Below are positions 1 through 39,216 of a stretch of 39,216 nucleotides of DNA, piece after piece (within the stretch, counting starts at the first letter, position 1; each line of letters opens with the position of its first letter). The stretch comes from Gammaproteobacteria bacterium (GTDB taxonomy: Bacteria; Pseudomonadota; Gammaproteobacteria; Pseudomonadales; Pseudohongiellaceae), in assembly GCA_018698975.1 (NCBI GenBank), contig JABIPQ010000023.1, positions 1 through 39,216 of the forward strand. Direction: 5' to 3'. Made by a program: the position numbers and the translations under genes. Under the pieces are notes generated by a model. That model was not told the DNA's origin. It saw nothing but the letters and a program-made list of their open reading frames with translations, and made no database searches.

Positions 1-61
1 CACGACCTCTGCAATGCCTCTGATAAGTAGGAATAAAGTAGTTTTATTAAACGAGGTAGTT

Positions 62-289
62 ATGAAGTACAAAGGACTCTTTATCGTCATGATCTCGGCG
101 TTCGTAATCACTGGCTGTATCTATGTGAACGAATCTGAGGATGACAGACACAATGACAGGGCTCAGCCTAATGCGGAACCCACAATTGGTCAGGAGTTGC
201 TGGACCTTGAACGCGCTCGCTCATCCGGTGTTATTTCCGGCACTGAATTTGAGTTGGCAAAACAGGCAATTCTGGATGACATTAACTAA
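62..289 (+). CDS. small SHOCT-type lipoprotein upstream of pspA
   Basis: The product is 75 residues. It starts with a short lysine-containing N-terminus and a hydrophobic stretch ending in the lipobox I-T-G-C (Cys19), so it should be lipidated and anchored in an envelope membrane. After an acidic, low-complexity linker, the last 30 residues (LLDLERARSSGVISGTEFE and on) look like a SHOCT domain, a short C-terminal helical module common in small membrane proteins. I chose ATG 62 because it directly begins the signal peptide and has GAGG six to eight bases upstream; an upstream ATG at 14 would add 16 residues in front of the signal. The stop is 11 bases before pspA, so it is probably the first gene of the psp operon. 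Its function is unknown; a role in envelope-stress sensing is only inferred from position. Confidence 0.75.
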   Translation: MKYKGLFIVMISAFVITGCIYVNESEDDRHNDRAQPNAEPTIGQELLDLERARSSGVISGTEFELAKQAILDDIN

Positions 290-300
290 GAGGTATCGTC

Positions 301-969
301 ATGGGTATATTTTCTAGACTTTCAGATATCATCAATTCCAATATTAATTCTCTCCTGGACAAGGCAGAGGACCCTGAAAAAATGATTCGTATGGTCATTC
401 AGGAAATGGAAGAGACCTTGGTAGAAGTTCGTAGTACTTCTGCTCGCATTATCGCTGACAAAAAGGAACTGCTGCGCCGTAACAGCAAATTGGAGAAGCA
501 GGTTGATGACTGGCAGCAAAAAGCAGAGCTGGCTTTAAGTAAAAACAGGGATGACCTGGCAAAAGCAGCATTACTTGAGAAATCTGCGGTCAATGATGTA
601 ATGGTTTTTGTGCAGGAAGATATGCAAAAGCTGGAAGATTCATTAAACAAACTCAGCTCTGAAATTGAACAACTGCAAACTAAACTTAATGATGCACGGA
701 CAAGACAAAAAACTATATTGATGCGTCATACGGCAACCAGGTCACGGCACACAGTGAACAGCAAATTGCATAACTCATCTATTGATGAGGCAATCAATAA
801 ATTCGATCACTATGAGAAAAAGATAGAAGTCATGGAAGGTGAAATTGAAGCGAATGAAATTGGTAATCGCGGTATTTCAGCAGAATTCGATGCCCTGGAA
901 AAAGAAGGCAAGATCGACCAGGAACTTGAAGACCTGAAATCGAAACTCAAGACAAAAAATAAGGGTTAA
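301..969 (+). CDS. pspA: phage shock protein A
   Basis: PspA is a peripheral inner-membrane protein of the ESCRT-III/Vipp1 family. It binds stressed membranes and, in systems with PspF, holds that activator inactive. The protein has 222 residues, the normal family length. The N-terminus (MGIFSRLSDIINSNINSLLD) is the amphipathic membrane-binding helix. It is followed by the typical DPEKMIRMVIQEMEE segment and long heptad-rich coiled coils to about residue 215. A strong AGAGG ribosome site lies just before the ATG. It is followed after 5 bases by pspB, so the pspABC order is kept. No pspF gene or sigma-54 promoter is visible, because the window starts too close upstream. Confidence 0.97.
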   Translation: MGIFSRLSDIINSNINSLLDKAEDPEKMIRMVIQEMEETLVEVRSTSARIIADKKELLRRNSKLEKQVDDWQQKAELALSKNRDDLAKAALLEKSAVNDVMVFVQEDMQKLEDSLNKLSSEIEQLQTKLNDARTRQKTILMRHTATRSRHTVNSKLHNSSIDEAINKFDHYEKKIEVMEGEIEANEIGNRGISAEFDALEKEGKIDQELEDLKSKLKTKNKG

Positions 970-974
970 ATATC

Positions 975-1229
975 ATGAGTGGCTTCTTTGATTCAATGAT
1001 CGCTTTTATGGCAGTAAGTATGCCGATCTGGATTGTATGGATAATTTTCCATTACAAATATGCCAATAAACGCAGTAGCGGTAGCATTAGTGCGGAAGAA
1101 GCCAAACAGTTGGACGAATTGATGGATGTTGCCGACAGTATGGCTGAGCGTATCAAAACTCTTGAATCCATTCTGGATGATGAAACTCCGGAATGGCGTG
1201 ACAAGGCAAGGGAGCAGCAAGGTGAGTAA
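975..1229 (+). CDS. pspB: phage shock protein B
   Basis: PspB is a small inner-membrane protein that works with PspC to recruit PspA to the membrane during secretin or proton-motive-force stress. The 84-residue product has one N-terminal membrane segment (about residues 5-25, FDSMIAFMAVSMPIWIVWI), a basic stop-transfer patch (HYKYANKR) and a cytoplasmic coiled coil with leucines in heptad spacing. This is the normal PspB architecture and size, and it lies in the expected place between pspA and pspC. Its last 8 bases overlap the inferred GTG start of pspC, which suggests translational coupling. Confidence 0.95.
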   Translation: MSGFFDSMIAFMAVSMPIWIVWIIFHYKYANKRSSGSISAEEAKQLDELMDVADSMAERIKTLESILDDETPEWRDKAREQQGE

Positions 1230-1989
1230 CAGGAAGCCCCATAAGAGAACATTGACACTAGACAGGGAACATAAAAAATTTCTTGGTGTTTGTGCAGGAA
1301 TTGCAGAGTACCTGGAAGTTGAACCCTGGACGGTTCGGTTGGTCTTCATGGTGAGTGTTTTATTCGGTGGCTGGTTTCTGATTCCAATCTACTTTATCGC
1401 ATGGTTCTGTCTTGATGATAAGCCGGGTGAGGGGTTCAGTAATATGGCGGAAAGTCAGCCAATGAAGCATTTCAGAACAGTGGATTATAAGAAGCAGCTG
1501 TATAGAAATACAGAAGATGGCAAGTTTCTTGGTATCTGTGCAGGAGTGGCTGATTACCTGGAGGTTAATGTATTCGCAGTACGACTCATATTTCTTGTGT
1601 TGTTGATACTAACTTCGGCAATTCCTCTGGTCGTGTATTTTGGTGCTTTTTTCATTCTTGATAAAAAGCCGCTTACCAGAATGCGTGGCGCAAGATCTGA
1701 TAGCAGACGCAGGTCAGAAAGTCGGCGTGCAAAAAGAAACAGACATGCTGATTTTGTTGAAGACACTTTTAGCAAAATGCATGAAGGTGATTCAGATCAA
1801 GAGGGTGAAAATGCTGCTGAAGACGGCATGGAATCAACCCGTCCCTTTGCTGCAAGAACTTATTCAAAGCGCAGGGAATTTAAATATTGCGCCAGAAAAT
1901 TTACCACTTTGCAGGGTAGGCTGGAAAAAATGGAGGCTTACGTGACTTCCAATCAATTCAGATTACACCGTGAGTTTAAGAATATTTAG
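1222..1989 (+). CDS. pspC: phage shock protein C with two tandem PspC domains
   Basis: PspC is the inner-membrane partner of PspB in the envelope-stress response. I place the start at GTG 1222, inside the end of pspB, because family similarity begins at once (VSNRKPHKRTLTLDREHKKF) and AAGGGA lies upstream. The open frame runs back to ATG 1126, but that part only reads pspB in another frame. The protein has 255 residues, about twice the enterobacterial PspC. Two full PspC domains are visible, each with KFLGxCAG, A-x-YLEV and two hydrophobic segments: residues about 10-70 and 88-150. A basic, then acidic linker follows. The C-terminus (about 220-255) is the coiled segment ending in MEAYVTSNQFRLHREF, typical of PspC C-termini. 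Confidence 0.93.
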   Translation: MSNRKPHKRTLTLDREHKKFLGVCAGIAEYLEVEPWTVRLVFMVSVLFGGWFLIPIYFIAWFCLDDKPGEGFSNMAESQPMKHFRTVDYKKQLYRNTEDGKFLGICAGVADYLEVNVFAVRLIFLVLLILTSAIPLVVYFGAFFILDKKPLTRMRGARSDSRRRSESRRAKRNRHADFVEDTFSKMHEGDSDQEGENAAEDGMESTRPFAARTYSKRREFKYCARKFTTLQGRLEKMEAYVTSNQFRLHREFKNI

Positions 1990-2129
1990 CCTGGACAAAC
2001 AAGCTCGTGATTTTGGCAGCAATTTCTGCAAGGGATGACAGTGTCTCTTGTTATTTTTACCAGCGTTATGCCTTTTTGAATTGACCTTACTTCCTTGCCG
2101 CTGAACGGGCAAACCTTATCATTGGTAAA

Positions 2130-2138
2130 TGCTATAAT
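2130..2138 (+). promoter_or_regulatory. extended -10 promoter element for hrpA
   Basis: TGC-TATAAT is a perfect extended -10 (TGnTATAAT). No good -35 sits 17 bases upstream, which an extended -10 can tolerate. Transcription would start near 2145. The TTG at 2148 would then be almost leaderless, so the GTG at 2163 is the more likely translation start of hrpA. Confidence 0.55.
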
Positions 2139-2162
2139 TGCGCTTTTTTGAAGTGCGTTAAA

Positions 2163-5100
2163 GTGTCGGTATCTGCTAAACAAATATTATCCCTGATTCC
2201 CCAGTGTCTGAGTAAAGATCAGCACCGCTTGCGTATGTCATTGCAAAAAATAAGGCAAGCTGAAAAAGCTGAATCTGGACTGGATGTAAAAAGTACTCAG
2301 TCCGTAAAGCTTGAGAAACTGGCATCACTGGCTGAACACTCTATTTCGCAGGTTCAGGCTCGTAGAAAACGCTTGCCTGCTATTTCATATCCTGCGGAAT
2401 TGCCCTTGTCTGGCAAAGTGGAAGAAATTAAAAAAGCCATATCAGAAAATCAGATTGTCGTTATCGCCGGGGAAACCGGTTCGGGCAAAACCACCCAATT
2501 ACCCAAGATTTGTCTGGAGCTTGGGTTGGGGGTCAAAGGGATGATTGGACATACTCAGCCCCGACGATTGGCCGCCAGAACTGTGTGCAGCCGGATAGGG
2601 GAAGAGTTAGGCGTGAGTGGAACCAGCGCTGTTGCTTATCAGGTGCGTTTTCAGGATTACACCGACGATAATACCTATATCAAATTAATGACCGACGGAA
2701 TCTTGCTGTCAGAGATCCGCGAAGACCCTTTTCTGAATAAATATGACACACTTATTATCGATGAAGCGCACGAACGCAGTCTGAATATAGATTTTCTGCT
2801 GGGTTACTTGAAACGATTGTTGGTAAAAAGGCCTGGTCTAAAACTGATCGTTACTTCTGCAACAATTGATCTGCAAAAATTTTCCTCACATTTTAATGAT
2901 GCCCCTATTATTGAGGTTTCCGGACGTACTTTTCCGGTGAACTTTGTCTACCAGCCCGCTGAAGAGAGTGCTGCTGAAGAGTTAGGGGAGCGTATTATTG
3001 GTGCTGTCCAGGAAATAAAGAAAATTGCTAAAAAAAGCCCGATTCCCCACCGGGATATTCTGGTATTTCTTAGCGGAGAAAAAGAAATTCGGGATACTGC
3101 GGATGCCATCAGGAAGGATAAATCTCTTGATCTGGAGGTGTTACCCCTTTATGCCAGATTGAATAACAAGGAACAAAACCGGGTTTTTCAGTCCCACAGC
3201 AAGCAGCGTATTGTATTGGCCACGAATGTTGCCGAAACCTCACTCACGGTACCGGGCATTGGTTATGTGATTGACACTGGCACTGCCCGTATCAGCAGAT
3301 ATAGCGTGCGCAGTAAAATCCAGCGTCTTCCTATTGAAGCAATCTCCCAAGCCAGTGCAAACCAGAGAGCAGGGCGGTGTGGACGTTTGTGCCCGGGGAC
3401 CTGCATTCGCCTTTACAGTGAAGAAGACTTTAACGGTCGGCCGGAATATACCGACACAGAAATAACCCGCACCAATCTGGCCTCAGTCATTCTGCAAATG
3501 CTGGTATTGAAATTGGGAGACATTGAGTCCTTTCCATTTGTGGATCCACCCGAAAGTAATGCAGTAAAGGATGGCTTCAAAATTCTGGAAGAATTAGAGG
3601 CCGTTAATTCAGACGGTCGGATCAGTAATAGTGGTCGTCAAATGGCAAAATTTCCAGTTGACCCTAGATTGGCACGAATTCTCCTGTCTGGAGCCAGGCA
3701 TAATTGCCTGCATGAATTATTAATCATTGTCAGTGCGCTCAGTATTCAGGATCCCCGCGAAAGACCTGCCGACAAAAGGCAGGCTGCTGACCAGGCTCAC
3801 AAACGTTTTAGTCATCCCGAATCCGATTTTTTGGCCTGGACAAATCTCTGGGAATTTTTTGAAGAAAACCGCCAGGTACTGGGTAGGAATAAGCTTGGTA
3901 AATTTTGTCATCAAAACTTTCTGTCCTATATGCGCATGAGTGAGTGGCGCGATGTGCATCGACAGTTAAAACTTGTGAGCCAGGAATTAAAACTAAGTAT
4001 AAATAGCGAGCCCGCTGTTTATGAAGAGATTCATCAGTCGTTATTAACTGGTCTGGTGAGTAATGTAGCAAATCGTCTGGAAGATAAAACCTATCTGGGT
4101 GCTCGTAACAGAAAATTCAGGATTTTCCCTGGATCCGAATTACATAATAAAAAATACCCCTGGATACTTGCCGCAGAACTGGTGGAAACATCTCAATTAT
4201 TTGCACGTATGAATGCCCGTGTCGAGCCGCTCTGGATTGAAAAACAGGCAGGTAAACTGCTAAAACATCATTATGCTGAGCCCCACTGGGAAAAACGCCA
4301 GGGGAAAGTCATAGCTCTGGAAAAAGTCAGTCTTTATGGGCTGGTACTTGCAGAAAACCGTAAAGTGAACTACAGCCTTATTGATCCTCTTGTTAGCAGG
4401 GAAATTTTTATACGGGAGGGCTTGGTCCCGGCTGAGGTCAATACCAGAGTCGCGTTTTATGCTCATAACGCCGGCCTGATAAAGGAGATTGAAAATCTTG
4501 AGGATAGAACCCGGCGTAAAGATATTCTGATTAATGATGAAGACTTGTTCCGCTTATATGATCCCCTGATTCCCGAGCATGTGTTTGATCAGGCCAGTCT
4601 CGAGCGCTGGGTAAAAAAATTGCCTGATGCCAAGCTGAAAAGGCTGCTTTTTAATAGACAAGACTTACAGAATAAAACAGAAGATGATTTAAATCTGACT
4701 GCATTTCCTGATCAGATACAAGCCGGCCATTTGACACTGGATATTGAATATCAGTTTGAGCCAGGCAAATCAGCTGATGGTGTTTCGGTAGATGTTCCCA
4801 TATCAGTGTTAATGCAGTTGAAGGAAGAAGACCTGGACTGGTTAGTCCCTGGCATGTTGCGCGAGAAGTGTATTGCGATGGTGAAAGCCTTGGCTAAACC
4901 CATCAGGAAGAATTTTGTGCCGGTGCCTGATTATATTGATCAGGTTTTGACGCAGATTGAGCAAGGTGAGGGGGACCTCAAAGCAGTACTTGCCAGTCAG
5001 CTGCAACGACTTGCTGCAGTTTCCATTCCCCCCGACAGTTGGCGAGACTTTGTGCTTCCGGAACATTTGAAAATGAATATCAATGTGCTGGATGCAAATG

Positions 5101-6062
5101 GGCGCGTGCTTGATAACGACAGAAGCTTAAGCCAGCTAAAAGAAAAGTTTGCCGAGCAGGCGCGTCAGGTGATGGCCGGTTTCTCTGAAGCGACTATCGA
5201 AAAGTCAGGACTGACTGACTGGGATTTTGGCAAACTCGAAAAAGTACATGAAATAAAACAGGGGGGATTAACATTATTGTCATGGCCCGCTTTGGTGGAT
5301 GAGGGAGATTCGGTATCTCTTAAACTGGAGGACTCCCCCTTTGCCGCCATCAAACATTCCAGATCCGGCGTCGCCAGACTCTATATGCTGAAAAACAGAC
5401 AACAATGGAAATACCTGCAAAAACAACTTTTACAGGATCCATCCAGGCTCCCGGCGATGAAAGGTCTGGGTGGTAGAGATGCTCTGGTCGTAGCGCTCAT
5501 TCAGGCAAGCTACCAGGCTGCATTCCAGCTTGATCAACGTTTACCACAGGACAGGGATGAATTTGAGGAAGTATATAATGCTGGTCGCCCAGAACTAATT
5601 GAGACATCTACAAGGCTCGAGTCACTAATGTACAAGATACTCAAGATTTACGGAACACTGTCTGTGAATTTGAGTCGGTTCAAGGCCCTTGAGGAATTAA
5701 CCTTACAGCAGGATATAGCCTCGCAATTAAAGTCTCTGGTATATAATGGTTTTTTGGCTGAAACACCGGTAGAAATTCTTGCTGAGTTTCCAAGATATTT
5801 TTCGGCTATCGAGCTAAGGCTGGAAAAATATCCACGCCAAAAACAAAAGGACAAGGAGTTGTCGGCAATGTTACAAGCCTGGTGGGTCCGTTATGAAGAG
5901 AGGTTGAATTTGTTTCGTGGTCAGCATAAAAGCAGCGCTGAACTGGAAAATTTCCGCTGGATGCTGGAGGAGCTCAGAGTCTCATTGTTTGCCCAGGCAC
6001 TCGGTACACGCTATCCCATCTCGGAAAAGCGTTTGGAAAAAGCCTGGGCTGAAATAAGATAA
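2163..6062 (+). CDS. hrpA: ATP-dependent RNA helicase HrpA (DEAH box)
   Basis: HrpA is a DEAH-box RNA helicase that acts on ribosome-associated and fimbrial mRNA in enterobacteria. The product has about 1299 residues, matching the 1300 of E. coli HrpA. Motif I GETGSGKTTQLPK is near residue 102, the DEAH box (IIDEAHERSLNID) near 200, SATID near 230, and the motif VI region QRAGRCGR near 400. Then come the HA2/OB-fold region and the long HrpA-specific C-terminal domain (DUF3418) to the end. The frame is open to TTG 2148; I prefer GTG 2163 because the predicted transcription start is near 2145 and E. coli similarity begins around residue 8. Both codons are non-ATG, so the start remains uncertain. 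It is a single-gene unit. Confidence 0.95.
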   Translation: MSVSAKQILSLIPQCLSKDQHRLRMSLQKIRQAEKAESGLDVKSTQSVKLEKLASLAEHSISQVQARRKRLPAISYPAELPLSGKVEEIKKAISENQIVVIAGETGSGKTTQLPKICLELGLGVKGMIGHTQPRRLAARTVCSRIGEELGVSGTSAVAYQVRFQDYTDDNTYIKLMTDGILLSEIREDPFLNKYDTLIIDEAHERSLNIDFLLGYLKRLLVKRPGLKLIVTSATIDLQKFSSHFNDAPIIEVSGRTFPVNFVYQPAEESAAEELGERIIGAVQEIKKIAKKSPIPHRDILVFLSGEKEIRDTADAIRKDKSLDLEVLPLYARLNNKEQNRVFQSHSKQRIVLATNVAETSLTVPGIGYVIDTGTARISRYSVRSKIQRLPIEAISQASANQRAGRCGRLCPGTCIRLYSEEDFNGRPEYTDTEITRTNLASVILQMLVLKLGDIESFPFVDPPESNAVKDGFKILEELEAVNSDGRISNSGRQMAKFPVDPRLARILLSGARHNCLHELLIIVSALSIQDPRERPADKRQAADQAHKRFSHPESDFLAWTNLWEFFEENRQVLGRNKLGKFCHQNFLSYMRMSEWRDVHRQLKLVSQELKLSINSEPAVYEEIHQSLLTGLVSNVANRLEDKTYLGARNRKFRIFPGSELHNKKYPWILAAELVETSQLFARMNARVEPLWIEKQAGKLLKHHYAEPHWEKRQGKVIALEKVSLYGLVLAENRKVNYSLIDPLVSREIFIREGLVPAEVNTRVAFYAHNAGLIKEIENLEDRTRRKDILINDEDLFRLYDPLIPEHVFDQASLERWVKKLPDAKLKRLLFNRQDLQNKTEDDLNLTAFPDQIQAGHLTLDIEYQFEPGKSADGVSVDVPISVLMQLKEEDLDWLVPGMLREKCIAMVKALAKPIRKNFVPVPDYIDQVLTQIEQGEGDLKAVLASQLQRLAAVSIPPDSWRDFVLPEHLKMNINVLDANGRVLDNDRSLSQLKEKFAEQARQVMAGFSEATIEKSGLTDWDFGKLEKVHEIKQGGLTLLSWPALVDEGDSVSLKLEDSPFAAIKHSRSGVARLYMLKNRQQWKYLQKQLLQDPSRLPAMKGLGGRDALVVALIQASYQAAFQLDQRLPQDRDEFEEVYNAGRPELIETSTRLESLMYKILKIYGTLSVNLSRFKALEELTLQQDIASQLKSLVYNGFLAETPVEILAEFPRYFSAIELRLEKYPRQKQKDKELSAMLQAWWVRYEERLNLFRGQHKSSAELENFRWMLEELRVSLFAQALGTRYPISEKRLEKAWAEIR

Positions 6063-6195
6063 GTCTGTAACAAGTCTGCAATACAAATACTTGGGAATCA
6101 AAATGAATCTGTTGTAATCCTGTTTTTAACTGATGGAATTGAAGACAGATATTAATAATTAATATTTTTGAATATAGGGCGTATTATCAGCCAAT

Positions 6196-6916
6196 ATGAG
6201 CACAGCTATCTCCATTCACAAAATCAGTAGTTATTGCGCAGCTCTGGTAGGGCTTGCCGTATGTCTGGTTGTGCCACAAATTAAGGCGCAGGCTGCTGAT
6301 GTTGATCCGTTCATCACGGTAAATCGCAGCTTATATGATTTGAATGAGGCCTTTGATGACCTTATTGTCCAACCTATTAGCCGTGGCTATGATGTGGTCA
6401 TTCCCGGTTTTGGGAAACGCGGTGTATCGAACTTCTTGAATAATCTGGATGATGTCAACGTTGTCTTTAATGATCTGCTACAACTTAAAATTAAAAATGC
6501 ATTACAGGATTCAAGTAGACTGCTTATCAATTCTACGCTTGGAATAGGGGGGGGTTATTGATGTGGCATCCGACTTTGGCCTGTATAAAAATGATGAAGA
6601 TTTTGGCCAGACACTGGGTTATTGGGGGGTACCTTCTGGTCCCTATGTAGTCATTCCCTTTTTAGGGAATAGCACAGTGCGTGATGTCATTGGTTTTATT
6701 CCTGACTACCTAATGAATCCGATTTTTTGGCTACAGGATGAAGGCGAACGCTATACACTTTATGCAATGCATACTGTTGATACTCGCTTGTATTACCTGG
6801 CAGCCGAATCTATGGTTAGTGGCGATCAATATACTTATGTCCGTGACGCCTTTTTACAGAGAAGGGAGTATTTAGTGGCAGATGGTGTGGTATATGATGA
6901 ATGGGATGACTTTTAA
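6196..6916 (+). pseudogene. mlaA: mlaA (vacJ), frameshifted in an 8-G tract
   Basis: MlaA is the outer-membrane component of the Mla retrograde phospholipid transport system. Two adjacent frames encode its halves. Frame one (6196-6561) gives a signal peptide (cleavage likely after AQA, residues 30-32) and the domain start DPFITVNRSLYDLNEAFDD through NSTLGIGG. Frame two (from about 6555) continues IDVASDFGLYKNDEDFGQTL, GPYVVIPFLG and VRDAFLQRREYL to the stop at 6916. The break lies in eight consecutive G (6547-6554). Seven G would join the halves as LGIGG-VIDVASD, the normal family sequence, giving about 240 residues. No lipobox is evident, unlike E. coli MlaA. This may be a sequencing error, a pseudogene, or a slippage switch; every other residue looks intact, which argues against an old pseudogene. 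Confidence 0.88.
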
Positions 6917-6965
6917 TTTTATGTTTTTTAATAGCTTTAAGACTGACTTTTCCTTCAATATATTT

Positions 6966-7259
6966 TCAGAACATTTCAACAATAAGGGCGCCTACTCGGC
7001 AACGTCCTTTTGACAGAGGCTGAGCATTTTTAATTTCAATTAATGCCTGGAACGCCTGTGTATTTTTATGACCGTCATGGACTTTGACACGGCATTCTGT
7101 GCCAATAGGAATCACGCATTCCAGGTCGAGGCCCAGTCCGCTATCACTAATATCTGTGCAAATTCCTTCAAGAGCTTTGGGCGGGGTACCATAATACAAG
7201 GTAACCGCAGTTTTGAGCTTTACTCTTTCAAAGTCACGTTTTTCATAAGCATAAGCCAT
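6966..7259 (-). CDS. single-domain PilZ protein
   Basis: This 97-residue protein is essentially one PilZ domain, the cyclic-di-GMP receptor fold. The two ligand motifs are visible: RxxxR at residues 8-12 (RDFER) and DxSxxG (DISDSGLGL) near residues 39-44. The C-terminal part (CRVGALIVEMF) matches the last strand of the barrel. Both binding motifs are complete, so nucleotide binding is expected. It is convergent with mlaA and divergent from the HsbR-like gene, sharing a 289-base gap with it that holds two dyad sites. Its target is unknown; the next-door phosphatase/STAS pair suggests a link to motility or biofilm control, which is inference. Confidence 0.88.
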   Translation of the reverse strand: MAYAYEKRDFERVKLKTAVTLYYGTPPKALEGICTDISDSGLGLDLECVIPIGTECRVKVHDGHKNTQAFQALIEIKNAQPLSKGRCRVGALIVEMF

Positions 7260-7548
7260 ATTTCATCCTGTAGAACTGCAATAGTTGCTAGATACTGTAC
7301 CTTATTATTTTTCAATTGTGATCATTATCATTCTATTTTGTGATCTTAATCATCCCTTTTAGTAAAACTATTAACGCTCTGATGTTGCAGGCTGTACTAG
7401 AAGGGAGTAATGTGTTTCACACTCCTAACCGCAGTGAATTCAAGGTGTAAGCGATTAATTTTTAGCTGTATTGAGGGCAGTCATTTTAGATAATTCAAGA
7501 TTTTTATTCGACATGTCCTTCGTCAGAATTGATCCAGTTTGTTGGTAA
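7260..7548. other. divergent intergenic region between PilZ gene and hsbR-like gene
   Basis: This 289-base A/T-rich gap separates two divergent starts and must carry promoters for both. I see the pair of dyad sites at 7316-7353 described separately. The rest shows no open frame or tRNA. The plus-strand gene has only a weak ribosome site (TTGGT) before its ATG. Confidence 0.6.
7316..7353. promoter_or_regulatory. two CRP/FNR-like operator sites, 22 bp apart
   Basis: TTGTGATCATTATCAT (7316-7331) and TTGTGATCTTAATCAT (7338-7353) match at 14 of 16 positions. Each is a dyad of the form TGAT-N4-ATCA preceded by GTG. The start of each fits the CRP half-site TGTGA, and the core fits the FNR box core TTGAT-N4-ATCAA. 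The spacing of 22 bp is about two helical turns, so dimers would bind on the same face. The factor is not identified. Confidence 0.5.
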
Positions 7549-8760
7549 ATGAAAAATCAGGAAAATACTTTAGTTTTAGTGATTGACGATGATAAGGTCG
7601 TCAGGGAAAGTATTGCCTCCTATCTTTCAAATAATGGCTACAGAGTCGTTCTTGCTGCAAGCAATGAGCAAGGAATCGACGCCTACCATTCTTCAAGTCC
7701 TGTCCTGGTAATTTACGATATCAATATGCCTGACCAAAAAGGCTTTGATACCTTGACTGCGATATTCAATCACTCTCCAACTCAAGCTATAATTATTCTT
7801 AGCGATGGGGGAAATACAGAAGAAGTTATTCGCGCCATGAGATTAGGGGTCAGTGATTATTTATTTAAACCGCTGGATGATATGGAGATACTCAGTATCT
7901 CTATTGAAAATACTCTCAACCGTGCACGCTTGATCGCTGAAAATAACCTTTATCGTAAAAATCTGGAAGAAATTAACAAGGAACTTGAAGAACGGATAGA
8001 GATTTTTCAGATGGATCAGCAAGCGGGCAGGCAAGTGCAGATAAGTATGCTGCCAACATCGCCACAAATCATTAACAACTTTCAATTTGATCATCAGGTA
8101 ATACCTTCGCTTTACCTGAGCGGTGATTCAGTCGATTACCAGTTGATTGGCAGAAACAAAGTGCTCTTCTATATTGGCGATGTTTCGGGCCATGGATCAT
8201 CCTCTGCTTTTGTTACAGTGTTATTGAGGTTTCGGATCGCACAAATGCGCCGGGAATATATTCGCGGCAGATTTGATGAGGAATTCTCTCCGGCACATAT
8301 CCTGGAGGTATTGAACAGGGATTTACTTGATGCCGGGCTGGATAAGCATATAACTGTCTGCATGGGTATTCTGGACGACAAGGAAAACACACTGGAATAT
8401 AGTATAGCCGGACATCACCCCTTGCCGATTATTTATGAAAATGGCTCAACAAGATTTATTGAGCCGGTTAAAAGAAGTTTTCCTATCGGACTTCTGGCCG
8501 AAGCAACTTACTTTAATGAAAAAATTTCGCTAAGTGATGACTTTGCCTTGTTTTTATTTTCTGACGGAATTCTTGAACATTTGCCAGGCAAGGATATGGC
8601 AGAGCAGGAAGCCAAAATGCTGGCAGTTATAAATGAACGCAAAGGCGATTTTAAAAAAGTCAAAACAGGTTTAAACTTGCATCATGGTATCAAAGTGCCA
8701 GATGATATTGCAGTACTTAGTGCAAGGCATAGTACAAATTCTAGCAGGACATCTGGTTAG
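7549..8760 (+). CDS. response regulator with PP2C/SpoIIE phosphatase output (HsbR-like)
   Basis: The 403-residue protein has a CheY-like receiver at residues 8-125: acidic pocket Asp13-15, phospho-acceptor Asp57 (VIYDINMPD), Ser85 and Lys107 (LFKP). A coiled linker follows (about 126-160), then a SpoIIE/PP2C-type serine phosphatase domain (about 165-395) with GDSVDY (192-197), GDVSGHG (210-216), FSDGILE (337-343) and PDDIAVL (384-390), so the metal-binding aspartates are present. This is the layout of Pseudomonas HsbR, which acts on the anti-sigma antagonist HsbA downstream of HptB. The next gene, 8 bases away, encodes an HsbA-like STAS protein, which supports the same partner-switching role. 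No cognate kinase is in the window. Confidence 0.92.
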   Translation: MKNQENTLVLVIDDDKVVRESIASYLSNNGYRVVLAASNEQGIDAYHSSSPVLVIYDINMPDQKGFDTLTAIFNHSPTQAIIILSDGGNTEEVIRAMRLGVSDYLFKPLDDMEILSISIENTLNRARLIAENNLYRKNLEEINKELEERIEIFQMDQQAGRQVQISMLPTSPQIINNFQFDHQVIPSLYLSGDSVDYQLIGRNKVLFYIGDVSGHGSSSAFVTVLLRFRIAQMRREYIRGRFDEEFSPAHILEVLNRDLLDAGLDKHITVCMGILDDKENTLEYSIAGHHPLPIIYENGSTRFIEPVKRSFPIGLLAEATYFNEKISLSDDFALFLFSDGILEHLPGKDMAEQEAKMLAVINERKGDFKKVKTGLNLHHGIKVPDDIAVLSARHSTNSSRTSG

Positions 8761-8768
8761 ACAAAGCT

Positions 8769-9254
8769 ATGAGTAACGGAAGAATCCTGGTTGCAGACAT
8801 AGAAAATGTATCCATCCTGAAGTTTGTCGGCGATGTCCGTGTCATTATGGGTGCAGCGCTGGAAAACTATTTTTCCTCTCTCTATGAAAAGTCTATTCTC
8901 GATAAAGTGATTGTTGATATGACAGAAACCGAGGGCATTGATAGTACCGCTCTAGGTTTGCTGGCGAAGATGGCGATTCAATTACGCAATCGTTTTAATG
9001 TGAGTCCTATAGTAATTTCAACCAATGCTGATATTACCCGAATTCTGAAAAGCATGAGCTTCGATTTGATCTGCGATATTGTCGAAGAGTCAGCACGGAA
9101 AGCGATAGATTTTGATGAGTTAAATCAATTGGACGTACCTGATGAGTTGGTCAGGCAAAAAGTTATTGATGCGCATCAGACACTGATGGCTCTAAGCGAA
9201 GATAATCGTATCGAGTTTCAGGACCTGGTGTCTGCGTTAAAAGCAAACGGCTAA
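8769..9254 (+). CDS. STAS-domain anti-sigma factor antagonist (HsbA-like)
   Basis: This 161-residue protein has a STAS domain at residues 1-110. The conserved loop TEGIDSTALGLLAKMA carries Ser59, the expected phosphorylation site. The pattern RILVADIENVSILKFVGDVR at the start and ETEGIDST are the HsbA type of the family. About 50 residues C-terminal to the domain are acidic and helical. In Pseudomonas, HsbA binds the anti-sigma factor FlgM or the cyclase HsbD depending on its phosphorylation state, linking flagellar genes and cyclic-di-GMP. Here the partner upstream phosphatase would remove the phosphate. Assignment to HsbA rests on the domain pair and motif, not on any visible FlgM or HsbD. 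Confidence 0.88.
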   Translation: MSNGRILVADIENVSILKFVGDVRVIMGAALENYFSSLYEKSILDKVIVDMTETEGIDSTALGLLAKMAIQLRNRFNVSPIVISTNADITRILKSMSFDLICDIVEESARKAIDFDELNQLDVPDELVRQKVIDAHQTLMALSEDNRIEFQDLVSALKANG

Positions 9255-9256
9255 AT

Positions 9257-9721
9257 TCAAACGCCTGCCTTGTCCCGGGCATTCACTTTACTTTTAATAA
9301 AATCTACATGTGAAAGGTAAAGCAGGTCTGCTACCTTTCGAATCAGATGTTCTTCATAACGATCAATATGGCCGTCGGCATAGGCTACTTCCCACATGTT
9401 ATGGATTAACATGACTTTTTCGGAATACTCAAAGCGCTCGTTCATAAGACTGGTGAACTGATAGAGGGAAGTTGCATCCCTGACTTCTTCTTCAGCTAGC
9501 ACCATTAATTCCTGAAGATCAGTTTCATCCAGTTCAAAGCGGGTTCTGAGTATTTCTACCAGGGCAGCTGTTTCAGTTTCATCAATATTGCGGTCTGCTT
9601 TGCAAAGCTCAATCATCAAGGCAGCACTGGCAAGATGGAGCTGATCGACAGAGTGCTTTTCACTGTTTGCCTCCTCGCAACTGAAATGACTTTCAAAAAA
9701 ACTGGTGATGGTGCTTAACAT
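9257..9721 (-). CDS. TerB-family protein
   Basis: The product has 154 residues and an all-helical TerB fold, with two repeated acidic signatures: LCKADRNIDETE near residue 40 and VAYADGHIDRYEE near residue 112. These A-D-x-x-[IH]-D motifs are the metal-binding-like elements of the TerB/DjlA N-terminal family. Such proteins occur in many proteobacteria as single domains with no firm function; a tellurite role should not be assumed. The start overlaps the end of dusA by 7 bases, so the two are probably co-transcribed and coupled. It converges with the STAS gene, only 2 bases apart. Confidence 0.82.
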   Translation of the reverse strand: MLSTITSFFESHFSCEEANSEKHSVDQLHLASAALMIELCKADRNIDETETAALVEILRTRFELDETDLQELMVLAEEEVRDATSLYQFTSLMNERFEYSEKVMLIHNMWEVAYADGHIDRYEEHLIRKVADLLYLSHVDFIKSKVNARDKAGV

Positions 9722-10737
9722 AGCGCTTCCTGAGAAATTGAATCTGTGGTGGTTGAATTTTTTCGTATAAAACTACCTGCCTGTTCCAGGATTTCGATTC
9801 CAGAGGTGTCTTTATGAGCATTTTCACTCAAGTAGCGACGGAATTGTTTCGCACCTGGTTGTCCCTGAAACAATCCAAGTATATGACGACTCATATGCTT
9901 GAGGGCTGTGCCGCTAATCATTTCTTCTCTGGCATAGTCTATAAACTGCTCCAGTACTTCTTCCTGAGAAATAATAGACTCATTACTGTTAAATATTTCC
10001 TGATCCACTTGAGCCAGCATTCCGGGGTTCTGATATGCCTCGCGGCCAATCATTACACCGTCAACCTTCCCCAATAATTGCTTTGCCTGGTCCAGAGTGC
10101 GAATACCACCGTTAATGACAATCTCAAGATCGGGATATTGTTCTTTGATATTAAAGACCCGTTCATAGTTAAGCGGAGGAATCTCCCTGTTTTGTTTAGG
10201 GCTAAGTCCGTCCAGAACCGCGATACGGGCATGAATGATAAAACAATGTGTTCCTGAGCGGGCAACAGTACCGACAAAATGACTCAGGTGCTCAAGAGAA
10301 TCAATATCATCGATCCCTGTGCGGCATTTTATGGTCACCGGAATATCGACAGCTTCTTGCATTGCCGTCATACATTCGGCAACAAGTTCGGGTTCGGCCA
10401 TCAGGCAAGCACCGATTTTTCCTCGCTGTACCCGGTCGCTGGGGCAACCGGCATTGAGGTTAATTTCGCTGTACCCGGCTTGCTCACCCATTTTTGCCGA
10501 GGCTGCCAGATCCTGCGGTTCACTCCCACCAAGCTGCAAGGCAAGCGGCTGCTCAGTGCTATTAAAGCGCAAAAACCGTTCAGCTTCGCCGTGCAGCAAG
10601 GCGCCAGTGGTGACCATTTCGGTATAGAGCAGGGTGTGCCGGGAAAACAGGCGCAGGAAATAGCGGCAATGCCGGTCAGTCCAGTCCATCATCGGGGCTA
10701 CGCAAAAGCGGTGTTGAAAGTTATTCTGGGTTTTCAT
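9715..10737 (-). CDS. dusA: tRNA-dihydrouridine(20/20a) synthase DusA
   Basis: DusA reduces uridines 20 and 20a in the D-loop of tRNA using FMN and NADPH. The 340-residue protein has the N-terminal signature RFCVAPMMDWTDRHCRYFLR, the substrate loop LNLNAGCPS-type motif EINLNAGCPSDRV with catalytic Cys98, the RTGIDD and HAR motifs, and the FMN phosphate motif NGGI...DGVMIGREAYQNP. The combination APMMDWTDRH with Cys98 and the C-terminal RH-LGLFQGQPGA segment is the DusA branch rather than DusB or DusC. It is divergent from yceI across a gap containing a perfect palindrome, and is followed by an overlapping TerB-like gene. Confidence 0.95.
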   Translation of the reverse strand: MKTQNNFQHRFCVAPMMDWTDRHCRYFLRLFSRHTLLYTEMVTTGALLHGEAERFLRFNSTEQPLALQLGGSEPQDLAASAKMGEQAGYSEINLNAGCPSDRVQRGKIGACLMAEPELVAECMTAMQEAVDIPVTIKCRTGIDDIDSLEHLSHFVGTVARSGTHCFIIHARIAVLDGLSPKQNREIPPLNYERVFNIKEQYPDLEIVINGGIRTLDQAKQLLGKVDGVMIGREAYQNPGMLAQVDQEIFNSNESIISQEEVLEQFIDYAREEMISGTALKHMSRHILGLFQGQPGAKQFRRYLSENAHKDTSGIEILEQAGSFIRKNSTTTDSISQEALC

Positions 10738-10796
10738 TATTCATATATTCCTGTTGCGCATTATATAAGAAGCGAGCGCAACAGGCATGAGGCATT

Positions 10797-10818
10797 ACTA
10801 TGTATTTGTATACATAGT
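10797..10818. promoter_or_regulatory. perfect 9+4+9 palindrome, likely operator
   Basis: ACTATGTAT (10797-10805) and ATACATAGT (10810-10818) are perfect inverted arms around TTGT. It lies 59 bases upstream of the dusA start and 70 upstream of the yceI start, in a divergent promoter region. There is no T-run on either side, so a protein-binding operator is more likely than a terminator. The regulator is unknown. Confidence 0.55.
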
Positions 10819-10888
10819 GAACGGTAGACTTTCACCGGGAATATAGTGTATGTTGCTGGCCTTCCAAATTCTATAAATGAGTTAAAAA

Positions 10889-11446
10889 ATGAAAAATATT
10901 ACTTTCCTGGCGATTTTATTGACCGCCTCTATATCTACAGCCTTTGCCGATGACTATGTAATTGATGGCACTGGCGCTGGTATGCATAGCTCTATCAGCT
11001 TTAAGGCCAGTCATATCGGCATTAGTTCACTTTGGGGGCGTTTCAACAACATCACCGGAAACATGTCTTATGATGCGGATAATATTTCAGCGTCAACAAT
11101 TGCGGTGAACATAGATCCTGCCAGTATTGATACCAACCATGAAGCTAGAGACACCCATTTGCGTACCAGCGACTACCTCAATGTTGAAGAACAGCCCAGT
11201 GCCAGCTTTACCAGCACATCAGTTGAAGATCTGGGTAATGGTCGTGTGAAGATTAATGGTACTTTTAATCTGCATGGCATTACTAAAGACATTAGCTTTG
11301 AAGCTGTAAGAACCGGAGAAGGTGAAACCCCTTTCGGTGATTATCGCGTTGGCTTTGAAGGTGAAATGATGCTGGACACTTCCGAGTATGGCATTAACGG
11401 TGGAATGATTTCGCTTGTTTTGGCTATCGAAGGTGTTCGCCAGTAG
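10889..11446 (+). CDS. yceI: periplasmic YceI-family lipocalin-like protein
   Basis: YceI proteins are periplasmic beta-barrels that bind polyisoprenoid or other lipids. The 185-residue product has a signal peptide (MKNITFLAILLTASISTAFA) with cleavage expected before DDYVID. Mature sequence shows the family marks HSSISFKASHIGISSLWGRF, the DTNHEARDTHLRTSDYLNVE motif near residue 80, P-SASFTST, and LHGITKDISF. The length is normal. The gene stands alone, divergent from dusA, and is followed by a terminator-like hairpin. Family-level assignment is firm; the exact ligand is not known from sequence. Confidence 0.93.
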   Translation: MKNITFLAILLTASISTAFADDYVIDGTGAGMHSSISFKASHIGISSLWGRFNNITGNMSYDADNISASTIAVNIDPASIDTNHEARDTHLRTSDYLNVEEQPSASFTSTSVEDLGNGRVKINGTFNLHGITKDISFEAVRTGEGETPFGDYRVGFEGEMMLDTSEYGINGGMISLVLAIEGVRQ

Positions 11447-11529
11447 AACTACCGGGCTGCTTTATCAGGAAGGCCGTCAGACTGTTGCAGGTTTTTCCAG
11501 TAGCCATTATTTTAGTAATTCTGAGTAAT

Positions 11530-11560
11530 CCTTCTTTCGGGCTCTTCGGAAGAAGGTTTA
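11530..11560 (+). terminator. hairpin between convergent yceI and dehydrogenase gene
   Basis: CCTTCTTTC (11530-11538) pairs with GGAAGAAGG (11548-11556), a 9-bp stem with one wobble and a 9-base loop, followed on the plus strand by TTTACCCTTT. It sits between convergent genes, 84 bases after yceI. The T-run is weak, so confidence is moderate. Confidence 0.5.
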
Positions 11561-11584
11561 CCCTTTAGCATCCAGTAAAGATAA

Positions 11585-12430
11585 TCATTCAGGCTTTCTG
11601 GACACCATTTCAAGGACTCCTTCAATGTCAGGCTCTTCAGCTGCATCCTTGAAAGCGGCCTGTCGCTCATAAATCTCAGCTGCAGCCAGAAAAAATGCCG
11701 GTGGCATTCCTGAAGCCTCAAGTGTCGCTGCGATCTCTTTCATCTCACCGCTAAATCGCCAGGCTTTTCTGGCGACCTGCTTAATGCGAGCCTGGCTTTT
11801 TTCGGTAAAGCCGGGAGTATATATCTCCCATTGTTTTTCCAGGGCTTGCCTGACTCCCATGGCCTCAGCCGCGCCTAGAATCGCTGTATGCAGGGCAGCG
11901 GTACCCTTGCTGTTGGCCGCGAAACACATTTTCAGTCCTGATGCCTGACCTATTTCATCACCAAGCACCGATGTTTCAAGCGGACCATTTGAAAAGCACT
12001 CCGCGACTTTTTCTGCTTCCGTGCCAGACAGGTAAAGCCAGGTAGTGCCAGGTTTAATTGCCGGCATTCCGATGATGCCGCCGTCGACAAAGCTGATGTC
12101 ATCATTAGCCATAGAGGCAGCAATGGTTTTAACGGTATCAGGGGCGATTGCATTAAGGTCTGCATAAATACCCTGGTAATTACAGGCAAGTACCTCTGAG
12201 GCAAGCTGACTCGCACCATGAGGGGGGCAAACAGAAATTAACACGTCACAGGTATCGCAAAGTTCTTGCAGGTCAGGCAGGGACTTCAGGCCAGCTCCTA
12301 TTGCTCTTTGTCGGCTTGCCTGACTTCTTCCTGCTTCACACCAGTAGACATCCTGGCCACTATGCAGAGCAGATGCTGCAATGGAAATGCCCATTTCACC
12401 CGGATGTAATATTCCAATTCGTGCAGGCAT
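11585..12430 (-). CDS. NAD-binding 6-phosphogluconate/3-hydroxyisobutyrate dehydrogenase-like protein
   Basis: The 281-residue protein has an N-terminal Rossmann fold with GILHPGEMGISIAASAL (residues 5-21), in place of the usual GLGxMG, and a helical C-terminal half. The GLKMCFAANSKGTAALHTA segment (about 168-186) places the C-terminus in the DUF1932 group of putative phosphogluconate-dehydrogenase-like enzymes. It carries the Lys expected to act in catalysis. The substrate cannot be told. Its ATG follows the roxA stop by a single base, and its ribosome site AAGGA lies inside the roxA end, so the two are translated together as the last members of the purB-roxA operon. Confidence 0.82.
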   Translation of the reverse strand: MPARIGILHPGEMGISIAASALHSGQDVYWCEAGRSQASRQRAIGAGLKSLPDLQELCDTCDVLISVCPPHGASQLASEVLACNYQGIYADLNAIAPDTVKTIAASMANDDISFVDGGIIGMPAIKPGTTWLYLSGTEAEKVAECFSNGPLETSVLGDEIGQASGLKMCFAANSKGTAALHTAILGAAEAMGVRQALEKQWEIYTPGFTEKSQARIKQVARKAWRFSGEMKEIAATLEASGMPPAFFLAAAEIYERQAAFKDAAEEPDIEGVLEMVSRKPE

Positions 12431-12431
12431 A

Positions 12432-13591
12432 TTAATTTTCCTTGATTATGCAGCCTTGATTGTAAAGATAGCAAAGCAGTTTCAGGCAATCTTCATTACG
12501 CTGGTAATTTTTTAGTTCAAGTTTGCGGCCTGCAGCACTTTGCAATTCATCATTGAGTTGCAAAAGTTTTTCACTGACATCATGGAGCAGCACAGATTCG
12601 CCATTGGCAAAAAAGTACAGATTGGATGCCAGATAGTGGCAGGCAAAGCGAGTGACAGGGTGAGGGGCCAGATGCATCCCTTTTTGCAATTGAACGGCCA
12701 TTTCTGCGGGAGATAAAGCTTGTTCAGGTGAGGTCAGTAATTCTTCCAGGCGGGGCTCTGTCATAAGGCGACCAAAGCACTGTATCAGTAACTCCTGATT
12801 ACCCAGGGCCCCCTGCAGCAAGGATTTGACTTGTTGCAAAGCATTGCTGCTGATGGCGCCGGGTTTTTGTTCGGGGTCTATAACCGGATCTCGATAGCGC
12901 TGATCAGCCGGGATAACGCTTTCTGCCTGAAAACTGAAGGCGGAGAGCAGTTCAGGTATATCCGGGGCTCTGAAGCCAATGGAATAGCACAGGCCGGGTT
13001 TCAGCGCCCGCCCCCAATGTGACATGCCCGCCGGGATGTAGAGTATATCTCCGGCATGTAATACATGGCTTTCAATTGCAGCAAAATTTTCCAGAATTTT
13101 CAGCCCGGAATCCGTAGTTATTGGTGTCTTGCTATTACACTGATGTCCGAGCTGCCATTCACGAACTCCCTGACCCTGCACCAGAAACACATCATAATAA
13201 TCAAAATGCGGGCCAACACCGCCGTCAACAGCAGCGTAACTGATCATCACATCATCCAGGCGCCAGGACGGAATGAAACTTACCTCCTGAAACAGCTGCT
13301 TAATTTCCGGTAACCAGTGGTCCACTGACTGCACCAGTAATGTCCAGTCCCGTTCCGGTAAAAAGGTAAAGTCCCGTTCTGAAAAAGGCCCTTGTTTCAT
13401 TTCCCAGGCCCCGTTGTTACTAAATACGAGTCGGGATTCCACATCGTCTTCACAAGCCATGCCGGCCAGCTCTTCAGGTGTCAGAAAGTCTTCAAAATTG
13501 GGCAGGGCGCCCTTGATCAATAGAGGTTTCTTTTGCCAGTATTCTGACAGAAAAACATGAATGTCTATGCTGTCATGCTGGTCAAGTATCA

Positions 13592-13592
<1 letters not shown>
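12432..13592 (-). CDS. roxA: ribosomal protein L16 arginine hydroxylase RoxA (YcfD)
   Basis: RoxA is a JmjC/cupin 2-oxoglutarate- and Fe(II)-dependent oxygenase that hydroxylates an arginine of ribosomal protein L16. The 386-residue product matches E. coli YcfD in order and length: WQKKPLLIKGA near residue 19, ELAGMACEDDVESRLV, the metal triad His129-x-Asp131 (GPHFDYYDVF) and His192 (PAGMSHWG), then GFRAPDIPELLSAF and a winged-helix-like C-terminal part. Its ATG overlaps the purB stop as TGATG, so it is coupled to purB. It probably shares the purB promoter. Confidence 0.94.
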
Positions 13593-14968
<1,376 letters not shown>

Positions 14969-15088
14969 CTACCGGCTCTTGAAAAGCACGCCATTATACG
15001 GCATAAAAGTCTGGAATAGCAGTCTTGAGGCCTTAGTTTTACTGAATACTTACTATTTTCTCCTGAAGACAAATAACTTTGTATATGC

Positions 15089-15116
15089 TTGATATATTAT
15101 AAGGGTTATTTATACT
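15089..15116 (+). promoter_or_regulatory. sigma-70 promoter of vapBC
   Basis: TTGATA (15089-15094) and TATACT (15111-15116) with a 16-bp spacer form a good sigma-70 promoter. Transcription would begin near 15123, 25 bases before vapB. The arms TATAT and ATATA around GCTTG (15082-15096) form a small dyad over the -35, a likely VapB/VapBC autoregulation site. Confidence 0.65.
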
Positions 15117-15147
15117 CTTTCAGAGTCATAGAAACAAAGGGGTTCCC

Positions 15148-15399
15148 ATGAGCAAGCCACCTGATAGCAATACGCCGGTTAATGAAAAAGTGAAGGCGAA
15201 ACTCTTTATTAATGGCCGCAGCCAGGCTGTTCGCATCCCCAAAGAACTGGCTTTCAGCGGCATAGATGCGGTTAATGTAGAAAAGCGGGGTAATGCCATT
15301 ATTCTTACCCCGGCCAGGCTGACCTGGGAATCTTTTGCGGGTCTCAATCCTGCTGATGAAGACTTTATGGTGATCAGGCCTCGTCTGGTTAAATCCTGA
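15148..15399 (+). CDS. vapB: VapB antitoxin (AbrB/SpoVT fold)
   Basis: VapB antitoxins bind their own operator through an N-terminal AbrB-type swapped-hairpin and block the PIN toxin with their C-terminus. The 83-residue product shows KAKLFINGRSQAVRIPKELAF (residues 16-36), the VapB DNA-binding signature, then the conserved segment TWESFAGLNPADEDFM. The C-terminus after DFM is short (VIRPRLVKS) and lacks the acidic D-E-G-R-F type tail common in the family. It is preceded by a clear promoter and GGGG ribosome site, and followed after 43 bases by vapC, a wider gap than the usual overlap. Confidence 0.88.
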   Translation: MSKPPDSNTPVNEKVKAKLFINGRSQAVRIPKELAFSGIDAVNVEKRGNAIILTPARLTWESFAGLNPADEDFMVIRPRLVKS

Positions 15400-15442
15400 G
15401 TCATTAATTGCTGAACAGCGCTATTTAAAACAGGAATCACTA

Positions 15443-15850
15443 ATGATTATTATGCTGTCTTCCGATTTATGTCGCCTGGTTATCCGTGATCAGCCCACAG
15501 CACTGCTAGGCCGCTTGCAGGAATGGTCTGTGAATGGCGATGAGGTGGTAATTTCAGCGATTACTTACGCAGAGCTTATAGCTGGCGCCTTGCTGACCCA
15601 AAACCAGTCGTCCCATATTGCCTTGGTGGAAGCTTTTTGTGAGCGCTTGGAGGATGTGGTGCCATGGAACAGAGATGCGGTAGACAGTTATACAACTATT
15701 CAGCTGCAGGCGATGCGTGACGGTAAATCACTTAATATGAATGATGCCATGGTGGCTGCGCATGCATTGAGCCTTAGTGCCAGACTATTGACACATAACG
15801 GTAAACCATTTGTGGCAATTCCAGAGCTGGATCTTGAGATCTGGCAATAA
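15443..15850 (+). CDS. vapC: VapC-like PIN-domain toxin with altered active site
   Basis: The 135-residue protein is a PIN-domain VapC, a family of RNases that cleave tRNA or rRNA. Family features are clear: ISAITYAELIAGA with Glu44, MNDAMVAAHALS with Asp101, LLTHNGKPF with Asn119, and the C-terminal LEIW. The first catalytic Asp, normally in MLDTNxC, is missing: the aligned sequence is MLSSDLC, with Ser6 and Ser7 replacing D-T and Asp8 two positions later. The toxin may therefore be inactive, or use Asp8. ATG 15443 has AGGA upstream. It converges with hflD, 25 bases apart. Without the lost residue it would be a routine VapC. Confidence 0.87.
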   Translation: MIIMLSSDLCRLVIRDQPTALLGRLQEWSVNGDEVVISAITYAELIAGALLTQNQSSHIALVEAFCERLEDVVPWNRDAVDSYTTIQLQAMRDGKSLNMNDAMVAAHALSLSARLLTHNGKPFVAIPELDLEIWQ

Positions 15851-15875
15851 AGGGGAAAAAATAATAGTGAACCGC

Positions 15876-16514
15876 TTAATGAATTTCGTGAACCTTGTTC
15901 ATTAGTAACAATAGATTCCGGTCAATTTTTTTGCGGCCAATGAGTAAATGCCAGCGTCGGCCCTCCAGTTGATACCACAATACCGCTGAACGAATACCTG
16001 ACAGTAATACTGCGCGAATCTTGTCGGCGATTTCTTCATTCTTCAGAAACTTCACTTCTCCGGTCACCTGAATACGAAAGGGCAAGGTGCTCAGAGTATC
16101 TTTATATAAAGCGGATAGCTCCTGTATAAGCTGGTTATTACCGAGGTCCGGATCTTCAAGTGACAAGTGCTCCATAGCGTCCAGACGTTCGCCAATAAGG
16201 TCCAGCATGCCCTTTTTGGCCATCATTTTTCTTTCCAGGTGCATCAGGCCCAGAAAGTAACGCAGGACATCCGGGGATTTAAGTGATCCCTCATCATTTC
16301 TGACAATTTCCTGCAAGACCTGCATGCCCAGATTCAAGCGGCTTACTGAGCCGTACACCTCTTCGGTAGTTTTAGGATTGCTAATAAACAGACTGCGAAT
16401 AAGCGTATTAAGTTTGTCCTGACCTACCATGCCGTTCTGGGCCAATTGTTTTACCAGGTATGCAGACTGGGCGACGCCGGAAAGGGCAAGGCATTGTTGT
16501 AGTTTTATATTCAT
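15876..16514 (-). CDS. hflD: high-frequency-lysogenization protein HflD homolog
   Basis: HflD is a membrane-associated helical protein that in E. coli binds the lambda CII activator; its normal cellular role is less clear. The 212-residue product has the family length and the segments QQCLALSGVAQSAYLVKQLA at the start, LRYFLGLMHLERKM and LPFRIQVTGEVKFLKN, and GIRSAVLWYQLEGRRWHLL near the end. It follows mnmA by 44 bases on the same strand, as in E. coli and Pseudomonas. Downstream, purB would be expected but vapBC is found first. Confidence 0.93.
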   Translation of the reverse strand: MNIKLQQCLALSGVAQSAYLVKQLAQNGMVGQDKLNTLIRSLFISNPKTTEEVYGSVSRLNLGMQVLQEIVRNDEGSLKSPDVLRYFLGLMHLERKMMAKKGMLDLIGERLDAMEHLSLEDPDLGNNQLIQELSALYKDTLSTLPFRIQVTGEVKFLKNEEIADKIRAVLLSGIRSAVLWYQLEGRRWHLLIGRKKIDRNLLLLMNKVHEIH

Positions 16515-16558
16515 GGCTTGCTCTGAGTGCCGGCCTCGCAGCTTGATTAATAAGTGGT

Positions 16559-17656
16559 TTAGTTAAAAAACTCTTCGATCACGGCGCCACCGAGACAAAC
16601 ATCATCATCATAAAACACGATGGATTGCCCTGGCGTGACTGCCCTCTGGCGCTCTGCAAACGTTACCATAATGCGACCATCAACATCTTCAATTGTGCAG
16701 GCCTGATCAGCCTGTCGGTACCTGTTTTTGGCAGTACACTTTAATGGCAATGTCGGGGCTGAGTTGACCCAGTCAGGCTTGCCACAAAAAAGGCCTTTGG
16801 AAAATAACAGGGGATGCTCATTACCCTGAACAACAATTAAAACATTGCGCTCAAGATCCTTGCCGGCGACATACCATGGTGATTCCGGCATGTTTTTGCG
16901 GCCACCGATGCCCAGCCCCTGACGTTGTCCCAGGGTATGGAACATCAGACCACTGTGCTCGCCAAGTATTTCGCCTTCCGGTGTTTCAATGTTGCCCGGT
17001 TGTGCGGGGATATAGGTCTCCAGAAAATCTTTGAAACGCCTTTCGCCGATAAAGCAGATTCCCGTGCTGTCTTTTTTGTCATGGGTTACAAGGTCATGGC
17101 TTTCGGCCATCGCCCTGACTTCATGTTTTTCCAGTTCACCGACAGGAAACAGAGTGCGCGTGATCTGTGCTTCATTGACCGCGCAGAGGAAATAACTCTG
17201 ATCTTTGTTACCGTCCAGCCCTTTAAGCAATAAGGTATGGCCGTCTACGTCTTTTCTTCTGACATAGTGCCCGGTTGCGATCATGTCTGCGCCAAGAACG
17301 CTGGCATAGTCAAGGAAGGCTTTGAATTTTATTTCCCGGTTACACAGGATGTCCGGATTTGGTGTCCTGCCTGCGCGATACTCGGTCAGAAAATGTTCAA
17401 AAACATTATCCCAGTATTCAGCGGCAAAATTTGCGCTGTGCAGTTTAATACCCAGCTTTTCGCAAACCGTGCTGGCATCTCTCAGATCGTCCTTTGCCGT
17501 ACAATATTCAGTGCCATCATCTTCATCCCAGTTTTTCATGAACAGGCCTTCTACCTGATAACCCTGTTCCAGCAATAGCAGAGCAGCAACGGAAGAATCC
17601 ACGCCGCCGGACATGCCAACTATTACTTTCACTTTTTTTGGGGAAGGGGCTGTCAT
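16559..17656 (-). CDS. mnmA: tRNA-uridine 2-sulfurtransferase MnmA
   Basis: MnmA activates U34 of tRNA-Lys, -Glu and -Gln with ATP and inserts sulfur delivered by the TusE relay, giving 2-thiouridine. The 365-residue protein has the ATP-pyrophosphatase loop [12 protein letters not shown] (14-25), the catalytic Cys105 in [12 protein letters not shown] and the persulfide Cys201 in [12 protein letters not shown]. The tRNA-binding C-terminal part includes [11 protein letters not shown]. It starts 4 bases after the nudJ stop and precedes hflD. Confidence 0.98.
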
Positions 17657-17660
17657 GGCC

Positions 17661-18113
17661 TTATAGTGCGTGCTGGATGCAGCTTAAGGGCAGGCGTGTG
17701 CCAGCGAGGTAGTCTTCAATCGCTTTTCTAACCAGAGGACTACGGGGTTTGAATTCAGGAGCCATGATTTCCTCAACGCTGAGCCAGTGTGCGGCAATGA
17801 TACCTTCATCCAGAGGGAGCAGGGGGTCGTGACTATCTGCTTGCGCAATAAAACAATGCCTTAGATAGGTAATACCGTTTTCTGCCTTGAAGACATAGGC
17901 TCCCAAAAAATCTGTCAGAGTGACATGCCATGCGGTTTCTTCAAGAGTTTCGCGCTGCGCTGCAGCGAATAAGGTCTCGCCTTCGTCCAGGTGGCCGGCT
18001 GGCTGATTAAACACGGTTTTACCATTGTCGACTTCTTCAACAAAAAGGAATTTTCCGTCCTTTTCTACAACGGTTGCGACTGTGCTGTGAGGTGTCCAGA
18101 TCATTGTGAGCAA
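17661..18113 (-). CDS. nudJ: Nudix hydrolase NudJ (phosphatase)
   Basis: NudJ hydrolyses nucleoside di- and triphosphates and hydroxymethylpyrimidine diphosphate. The 150-residue protein has a complete Nudix box at residues 40-62 (GHLDEGET, then RETLEETAW) and the flanking [19 protein letters not shown] and NQPAGHL segments. The position directly before mnmA (4-base gap) is the classical nudJ-mnmA-hflD arrangement, which supports NudJ over other Nudix proteins. Substrate range is taken from the family. Confidence 0.92.
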
Positions 18114-18283
18114 TTTTTCTTACTATGGCTTCAAAAAAGGGTGCATCGTAACGGAATTTGAGCTCTTCTTAAATGCTTCTTTATAAACGGCCATTATTCT
18201 GAATTACAAAAGCCGCTTCATATATTGCTGGCGAACAGGGATAATTGGCGTCCATTGAACTTTAAGCAGGATAATCACCTCTT

Positions 18284-18763
18284 ATGTCTAAATTAACCCA
18301 TATTGATGCCAGTGGTCAGGCCCGCATGGTGGATGTTGGTGAAAAAGAGATCACCGAACGTAGCGCTACAGCGGAAGCCATTATCGATCTTCTGCCAGAG
18401 ACACTGAAACTGATTATGGAAGGCGGTCATAAAAAAGGTGATGTTTTTGCTGTTGCACGCATCGCAGGAATTCAGGCTGCGAAAAAATGCTCGGATCTTA
18501 TTCCCCTCTGTCATCCTTTAATGCTTAGTTCGGTCAAGGTTGAGCTGCAGGCGATTGAGAACAGCAGCCAGATAAGGGTACTTGCTACCTGTAAATTATC
18601 CGGACAGACCGGTGTGGAAATGGAGGCCTTAACTGCTGCTTCTGTTGCGGCTCTTACAGTCTATGATATGTGCAAAGCGGTGGATCGCGGTATGGTTATT
18701 CATAGTCTGCAGTTGCTGGAGAAGTCCGGCGGCAAGTCTGGACATTACAAACGTGACATCTGA
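18284..18763 (+). CDS. moaC: cyclic pyranopterin monophosphate synthase MoaC
   Basis: MoaC converts 3',8-cyclo-7,8-dihydro-GTP, the MoaA product, into cyclic pyranopterin monophosphate in molybdenum cofactor synthesis. The 159-residue protein shows the family motifs [33 protein letters not shown] and [21 protein letters not shown], with the terminal KSGGKSGHY. Its length is normal. It heads a three-gene unit, moaC-moaD-moaE, with 22- and 9-base gaps. MoaA is not in the window. Confidence 0.97.
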
Positions 18764-18785
18764 AATAATCCTGTAGAGTCAAACC

Positions 18786-19040
18786 ATGATAGCGATACAT
18801 TATTTTGCCAGCATCCGTGAAGCCCTGGACTGCGAACATGAAAACATCGATTTACCAGATGATGTGAAAACGGTTGAGCAGTTAATCAGCTACCTGATTA
18901 AAAAGCATGGTCCCCCCTGGGCTGATGTTCTGGGCGCGGGCTCATTGATGATCGCCGTGAATCATGAAATGACAGATAGTAATGCAGTACTTGATGCAGG
19001 AGACGAAGTGGCTTTTTTTCCTCCAGTAACCGGAGGCTGA
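18786..19040 (+). CDS. moaD: molybdopterin synthase sulfur-carrier subunit MoaD
   Basis: MoaD is the ubiquitin-like sulfur carrier of molybdopterin synthase; MoeB adenylates its C-terminus, which then carries a thiocarboxylate. The 84-residue protein begins with the beta-grasp strand IAIHYFASIREAL and ends with VAFFPPVTGG, the essential Gly-Gly tail. The gene is 9 bases before moaE, the partner subunit, as expected for a stoichiometric complex. Confidence 0.97.
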   Translation: MIAIHYFASIREALDCEHENIDLPDDVKTVEQLISYLIKKHGPPWADVLGAGSLMIAVNHEMTDSNAVLDAGDEVAFFPPVTGG

Positions 19041-19049
19041 GTTGAATCT

Positions 19050-19496
19050 ATGAAAATTTCCATACAAAAAGAAGATTTTGACATTGCAATAGAGACGCAA
19101 CAGTTGCGTGAGGCGAATCCCGAAACAGGAGCGCTTGTCACATTTAGCGGCCTGGTCCGAGACATGGATAATGAGAAGCAGGTTGAATCACTGACCCTTG
19201 AGCACTATCCAGGTATGACCGAGTCCAGTCTTGAAACTATTATTACTGAAGCACAAGAGCGCTGGTCAATTCTTGATGCAAGCGTTATTCATCGTATTGG
19301 AGAGTTAAAGGCAGGCGAGCAAATAGTGTTTGTTGCCGTTGTCAGTCTGCATCGTGCCGATGCGTTTTCCGCCTGTGAATTTATAATGGATTTTCTCAAG
19401 ACGCGCGCGCCTTTCTGGAAGAAATGCCGCGACGAACATGGTGAAAGCTGGGTGGAAAGCAAAGCATCTGATGATGACGCCAGTGCCCGCTGGTAA
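19050..19496 (+). CDS. moaE: molybdopterin synthase catalytic subunit MoaE
   Basis: MoaE, with MoaD, inserts two sulfurs into cyclic pyranopterin monophosphate to make molybdopterin. The 148-residue protein shows GALVTFSGLVRDMD, LTLEHYPGMTES, VIHRIGELKAGEQIVFVAV, HRADAFSACEFIMDFLK and the lysine-rich active-site segment TRAPFWKKC. It ends the moaCDE unit and converges with rluE, 20 bases away. Confidence 0.97.
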   Translation: MKISIQKEDFDIAIETQQLREANPETGALVTFSGLVRDMDNEKQVESLTLEHYPGMTESSLETIITEAQERWSILDASVIHRIGELKAGEQIVFVAVVSLHRADAFSACEFIMDFLKTRAPFWKKCRDEHGESWVESKASDDDASARW

Positions 19497-19516
19497 AGAC
19501 TTGCACCTGATTTTTT

Positions 19517-20071
19517 TTATAGCGCTATCGAATCAACGTCTATTTCCCTGAACGCCCCGGATGGAATTTGATCAAGGTTCCAGGGGCCAATACTTGAGCG
19601 CACCAACCTCAAGGTTGGAAACCCTGCAGCAGCAGTCATTCTTCTCACTTGCCGATTTCGCCCTTCCGTAATGATGATTTCTACCCAGCTTGTGGGGATG
19701 TTTTTTCTTTCCCGGATGGGAGGATTTCTTTGCCAAAGTTGCGGAGTTTTTATTCTTCTTGCTTTAGCTGGCAGGGTGGGACCGTCTTTTAAGGTGACTC
19801 CCTTGCTGAGTAAATTCAGGGCTTCATCAGTAATTTCACCTTCCACCTGGACCAGATAGGTTTTTGGCATTTTATAGTGCGGATCGCTTATGCGTTGTTG
19901 AAGTTTGCCATCATCGGTGAGTAGCAATAAGCCTTCAGAATCTCTGTCAAGTCTTCCAGCTGGATAAACATTCTTTACTGGAATGTATTCTTTCAGCGTT
20001 GGGCGGGCAGAATCATCAGAAAACTGACTCAGTACATTGAAGGGTTTGTTGAACAACACGAGTGTCGGCAT
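19517..20071 (-). CDS. rluE: 23S rRNA pseudouridine(2457) synthase RluE
   Basis: RluE isomerises U2457 of 23S rRNA. The 184-residue protein belongs to the RsuA/RluE branch without an S4 domain: it starts at [16 protein letters not shown] and has the catalytic motif [18 protein letters not shown] with the nucleophilic Asp. The [17 protein letters not shown] and [20 protein letters not shown] segments closely match E. coli RluE. Length is close to the E. coli protein. It lies 176 bases downstream of cspD, after the cspD terminator. Confidence 0.95.
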
Positions 20072-20135
20072 TAATGAAATTTTTGTAGTTATTGATTAGT
20101 TGAGTTTAATAGGAAGACGTGGAGATAAACCACAG

Positions 20136-20174
20136 AAAAAAAACTTCCCATCAAATCTGAAGTAAGCGGGGAAG
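20136..20174 (-). terminator. Rho-independent terminator of cspD
   Basis: Read on the minus strand, CTTCCC (from 20174) pairs with GGGAAG (ending 20144), followed by eight T (20143-20136). The loop is long (about 19 bases) but the U-run is strong. It lies 74 bases after the cspD stop and before rluE. Confidence 0.65.
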
Positions 20175-20247
20175 ATTTGCAGTGTCGGTTCAGATAAATA
20201 GCGATCTATTTAGTGTTCTTAAATTGAGCGCTCATTAGAACAGTCGG

Positions 20248-20595
20248 TCAGGTATCAGTGGATTCAGTTTCAGAGTTGTCATCTGAAACATTAATATCCG
20301 CGTCTTCCGATGTTGCCTGTTCACTTTGTTCTGCAGTCTCTTCTGATGTGTCACTCTCGGCTTGCGGGCTGATAGACTCACTGCTACCTTCTCCTGTTGC
20401 AACAATATTTGCTGCATGCAATCCTTTTGGTCCTTCTATGACATCAAATGTTACTGTCTGACCTGCTTTTAATGTTTTATACCCTTCCATGGTGATTGAT
20501 GAATAGTGAGCGAATAAATCGTCTCCACCATCATCAGGTAAAATAAAACCAAAGCCTTTGGCGTTATTGAACCATTTTACTTGACCGGTACTCAT
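20248..20595 (-). CDS. cspD: CspD-type cold-shock-domain protein with acidic tail
   Basis: The first 68 residues are a cold-shock domain with both RNP motifs (KGFGFI and DLFAHYS), the form that binds single-stranded nucleic acid. E. coli CspD (74 residues) inhibits replication in stationary phase. This protein has 115 residues: residues 71-115 are an extra tail with 15 Asp/Glu, 17 Ser/Thr and no Lys or Arg, so it should be disordered and strongly negative. The divergent cspD/clpS order matches E. coli and Pseudomonas and supports the CspD name. A strong promoter and an own terminator show that it is a single-gene unit. Confidence 0.9.
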
Positions 20596-20955
20596 CTCCG
20601 TTAACCCCTTCTATTAATTCGGTAATCAGAATTCGTTCTCATTCCGGTTTAAGAGCAGAAATATATAAACCCTTTCTTTTTGCTTGTCAAATCCTTTTCG
20701 GAATAGAGTAAGCTTATTGTCAGCTTAATGAACTGAATTATTTTTTGTTTCGTAATGTCTAAGAGAAAACAGAATCATGGTATATTGGCTCCACCTTACG
20801 CGATTCAGTGATAGGGTTCCTTATCCGGCTCTTTGGTCCATTCTTGAGTTGGCAGTTTAGTCGATGAAATATTCGATAATTCAGCTGGTATAAAAATTTG
20901 GCCAATTTGTTGATTACACTAAAGAAAATTACCTGAAAATTACTTAATAGTAGCG
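20596..20955. other. divergent cspD/clpS intergenic region
   Basis: This 360-base gap holds the cspD promoter (20662-20690, minus strand) and its about 60-base leader. On the plus side two extended -10 elements are seen: TGG-TATATT (20778-20786) and TGG-TATAAA (20886-20894), the second 55 bases before clpS and the better placed. No open frame or RNA gene is apparent. Confidence 0.55.
20662..20690 (-). promoter_or_regulatory. strong sigma-70 promoter of cspD
   Basis: On the minus strand a consensus TTGACA (20690-20685) and TATATA (20667-20662) are separated by exactly 17 bases. Transcription would begin near 20655, giving a leader of about 60 bases before the cspD ATG. Confidence 0.8.
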
Positions 20956-21327
20956 ATGAAAAATTACACTCTCGAAATAATTAAAAGTCAGGAAAACGAC
21001 GACGGCAACGATGATCTGCAACGCAGTGGAGGATTAAAGGAAGCTCTGGCCCCTGAAGAAGTTAAAATCAAACCACCACCGTTGTATCGTGTTGTGCTTT
21101 TGAATGACGACTACACGCCAATGGAGTTTGTTGTCGCAGTGCTGCGGAAATTTTTTGGCATGAATGTGGAGACAGCGACGCGTGTTATGCTCAAGGTTCA
21201 TACAGAAGGTAAGGGCGTATGTGGGGTTTTCCCAAGAGAGATAGCCGAAACCAAGGCGGTTCAGGTAAATGATTTTGCCAGAGAGTCAGAGCACCCGCTG
21301 TTGTGCGATATCGAAGTAGACGATTGA
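20956..21327 (+). CDS. clpS: ClpS, N-degron adaptor of ClpAP
   Basis: ClpS binds N-terminal Leu, Phe, Tyr and Trp residues and delivers those proteins to ClpA. The 123-residue product has a variable acidic N-terminal arm (1-35) and the core from [20 protein letters not shown]. The degron-pocket residues [12 protein letters not shown] and the helix [16 protein letters not shown] are present. It lies 134 bases upstream of clpA, across an A/T-rich repeat, and opposite cspD. The aminoacyl-transferases that make its substrates (bpt, aat) lie just downstream in this window. Confidence 0.97.
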
Positions 21328-21347
21328 TTTATGCGTGCTTACCCCTA

Positions 21348-21390
21348 TATATAAACAATAAAAATTATATAAACAATAAAATATATAAAC
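21348..21390. repeat. A/T-rich tandem repeat between clpS and clpA
   Basis: TATATAAACAATAAAA occurs at 21348-21363 and 21366-21381, and a third partial copy (TATATAAAC) at 21382-21390: about 2.5 tandem units of 16-18 bases. It may contribute an AT-rich promoter region for clpA or simply reflect slippage. Confidence 0.7.
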
Positions 21391-21461
21391 ACGGTAGCTG
21401 CGCATAAAGACAAGAGTTACGCGTAACACTTACTAACAACATTTTATAGAATTTTAAAACT

Positions 21462-23759
21462 ATGTTTAGCAGAGAATTTGAAAATACACTCAATATTGCC
21501 GCAAATACAGCGCGCAGCAAACTTCATGAATTTATTACTGTGGAGCACCTTCTGCTGGCATTGATTGATGATCCGGCCGCTCGGGAAATTCTTCTGGTCT
21601 GCAATGCTGACCTAGAAGCCCTGAAACTGGATTTGCTGGAATATATAGATACCCAGATTCCTATTATCAATGAACCGGAGATTAACCCGGAAGTTGACCA
21701 GACCCTGGGTTTTCAGCGTGTTATTCAGCGCGCAGTGTTTCATGTGCAGTCATCAGGTAAGCGTGAAGTCACAGGTGGCAATGTGCTGGTTGCCATTTTT
21801 GGTGAAAAGGAGAGTCAGGCGGTTTATTTTTTGCGTAAGCAGGGTGTTTCTCGTGGCAAGGTAGTAAATTTTATTACCCATGGAACATCCAATGCTCCGG
21901 GTCTTGGTGAAGAAGGCGAGCAGGATGCTCAGATTGTTACCGAGGAAGGGGAAAAAACCCTGTCCCCATTGGAAAGTTTTGCTACCAACCTGAATGAAGA
22001 GGCCAAGGCAGGGCAAATTGACCCGCTAATTGGGCGTGAAAAAGAAATCACGCGGCTGATTCAGGTTTTGTCTCGACGTCGCAAGAATAATCCACTCTTT
22101 GTTGGTGAGGCCGGTGTCGGCAAGACCGCAATTGCCGAAGGCCTGGCGAAGCATATTGTGGAAGGCAATGTGCCAGATGTTCTTAAAGAGAGTGTCATCT
22201 ATTCTCTGGACATGGGCGCCTTGCTGGCGGGTACCAAATACCGCGGCGATTTTGAAAAACGTTTTAAAGCCCTGCTAGCCGACCTGGGGACGAAAGAGCA
22301 TGCCATTCTGTTTATTGATGAAATACATACTATCATTGGCGCGGGTGCTGCCTCTGGCGGCGTAATGGATGCCTCGAATCTGTTGAAGCCGATTCTCGCG
22401 TCTGGGAAATTACGCTGCGTGGGCTCTACGACCTACGCTGAATATCGCGGCATTTTCGAAAAAGACCGTGCCTTGTCACGACGTTTTCAGAAAATTGATA
22501 TTGAAGAGCCGGATGTGGATACCACCTATCAGATTCTCAAAGGTCTCAAATCCCGTTATGAAGATCATCATGACCTGCGCTTCACGGATAAGGCGCTCAG
22601 AGCGGCGTCAGAAATGGCGGACCGCTATATTAATGATCGTTACATGCCTGATAAGGCTATTGATGTGATTGATGAAGCCGGTGCCTATCAACGTCTGCAG
22701 CCGGAAAGCAAACGTAAAAAAATTATCCAGGTAGGTGACATTGAGCGCGTGATTTCGCAAATTGCCCGCATACCGCCAAAGAGTGTTTCTGCGTCGGATA
22801 AAAGTCTGCTGAAGGACCTGGAAAAAAATCTCAAGATGGTGGTTTTTGGCCAGGATCCAGCAATCGAGGCGCTGTCTTCTTCAATCAAGCTGTCTCGCGC
22901 TGGCTTGAAAGAGGGAGAGAAGCCCATTGGCTCTTATCTGCTTGCGGGACCCACTGGTGTAGGTAAAACAGAGGTCAGCAGGCAATTAGCTAAAATATTA
23001 GGTGTGGAACTGGTGCGCTTTGATATGTCTGAATACATGGAGCGACATACTGTATCCCGGCTTATTGGTGCACCTCCAGGGTATATAGGTTTCGATCAGG
23101 GAGGTTTGCTGACCGAAGCGGTTGCGAAAAACCCCCATTGCGTGTTGTTGATGGATGAAATCGAAAAGGCCCACCCTGATGTATTTAACCTGCTCTTGCA
23201 GGTAATGGACCATGGCACCTTAACGGACAACAATGGACGGAAGGCAGATTTTCGCAATGTTGTGCTAATTATGACAACCAATGCAGGCGCCCAGGAAATG
23301 AGCCGTGCTTCCATCGGATTTACCCATCAGGATCATACCTCGGATTCCACGGAAGTAATCAAACGTATGTTTACACCGGAGTTTCGAAATCGACTGGATT
23401 CCATTATTCAGTTCTCTGCACTGGATGCTGAAATTATTCGCACTGTTGTCGACAAGTTCCTGGTTGAATTGCAGGTACAGTTGGATGACAAGAAAGTGAC
23501 ATTGAATGTGGATGATGCCGCTATCGACTGGTTCGTGGAGCATGGCTATGACAAAGCCATGGGGGCGCGTCCGATGTTGCGTCTGGTGCAGGAGAAAATC
23601 AAGAAACCACTGGCCGAAGATATCCTGTTTGGCAAACTGATCAATGGTGGAGAGGTTAATGTGTCGGTGTCAGATAATGATATCAGCCTGACTATCGATT
23701 CACCCCATGTCAGTGGTGCTTCGGATAAAGATACCAGTAAGGAAAATGCAGACGCCTGA
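21462..23759 (+). CDS. clpA: ATP-dependent Clp protease ATP-binding subunit ClpA
   Basis: ClpA is the hexameric AAA+ unfoldase that feeds ClpP; ClpS docks on its N-domain. The 765-residue product has the Clp N domain (about 1-145), D1 with Walker [10 protein letters not shown] near residue 215 and [13 protein letters not shown], and D2 with GPTGVGKTE near 495, [13 protein letters not shown] and the sensor region. The IGL/IGF-type ClpP-binding loop is present as SIGFTHQ near residue 620. It lacks the long ClpB middle domain, which separates it from ClpB. Length is close to E. coli ClpA (758). A terminator follows 48 bases after the stop. Confidence 0.98.
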
Positions 23760-23807
23760 TAAAAAAGTCAGGAGCAAGGCAGGAACGAGTCAGGAAAGAG
23801 AACAGGA

Positions 23808-23841
23808 ACGGTGGGTGCTTAAAAAGCCCCGCCGTTTTTTT
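23808..23841 (+). terminator. Rho-independent terminator of clpA
   Basis: ACGGTGGG (23808-23815) pairs with CCCGCCGT (23828-23835), eight pairs with one wobble, then six to seven T. It lies 48 bases after clpA and just before the convergent infA, and probably ends clpA transcription. Confidence 0.85.
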
Positions 23842-23863
23842 ATTATCGAGCGCTAAATGATAT

Positions 23864-24082
23864 TCAGCGGGCTCGGTAAGTAATGCGGCCTTTGCTCAAA
23901 TCGTAAGGAGTGAGTTCCACCGTTACCTTGTCGCCAGTAAGAATGCGAATATAGTTCTTGCGCATTTTGCCGGAGATATGAGCCGTCACGACATGGTCGT
24001 TTTCAAGCTTCACGCGAAACATAGTGTTAGGAAGTGTGTCGATGACTTCGCCTTCCATTTCAATCTGGTCTTCTTTTGCCAT
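23864..24082 (-). CDS. infA: translation initiation factor IF-1
   Basis: IF-1 binds the ribosomal A site during initiation. The 72-residue protein is one S1-type OB fold and is complete: [20 protein letters not shown] at the start, [20 protein letters not shown], and [11 protein letters not shown] at the end. The length is the standard 72. It follows bpt on the minus strand after 176 bases with no recognisable open frame, as in Pseudomonas. Confidence 0.98.
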
Positions 24083-24258
24083 TCATTTCTCGGTAGTGTT
24101 ATTGAAAGCCGGGCATTTTGCCTGAAAATGTTCGCTTTCGCAAAGGGTGATTTGAAGACGCATAGTAGCCCCAAGTCCGAAGTCACAGGACTCAAAGTGC
24201 TTGGGTAAAGGTTTCGACTTGATTGGACAGCTTGAAACTTGTTACTCGAGACTGCTGT

Positions 24259-24966
24259 TCAGGTAAGCTTTGTCCAACGTTGATTGAGTAGCAGCTCAAT
24301 AGGGCGGTACTCAAGCTTGTAATTCATTTTGTCGCAATCGCGAATCCAGTAACCTAAATAAACATAAGGCAGGTTCCGCCGTCTGGCTTCTTCGATTTGC
24401 CAGAGTATGGCGTAATTTCCCAAAGATCTTTTCTGTTCATTGATGTTATAGAAAGTGTATACCGCTGATAAGCCATTGCTGAGCAAGTCGGTAATCATCA
24501 CGGCGACCAGACGCTCACCTGAGCTGATTCGATAAAACAATGTTGATTCGCAAGCCTGTACCAGAAAGGATTCAAACTGTTCGCGACTGGCAGGGTACAT
24601 GTCGCCGTCGCTGTGCCTTTCATTAATGTATTTCTCATACATAACGTAATACTCATCTGTGGCAATGCTATCGACGACTTCTACTTTCAGGTCTTCATTG
24701 CGACGCAGGATGCGGCGAAAGCGTTTGTTGAGTGTAAAACGTTCGACAATTACCCGGCTGGCGACACAATGCTGACAATTGGAGCAATGAGGTCTGTACA
24801 TGTGTGCGCCACTGCGTCGAAAACCAATTTCAGACAGGTGGGTATGAAATTCCGTGGAGACTTCATATTCTGGATCAATAAAAAGCGTGCGTGCTTCTTC
24901 GCCTGGCAGATAGCTGCAAGCATGGCTTTGGGTGGTAAAGAGTTTAATGTCTTTCAGCGAACTCAT
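24259..24966 (-). CDS. bpt: aspartate/glutamate leucyltransferase Bpt
   Basis: Bpt transfers leucine from Leu-tRNA to proteins with N-terminal Asp or Glu, making a degron for ClpS-ClpAP. The 235-residue product has the ATE1-type N-terminal segment with Cys ligands (CSYL, then RPHCSNCQHCVASR) and the FYRISSGERLVAV, LSAVYTFYN and YVYLGYWIRDCDKMNYK signatures of the C-terminal GNAT-like domain. The length (235) and motif set are the bacterial Bpt rather than the eukaryotic ATE1 type. It sits between infA and aat (52-base gap), in one minus-strand run with them. Confidence 0.96.
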   Translation of the reverse strand: MSSLKDIKLFTTQSHACSYLPGEEARTLFIDPEYEVSTEFHTHLSEIGFRRSGAHMYRPHCSNCQHCVASRVIVERFTLNKRFRRILRRNEDLKVEVVDSIATDEYYVMYEKYINERHSDGDMYPASREQFESFLVQACESTLFYRISSGERLVAVMITDLLSNGLSAVYTFYNINEQKRSLGNYAILWQIEEARRRNLPYVYLGYWIRDCDKMNYKLEYRPIELLLNQRWTKLT

Positions 24967-25018
24967 GGCTGAAGAGTGATTCCTGATTATTTAATGATTG
25001 GGTTTGATTGAGAATAGC

Positions 25019-25720
25019 CTAAGAGCTTAATTGTAAGGGCCAGTGGGTCTTATTGCGACCATATTCCGCATTCTTTGGGAGTTGAGTCATAAAATCAACT
25101 CGGGGTATTTCGCGCGCACCAAAGCTGGAAAGAAAAGGGCTGCTCACCTGACAATCAATCAAGCTGTAGTTCAGGCTGCTGAGTTTCTTCACCAGAGTGG
25201 CAAAGGCAATTTTTGAGGCATTGTCCTGGAAGCTGAACATGGATTCCCCGAAAAATACGTCTCCCATGGCCAGGCCATAGAGACCGCCAACCAGTTTGTC
25301 GTCATCCCAGGTTTCAATTGAATGAGCAACACCCATGGTGTGCAGTGCACAATAGGCATCAATCATTTCTTCAGTTATCCAGGTATCGTCAGAATAAGTA
25401 CGTTTGCCGGCACAGGCAGTTATCACCCTCTCAAATGCTTCATCGCAACTAATGCGCAGGCTGGATTGTTTCATGGCTTTTGCCAAACTCTTGCTGATGT
25501 GGAGTTCATCAGGGTAGAGCACCATGCGAGGATCGGGAGTCCACCAAAGGATGGGTTGGTCTTCTTCAAACCAGGGGAAGATACCCTTGCTGTAAGCTTT
25601 CAGGAGATGTTCAGGGGTAAGACTGCCACCGGCGGCCAGCAGTCCGTTGGGTTCTTTCAGCGCTGAATCGGGATCTGGAAAATTGAAATCATTGTCGTTA
25701 AGCCAGGGCAGGGAAGACAT
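25019..25720 (-). CDS. aat: leucyl/phenylalanyl-tRNA-protein transferase Aat
   Basis: Aat adds Leu or Phe from tRNA to proteins with N-terminal Lys or Arg, creating ClpS degrons. The 233-residue protein has PNGLLAAGGSLTPEHLLKAYSKGIFPW, the WWTPDPRMVL motif and GDVFFGESMFS, with LIDCQVSSPFLSSFGAREI near the end. All are family hallmarks. It is 51 bases downstream of trxB and 52 bases upstream of bpt; the set trxB-aat-bpt-infA is one likely transcription unit. Confidence 0.97.
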   Translation of the reverse strand: MSSLPWLNDNDFNFPDPDSALKEPNGLLAAGGSLTPEHLLKAYSKGIFPWFEEDQPILWWTPDPRMVLYPDELHISKSLAKAMKQSSLRISCDEAFERVITACAGKRTYSDDTWITEEMIDAYCALHTMGVAHSIETWDDDKLVGGLYGLAMGDVFFGESMFSFQDNASKIAFATLVKKLSSLNYSLIDCQVSSPFLSSFGAREIPRVDFMTQLPKNAEYGRNKTHWPLQLSS

Positions 25721-25771
25721 AATTTCTCAATAGTTTGTGGCCCTAGGGGGCCTGTATCCAATAAAAAGTCT

Positions 25772-27151
<1,380 letters not shown>

Positions 27152-29506
27152 TTGACTAAAAAAGCTGTGAAGAAAAAAAGCGCTAAATCGCCAGTCGCTG
27201 AGGAGCATGCCGTAACATTGAAGGCGCTATTCCTGAAGGAAGGGCTGATGATCCTGTTTCTGGCACTGGGTTTATATTTATTCCTGGCTATAAGTTCCTA
27301 TTCTCCTCTTGATCCAGGTTGGACCCGGACTGGAGATGCTAACAATATCATTAACAGTGTGGGACGCACCGGGGCCTGGTTATCTGATGTTTTGCTTCTG
27401 CTGTTTGGTTATCTTGCCTATCTGTTTCCCCTGCTGCTGGTATATCGGGCCTTGGTTATCTTTCGCCACCGCAAGGAAGCCAGGCCTTTTTCCTGGGAAT
27501 TGATTCTGTTGCGGGGTGTCGGGGTAATTCTGACCCTGTTGGGTGCTGCTACCTTGGCAACAATGCATTTTCGCACAGTACTTTCCAGTTCTGCCGGTGG
27601 CTTGCTGGGCGATGGTATTGCCGCAGTAGCCTTGCCATCGTTTGATCTTACCGGCAGCACACTGATATTCCTGACCATGTTGATTCTCGGTATTACTCTT
27701 GCGACCGGCATGTCGTGGCTGGCATTGGTGGATAACACGGGTAAATATTGCATTCTGACCTGGCAGACATTAGTTGAGCGCTTGCAGCACTGGAAAGAAA
27801 ATCGGCGTGAGCAAGCAGAAACACAGCGTGCCATCAGTAAGCGTAAGGAAGCTCTGGATCACTTCATAGAAAAAGACAAGACCCGAAAACCTATTGAAAT
27901 AGCACCGGTACGCCAGGCGCCAAAACAGCCAAGCAAGCGTGTCCAGAAAGAAAAGCAGGGAAAATTATTTGATACAGCCTCTGTCGGAGAGCTTCCTCCT
28001 ATCTCCCTGCTGGATGAATGGAATGATAACCAACAGGTGGGCTACTCCAAGGAAGCCCTGGAAGCCATGTCTAAAATGCTGGAAATCAAGCTGAAGGATT
28101 TTGGTATTGATATAGACGTCGAAGCCATTAATCCAGGCCCCATCATCACTCGTTTTGAAGTGCAGCCGGCACCAGGGGTAAAAGTAAGTCGTATTACCAA
28201 TCTGGTTAAAGATCTGGCGCGCTCACTTGCGGTCACCAGTGTGCGCGTAGTGGAAGTAATTTCGGGGAAAACAGTGATTGGTATTGAGATCCCCAACGAG
28301 ACGAAAGAACTGATTCAGTTGGGACAGGTCTTGTCCTCGCCAGAATTTGACAATGCAAAATCACCGATCAGTGTTGCTCTTGGACATGATATTGGTGGCA
28401 ACCCGGTAGTAGTGGATTTGGCTAAAATGCCGCACTTGCTGGTCGCTGGTACTACCGGCTCCGGTAAATCGGTTGGGGTTAACGCCATGATCCTCAGCAT
28501 TTTGTTCAAATCGAGCCCAAAGGAAGTGCGCTTGCTGATGATAGATCCGAAAATGCTGGAGCTTTCTGTCTATGACGGTATTCCACATTTGCTGACGCCG
28601 GTGATTACCGACATGAAAGATGCTGCCAATGGTCTGCGCTGGTGTGTGGCAGAAATGGAGCGGCGCTATAAATTGATGTCTGCCATGGGCGTTAGAAACC
28701 TGGCCAGCTTCAACAAGAAAGTGACAGATGCTGTTGCTGCCGGTGAGCCCATTAAAGATCCGCTTTGGAAACCCGATCTCCTGATAGATGTGCCGGAAGA
28801 AGATCAAGTGCCCGAAGATCTGCAGGAATTGCCGCAAATCGTAGTGATTGTCGATGAGCTGGCCGATATGATGATGGTCGTAGGCAAGAAGGTGGAAGAA
28901 CTGATTGCCCGTATAGCTCAGAAAGCCCGGGCAGCTGGGATTCATCTGATTCTGGCTACCCAACGTCCTTCAGTAGATGTGCTGACCGGTCTTATAAAAG
29001 CCAATATCCCTACACGACTGTCTTTCATGGTGCAGAGCAAGGTGGATTCACGCACTATCCTGGGTGAAGGCGGAGCAGAGCAACTGCTAGGCCATGGCGA
29101 CATGCTGTTTCTGCCACCAGGAGAGGGGATGCCAAGGCGTGTCCATGGCGCTTTTGTCTCTGACGATGAGGTGCATCGAGTCGTTGCTGCGTGGAAGCAG
29201 CGTGGTGAACCTCACTATATTGAAAGTATTACTTCGGACTCTTCAGGGGATGGTGTGCCTGGACTTTCTTCAGATAATGGCGATGGTAGCGGGAACTCTG
29301 AGGAGGATGATGCACTCTATGATGAGGCAGTCCGCTTTGTTTGTGAGTCCAGAAAAGCTTCCATTTCTGCGGTTCAACGCAAGCTTAGAATAGGGTATAA
29401 CAGGGCTGCCCGGATGATCGAGGCCATGGAAATGGCCGGGGTTGTTACAGAAATGGGGAGCAATGGTGCGCGTGAAGTGATAGCGCCACCCCCACCAAGA
29501 GATTGA
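27152..29506 (+). CDS. ftsK: DNA translocase FtsK
   Basis: FtsK pumps chromosome ends to the division septum and activates XerCD at dif. The 784-residue protein has a basic N-terminus, four membrane segments between about 30 and 200, a short linker (to about 290), then the alpha/beta motor: Walker [14 protein letters not shown] near 435 and [10 protein letters not shown] near 565, [13 protein letters not shown]. The C-terminal gamma winged helix (about 720-780, [19 protein letters not shown]) reads KOPS sites. The linker is much shorter than in E. coli, as in Pseudomonas. The start is TTG 27152; the next Met lies in the first membrane segment, so TTG is needed for the basic N-terminus. Confidence 0.96.
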
Positions 29507-29569
29507 CTTAAAAATCAATCTTTTATATCGCTTTATTTAAGTAAATAATCATCTAATAAGAGGTTTTTT

Positions 29570-30262
29570 TTGACGGCGATGACATCCGTAGCGCACATTA
29601 GAACCTGCTCTGAATATACGGCATTGTTGATTTTGCTTGTGCTGCTTTCTATGACTTCTTTTGCCCAGGTCCCGGACAATGCCGCTGATCTGGAAGCGGC
29701 TCAATCGCTGGCTGCACTATTACAGGAAACCCGAACCCTGCAGGCTGATGTAGAACAGCTCACCCTTGATCAGGATGGACGCGAAATACAGGAGTTCCAG
29801 GCCCGCCTGGTATTGGAAAAGCCGGATCACTTTTCCTGGGAAATTCTTTCTCCATATCAGGAATTACTACTCACAGATGGTGAGCGTATCTGGCGTTTTG
29901 AACAGGATCTCGAGCAGGTCAGCATTGATCCCTTCAGCAACGATATCAGCCGTACCCCGGTGTTGTTACTCAATGGTGATGCAAGCGCGATTGCAGAGTC
30001 CTATACGGTTTCTTTCTTCAGTGATTTGGTCAGCGCAAATACTCGCTTTATCCTGAAGCCCAAAGCGCCTGACAGTTTATTTGAGCGCTTGAGCCTGTCC
30101 TTTTCTGGTAAAACCTTAACCGAAATGCAGTTCGAGGACTCTCTGGGGCAAAAAACCAGTCTCACTTTCAATGCCATGCGGGTTAATGAATCTATTGATC
30201 CTGCTGTGTTTCTCTTCCAGATGCCCGATGGCGTGGAAGTGCTAGATAATACAGGGCTCTAA
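29570..30262 (+). CDS. lolA: outer-membrane lipoprotein chaperone LolA
   Basis: LolA carries lipoproteins across the periplasm from LolCDE to LolB. The 230-residue precursor has a signal peptide (hydrophobic [15 protein letters not shown], cleavage near residue 33) and the LolA beta-fold: [41 protein letters not shown] with its conserved Arg/Trp/Phe, and [23 protein letters not shown] 29570 is spaced 6 bases from AAGAGG, while ATG 29579 would be 15 bases away, so TTG is favoured. The order ftsK-lolA-rarA is the standard gammaproteobacterial one. Confidence 0.95.
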
Positions 30263-30267
30263 TTGCC

Positions 30268-31611
30268 TTGAGCCTTTCCCTGTTCCAGCAAGAAGACAGC
30301 TACCAGCCTTTGGCAGCGGCAATGCGTCCTCAGACCCTTGATGATTTCGCCGGTCAGGATCACATTATTTCCCCGGGTAAGCCTCTTTATGAAGCGGTGT
30401 CTTCCGGCATTGCGCACTCGATGATTCTGTGGGGCCCGCCGGGTACCGGTAAAACTACTCTGGCGCGCATTATTGCCAGTGCCTGTGATGCTCATCTTGA
30501 GTCACTGTCTGCCGTGCTCAGTGGCGTAAAGGAAATCCGCGAAGCTATCGAACGTGCCAAACAGGAACGTGACATGCGCGGGCGCCGAACTATCCTTTTT
30601 GTGGATGAAGTGCACCGCTTCAACAAAAGTCAGCAGGATGCTTTTCTTCCGCACATTGAGGAGGGCACTGTAACTTTTATCGGAGCTACGACTGAAAACC
30701 CGTCCTTTGAGCTTAATAATGCGCTGTTATCACGAGCCCGGGTGTATGTGCTGAAAAGTCTTACGGATGAGGCTCTGCTGGAAATACTGGATTCAGCGCT
30801 TAAGGATGAAAATAAAGGTCTCGGTAAGCTCAAAATAGTCTTGTCGAAGCAGCAGAAAGCGCTGATCGCCAGGGCCGCCGATGGCGATGCAAGGCGGGTG
30901 CTCAACCTGGTAGAAGTGGCGCAGGATTTATTTGAAGAAGATACGCAGGGCCGACGTATTTTGTCTGAAGATTCCCTTGCACAGCTATTGCAGGGGAACA
31001 GCAAACGCTTCGACAAGGGCGGTGATTCTTTTTATGAGCAAATCTCGGTGCTGCACAAGGCCGTAAGAGGTTCGGCACCGGACGGTGCCTTGTACTGGCT
31101 TTGTCGCATGTTGGATGGTGGCTGTGACCCGCTCTATATCGCGCGCAGAGTGGTTCGTATGGCCAGTGAAGACATAGGCAATGCTGACCCCCGTGGCCTG
31201 CAATTAGCGCTGAATGCCTGGGATGTGCAACAACGTCTTGGCAGTCCGGAGGGAGAGCTGGCTATTGCCCAGGCACTTGTTTATCTGGCATGTGCGCCGA
31301 AGAGCAACGCTGTTTATACCGCTTTCAATCAAGCCATGGCGGAGGTGAAAGCTACGCCAGCATATGATGTGCCATTGCATATGCGTAACGCGCCTACTGA
31401 TCTGATGAAAGGTCTGGATTATGGCAAAGAGTATCGCTATGCCCATGATGAACCCGGTGCCTATGCGGCAGGTGAGAACTACTTTCCGGAGGAACTAAAA
31501 GATAGCCATTATTATTTTCCCACTGAGCGCGGACTTGAGGATAAAATACGCGAAAAGCTGGAGTATTTTCGAAGCCTGGATGAGGCTAGTGAAGACAAGA
31601 GATACAGCTAG
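30268..31611 (+). CDS. rarA: replication-associated recombination protein RarA (MgsA)
   Basis: RarA is an AAA+ protein of the clamp-loader/RuvB class that acts at stalled replication forks. The 447-residue product has Walker [15 protein letters not shown] near residue 56, Walker [15 protein letters not shown] near 112, sensor 1 [11 protein letters not shown] near 135, and the MgsA C-terminal tetramerisation domain with [15 protein letters not shown] and [12 protein letters not shown] 30268 is the start: the N-terminal [18 protein letters not shown] matches E. coli RarA upstream of any in-frame ATG. The gap to lolA is 5 bases. Confidence 0.96.
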
Positions 31612-31617
31612 GCATTG

Positions 31618-31639
31618 ATGAGGGATTATAATTCCTCAT
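31618..31639. repeat. 22-bp near-perfect palindrome after rarA
   Basis: ATGAGG (31618-31623) and CCTCAT (31634-31639) are perfect inverted arms, and the inner GATTATAATT nearly continues the symmetry, with a single mismatched pair. There is no following T-run, so it is not a standard terminator; an operator or a processing structure are both possible. Confidence 0.6.
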
Positions 31640-31742
31640 GCAAGGTTTACCTGTATCAATATAGGTCTGAAAAGATCCTGTTGATGAACCGGATCGTCAT
31701 CCGATCAAGATGCATACTCAAATGTCAGGCAGCCTGCGGCTA

Positions 31743-31776
31743 CCATGACGAATGACGCTACGCTTTTCCGCCCTAC
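31743..31776 (-). repeat. degenerate GTAGGGCGGAAAAGCG-type palindromic repeat
   Basis: On the minus strand it reads GTAGGGCGGAAAAGCGTAGC, then GTCATTCGTCATGG. This strongly resembles the dispersed element GTAGG(G)YGG-A/TTA-GCGNAGCG that I know from many proteobacterial genomes. The second arm, which should read CCGCC, has decayed. Recognition is by memory of the motif and not by alignment. Confidence 0.45.
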
Positions 31777-31848
31777 AAAAGTTCGGCATGGCTAGGCAGG
31801 ATCGGTTTTACCTAAACTAACGGGCAAAAGGCAGAACAGGATATTTTG

Positions 31849-32223
31849 ATGACCTATCTGGCAGTAGCATGCGGTGGAGCACTTGGCGCCATGTCCCGAT
31901 ACTGGGTCTATAGCGCTTTTGTCAAAGCCAGTGAAAGCAAATTTCCTTTTGCCACACTGACCGTGAATATCGTGGGCTCCTTTTTGATCGGTATCGCCTT
32001 TGTACTGATTACCGAACGAGCGGAGATCGGGCCGGAATGGCGCGGCTTGATTACGGTCGGCTTTCTGGGCGCCTTCACTACCTTTTCCACCTTTTCCATG
32101 GATACCATCGGTTTGCTTGAGCAAGGACAAATTGCCAGCGCAATTACCTATGTGCTGAGCAGCGTCCTGGTCTGTATAATTGCCGCCTGGCTTGGGCTGA
32201 CCTTCTCGAGAGTGTTTTTTTAA
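31849..32223 (+). CDS. crcB: fluoride efflux channel CrcB (FluC)
   Basis: CrcB/FluC is a small membrane protein that forms dual-topology dimers and lets fluoride leave the cell. The 124-residue product has four membrane segments and the family signatures CGGALGAMSRYW, TLTVNIVGSFLIGIAF, GLITVGFLGAFTTFSTFS (with the phenylalanines of the pore) and SVLVCIIAAWLGL. The frame is open to TTG 31846, but ATG 31849 has AGGA with a 7-base spacing and is preferred. It lies between rarA and serS as in Pseudomonas relatives. Confidence 0.95.
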   Translation: MTYLAVACGGALGAMSRYWVYSAFVKASESKFPFATLTVNIVGSFLIGIAFVLITERAEIGPEWRGLITVGFLGAFTTFSTFSMDTIGLLEQGQIASAITYVLSSVLVCIIAAWLGLTFSRVFF

Positions 32224-32279
32224 AACGCAGCGATAGGTAAACAAATCCCAAGTCTTTAATAATTTTTAATCTGAAATAA

Positions 32280-33575
<1,296 letters not shown>

Positions 33576-33596
33576 TCTATTTAACAAGGGACACTG

Positions 33597-34976
33597 ATGG
33601 ATTACCTGCCTATATTTATGCGAATCCAGGGTCAAAAGGCTCTGGTAGTCGGTGGTGGGCAGGTTGCGACTCGCAAGATTGCCATGTTGTTAAGAGCCGG
33701 TGCAAGTATTCGTCTGGTCGCGCAGGATGTAGATCTGCCTTTGGCTGAAATGCTGCAGGATGGCGAGCATGAAATTTTCCAGCGTGGCTATGAAAAGACA
33801 GACATTGATGGCGTTAAAATTGTGATCGCCGCAACTGATGATGAGCAGGTTAATCATCTGGTGTATAAACATGCCAGCAAGCTTAATTTGCCTGTCAACG
33901 TCGTCGACAAGCCCTCCCTTTGTGATTTTATTTTTCCTTCCATCGTGGATCGCTCACCAGTAGTGGTTGCCGTTTCCAGTAGCGGGCATTCGCCGATGCT
34001 GGCGCGTCTTTTGCGTTCCCGCCTGGAAACATTCATTCCTTCAGGTTATGGCAAGCTGGCTTCGCTTTTAGGTGAATACAGGGAGAAGGTGAAACAAAGT
34101 ATTCCACTGATGAGTCAGCGCATGCGCTTCTGGGAGAAAATTCTCGGCGGTCCTGTAGCTGAACAAATGGTAGCTGGCAAGGATGGTCAGGCAAGACAGC
34201 TTATGGAAGCGGCATTGGAAAGCGCTGACAATATTGTTAGCAATGGCGAAGTCTACCTGGTTGGCGCTGGCCCCGGAGATCCTGATTTGCTCACCTTTCG
34301 CGCACTGCGATTGATGCAGCAGGCAGATGTTGTGTTATTTGATCGCCTGGTGTCGCAAGAAATTCTAAATATGACGCGCCAGGATGCGGAAAAGATTCAT
34401 GTGGGCAAACAACGACAAAATCACACCATGCCGCAACAGGATATCAGCCAGTTACTGGTGAGTCTGGCGAAAGAAGGCAAGCGTGTGTTGCGCCTCAAGG
34501 GCGGAGATCCATTTATCTTTGGCCGCGGCGGAGAAGAAATTGAGGAATTGGCCGCGGCCGGAATTCCTTTCCAGGTAGTGCCGGGTATTACCGCTGCTTC
34601 AGGATGTGCCTCTTACGCCGGCATACCCTTGACGCATCGTGATCACTCTCAGTCAGTCCGCTTTGTCACGGGTCATTTAAAAAATGATACCTGCGACCTT
34701 AACTGGAAGTCCCTGGCAGAAGATGATCAGCAGACTTTGGTGTTTTACATGGGCCTGGTCAGCTTGCCGGTTATTTGCCAGGAACTCATCAAGCATGGCA
34801 TGCCAGAGAATAAAGCCATCGCGCTGATCCAGCAGGGCACCACGCCGTCACAAAAAGTTTATACCGGTACTCTGGCAACAATGCCCGACATTATTGCCCG
34901 TCAAGAGGTCAGGGCACCTACCTTGATAATAGTCGGTGATGTAGTTAGCCTGCATGAAAAGCTTGCCTGGCAGTAG
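33597..34976 (+). CDS. cysG: siroheme synthase CysG (trifunctional)
   Basis: CysG makes siroheme from uroporphyrinogen III, the cofactor of sulfite and nitrite reductases. The 459-residue protein has both halves. CysG-B (about 1-200) carries the NAD loop [26 protein letters not shown] and [14 protein letters not shown], giving precorrin-2 dehydrogenase and ferrochelatase. CysG-A (about 215-459) is the uroporphyrinogen methyltransferase with [35 protein letters not shown] and [19 protein letters not shown]. It ends a plus-strand run with serS and resembles E. coli CysG in length. Confidence 0.97.
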
Positions 34977-35013
34977 GACAAGGGGCAAGAATGTGTCAGA
35001 CCGGGTTAAAAAG

Positions 35014-35045
35014 ATAGAAAGTGGAAAGTGGAAAGAAGAAAGAAG
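35014..35045. repeat. heptamer tandem repeat, consensus GTGGAAA
   Basis: Consecutive 7-base units ATAGAAA, GTGGAAA, GTGGAAA, GAAGAAA and a partial GAAG run from 35014 to 35045. They lie 38 bases after the cysG stop, directly before a palindromic element. Confidence 0.65.
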
Positions 35046-35082
35046 TGTAGGTTGGGTAAGGCCTGTAAGGCCGTTATCTAAC
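35046..35082. repeat. imperfect palindrome resembling a dispersed repeat
   Basis: TGTAGGTTGGGTAAGGCC pairs, with mismatches and a bulge, with GGCCGTTATCTAAC around a short TGTAA loop. The left arm recalls the GTAGGTTGGGTTA type dispersed element known from many bacteria. It resembles the decayed copy at 31743-31776 only in the GTAGG start and general arrangement. Confidence 0.45.
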
Positions 35083-35117
35083 TTATTAACAGCCTTTAAT
35101 GTAGTTAGATTATATTT

Positions 35118-35645
35118 ATGACAACACCAGCAGTTCGAGAAGCAAGGCCAGAAGACAGCGCCAGTATTCTTCACTTTATTAATGAATTAGCGGTCTATGA
35201 AAAGCTGGCTCACGAAGTAGAAACCAGCGAGGCAATGATAGAAGCCACTTTGTTCGGGCCTGATGCAAAAGCCTTTTGTTTGATCTGCGAAATTGATGAT
35301 GAAGCAGTTGGCTTTGCCATTTACTTTTATAATTACTCAACGTGGTTAGGGAAATATGGCATCTACCTGGAAGATCTATATGTACCCCCCGAGCATCGTG
35401 GTAAGGGGGCAGGAAAAGCCCTGTTGATACATATCGCCAGTATCGCTATACAAAATAACTGCGGTCGCTTTGAATGGAGCGTGCTTGACTGGAATACACC
35501 ATCAATAGAGTTTTATAAGGCACTGGGTGCACGCGAGATGTCAGATTGGCATATGTATCGGGTGGATGGCGAAGCTTTGCAGAAGCTTGCTGATAAAGAA
35601 TATAAGGATAAAAGGATAAAAGGATATAAGGATATAAGGATATAA
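35118..35645 (+). CDS. GNAT family N-acetyltransferase (diamine acetyltransferase-like)
   Basis: The 175-residue protein is a single GNAT domain. It has the acetyl-CoA loop VPPEHRGKGAGKALL near residue 95 (RGxGxGxxL) and the strand YLEDLYVPP before it, plus VLDWNTPSIEFYKALGA, which is typical of the spermidine/thialysine acetyltransferase group. The substrate is not certain. The last 14 residues (KDKRIKGYKDIRI) are encoded by an octamer tandem repeat that also contains the stop codon, so they are unlikely to be functional. The ATG follows a 141-base gap after cysG. Confidence 0.88.
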   Translation: MTTPAVREARPEDSASILHFINELAVYEKLAHEVETSEAMIEATLFGPDAKAFCLICEIDDEAVGFAIYFYNYSTWLGKYGIYLEDLYVPPEHRGKGAGKALLIHIASIAIQNNCGRFEWSVLDWNTPSIEFYKALGAREMSDWHMYRVDGEALQKLADKEYKDKRIKGYKDIRI

Positions 35646-35665
35646 GGATAAAAGGATAAAAGGAT
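35602..35665. repeat. eight tandem octamers A(T/A)AAGGAT across the GNAT stop codon
   Basis: Eight exact head-to-tail 8-base units run in the order ATAAGGAT, AAAAGGAT x2, ATAAGGAT x3, AAAAGGAT x2. The TAA stop at 35643-35645 is inside the sixth unit. Because 8 is not a multiple of 3, a gain or loss of a unit changes the reading frame of the tail. Confidence 0.95.
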
Positions 35666-35754
35666 CATTGCTAAAGCTGCGCCAAAACAATTACCTGTAC
35701 CAAAGTAGGAGCAGTTTTAACGGCAAATAAAATTGCTCAAGGAATAAAAGTTAA

Positions 35755-36633
35755 ATGAATTTTTCAGATTATGCAGCACAGATAAAAGCCGTCGGCCGGG
35801 AAATCAGTATTGATGCATTGAAGGCAACCCGCGAACTAATCGCGCCGATGATTGATGAGGGTCTGCTGGAAGGCGTGGCTGTCACGCGTGATCTGCAGTA
35901 TGGCGAAGATCAACGACATCGCCTGGATGTGTTTACTGCTGAAGATTCAGGCTCGCTAAAACCCGTGCTTCTGTTTGTCCATGGTGGTGGTTTTATTGGT
36001 GGGGACAAGCATGCCGAGGGTAGTCCGTTTTATTCCAATATTGGCGCATGGGCTGCCAAAAATGGCTTTGCCGGCGTGAACATGACTTATCGCCTGGCAC
36101 CGGATCACCCCTGGCCAGCAGGTATAGAAGACATTCGTGGTGCGGTGGAATTCATTAAAGACAAGGGTAAGGACTATGGGCTGGATGCGGAGAAGATATT
36201 CCTTATGGGGCAATCGGCAGGGGGCGCTCATGCTGCTGGCTATATTGCCCACGAGTCATTTTATGGTGAAGAAGGTCATGGGCTGGCCGGTGCTATCCTG
36301 CTTTCGGCGGTATATGACTTTGTCGCTATGCCGACCACATTGATGGAGCTGGCCTACCTGGGCGAGGATGAATCCACCTATTACGCACGTTCATCCATTG
36401 ATGGCTTGCTGGATACCAGGATCCCTTTACTGGTCACCATGGCGGAGTATGATCCCGCCAAGTTTCAAGCCCAGACCCTGCAATTCCTGAATGCCTGGCT
36501 CGGTAAACACGGGGAGCTGCCCTGGTATGTGCACATGCTAGGTCAGAATCATTTGTCGGTGGCTCTCTATCTCGGCTTGCAAGGAGACTTATTGGGCCCG
36601 CAGTTAAAACGATTTATCGAGGAAAATATCTGA
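35755..36633 (+). CDS. alpha/beta hydrolase (HSL/BD-FAE-like esterase)
   Basis: The 292-residue protein has the oxyanion motif HGGGF at residues 76-80 and the nucleophile elbow GQSAG with Ser154. Asp233 (AEYDPAKF) and His266 (QNHLSVAL) complete the triad. DVFTAEDSGSLKPVLLFVHGGG and YRLAPDHPWPAGIEDI are typical of the hormone-sensitive-lipase/carboxylesterase group. No signal peptide is seen, so it acts in the cytoplasm. The substrate is unknown. It lies 89 bases after the octamer repeat and probably has its own promoter. Confidence 0.9.
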   Translation: MNFSDYAAQIKAVGREISIDALKATRELIAPMIDEGLLEGVAVTRDLQYGEDQRHRLDVFTAEDSGSLKPVLLFVHGGGFIGGDKHAEGSPFYSNIGAWAAKNGFAGVNMTYRLAPDHPWPAGIEDIRGAVEFIKDKGKDYGLDAEKIFLMGQSAGGAHAAGYIAHESFYGEEGHGLAGAILLSAVYDFVAMPTTLMELAYLGEDESTYYARSSIDGLLDTRIPLLVTMAEYDPAKFQAQTLQFLNAWLGKHGELPWYVHMLGQNHLSVALYLGLQGDLLGPQLKRFIEENI

Positions 36634-36650
36634 AGGGCAAGCAATAAGGA

Positions 36651-36673
36651 GCAGGGACAAAGAATTTCCCTGC
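36651..36673. other. hairpin before arfB
   Basis: GCAGGGA (36651-36657) and TCCCTGC (36667-36673) form a perfect 7-bp stem with a 9-base loop. It is not followed by a T-run. Its right arm overlaps the start of the heptamer repeats, and it ends 32 bases before the arfB ATG. Confidence 0.6.
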
Positions 36674-36697
36674 GACTTGCGACTTGTAACTTGCGAC
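36670..36697. repeat. four heptamer repeats TTGCGAC before arfB
   Basis: CTGCGAC, TTGCGAC, TTGTAAC and TTGCGAC run head to tail (36670-36697), ending 8 bases before the arfB ATG. This is the place where a ribosome site would be expected, and none is clear. Confidence 0.85.
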
Positions 36698-36705
36698 TAG
36701 TTTTA

Positions 36706-37122
36706 ATGATTTACATCGCCTCACATATTCATCTCCAGGACCACGAAGTGGAATACAACGCCACTCTGGCTCAGGGTCCTGGCGGACAGAATGTCAACAA
36801 GGTCAACACTGCCATTCAGTTGCGCTTTGATATCAATAATTCTTCACTGCCCCGGGCGGTTAAACAAAGATTGTTACGCATGCCTGACAGTCGCATCAGC
36901 AAGGATGGCGTGCTGGTCATCAAGGCAAAGGAAGAGCGTAGCCAACTGCGTAACAAGGAAGACGCGCTGGAACGACTGAGGACTATGATCAAGCAAGCCA
37001 TGGTCGTACCAAAAAAACGTATTCCTACCAAGCCAAAAAGGTCCTCTGTGAAAAAGCGCCTGGACAGCAAAACCAAACGCGGGCTGGTAAAAAATTTCCG
37101 TAAGTCCGTGAGTGAAGAATAA
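36706..37122 (+). CDS. arfB: alternative ribosome-rescue factor ArfB (peptidyl-tRNA hydrolase, YaeJ)
   Basis: ArfB enters ribosomes stalled on non-stop mRNA and hydrolyses the peptidyl-tRNA with a GGQ motif. The 138-residue protein has MIYIASHIHLQDHEVEY at the start, GPGGQ at residues 24-28, NKVNTAIQLRF, and a basic C-terminal tail (residues about 104-138, rich in Lys/Arg) that enters the mRNA channel. The length equals E. coli ArfB (140). I start at ATG 36706; TTG 36691 would add residues that are only the upstream heptamer repeat. Confidence 0.95.
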   Translation: MIYIASHIHLQDHEVEYNATLAQGPGGQNVNKVNTAIQLRFDINNSSLPRAVKQRLLRMPDSRISKDGVLVIKAKEERSQLRNKEDALERLRTMIKQAMVVPKKRIPTKPKRSSVKKRLDSKTKRGLVKNFRKSVSEE

Positions 37123-37269
37123 GGTGCAAGGAAGTCTCTGCTGATGCGCGCACTTTGTAATCTGCGTATAATCACTTTCTCGTTCAATGGCACCTTTCAA
37201 AGCTAAAGCTGCAGGTCGAATAAGGTTGCCATCCGGCAAATTACCCATAAAAAACAAAAGAAACCCTCT

Positions 37270-38778
37270 ATGTCAGAAGTCAGAACAAGAATTGCGCCAT
37301 CGCCTACTGGTGATCCTCATGTAGGCACCGCTTATATTGCTTTATTCAATATGTGCTTTGCCCGACAGATGGGCGGCAAGTTCATCCTGCGTATTGAAGA
37401 TACTGATCAGGTGCGCAGTACCAGGCAGTCCGAGCAGGAAATTCTCGACTCACTGCGCTGGTTGCACCTGGACTGGGATGAAGGCCCGGACAAGGGGGGT
37501 GACTTTGGTCCGTATCGGCAAAGTGAGCGCAGTGAGATTTATCAGGAGCATGTGGACAAACTGGTCAATGATGGTCATGCCTTTCCCTGTTTCTGTACTG
37601 AGGACCGTCTCACAGATTTACGCCGTAAACAGCAGGAAGAAAAAATTCAGCCCGGCTACGACGGTCATTGTCTGACACTGGACAAAGAAGATGTTCAGCG
37701 CAGAATCGATGCCAGGCTCCCTCATGTGATTCGCATGTTGGTGCCCGCCGACGGTAAATGTATCGTCAAAGATATGCTACGTGGTGATATTGAAATCGAC
37801 TGGCATCAGATCGACATGCAGGTGCTGATGAAATCTGACGGTCTTCCTACCTATCATCTTGCCAATGTGGTCGACGATCACCTGATGCAGATCACCCATG
37901 TAATCCGCGGTGAAGAGTGGATTACTTCTGCCCCGAAACATCTCAAGTTGTATGAATACTTTGGCTGGGAAGCCCCGGTACTGATTCATATGCCGCTTCT
38001 GCGCAATGCTGACAAGAGTAAGCTCAGTAAGCGCAAGAATCCCACCAGCATTGGTTACTATCAGAAGATGGGCTATCTGAGTGAAGCTGTAGTGAATTAT
38101 CTTGGCATGATGGGCTGGACTATGCCGACATCAAGCCGGGAAGAAAGTGCGGAAGAATTGTTTTCCGTTCAGGAAATGATCGATAACTTTGACATTAATC
38201 GCGTCTCCCTGGGCGGACCTGTCTTTGATACGGAAAAGCTCGATTGGCTTAATGGACGTTATCTCAGAGAAAAACTCTCAGATAAGGAATTCATCCAGCG
38301 CTTTGGGGAATGGGCCTTCAGGCCTGAAATAATGCATCAAATAATCCCGCTGATTAAACAAAGGGTGGAACGCTTTTCTGATGTGGCTCCTATAGCCAGT
38401 TTCTTTGTCAGTGGCATGCCCGTCATCGGTGAGACAGACTTTGAGCATAAACAATTAAGTCTCGAAGATAGCGTCAAAATTTTACAGTTTATCGCATGGG
38501 CGGTTGAATCATTGCCCGAATGGCACCGTGACCGCCTGGAGACGCTGTTAATGGGCATGGCAGGCACAATGGAAATCAAGGTTCGTGACTTTCTCTTTCC
38601 AGTATTCATCGCTATTGCCGGAACTTCAGTCTCGACCTCGGTAATCGACTCAATGGCTGTTCTTGGCAAAGACATGACCAGGGCGCGCCTGCGTCATGCT
38701 ATAGATGTGCTGGGCGGTGTATCGAAGAAAGGTGCCAAGAAACTGGAAAGCGAGTTTCGCAAGCTCGGAATAAACTGA
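37270..38778 (+). CDS. gltX: glutamyl-tRNA synthetase
   Basis: GltX charges tRNA-Glu and feeds tetrapyrrole synthesis. The 502-residue class I synthetase has the HIGH-type signature [14 protein letters not shown] (residues 9-22) and the KLSKR loop near residue 250. Zinc-type Cys are seen in FPCFCTED and DGHC, but the last His-type ligand of the E. coli enzyme is replaced here. The C-terminal anticodon-binding cage is present, and length is near the usual 470-500. The gene is 270 bases upstream of the tRNA pair that includes its own substrate tRNA-Glu. Confidence 0.97.
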
Positions 38779-38820
38779 CAGGTCCCGGACTTCAGTTCCC
38801 AAGGTAAATAATTCATAGAC

Positions 38821-38841
38821 AAGGCCTCTGGTTGAGGTCTT
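38821..38841. other. 8-bp hairpin after gltX
   Basis: AAGGCCTC (38821-38828) pairs with GAGGTCTT (38834-38841), with one wobble, around TGGTT. It lacks a T-run. A second, weaker terminator-like element, CGCC...GGCG then TTTT, is at 38869-38886. Either could end gltX transcription before the tRNA promoter. Confidence 0.45.
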
Positions 38842-38896
38842 GAGCCATTCCGATAGCATAATAACTAGCGCCAAGCCCGGCGTTTTCCTAATGTTG

Positions 38897-38925
38897 TTGA
38901 CAGAGCAGGGGGGCATGCCTAAAAT
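38897..38925 (+). promoter_or_regulatory. strong promoter of the tRNA-Ala/tRNA-Glu unit, GC-rich discriminator
   Basis: Consensus TTGACA (38897-38902) and TAAAAT (38920-38925) are separated by exactly 17 bases. The following GCGCG (38926-38930) is a GC-rich discriminator, as in stable-RNA promoters under stringent (ppGpp) control. Transcription would begin near 38932, giving a leader of about 117 bases before tRNA-Ala. Confidence 0.75.
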
Positions 38926-39048
38926 GCGCGTCTTTGCCAGATAGCGTGCTGTCAGGCAAGAAGCAGCAAGACGATGTGGGAGGGGCATTAGTCCCGAATT
39001 AGATGTAACAAATCTAGACTGCATTTTGCTGGTTTATGAATGAAAAGC

Positions 39049-39124
39049 GGGGCCATAGCTCAGCTGGGAGAGCGCAACACTGGCAGTGTTGAGGTCAGCG
39101 GTTCGATCCCGCTTGGCTCCACCA
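39049..39124 (+). tRNA. tRNA-Ala (anticodon GGC)
   Basis: The 76-base sequence folds as a tRNA with acceptor GGGGCCA/TGGCTCC followed by encoded ACCA. The anticodon stem-loop CAACA-CTGGCAG-TGTTG has the anticodon GGC (39082-39084). The third acceptor pair is G3-U70, the alanine identity element. The T arm has GTTCGATCC. Confidence 0.97.
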
Positions 39125-39142
39125 TTCATAACAATACTTTTA

Positions 39143-39216
<74 letters not shown>

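Follow-up and report, generated by a model that had tools for sequence, protein, structure and literature searches.

The window analysed in this work is the whole stretch of 39,216 nucleotides from one genome (G000), which is compared below with five congeners (G001–G005). A GNAT gene (35118–35645, plus strand; ORF, PF00583 with E 6.5e-20) encodes a thialysine/diamine-acetyltransferase-like protein of 175 aa. It lies between cysG and an alpha/beta-hydrolase (esterase) gene (35755–36633, plus strand; ORF and profile search), downstream of which arfB starts. At the 3' end of the GNAT gene, eight uninterrupted octamers A(T/A)AAGGAT, i.e., AAG and five further letters, were found on the GNAT-sense strand from 35602 to 35665 by TRF and direct reading, in the order ATAAGGAT, AAAAGGAT twice, ATAAGGAT three times and AAAAGGAT twice. 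The TRF row spans 35595–35665 with a period of 8, 8.9 copies, 92% matches and a score of 107, the top score among the ten rows of the window (next 74). At lag 8, 53 of 56 positions in the array match, and the best of 100 window-length first-order Markov sequences reached 31. The TRF start includes a degenerate first unit, AAAGAAT (35595–35601, plus strand), in which the AAGN5 pattern starts at 35596 and which codes for Lys-Glu, also the C-terminal residues in the congeners G002 and G003. Three consecutive AAGGATAW units were found at a single place in a pattern search of the genome, namely in this array.

The stop codon of the GNAT gene (TAA, 35643–35645, plus strand; ORF list and frame reading) sits in unit 6. 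The initial annotation had described eight tandem octamers that hold the GNAT stop, and a repeat that begins in the coding region and runs past it; the TRF row, the lag-8 matches and the position of the stop confirm both. Its remark that each unit carries one TAA holds as well, as eight TAA start within 35602–35665. The claim that a stop appears within three units in any frame was wrong: the first stop in the frame of the gene, at 35643, comes 41 nt into the array, and those of the two remaining frames are at 35603 and 35617. This uneven phasing of the stops is due to the units coming in two forms.

The GNAT orthologues are 160 or 161 residues long in all five congeners, with the ends ..KE (two), ..NE, ..NK or ..RS. 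Measured against these ends, the array codes for a C-terminal tail of 14 residues (162–175; 35601–35642, plus strand), adding the sequence YKDKRIKGYKDIRI in the window. The closest solved structures, 12jc (thialysine acetyltransferase, E 4.7e-52) and 2fe7, aligned with residues 4–159 and 5–159, respectively. In a structure model from 21 aligned sequences (mean pLDDT 90.1), blocks 161–170 and 171–175 had values of 63 and 56 and the other blocks 80–98; the tail is modelled as a low-confidence stretch behind an intact core. Simulated loss or gain of a single unit gave proteins of 161–177 aa, keeping only the first one to eight units gave 166–190 aa, and removing all units gave 182 aa. Residues 1–161 were constant in every case, which, together with the low pLDDT of the tail, bears out the proposal that a change in copy number would alter the tail only and leave the core intact. 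The octamer is missing at the GNAT 3' end in five of five congeners and is therefore not fixed in the genus. The enzyme may simply tolerate the tail as a side effect, and the GNAT case illustrates that a short tract can shift a stop codon and so lengthen a protein.

Between the end of the array and the next start (35755) lie 89 nt. The remainder of the spacer up to the esterase gene (35646–35754, plus strand) holds neither a reverse-complement partner array nor an unusual fold: no inverse arm for the octamer array was found in its own spacer (score 10), folding was ordinary (z −0.41 and 0.32), and no REP was seen there by reading. A function of the array as a terminator was rejected, as there is no terminator-like site in 34900–37300, no inverse arm and no unusual fold. 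A known structured RNA was likewise rejected, because the only matches of the window to Rfam at gathering score were two tRNAs; two tRNA genes lie at the contig end (39049–39121 and 39143–39215). Two related repeats of period 7 flank the locus, both detected by TRF and a lag-7 scan. The first, of AAGTGGA type, lies in the cysG–GNAT spacer (35010–35045, plus strand), and just behind it reading and a scan for REP heads gave a GTAG-headed, REP-like imperfect palindrome (35046–35085, plus strand), which we take to resemble the REP of E. coli. The second, of AAGTCGC type, is antisense and lies just before the arfB start (36671–36698, minus strand).

Period and anchor of the intergenic heptads

Hypotheses on these heptads were framed on a first sample of G000, which comprised the window and at most 20 kb from the start of each of 40 contigs (578 kb, 66 kb of it intergenic). 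The held-out sample, 20 further contigs with 241 kb (29 kb intergenic), is small and contains seven arrays; both samples with the window make up 28% of the genome. Gene calls were ORFs of at least 90 aa with little overlap, made by ORF length alone, and arrays located at the end of a contig were excluded as edge cases. Intergenic runs of at least ten matches in the first sample numbered 26 at lag 7, none at lags 4–6, and one or two each at lags 8, 9, 10, 12 and 13. Other raised lags were 11 (10 runs), 16 (5) and 24 (6), and the further multiples of 7 gave 17, 8 and 4. Six runs at lag 7, none at lags 4–6 and one to three at lags 8–13 were obtained in the held-out sample, and the congener G005 (275 kb) had 12 at lag 7 and 0–2 at lags 4–6 and 8–13.

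The lag-7 units of the genome include AAGGTAC, AAGTCGC, AAGATAA, AAGTTAC, AAGGATA, AAGTGGA and AAGGCTC, among others; a small number of units turn up repeatedly, AAGGTAC for instance at 11 places. Either AAG or CTT, never both, was present in the unit of 37 of the 38 intergenic lag-7 arrays, in 7 of 7 held-out arrays and in 6 of 15 arrays of G005. In-step AAG triples with differing letters between them were counted 38 times at lag 7 versus one to three times at lags 5, 6 and 8–12, and 11 times versus 0–2 in G005. In-step AAA triples were also frequent at lag 7 (41), yet they reached 11–27 at other lags. Furthermore, a count of anchors made without a preset motif on imperfect lag-7 stretches gave AAG in 57 of 82 and AAA in 43, and the corresponding values of a Markov control were 5 of 21 and 10. 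The same count in G005 gave AAG in 12 of 29 stretches and ATA and ATC in 13 each, and units such as GCAGGAT occur there. The AAG anchor is clear in G000 and weaker in G005. The 8-nt pattern is rare: four consecutive AAGN5 gave 10 overlapping matches in G000, six of them from the GNAT array, and three in the control.

Place, strand and inverted partners of the arrays

In the first sample, 26 arrays are in the sense of the preceding gene, and 14 of them start no more than 9 bp from its stop; the mean relative position of the sense arrays in the spacer is 0.20, and 11 arrays face a start instead. The held-out sample contains four sense arrays, at −2, 7, 49 and 58 bp (two of four within 9 bp), and one that faces a start. 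When AAG triples are considered, the AAG strand in all 14 convergent cases (12 in the first sample and two held out) matches the sense of the gene whose stop is nearer. Co-directional spacers contain 12 sense and four antisense arrays (10 and 3 in the first sample, 2 and 1 in the held-out one), and 7 of the 12 sense arrays start no more than 9 bp from the stop or cross it; in G005, five co-directional arrays are sense and two antisense. Where two arrays share a spacer, the order is AAG-then-CTT in five cases and CTT-then-AAG in none, with two ++ pairs and one −− pair; G005 has one AAG-then-CTT and one −− pair. Other genes besides GNAT also stop within an array: at L133 of G000 a gene does so inside AAGAATA/AAGGATA heptads, and at L258 (1501–1559) of another, unrelated genus an ORF stops inside AAGAATT-type heptads, a heptamer parallel to the GNAT octamer.

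In each of 26 spacers, the longest array was compared with the reverse complement of its own spacer and of the others; own spacers matched better, with a total score of 423 against a permutation mean of 341 (p = 0.003); direct copies were not significant in the same permutation test over the 26 spacers (p = 0.13). Tested singly, 2 of 30 spacers had an inverse partner at p < 0.05, and 5 of 30 scored above the entire comparison set. The proposal that every spacer holds an inverse partner was therefore rejected, since only the pooled test is significant. Transcribed spacers with an array fold more strongly than others (median z −2.3, n = 23, versus −0.9 for 60 controls drawn from 261; p = 0.004). 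Moreover, of 43 intergenic AAG arrays, 7 (3/28, 3/7 and 1/8) have a GTAG REP-like head at most 60 nt downstream, compared with about 1% of random intergenic points, and none has one upstream in mirror orientation. Matches to Y1_Tnp over the cut-off numbered two in G000, three in G005 and one in G003, and there was none in G002.

The same spacers in congeners and the spread of the heptads

For the comparison of spacers among the congeners, the arfB query was used without its first residue, and the spacer behind the GNAT gene of G005 was taken from the comparison of orthologue ends, as its row in the spacer comparison extended past the stop. Behind cysG, the heptads are AAGTGGA in the window, AAGTYAC in G002, AAGTYGC in G003 and AAGAGRC in G005, and none were found in G001 and G004; by reading, an extra gene lies between cysG and GNAT in G001, G004 and G005. 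In the cysG–GNAT spacer of G002 and G003, the heptads are followed by GTAGGTCG..ATCCGACAT, in the same order as in the window. Behind the GNAT gene, the octamer of the window corresponds to AAGTYAC-like heptads in G002 and G003, and no AAG array is present at this place in G001, G004 and G005. In G004 (L172), the GNAT–esterase spacer contains copies of GTTAATG about 12 nt apart, a short repeat of another kind. Before arfB, the antisense AAGTCGC of the window has antisense AAGTYAC-like counterparts in G002 and G003. From this comparison, the position and the AAG are kept in part of the genus, with differing units. G005 contains a second octamer array, AAGGATAA with 5.8 copies, behind another gene, in sense and 4 bp past its stop.

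Genome-wide counts of four consecutive AAGN4, given here against the reversed control as overlapping matches, of which one long array gives many, were 305/36 in G000, 217/17 in G003, 164/4 in G002, 125/4 in G005, 78/26 in G004 and 33/1 in G001. Most of 113 other genomes of the family were at control level; the largest counts were 29/41 (G694), 16/9 (G034) and 13/6 (G752), and small excesses occurred, e.g., 8/0 in G692 and 7/0 in G028. No intergenic lag-7 runs were detected in 200 kb each of G033 and G007, from other genera of the family, or in 60 kb of the congener G001. The pattern AAGTYRC, three times in a row, matched 7 of 293 genomes of the order, and its reversed control three. Across the class, five consecutive AAGN4 matched 87 of 369 genomes and were far over control in G440 (168/0), G383 (82/0), G470 (226/43), G372 (190/61), G352 (43/0) and G358 (32/0). 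The reversed control was equal or higher in G563 (585/670), G437 (168/309) and G399 (35/291), and other anchors therefore exist. Counts of reversed GAAN4 were very high in G399, G437, G561 and G563, where there seem to be heptads with another anchor.

Among 16 loci of other genera and families, six have a sense array at most 30 bp from the stop or across it (L252, L254, L255, L258, L219 and L222), and three have a sense array further away (L253, L221 and L218). The remaining seven do not fit or cannot be judged: L256 and L257 are antisense, L220 lies in a divergent spacer, L223 lies at a contig end, and L259, L260 and L261 are inside ORFs. Larger samples, partly chosen around known matches, were taken from G132, G191, G263 and G232. 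Lag 7 had 11 runs in G132 (188 kb) versus 0–1 at lags 4–6 and 8–13, and nine versus none in G191 (100 kb); G263 (37 kb) had two lag-7 runs and G232 (40 kb) none. In G132 and G191 together, seven co-directional arrays are sense and five antisense, and six convergent arrays fit and two do not, so the sense rule is weak in these two other families. All close pairs there (L235, L241, L242, L244, L245 and L246) have the order AAG-then-CTT. The AAG heptads are strong in the genus of the window, near control in most genomes of the family, and recur in scattered genera of the class.

Likeness to described repeats and origin of the octamer array

The general layout of intergenic heptamers has already been published. 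According to the accessible text of PMC4692102, GGGNATC heptamers of Xanthomonas and Nostoc are intergenic, on average 28 nt from the upstream gene and 160 nt from the downstream gene, often form convergent inverted pairs, with 70 and 75 such cases in two species, and stand in long form at different genes in related species. The AAG class resembles them as intergenic heptamers near the upstream gene with some inverted pairs. However, GGGNATC keeps a constant G tract (GGGA, quadruplex), whereas in the AAG class the AAG is constant and the remainder varies; and sense and antisense GGGNATC are about equally frequent (30% and 35%; 35% each), in contrast to 12 of 16 co-directional arrays in sense here. 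The GNAT unit, AAGGATAW, has no GGG tract. In the available part of PMC4679880, TAACTGA heptamers of marine Beggiatoaceae are described as intergenic (169 sets) with stops in all three frames, some of them overlapping stop codons; a unit not divisible by 3 that has stops in all frames and overlaps the end of an upstream gene is, to this extent, already in print. TAACTGA is one fixed unit, usually just upstream of starts, and related heptamers rarely repeat in Beggiatoaceae, whereas the AAG class has many units, mostly behind stops; the octamer differs from TAACTGA in its unit as well.

GTAG REPs, as the accessible text of PMC3733652 describes them, are post-stop elements of convergent and co-directional spacers in many bacteria that often supply the stop codon. 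They are palindromes of 20–40 bp with a GTAG head and not tandem 7- or 8-mers, but adjoin some AAG heptads; the octamer array is a direct repeat that has neither the GTAG head nor the palindromic stem. In simulation it would not act as a phase-variable on/off switch either, because copy changes there affect solely the tail after residue 161. A 2007 survey cited in PMC4692102 found heptameric simple sequence repeats over-represented in bacteria, and period 7 likewise dominates the intergenic repeats of the window's genome; as cited in the portion of PMC4692102 available, the survey describes no anchor triplet or orientation rule. A literature search, short of most subscription journals, found no published AAG-anchored heptads with otherwise variable letters. 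Papers found under the letters of the unit did not, by their titles, concern bacterial repeats; the nearest descriptions found were PMC4679880 and PMC4692102. Thus the layout is published, and an AAG-anchored, otherwise variable unit was not found described. Heptamers are over-represented between bacterial genes, and this genus lets heptads be watched: the anchor triplet stays, the remainder of the unit differs between sister species in the same spacer, and strand and position follow a stop-codon rule. This rule may reflect binding or a mutational bias.

We hypothesize that the octamer array represents a rare 8-nt variant among the genus-wide post-stop arrays of AAG and four letters, one that has expanded over the GNAT stop, and we regard this as the likely origin. 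It carries AAG in the unit in the sense of the upstream gene, as the class does, and where class arrays start at a stop or within a few bp of it, the octamer begins where the GNAT of the congeners ends. As its period is 8 instead of the 7 of the class, it is called a variant and not a plain member. Class arrays mostly occupy the spacer right behind a stop, with the AAG strand in the gene sense, and some have a reverse-complement array as a partner, with which part of the arrays could form a stem. Growth and homogenisation by strand slippage or unequal exchange would explain why units resemble each other inside one array yet differ from those that a sister species has in the corresponding spacer. 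At the GNAT gene, a heptad-type tract would have taken one extra letter and then expanded over the stop; as a unit of 8 nt is not divisible by 3, this extends the reading frame by 14 codons. The class might act at the mRNA 3' end as a stem, a decay barrier or a partner of GTAG REPs; the octamer array itself has no inverse arm. The presence of AAG behind stops might come from such an RNA 3'-end role with inverse arms, from a link to REP transposition, or from a mutational bias in transcribed purine-rich DNA.

It is conceivable, though we think it somewhat unlikely, that AAG every 7 nt in sense behind stops is a distinct element. In that case, a protein that binds RNA or is of RAYT type would recognise the AAG, or a polymerase bias would account for it; the four other letters would drift and be homogenised locally, and the element would have arisen or spread in several unrelated genera of the class and would rarely slip to an 8-nt register, as at the GNAT gene. 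The weakness of the sense rule in other families lowers the odds of this proposal.

The array could also be an isolated microsatellite, produced by one slippage event at the GNAT 3' end and unrelated to the other repeats of the genome. The octamer is indeed unique in the genome, is absent at GNAT in five of five congeners and has a period unlike the rest; against this, it shares the AAG core, the strand and the position of the heptad class, and the AAGGATAA array of G005 is a second octamer directly behind a stop, which makes an isolated origin unlikely. We consider it distinctly unlikely that the heptads are dispersed elements linked to REPs, with a RAYT-type transposase spreading or seeding them along with GTAG REPs. 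The enrichment of GTAG heads downstream of the arrays (7 of 43 versus about 1% at random, with no mirrored upstream case), the Y1_Tnp matches in G000, G005 and G003, and the recurrence of some units such as AAGGTAC would agree with it, but 36 of 43 arrays have no REP nearby, no REP is read in the spacer of the octamer, G002 is rich in heptads yet has no Y1_Tnp match, and REPs and arrays may merely share the post-stop niche.

A further explanation is that the locus is maintained because a change in the number of units costs nothing and makes the GNAT tail or the 3' spacing variable, in which case the stop in each unit would have a purpose. Although the core stays intact in the simulated unit changes and the tail is modelled at low confidence, we judge this to be very improbable: the octamer is absent in five of five congeners, 27 of 44 AAG/CTT heptad arrays have a unit free of stop triplets on the AAG strand (17 have one), and the class sits behind many unrelated genes, mostly behind the stop and outside coding sequence. 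A stop in each unit as the reason for the class was rejected on the count of units free of stops. An assembly or sequencing artefact is scarcely credible, for even though the draft genome comprises 151 contigs, an array of 64–71 bp with two alternating unit forms is unlike the false duplication of a single unit, and similar arrays occur in independent congeners.

Apart from the heptads, a second intergenic period is 11 nt, with 10 such runs in the first sample, three in the held-out one and two in G005; these are often just two copies of unrelated 11-mers, e.g., at L125 79–122, L129 8429–8450, L147 6299–6321 and L148 6310–6331. No common unit was seen among these 11-nt repeats, which form a set separate from the heptads. 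The window itself contains an 11-mer, AGTCAGGAACG, in four degenerate copies at 23766–23810, which starts 6 bp after a stop codon and is followed by what reads like a hairpin and a T run. A 12-mer, ATAGTTAGATTG, with 3.6 copies lies at 26747–26789 in a divergent spacer of 426 bp and scores at lag 24 too, and an AT-rich 17–18-mer, ATATATAAACAATAAAA, with 2.6 copies was found between two co-directional ORFs at 21347–21391.
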